Shown here one piece after another: positions 1-8,241 of a stretch of 8,241 nucleotides of DNA (positions are counted from its first letter, which is position 1; each line of letters begins with the position of its first letter). Below the pieces are notes generated by a model that ran no database searches, was not told the DNA's origin, and worked only from the letters and a program-made list of their open reading frames with translations. The position numbers were made by a program, and so were the translations under genes. This DNA is from Candidatus Poribacteria bacterium (GTDB lineage Bacteria; Poribacteria; DTPJ01; WJIO01): NCBI GenBank assembly GCA_014730235.1, contig WJIO01000256.1, positions 1 through 8,241 on the forward strand, written 5' to 3'.

Positions 1-136
1 ATAAATCTTTTATCAAAATTTCCCCAAGTCAGTGACACTTTCCTTAATTTCCCTTTGGAAAGGGTGAGATGAGATTTTTCGCTTTGCTCAGAATGACAAG
101 GTTTACGGGAAATTACTTATGGATTTTTAAAGAATA
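1..136. other. Non-coding region upstream of nfi
   Basis: I see no convincing gene here. The stretch contains a short palindromic repeat (45-115) and a second copy of the sequence AATTTCCC at 17-24. No near-consensus promoter is evident directly before the endonuclease V gene, so its transcription may start outside the window or from a weak promoter here. Confidence 0.6.
45..115. repeat. Small palindromic intergenic repeat (MITE-like)
   Basis: A 71-base unit is bounded by a perfect 9-base inverted repeat, TAATTTCCC at 45-53 and GGGAAATTA at 107-115. It also has an inner palindrome CCCTTTGGAAAGGG at 51-64 and the core TTGCTCAGAATGACAA. The core recurs in diverged form at 4039-4051 within a second intergenic region. 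Short intergenic elements built around an AGAATGACA core are familiar to me from several bacterial genomes, but I cannot name the family. No transposase is present, so any mobility would depend on an enzyme encoded elsewhere. Confidence 0.5.
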
Positions 137-835
137 ATGGAATATAAGAGTCTACATTCATGGGATATATCATATGATGAAGCTGTTGAGATACAACGAG
201 GGTTGAAATCTAATATTGAAATAAAAAGCCTGAAGAAATATCCTGATATTATTGCCGGGGCTGATGTTTCATATTCCAGGGGCAGCAATATTTTTTATGC
301 AAGTGTTTTGATCTTTGATATGTCCAGTCTGGATATTCTGGAAGAAGCCAACGGGGTTGGGAAGGTAAATTTTCCCTATATTCCTGGGTTATTGAGCTTT
401 CGGGAAGTGCCGGTTTTGATTAAGGCCTTTGAGAAAATCAAGCGCGTTCCGGATGTCGCTATGTTTGACGGGCACGGCATATCTCACCCCCGGGGTGTTG
501 GCTTGGCTTCTCATCTTGGTTTGATGTTGGACATTCCTACTATTGGATGCGCCAAAAAGAAACTTGTGGGGGATCATAAACCCCTGGGGGATGAAGTTGG
601 CGATCGTGTTCCTATAGTTTATCAGGATGAAAACGTGGGCGCTGTGGTAAAGACTAAGAAAAATGTAAAACCTGTTTACGTTTCACCCGGTCATAAGATG
701 GATATTGATTCGGCTGTTGATATTGTTTTAAAAACCTGTCGTGGATACAAGCTTCCTGAACCTACCAGACAAGCTCATCTGTCGGTAAATCGTTTCAGAA
801 CTTCCTCTGATCAGAAAGAACTTTTTGATGATTAA
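137..835 (+). CDS. nfi: Endonuclease V (deoxyinosine 3' endonuclease)
   Basis: This cytoplasmic DNA repair enzyme nicks DNA at the second phosphodiester bond 3' of deoxyinosine, the product of adenine deamination. At 232 residues it is close to the usual length of about 220-230. Family motifs are all visible: GADVSY with metal ligand D43, the PYIPG wedge at 80-84 that reads the lesion, FRE with E90, DGHGISHPRG with D111 and H117, and C-terminal LPEPTRQAH with H214. These match the D43, Y80, E89, D110, H116 and H214 set known from the Thermotoga enzyme, so the protein should be active. The ATG start has only a weak AAAGAA-like ribosome site, but it places D43 and H214 at the family positions. 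The last 8 bases overlap the sppA start. The residue matches are seen directly; the activity is inferred from the family. Confidence 0.96.
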   Translation: MEYKSLHSWDISYDEAVEIQRGLKSNIEIKSLKKYPDIIAGADVSYSRGSNIFYASVLIFDMSSLDILEEANGVGKVNFPYIPGLLSFREVPVLIKAFEKIKRVPDVAMFDGHGISHPRGVGLASHLGLMLDIPTIGCAKKKLVGDHKPLGDEVGDRVPIVYQDENVGAVVKTKKNVKPVYVSPGHKMDIDSAVDIVLKTCRGYKLPEPTRQAHLSVNRFRTSSDQKELFDD

Positions 836-3188
836 ACTCTCCGTCTTTATTGCCATTTTATTGTCTTTGGGTTTTTGTGCCTCAGCAGATATGCTGCCTG
901 ATTGTGTCTTTCTACCTTCGACTTCCACTGCCGTTACTGATGATGCCCTGGCGACGACCTTTAATCCTGCTGGGCTGGGGATAAAGACTGGCGTTAATGC
1001 CTATTACCTGCATACCTTTGGCAACGAACCCGGTGGGGATAATGCCTTTTATATATCCGCATCGGGTATTGGATTTGGCGCGGAATATTCCAATCCCGGT
1101 TATGCCAGATTCTCCAAGTATACGATTTCCAGCGGGGGCAAGGTTGTTGACGGTCTTTTTATTGGTTCTGACTATGTTTGGTATGAATCGGATAACGAGA
1201 ATTATGACAGGCTCAGTTCGTGGGATGTGGGGATTATCTACCGGCCTGTTGATATTTTTTCGGCTGGATTTGTTACAAGCAATATAAGACGTCCCAAATT
1301 TTATGATAAACGCACTGATTATTCATACAGTCTGTCTCTTGCCTTCAGGCCCTTTACCAACCGGGTTACATTTTCTGTTGACAGCGCGCTGGTGCAGGGG
1401 CAGAAGATCAAAGACGCAGGTCTGGTATATGCTCTGGAAATTGAGCCGCTGGATGGAATACTGCTAAGAGGAAATTACAACAGGGATGGTGACTTTGGGT
1501 TTAGTCTGGCTATTGGATTTAATCATGTCAGAATGGGTGCATATAACCAGTTGGATGACGAAGGGGAATATAAAACCAGTGTTTTCTATACCCAGTATTC
1601 GGGGGAGAAATACCGATCTATGCTTCAAAGGGAAAAGTATTTGCTGGAACTGGAAGGCAATAATCTGGGATTATTGAGATATGCCAAGGATGATAAGTCA
1701 ATCCAGGGGGCCATTATTAATCTGGGATCGGAGGGATACAGCTTTGCCAGAACCCAGGAACTGCGGGATTATATTCTGGATTTCAAGGCTGAGGGCAAAA
1801 AGATTATATGCTATATGGACTTAGCAGGGGATAAGGAATATTATCTGGCCTCGGCTTGTGATATTACCCTAATGAATAAAGCCGGTTATCTTTCCCTCAA
1901 TGGTTTTAGCTCGGAATTGACATACTATAAGGGCCTGCTGGATAAACTAGGTATTAATGCGGATTTGTACCGCATTGGAAAATATAAATCAGCTTCGGAG
2001 ATGTTTACACATGAAGGCATATCAGAAAGCCACAGAGAATCCCTGAATTCCATGCTGGATGATTTAACCGAACAGTTAGTTAATGGAATTGGAGAAAATA
2101 AAGATATACTGAATAACCGGGTGACTGATATGATAGATCTGGGGCCATATACGGCCAAGGAAGCTCATAAGGCAGGGCTGGTGGACGATTTGGTCTATGT
2201 TGACCAGATCAGCAAGGTTAAAGACAGGGCGTTTGGGGAAAAAATCGGCAAGCTTTCGGGTAAAAGCTACAAGTATGTAAAGGATTATAATTATGACTGG
2301 ACTCCAAAACCGAAGATAGCTGTTGTCTATGCCAGCGGGATAATGGCACCGGGTGAGAGTATGTTTGTTGAGGATTTCGGTTCGCTTTTGTCCATTCCAA
2401 GTATAATGGGGGCTGATACTATATCCAGGGCTTTGAAAAAGGCTAGGGAGGATGAATCGGTAAAGGCCATTGTTTTGAGAATAGACAGCGGCGGGGGATC
2501 GGTTTTTGCCTCTGACCTGATATGGCGGGAAGTGGTGCTGTCGAAGGAGAAAAAACCTTTGGTGGTTTCCATGGGTGGTGCGGCGGCTTCCGGCGGTTAC
2601 TATATTGCCTGTCCGGCGGATTATATTGTGGCTGAACCGGCTACGATAACCGGTTCAATTGGTGTTATTGCGGGTAAATTCAGCTTTCATGAGCTTTATG
2701 ATAAACTTGGCATAGAGAAAGAAATTGTCAAGCGGGGGGAAAATGCGGATATTTTTAATCTTTATAAGGATTTCAGCGACGAACAGCGGGAGATTGTGAA
2801 GCGGCATGTTAGGGAGATGTATGACGATTTTGTGTCGAAGGTGGCCCAGGGCAGAGATATGGATGTCCAGGACGTGGAGGAGATAGCTCAGGGCCGGGTT
2901 TGGACAGGACAGCAGGCCAAGGAACGCAATCTGGTTGATGAACTGGGTGGTCTGCATTTGGCCATTACGGTGGCAAAGACCAGAGCTGGCCTCGGGGATG
3001 ATGATGAAGTGAATTATGACATTTATCCCAAACGGTTATCTTTCTGGCGGCGGCTTATTGTTGATAATGTTTCATTGTTGTATGGTAAAACAGGTTTCGA
3101 TTATTTGTCGAGTCTGGCAGAATCTTTGGAAGGTCTTGCTGATGAAAATATGTTCTTTATCCTGCCTTATGGACTTGATCTGGAGTAA
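828..3188 (+). CDS. sppA: SppA-type signal peptide peptidase (S49) with N-terminal beta-barrel-like domain
   Basis: SppA is a serine protease that degrades signal peptides left after protein export. Residues 1-20 form a Sec signal peptide ending CASA. Residues 21-260 are rich in alternating aromatic/polar strands, with NPAGLG at 46-51, resembling FadL- or PorV-type outer-membrane barrels. From about 270 there is a full tandem S49 protein. The first repeat carries YLASACDI and RIGKYKSASEMF, with the catalytic lysine as K387. The second (about 495-715) carries RIDSGGGSVFAS, MGGAAASGGYYIA with nucleophile S588, TGSIGVI and IAQGRVWTGQQAK. K387 and S588 match K209 and S409 of E. coli SppA. At 786 residues it is about 170 longer than that 618-residue enzyme, because of the barrel-like part. 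The ATG at 828 is chosen over TTG at 825. It overlaps nfi by 8 bases and lacks a strong ribosome site, suggesting translational coupling. The SppA call is secure; the barrel call is inferred. Confidence 0.93.
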   Translation: MIKLSVFIAILLSLGFCASADMLPDCVFLPSTSTAVTDDALATTFNPAGLGIKTGVNAYYLHTFGNEPGGDNAFYISASGIGFGAEYSNPGYARFSKYTISSGGKVVDGLFIGSDYVWYESDNENYDRLSSWDVGIIYRPVDIFSAGFVTSNIRRPKFYDKRTDYSYSLSLAFRPFTNRVTFSVDSALVQGQKIKDAGLVYALEIEPLDGILLRGNYNRDGDFGFSLAIGFNHVRMGAYNQLDDEGEYKTSVFYTQYSGEKYRSMLQREKYLLELEGNNLGLLRYAKDDKSIQGAIINLGSEGYSFARTQELRDYILDFKAEGKKIICYMDLAGDKEYYLASACDITLMNKAGYLSLNGFSSELTYYKGLLDKLGINADLYRIGKYKSASEMFTHEGISESHRESLNSMLDDLTEQLVNGIGENKDILNNRVTDMIDLGPYTAKEAHKAGLVDDLVYVDQISKVKDRAFGEKIGKLSGKSYKYVKDYNYDWTPKPKIAVVYASGIMAPGESMFVEDFGSLLSIPSIMGADTISRALKKAREDESVKAIVLRIDSGGGSVFASDLIWREVVLSKEKKPLVVSMGGAAASGGYYIACPADYIVAEPATITGSIGVIAGKFSFHELYDKLGIEKEIVKRGENADIFNLYKDFSDEQREIVKRHVREMYDDFVSKVAQGRDMDVQDVEEIAQGRVWTGQQAKERNLVDELGGLHLAITVAKTRAGLGDDDEVNYDIYPKRLSFWRRLIVDNVSLLYGKTGFDYLSSLAESLEGLADENMFFILPYGLDLE

Positions 3189-3231
3189 AGAAAGAGATAA
3201 ATCAAGATTAAAAAATATCGCTTATTTGAGC

Positions 3232-3834
3232 ATGCTTCAGACTCCGGTTTTTGAGGGTGAGAGAAGGGATTATGTTAAAGAGATAAAAAATTTAATTGTA
3301 ACTCTTTTGAGTTCTGAGATTTTCTATTTTGTTTTGGTAATGGCGTTGGTTATAGGCGCGCTTTACTATTTTTACAGGCGTAAGAAGTCCATACCTGAGA
3401 TGGATGTTCAGGTTATACCGGATGATACGTGGTTTACTACCAGGGATGACAATAACCGTATTGCTATTATAGTTTCATTAAGGGTTAATAATAAATCCAC
3501 ACGGGGTATAACGATAAAAAGCTGTAAGTTGAGTGGATATTCTGCAAAGTCTGATCCCCTTAATATATGCCTGAAGGGTCTTGAGGATGAAGATTTAAAC
3601 CTGGATTTTCCCAACCATGAACATTATTGCAAGGGGCAAGAATTTTATATAGGTCCCTTTTCTACGGAAAATATATGGGTATATTTTGAATCCCGAACTG
3701 TTACTATGAGAAATCTTTTGAAAGCACCTTTGACTATTAAAGATTCTGAAAAAAGGCATAAAACTATACATTTGAAAATACCACGCCATACTGACCAGAT
3801 TAAAATATACAGAGAAATGGCGAGGATGTTTTAG
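3232..3834 (+). CDS. Small single-pass membrane protein of unknown function
   Basis: I do not recognise this family. From the ATG at 3232 it would be 200 residues. It has a short mixed-charge N-terminus, one transmembrane helix at about 30-48 (IFYFVLVMALVIGALYYFY), a basic RRKK stop at 49-52, and a soluble domain of about 145 residues. The soluble part alternates short hydrophobic strands with polar turns (IAIIVSLRVNN, ENIWVYFES), suggesting a beta-sandwich. The positive-inside rule places this domain in the cytoplasm. The frame stays open upstream into sppA, with another possible ATG at 3169, but neither start has a clear ribosome site; 3232 avoids overlapping sppA. The gene lies 43 bases after the sppA stop and is probably in the same transcript. 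Reality of the gene is likely; the start is uncertain. Confidence 0.7.
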   Translation: MLQTPVFEGERRDYVKEIKNLIVTLLSSEIFYFVLVMALVIGALYYFYRRKKSIPEMDVQVIPDDTWFTTRDDNNRIAIIVSLRVNNKSTRGITIKSCKLSGYSAKSDPLNICLKGLEDEDLNLDFPNHEHYCKGQEFYIGPFSTENIWVYFESRTVTMRNLLKAPLTIKDSEKRHKTIHLKIPRHTDQIKIYREMARMF

Positions 3835-3862
3835 GGGTTAAATTTGAAATAAAGAATTTGTG

Positions 3863-3891
3863 TTGACTTGGTTTTAGTTACATGTTAAAAT
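3863..3891 (+). promoter_or_regulatory. Sigma-70-type promoter for the M28/LysM gene
   Basis: TTGACT at 3863-3868 is separated by exactly 17 bases from TAAAAT at 3886-3891, and a TGT at 3883-3885 forms an extended -10 element. This is close to the sigma-70/sigma-A consensus. Transcription would begin near 3898, leaving a leader of about 250 bases before the TTG start at 4152. It is the best promoter match I found in the window, and it separates the large gene from the upstream operon. Confidence 0.7.
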
Positions 3892-3984
3892 AATCTTAAT
3901 CAGGACTTAAGTAAATAAAGAGGTTGGTATATAAATATTATTGTAATTATAGTTATTTTAAATATAAATATTAAATTTTTAAGC

Positions 3985-4009
3985 AGATTCAAATTTTGGA
4001 TTTGAATTT
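3985..4009. repeat. AT-rich inverted repeat in the leader
   Basis: ATTCAAAT at 3987-3994 and ATTTGAAT at 4000-4007 are perfect inverted copies around a 5-base loop. A G-U and an A-U pair extend the stem to 3985-4009. The stem has few GC pairs and only a short T-run follows, so it is a poor intrinsic terminator. It may be a regulator site or part of the neighbouring repeat. Confidence 0.4.
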
Positions 4010-4024
4010 CATGGGTTTTGGAAA

Positions 4025-4111
4025 TTCCCCTTAATCCCTTCAGAATGACAAATATAAGTCAAGATTACAATTATGGATCAGGTCAGAATGATAATAATGG
4101 GTTTGGGGGAA
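4025..4111. repeat. Diverged copy of the AGAATGACA intergenic repeat
   Basis: TTCCCC at 4025-4030 and GGGGAA at 4106-4111 form short inverted ends. Inside lies TTCAGAATGACAAA (4039-4052), matching the core of the 45-115 element, with a further partial copy GTCAGAATGAT at 4082-4092. The organisation resembles the first element, but the ends are less well kept, suggesting an older copy. Confidence 0.4.
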
Positions 4112-4121
4112 ATGCTTTTTG

Positions 4122-4139
4122 AATTTGCTTAAGCAAGTT
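4122..4139. promoter_or_regulatory. Palindrome adjoining the ribosome binding site
   Basis: TTGCTTAAGCAA at 4125-4136 is a perfect 12-base palindrome. Counting one mismatched pair, the symmetry extends over 4122-4139. As DNA it could be an operator for a dimeric regulator. As RNA it would fold into a 7-pair stem (one G-U) with a UUAA loop that ends one base before the Shine-Dalgarno. Function is not shown by the sequence. Confidence 0.35.
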
Positions 4140-4145
4140 GGAGGT
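4140..4145 (+). promoter_or_regulatory. Ribosome binding site fixing the TTG start at 4152
   Basis: GGAGGT is a strong Shine-Dalgarno, 6 bases before TTG at 4152. The start is further supported because translation from it opens directly with a classical signal peptide. This is by far the best ribosome site in the window. Confidence 0.85.
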
Positions 4146-4151
4146 AAGAAA

Positions 4152-7100
4152 TTGAGAACACGTGGACTTCAGTTAGTTGTCGCTATTTCATTCCTTTTAG
4201 TCCTTACCGGGCTTGCATTTGCAGCGAAGACTGAACTTTCTGAGGACGCTGTGCGCGTAGCTGATGAGATCAGTTTGAGAAATATGCGCGCTACTGTGTC
4301 CCGTCTTACTGCTTTACCTACCAGAGTTACGGGTTATGAGCCTGGTGAGAATGCTGCAAAGTATATTTTTGACGAATTCCAGAGGATAGGTCTGGAAGAA
4401 GTAGATAGCCAGGAATATGAGATTACTGTTCCTGTGGATCACGGGGATGGCAAAATATCCATACTGGGTTCGGATGGTAATTCAGTTATTGACGAATTGA
4501 AACTTTCATGTCTATGGCCCAACCTTGTACGTACATCTTTCCTGCCTAAAGGAATAAAACATAAAGTTAAAGAAGAAGATACACTGGAAGGAATAGCTAG
4601 ATCATATGGCATCAGTGTATCTAAGATACTGGATCATGAATTTAACTCCTACCTAAAAGACCAGGCCACAGATGGACGTGATAATAACTCAAACGGTGAA
4701 ATTGATGAAGAAGGTGAAATGGTACTTTTCCGGGATAAGGATATATTAATACCTATAGAGGGAATTACCGGAAGATTAATCTATGCTTCTTCCTCTGGTC
4801 TTGAAGATTTTAATGATAAGAGCGTTGGTGGAAAATGGCATGTAGTACAGCCTGATGATACAATTGACGATATTGCTCATGGTTATCGGGTTGGGGTTGG
4901 TAGTATTTTGGATGATGTTCTAAACCTTCATCTGGATAAGACCAATGATGATATAGATAACGATAATGACGGTGATATTGACGAAGACGGCGAAATGCCT
5001 TTGATGGAAGATATTGCCCTTTGGTATGATGACGGGATTGATAACGATAACGATGGTAATATAGATGAAATTCCCGGTGATGATAAAGACGGTATTGATA
5101 ACGATAGAGATGGACAGATAGATGAAGCGGGTGAATTTGTAGAAGCTAATGAATCATCCATATTTGTCCCCCAGGGCGCTATTGTTCTGCTGGACTTTAA
5201 CTGTGCTATGCGCTGGATAAACGCTGCCATGTTAGGGGCCAGGGCTGTTATCTTTATAGAGCCAGAGGACACTATCCGAGGTGAAGCTGAAGCAAAATTC
5301 CTCACAATTCCCGCCGCTATTCCCCGATTCTGGATTTCCCGAGACGATGCCGACAAGCTAATAAAAAATTATCTCAGCATAAAACATACTATTCAACCGG
5401 GTGAAACGCTGGAAAGTATCTCAGAACAATATGGTATGCTTCCTGAAAGGATCAGGAGATCAGAGTATAACCGGGATATTTTCCAAATGGCTGATAGTGC
5501 GGAATTGCCCACAGACATGGAAATATATATTCCCGATGAAGGGGCGAGTAACGAGATAATGGTTCAATTATCTGCAACCATGACATGGGAACGCAAAATG
5601 GGTCAGAACATATCTGGTTTATTGCCGGGATTTGATCCTGAGTTAAAAGGTGAAATGGTTGTTATCCAGTCTTATTTTGATTCCATGTCAATAGTACCTT
5701 CCAAAGCTCCGGGTGCAGATCCAACATGCGGTATTGCATCTCTTCTGGAAGTTGCCAGAGTTCTTTCTATGGAAGAAAACCGACCGGGAAGAACTGTGCT
5801 TTTCCTTGCTACCAGTGGACATTTCCAGGGTCTTGCAGGCATGCGTGCCTTTATGTATGGCGTCAGCGAAGACCTGGTAAGAACTATGTATGAGCTTCGG
5901 GAAGATCTTTACAGAGAATTGCGGGAAATACGACAACTGGGTCGCAGAATTGTCCTTGCTATAGGAAAAGGACTTCTGGTGGAACTTCCGCCTTCGTTCT
6001 TTGAGCGTGTTCAGGAGCTTGAAGATGAACTCTGGGCTTTGAGAACTGATACTTTACCTGAATTGAATCAGATGAGAAGCACAATTGAAAGCCTTAGAAA
6101 TAATAAGCGGGATGAGATTGAAAAGCGCAAAGAAAGAAGGGAAAGAACCCGTAAGCGTGAGGAAGAGAAATTTACACCAGAGGATCAGGCTCGACTTGAA
6201 GCTCTTACGGCCAGATTGACGGCTGATGCTATTCAAACGGCTTATCATTTTGACACCCTGGTTAATCAGTTAATGGAACTGAGAAACGAGGCTATAAATA
6301 AGTGCCGGGAAGAAGAAAAGACTATTATTAGAAATTATGCCCTTCCCCTTGCAAAGGCTGATATCGGGGCAGTTAAAAAGCTAAGGGATATTCATCATGA
6401 ATTGGAGGAATATAGTTCATTCCGACCCTGGATTTATGGAGATAGAAAAGGAGAAGAGGATCCTCAAGTTCTTATACAGGCCTTAAAGGAAACCGCAAAT
6501 AATTATGGCGGCGAAATTGTAATTGAAAATGAAAGAGATGTTGATGAACTGGTGAAGCAGTATTCCTACGGTAGAATTGCTGACCGCCATCTGGATTCTT
6601 CGGAATATTTAAGGCTTAAAAAGGCCCGAAAGATACTCTGGAAAAGAGATAAAAGCGTAGACTATGAAGCATTGGAAATAGAGTTACTAGGAAAAGCTCT
6701 CTCTTCTGTTGAAAATAGATCCAAGAGTGATATAGATAGAATTAACGCTCTCCTTAAAAAGCTTTCCGGCTTGAGCAAGGCAGAAAAGATAAAGAAGTAT
6801 ACAGATGAGGAAATAAAGTTAGTTGGTGCCCATCTTTCGGAGGATAAAGTTGAGCGTTTGATTGAACTCAGAAAACGAACAATAGACGCCAAGACCGATG
6901 TGGAGAAATATCTGGCAAAGGAAAAGGATGTACTGATGCTTGCCAGTTATAACGCCCGTAACGCTTCCCGATTGATGACAAATTTACTGGCTTTAGCCAA
7001 GCAGGTTGAACTTACCAGAGAATATACTGTGGAAGAAGAGAGGATTCTTTCGGTAAATTTAAGTGAAAAGGAGTTTGAGAAGATTGAGCATGCCCGGAAA

Positions 7101-8241
7101 GTTATCTTTTCAAAGTATGATGAAACTCAACTCCTGGATAAAATATATTCAAGGGCTTTAAATGATGTAGCTGACCTGGAATCATTTATAACAATGCTGG
7201 ATACGATGGAACGGGCAACTACAGACCAGGAAAAAGTGCTGCTGCGTGATAACCTTCCTACCCTTAAGAACTCCCGCATAGGAAATATTCATAAGAAAAT
7301 AGGAATATTGTCGAGGGTTGACAGGGATGAGTATGAGAGAAAAATATCACTTTTGATGCAGATTATAAATTTGCAGGACAAGTTTAACAGATATTATAGT
7401 TCACTTTTTGTATCACTGGATTTATCCACTCAGGGAAGTCAGCTTGGTTTATTTGGCAAAGGCTGGTTTTATGATCAGCAGCCGGAGTTTGTATTAAGAA
7501 GAGAGTTTGCTTCTATCGGAAACAAATGTTCTGAGTATGCCAATAACGCATCTTTTGGAAGGAATATACACTATCTCAGCAGGTATACTGATGACCAGAT
7601 ACGCCAAGCTGCTATATCCGGTCAGTGGAGTGCCGCGGCTTCTACCAGGACAGTTGAAGCCATAGAAGGTAAAACTCTGGAAAGCCTGGTAGCAGATCAT
7701 TACAGTACTCTTATCAGTTTGGGTGGTGTAAACCGTCTGATGAAGCTTCAGTTCCAGGATATGAAGAACAGGGGTGAGCCTTCTAAAGAAATGCTAAAAG
7801 ATATGGACTATCTCCGCAAAGAGGTGTCCAGATTTATCCGAACTGCTATCAGAGACAAAAGGAAAGCCCGTAAATCTAGAATGACTTTATATAGAAAACT
7901 GGATGAGATGCTGGAATTGAAGGAGCTGAAACCGGAGGAACTTACTCCTGAAGAGGCTGAAGATGTTTCAACTCTTATCAGCTTGGCTGGTATAGGTGGA
8001 GGTAGTAATTTCGTAAACGCCATAAGCGCTACTGGTGGTAAAACCTGGAGAACCTATATTCCCGGTAAGATCGCCTTTGATAGTGAAGTAGCTACCCTTG
8101 CGGGTAAGACAGGTATTGCTTTTGCGACGGTGAATGACGCCAGAGTTCTTACGGATACCCCGTTGGATACATTGGACAGGGTGAACTTTGATAATCTTCT
8201 GGAGCAGACGAGGATGCTGTCCTCGATTCTTATTCAGATAC
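4152..8241 (+). CDS. Giant exported M28-type pseudo-peptidase with PA-like domain, three inserted LysM units and helical inserts (partial, 3' end missing)
   Basis: The frame is open to the window edge (1363 codons). Residues 1-24 are a Sec signal peptide ending AFA. Residues 26-116 look like the start of M28 peptidases (LPTRVTGYEPGENAAKYI). PA-like segments at 202-228 and 341-407 (GAIVLLDFN, LGARAVIFIE, ISRDDADKL) are separated or flanked by LysM-like units at 137-201, 229-340 and 411-461. The M28 core resumes at about 468 (VVIQSYFDS, PGADPTCG, TSGHFQGLAG), breaks for a charged helical insert at 577-1076, resumes with FVSLDLS, breaks again at about 1160-1285, and ends TDTPLDTLD at 1334-1342. 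M28 enzymes need His, Asp, Glu-Glu, Asp and His. Here Y508, H557/F558 and D1335 replace the two His and the Glu pair; only D523 and D1090 remain. A catalytic role is therefore doubtful, and a cell-envelope glycan-binding or scaffold role is a guess. It has its own promoter and a TTG start. The M28 fold is well supported; inactivity is inferred. Confidence 0.85.
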   Translation, partial: MRTRGLQLVVAISFLLVLTGLAFAAKTELSEDAVRVADEISLRNMRATVSRLTALPTRVTGYEPGENAAKYIFDEFQRIGLEEVDSQEYEITVPVDHGDGKISILGSDGNSVIDELKLSCLWPNLVRTSFLPKGIKHKVKEEDTLEGIARSYGISVSKILDHEFNSYLKDQATDGRDNNSNGEIDEEGEMVLFRDKDILIPIEGITGRLIYASSSGLEDFNDKSVGGKWHVVQPDDTIDDIAHGYRVGVGSILDDVLNLHLDKTNDDIDNDNDGDIDEDGEMPLMEDIALWYDDGIDNDNDGNIDEIPGDDKDGIDNDRDGQIDEAGEFVEANESSIFVPQGAIVLLDFNCAMRWINAAMLGARAVIFIEPEDTIRGEAEAKFLTIPAAIPRFWISRDDADKLIKNYLSIKHTIQPGETLESISEQYGMLPERIRRSEYNRDIFQMADSAELPTDMEIYIPDEGASNEIMVQLSATMTWERKMGQNISGLLPGFDPELKGEMVVIQSYFDSMSIVPSKAPGADPTCGIASLLEVARVLSMEENRPGRTVLFLATSGHFQGLAGMRAFMYGVSEDLVRTMYELREDLYRELREIRQLGRRIVLAIGKGLLVELPPSFFERVQELEDELWALRTDTLPELNQMRSTIESLRNNKRDEIEKRKERRERTRKREEEKFTPEDQARLEALTARLTADAIQTAYHFDTLVNQLMELRNEAINKCREEEKTIIRNYALPLAKADIGAVKKLRDIHHELEEYSSFRPWIYGDRKGEEDPQVLIQALKETANNYGGEIVIENERDVDELVKQYSYGRIADRHLDSSEYLRLKKARKILWKRDKSVDYEALEIELLGKALSSVENRSKSDIDRINALLKKLSGLSKAEKIKKYTDEEIKLVGAHLSEDKVERLIELRKRTIDAKTDVEKYLAKEKDVLMLASYNARNASRLMTNLLALAKQVELTREYTVEEERILSVNLSEKEFEKIEHARKVIFSKYDETQLLDKIYSRALNDVADLESFITMLDTMERATTDQEKVLLRDNLPTLKNSRIGNIHKKIGILSRVDRDEYERKISLLMQIINLQDKFNRYYSSLFVSLDLSTQGSQLGLFGKGWFYDQQPEFVLRREFASIGNKCSEYANNASFGRNIHYLSRYTDDQIRQAAISGQWSAAASTRTVEAIEGKTLESLVADHYSTLISLGGVNRLMKLQFQDMKNRGEPSKEMLKDMDYLRKEVSRFIRTAIRDKRKARKSRMTLYRKLDEMLELKELKPEELTPEEAEDVSTLISLAGIGGGSNFVNAISATGGKTWRTYIPGKIAFDSEVATLAGKTGIAFATVNDARVLTDTPLDTLDRVNFDNLLEQTRMLSSILIQI
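4560..4754 (+). other. LysM-like unit 1, inserted before the PA-like domain
   Basis: Residues 137-201 begin HKVKEEDTLEGIARSYGISV and end DILIP, matching the LysM pattern of a V-x-x-G/E-D-T-L-x-x-I-A start and an L-x-I-P close. LysM modules usually bind peptidoglycan or chitin-type glycans. The unit is lengthened by an acidic DNNSNGEIDEEGE loop at 177-189, placed between the second helix and the last strand. Confidence 0.72.
4680..4718 (+). repeat. Acidic calcium-loop-like repeat, first copy
   Basis: Codes for residues 177-189, DNNSNGEIDEEGE. It shares the G-x-I-D-E-x-G-E ending with the cluster at 4956-5135, showing that the same motif was placed into two different LysM units. Confidence 0.6.
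4836..5171 (+). other. LysM-like unit 2, inserted inside the PA-like domain and expanded by acidic repeats
   Basis: Residues 229-340 start WHVVQPDDTIDDIAHGYRV and close SIFVP. It is about 112 residues against a usual 45 or so, the excess being three acidic repeats at 269-281, 297-306 and 316-328. The flanking text reads SVGG before and GAIVLLDFN after, which would join smoothly into a PA-domain strand if the unit were removed. Confidence 0.7.
4956..5135 (+). repeat. Cluster of three acidic calcium-loop-like repeats
   Basis: Three units code for DNDNDGDIDEDGE (269-281), DNDNDGNIDE (297-306) and DNDRDGQIDEAGE (316-328), following a D-x-D-x-D-G-x-I-D-E pattern like EF-hand, dockerin or thrombospondin type 3 calcium loops. 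At DNA level they share GATAACGATA and related strings. Calcium binding is inferred from the ligand spacing. Confidence 0.7.
5382..5534 (+). other. LysM-like unit 3, between PA-like and M28 core segments
   Basis: Residues 411-461 start KHTIQPGETLESISEQYG and end MEIYIP. This is the most typical of the three in length (51 residues) and lacks an acidic insert. It separates the end of the PA-like part (DDADKLIKNY) from the segment leading to the M28 core (MVQLSATMTWERKMGQNISG). Confidence 0.75.
5880..7379 (+). other. Long helical insert splitting the M28 core
   Basis: Residues 577-1076 are rich in Glu, Lys, Arg and Leu, with heptad-like spacing and very few Pro or Gly, so they should be mostly alpha-helix with coiled-coil stretches. 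Residues 652-673 are an extreme charged run of Lys/Arg/Glu. A short less helical patch (about 755-790, FRPWIYGDRKG) may mark a turn between helical arms. I recognise no family. It lies exactly between the M28 motif TSGHFQGLAG and the returning strand FVSLDLS. Confidence 0.6.

Follow-up and report, generated by a model that had tools for sequence, protein, structure and literature searches.

LysM units set singly into the PA/M28 ectodomain of a giant FtsX-type ABC permease from Candidatus Poribacteria

Type VII ABC systems such as MacB pass an ATP-driven movement to the periplasm and carry no substrate across their own membrane (PMC5985334). FtsEX works via the coiled-coil protein EnvC (PMC7668044), and for YbbAP it has been proposed that the hydrolase TesA is presented with hydrophobic molecules (PMC12646458). 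With the protein described here, FtsEX-EnvC/PcsB, LolCDE, MacAB and YbbAP-TesA share an FtsX-type C-terminal transmembrane (TM) domain, a MacB-like periplasmic core and a separate ATPase encoded in the cluster; the partner is a coiled-coil protein in FtsEX and a hydrolase in YbbAP. Unlike the known type VII ABC systems, our protein has a giant ectodomain with internal LysM units in the same chain, and three extra TM segments. The M28 plus PA fold of this ectodomain, with the same strand order across all junctions discussed below, occurs in the aminopeptidases BSAP/YwaD (6hc6) and Aneurinibacillus AM-1 (2ek8), which have no LysM, TM or permease part and whose own zinc ligands are intact, unlike those of the Poribacteria head. 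Transferrin receptor 1 and nicalin reuse the same M28 fold as a membrane-tethered ectodomain. Their ectodomains are non-enzymatic. Both proteins are eukaryotic and have neither a LysM nor an ABC permease. LysM units themselves mostly lie at the ends of proteins, central positions being less frequent (PMC4004799). The units reported here share the PF01476 motif and the β-α-α-β order with other LysM proteins but, unlike the usual ones, sit singly in the loops of another fold, two of them broken by acidic loops. LysM, PA, M28 and FtsX are thus each known already. A partial literature search, limited to open-licence papers, returned no report of LysMs placed singly in PA loops or of LysM together with M28, and nothing relevant on a class of M28 plus FtsX-like permeases, on LysM with a calcium-binding insertion or on Poribacteria LysMs.

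The window analyzed here, 8241 bp in length, is the whole of one contig (C188) of a 5.5-Mb Candidatus Poribacteria genome. Its genes are those for endonuclease V, an S49 (SppA-like) protease and a small membrane protein, together with the 5' part of a giant gene, whose ORF is open at its 3' end, runs off the contig and goes on in contig C304 of the same genome. The two contigs have a 9-bp end, TTCAGATAC, in common, and C304 holds the C-terminal ~1050 residues of the giant protein together with the downstream genes. We number residues from the start of the ORF at 4119. An earlier note, made from the sequence alone and counting from the TTG at 4152, had proposed that three related LysM units (its residues 137-201, 229-340 and 411-461, our residues 148-212, 240-351 and 422-472, nucleotides 4560-4754, 4836-5171 and 5382-5534) were inserted one by one into and around a PA domain at an ordinary M28 N-terminus. 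The features of the gene are as follows.

4119..8241, + strand: N-terminal 1374 residues of a protein of ~2420 residues (ORF open at the 3' end, C304 ORF, alignment with full-length orthologues)
4152..4235, + strand: hydrophobic segment at the N-terminus, either signal peptide or anchor (hydropathy)
4515..4553, + strand: strand region WPNLVRTSFLP, preceding LysM1; in homologues free of inserts it joins 4758-4826 without a break
4554..4757, + strand: LysM1, residues 146-213 (Pfam, model, absence in homologues)
4671..4718, + strand: acidic DGRDNNSNGEIDEEGE loop inside LysM1 (sequence; missing from LysM1 of family f3)
4833..5171, + strand: LysM2, residues 239-351 (absence in outgroups, profile match to LysM1, model)
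4944..5141, + strand: three acidic DxDNDxDG...DE repeats inside LysM2, following helix 2 and preceding the last strand (sequence)
5172..5378, + strand: PA core after LysM2 (GAIVLLDFN...PRFWISRDDADKL), conserved in insert-free homologues
5379..5534, + strand: LysM3, residues 421-472 (Pfam; restricted occurrence)
5556..5858, + strand: first half of the M28 fold (Pfam, residue counts across 51 sequences, fold and profile matches)
5859..7404, + strand: helical insert of ~510 residues between the two M28 halves (alignment with insert-free outgroups)
7551..7988, + strand: second helical insert, ~140 residues, in the C-terminal M28 half (alignment)
7989..8241, + strand: end of the M28 fold, FDSEVATL...TDTPLDTLDRV (alignment, profile comparison)

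All three LysMs are missing, at the predicted places, from eight Armatimonadota and Planctomycetota homologues (L118-L123, L125 and L126). Because these insert-free sequences align across all three junctions, alignments and models strongly suggest that the flanks of the inserts belong to one continuous PA/M28 domain, much as the earlier note had read them. When a profile of five insert-free sequences is compared with 2ek8, an aminopeptidase with a PA domain, the match is unbroken over 291 positions and covers all three junctions (E=3.6e-18). The M28 family PF04389 scores 30.7 bits against a cut-off of 21.3, and PF02225, the PA family, reaches 16.9 bits, with its best stretch at residues 350-414, under its cut-off of 23.9, in a domain that is split by the inserts. 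An AlphaFold2 model of the window protein (51 sequences, mean pLDDT 84, pTM 0.76) was compared with solved folds using Foldseek and VIA-align. Residues 10-554 of this model match the zinc aminopeptidase BSAP (M28 plus PA) with Z=18.3 over 267 residues, and further matches were found to glutamate carboxypeptidase II and the transferrin receptor. The predicted structure of the insert-free homologue L125 matches BSAP with Z=26.1 over 384 of its 407 residues; in the insert-free model, the C-terminal half (residues ~470-750) was predicted with low confidence and was left uninterpreted. Despite the sub-threshold PF02225 score, a PA fold is thus predicted at its place inside an M28 protein in both the window and the insert-free models. 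The insert of ~510 residues is probably a coiled-coil, and a Pfam search with it returned no convincing family. A different, helical-looking insert of roughly 200 residues precedes the WPN strand in the Armatimonadota homologues L120-L122, so that insertion into this ectodomain is seen in more than one lineage.

Following the M28 head, the TM pattern shows three TM segments and then an FtsX-type permease with four TM segments. The C-terminal piece on C304 matches PF02687 (FtsX) with 51.4 bits (cut-off 25.5) and MacB_PCD with 24 bits, just under the cut-off of 27; in NCBIfam, no family scored above its cut-off. This four-TM FtsX arrangement with a periplasmic core is that of a type VII ABC permease. 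The genes downstream (L131, C304 5154-9832) encode a multi-TM protein of ~670 residues, a protein of ~340 residues, a PqqD-like protein and, four genes from the permease, an ABC ATPase (PF00005, 121.7 bits). Pfam contains no family matching the ~670-residue membrane protein or the ~340-residue protein. The same set of genes is found downstream in other Poribacteria, and Armatimonadota have a close equivalent of the cluster, to which a short FtsX protein is added; in L119, the genes for this protein and for the ATPase lie directly upstream. Judging from gene order, the cluster ATPase may pair with the giant permease. The cluster proteins of unassigned role could mean that a specific substrate is transported.

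We analyzed the anatomy of the three inserted units. Pfam locates three LysM stretches in the protein, with a whole-protein E=1.1e-15. Scored alone against PF01476 (cut-off 20.9 bits), LysM1 (31.4 bits) and LysM3 (25.4 bits) are above the cut-off and LysM2 (14.3 bits) is below it. The comparison of its family profile with that of LysM1 (E=8e-20) nevertheless suggests that LysM2 is a LysM, and its segment in the model follows the LysM order of strand, helix, helix and, further on, strand. All three Pfam matches span just profile positions 1-25, in LysM1 and LysM2 because an acidic DxDNDxDG loop separates helix 2 from the final strand. In the model, DSSP assigns β-α-α-β to all three places, with PA/M28 strands in between; our statement on the fold rests on these predicted assignments and on the matches to solved folds above. 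The LysM3 profile matches LysM1 with E=2e-16, LysM2 with E=1.6e-9 and unrelated LysMs of the genome with E=4.6e-10, and its best score is to LysM1 of other Poribacteria. LysM3 is hence closest to LysM1, which fits the idea that related copies were inserted repeatedly. All three units follow the LysM pattern, but they are not equal beads, as LysM1 and LysM2 carry nested acidic loops.

LysM1 of family f3 is a plain unit of 48 residues rather than 68, and the other LysM1 bearers have the unit with an acidic loop of ~20 residues. In LysM2, the acidic repeats number two rather than three in L086, L093 and L099. A Pfam search for a known family, such as Ca2+-binding acidic repeats of the thrombospondin-3, EF-hand or MopE type, gave no match to the acidic loop segment even at E up to 10; repeats of low complexity may be lost to the filters of HMMER. 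From the motif, the loops are probable Ca2+ binding sites.

The catalytic positions of the M28 head are altered. In the window protein, Tyr-519, His-568 and Phe-569 are substitutions, and Asp-534 is kept. In terms of aminopeptidase numbering, His-97 is replaced by tyrosine and Glu-151 by histidine in 51 of 51 sequences, and Glu-152 by phenylalanine in 47 of 51. The HTPEDS motif of BSAP reads DTPLDT, with Asp-1346 in place of the histidine. The equivalents of Asp-117 and Asp-179 are retained in the window protein. Three of the five zinc-ligand positions, and the general base, are thus changed in every lineage examined. Because the zinc ligands and the general-base glutamate are substituted, we do not file the head as a peptidase: it is likely a pseudo-peptidase in every lineage examined. 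The host of the LysMs is therefore not the ordinary M28 N-terminus of the earlier reading but, as judged from these substitutions, the pseudo-peptidase ectodomain of an ABC permease.

Since permease and partner here form one chain, in which the partner is a dead M28/PA head that in Poribacteria has peptidoglycan-type LysMs in its loops, we propose wall-tethered mechanotransmission: the giant protein is, with reasonable probability, a type VII ABC permease tethered to the wall and working as a mechanotransmission machine with a dead M28/PA head. One could instead regard the dead peptidase as a scaffold that binds a protein partner in the manner of transferrin receptor and nicalin, its LysMs being spacers or protein contacts that bind no glycan. 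The closest solved non-enzymes, transferrin receptor 1 (Z about 16) and nicalin (E=4e-7), would agree with such a scaffold, as would the divergence of LysM2 and the loss of LysM1 in family f8, where the gene was retained. LysM1 and LysM3 are, however, good LysMs by Pfam, LysMs are well-established binders of GlcNAc glycans (PMC4004799), and the topology puts the head on the wall side of the membrane, and we thus regard the scaffold as unlikely.

More doubtful still appears a reading in which the LysMs bring an active metallo-aminopeptidase, its metal site altered, to the wall, and the ABC part exports peptides or feeds them to this enzyme. The M28 fold is strongly conserved, as seen in the BSAP matches of both the window and the L125 models, and two aspartate ligands are kept together with an invariant histidine at the Glu-151 position. 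The E151H mutant of the Aeromonas enzyme (PDB 2anp) is described as 'functional' in its title, and YbbAP-TesA is a precedent for a type VII ABC system with a periplasmic hydrolase (PMC12646458). Against this, the Tyr-97 and Phe-152 replacements, the aspartate in place of the C-terminal ligand histidine, and the altered general base extend through all lineages examined. Some other chemistry at this altered metal site, with its invariant histidine, is possible.

The homologues form a natural deletion series. LysM2 is present in all Poribacteria sequences aligned, and so is LysM1, except in L105 and L111 (family f8), which are also without LysM3. LysM3 is limited to the window and a relative of the same order (L030/L048, on one contig) and is missing from every Poribacteria sequence aligned outside this order. 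The spacing between the WPN strand and the next PA strand is 8 residues in f8, as in most outgroups; with LysM1 in place it is 77 in L048, 57 in f3 and 80 in another group. Where the homologues place the ends of the inserts, they differ from the limits first drawn by no more than a few residues. These comparisons support the separate insertion of the LysM units into PA loops, and the alignments and the model together bear out the earlier note on this point. It is very improbable that nothing was inserted and that the LysM-bearing order is ancestral: a derived outgroup state, with LysMs lost, is possible in principle, but independent outgroup lineages have near-identical short junctions in common, the same PA/M28 strands run unbroken in solved LysM-free aminopeptidases, and the LysM3 pattern takes one gain versus several losses.

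A tree of the permease part, from a quick search and with very long outgroup branches, orders these events. Family f8 nests among LysM1-bearing Poribacteria, and on this tree its lack of LysM1 is therefore a loss; we considered it as a primitive state and rejected this for the same reason. A single change (support 99) accounts for the loss of the LysM1 acidic loop in f3, and the two LysM3 bearers form one group (support 87). LysM1 and LysM2 appear to be old, dating to the base of the Poribacteria, with LysM3 a younger gain in the window's order. This gain is likely but not certain, because the outgroup branches are long and the root within Poribacteria is hence provisional.

In the mechanism that we favor, wall-tethered mechanotransmission, the permease subunit that the gene encodes would belong to a type VII (FtsX/LolCE/MacB-like) ABC machine and would carry a catalytically degenerate M28 aminopeptidase and PA domain as its large extracytoplasmic N-terminal head. 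An ancestor of the Poribacteria would have taken up LysM units with acidic, probably Ca2+-binding loops in two PA loops, and a helical sequence of ~500 residues in the M28 half; later, in the window's order, a third LysM, most likely a copy of LysM1, would have entered a third PA loop. The LysMs may clamp the head to peptidoglycan, and the acidic loops may stiffen these clamps or set their reach. The cluster-encoded ATPase would drive MacB-type movements of the stalk, which the wall-anchored head would feel or exert. Cytoplasmic ATP would thereby be coupled to a process located in the periplasm or at the wall. More tentatively, such proteins may constitute a new class of type VII ABC machines, with a dead M28/PA ectodomain as the moving head, in Poribacteria tethered to peptidoglycan by LysMs with acidic loops tuning the reach; the ATPase would then sense the wall or pull on it directly.

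The locus provides a clean natural record of domain insertion: among homologous proteins, the number of LysMs in one fold ranges from none through one and two to three, and a LysM occurs both with its nested loop and without it. This series makes it possible to test how far PA loops tolerate insertion. Scanning genome contigs with the window protein alone returned no relatives, and no paralogue of the giant protein was found in its own genome; an alignment-based scan retrieved relatives in Candidatus Poribacteria genomes. In a search of the phylum, the gene was present in 57 of 58 genomes. This points to a nearly phylum-wide ABC machine, probably linked to the wall, in bacteria that are sponge symbionts or related to them; we found no published description of it in the open-licence literature. 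The sole genome of the 58 without a match, through an assembly gap or a loss, is G027. Most other genomes have one giant permease, and G007 has two full-length paralogues (L056 and L060). In G035 (L127, 816-7066), a DNA methylase-like gene lies between the permease gene and two tandem genes for the ~670-residue membrane protein. Upstream of the giant gene in the window (825-3188), the first ~280 residues of the S49/SppA-like protease, for which a Pfam search gave no match, resemble an outer-membrane β-barrel.
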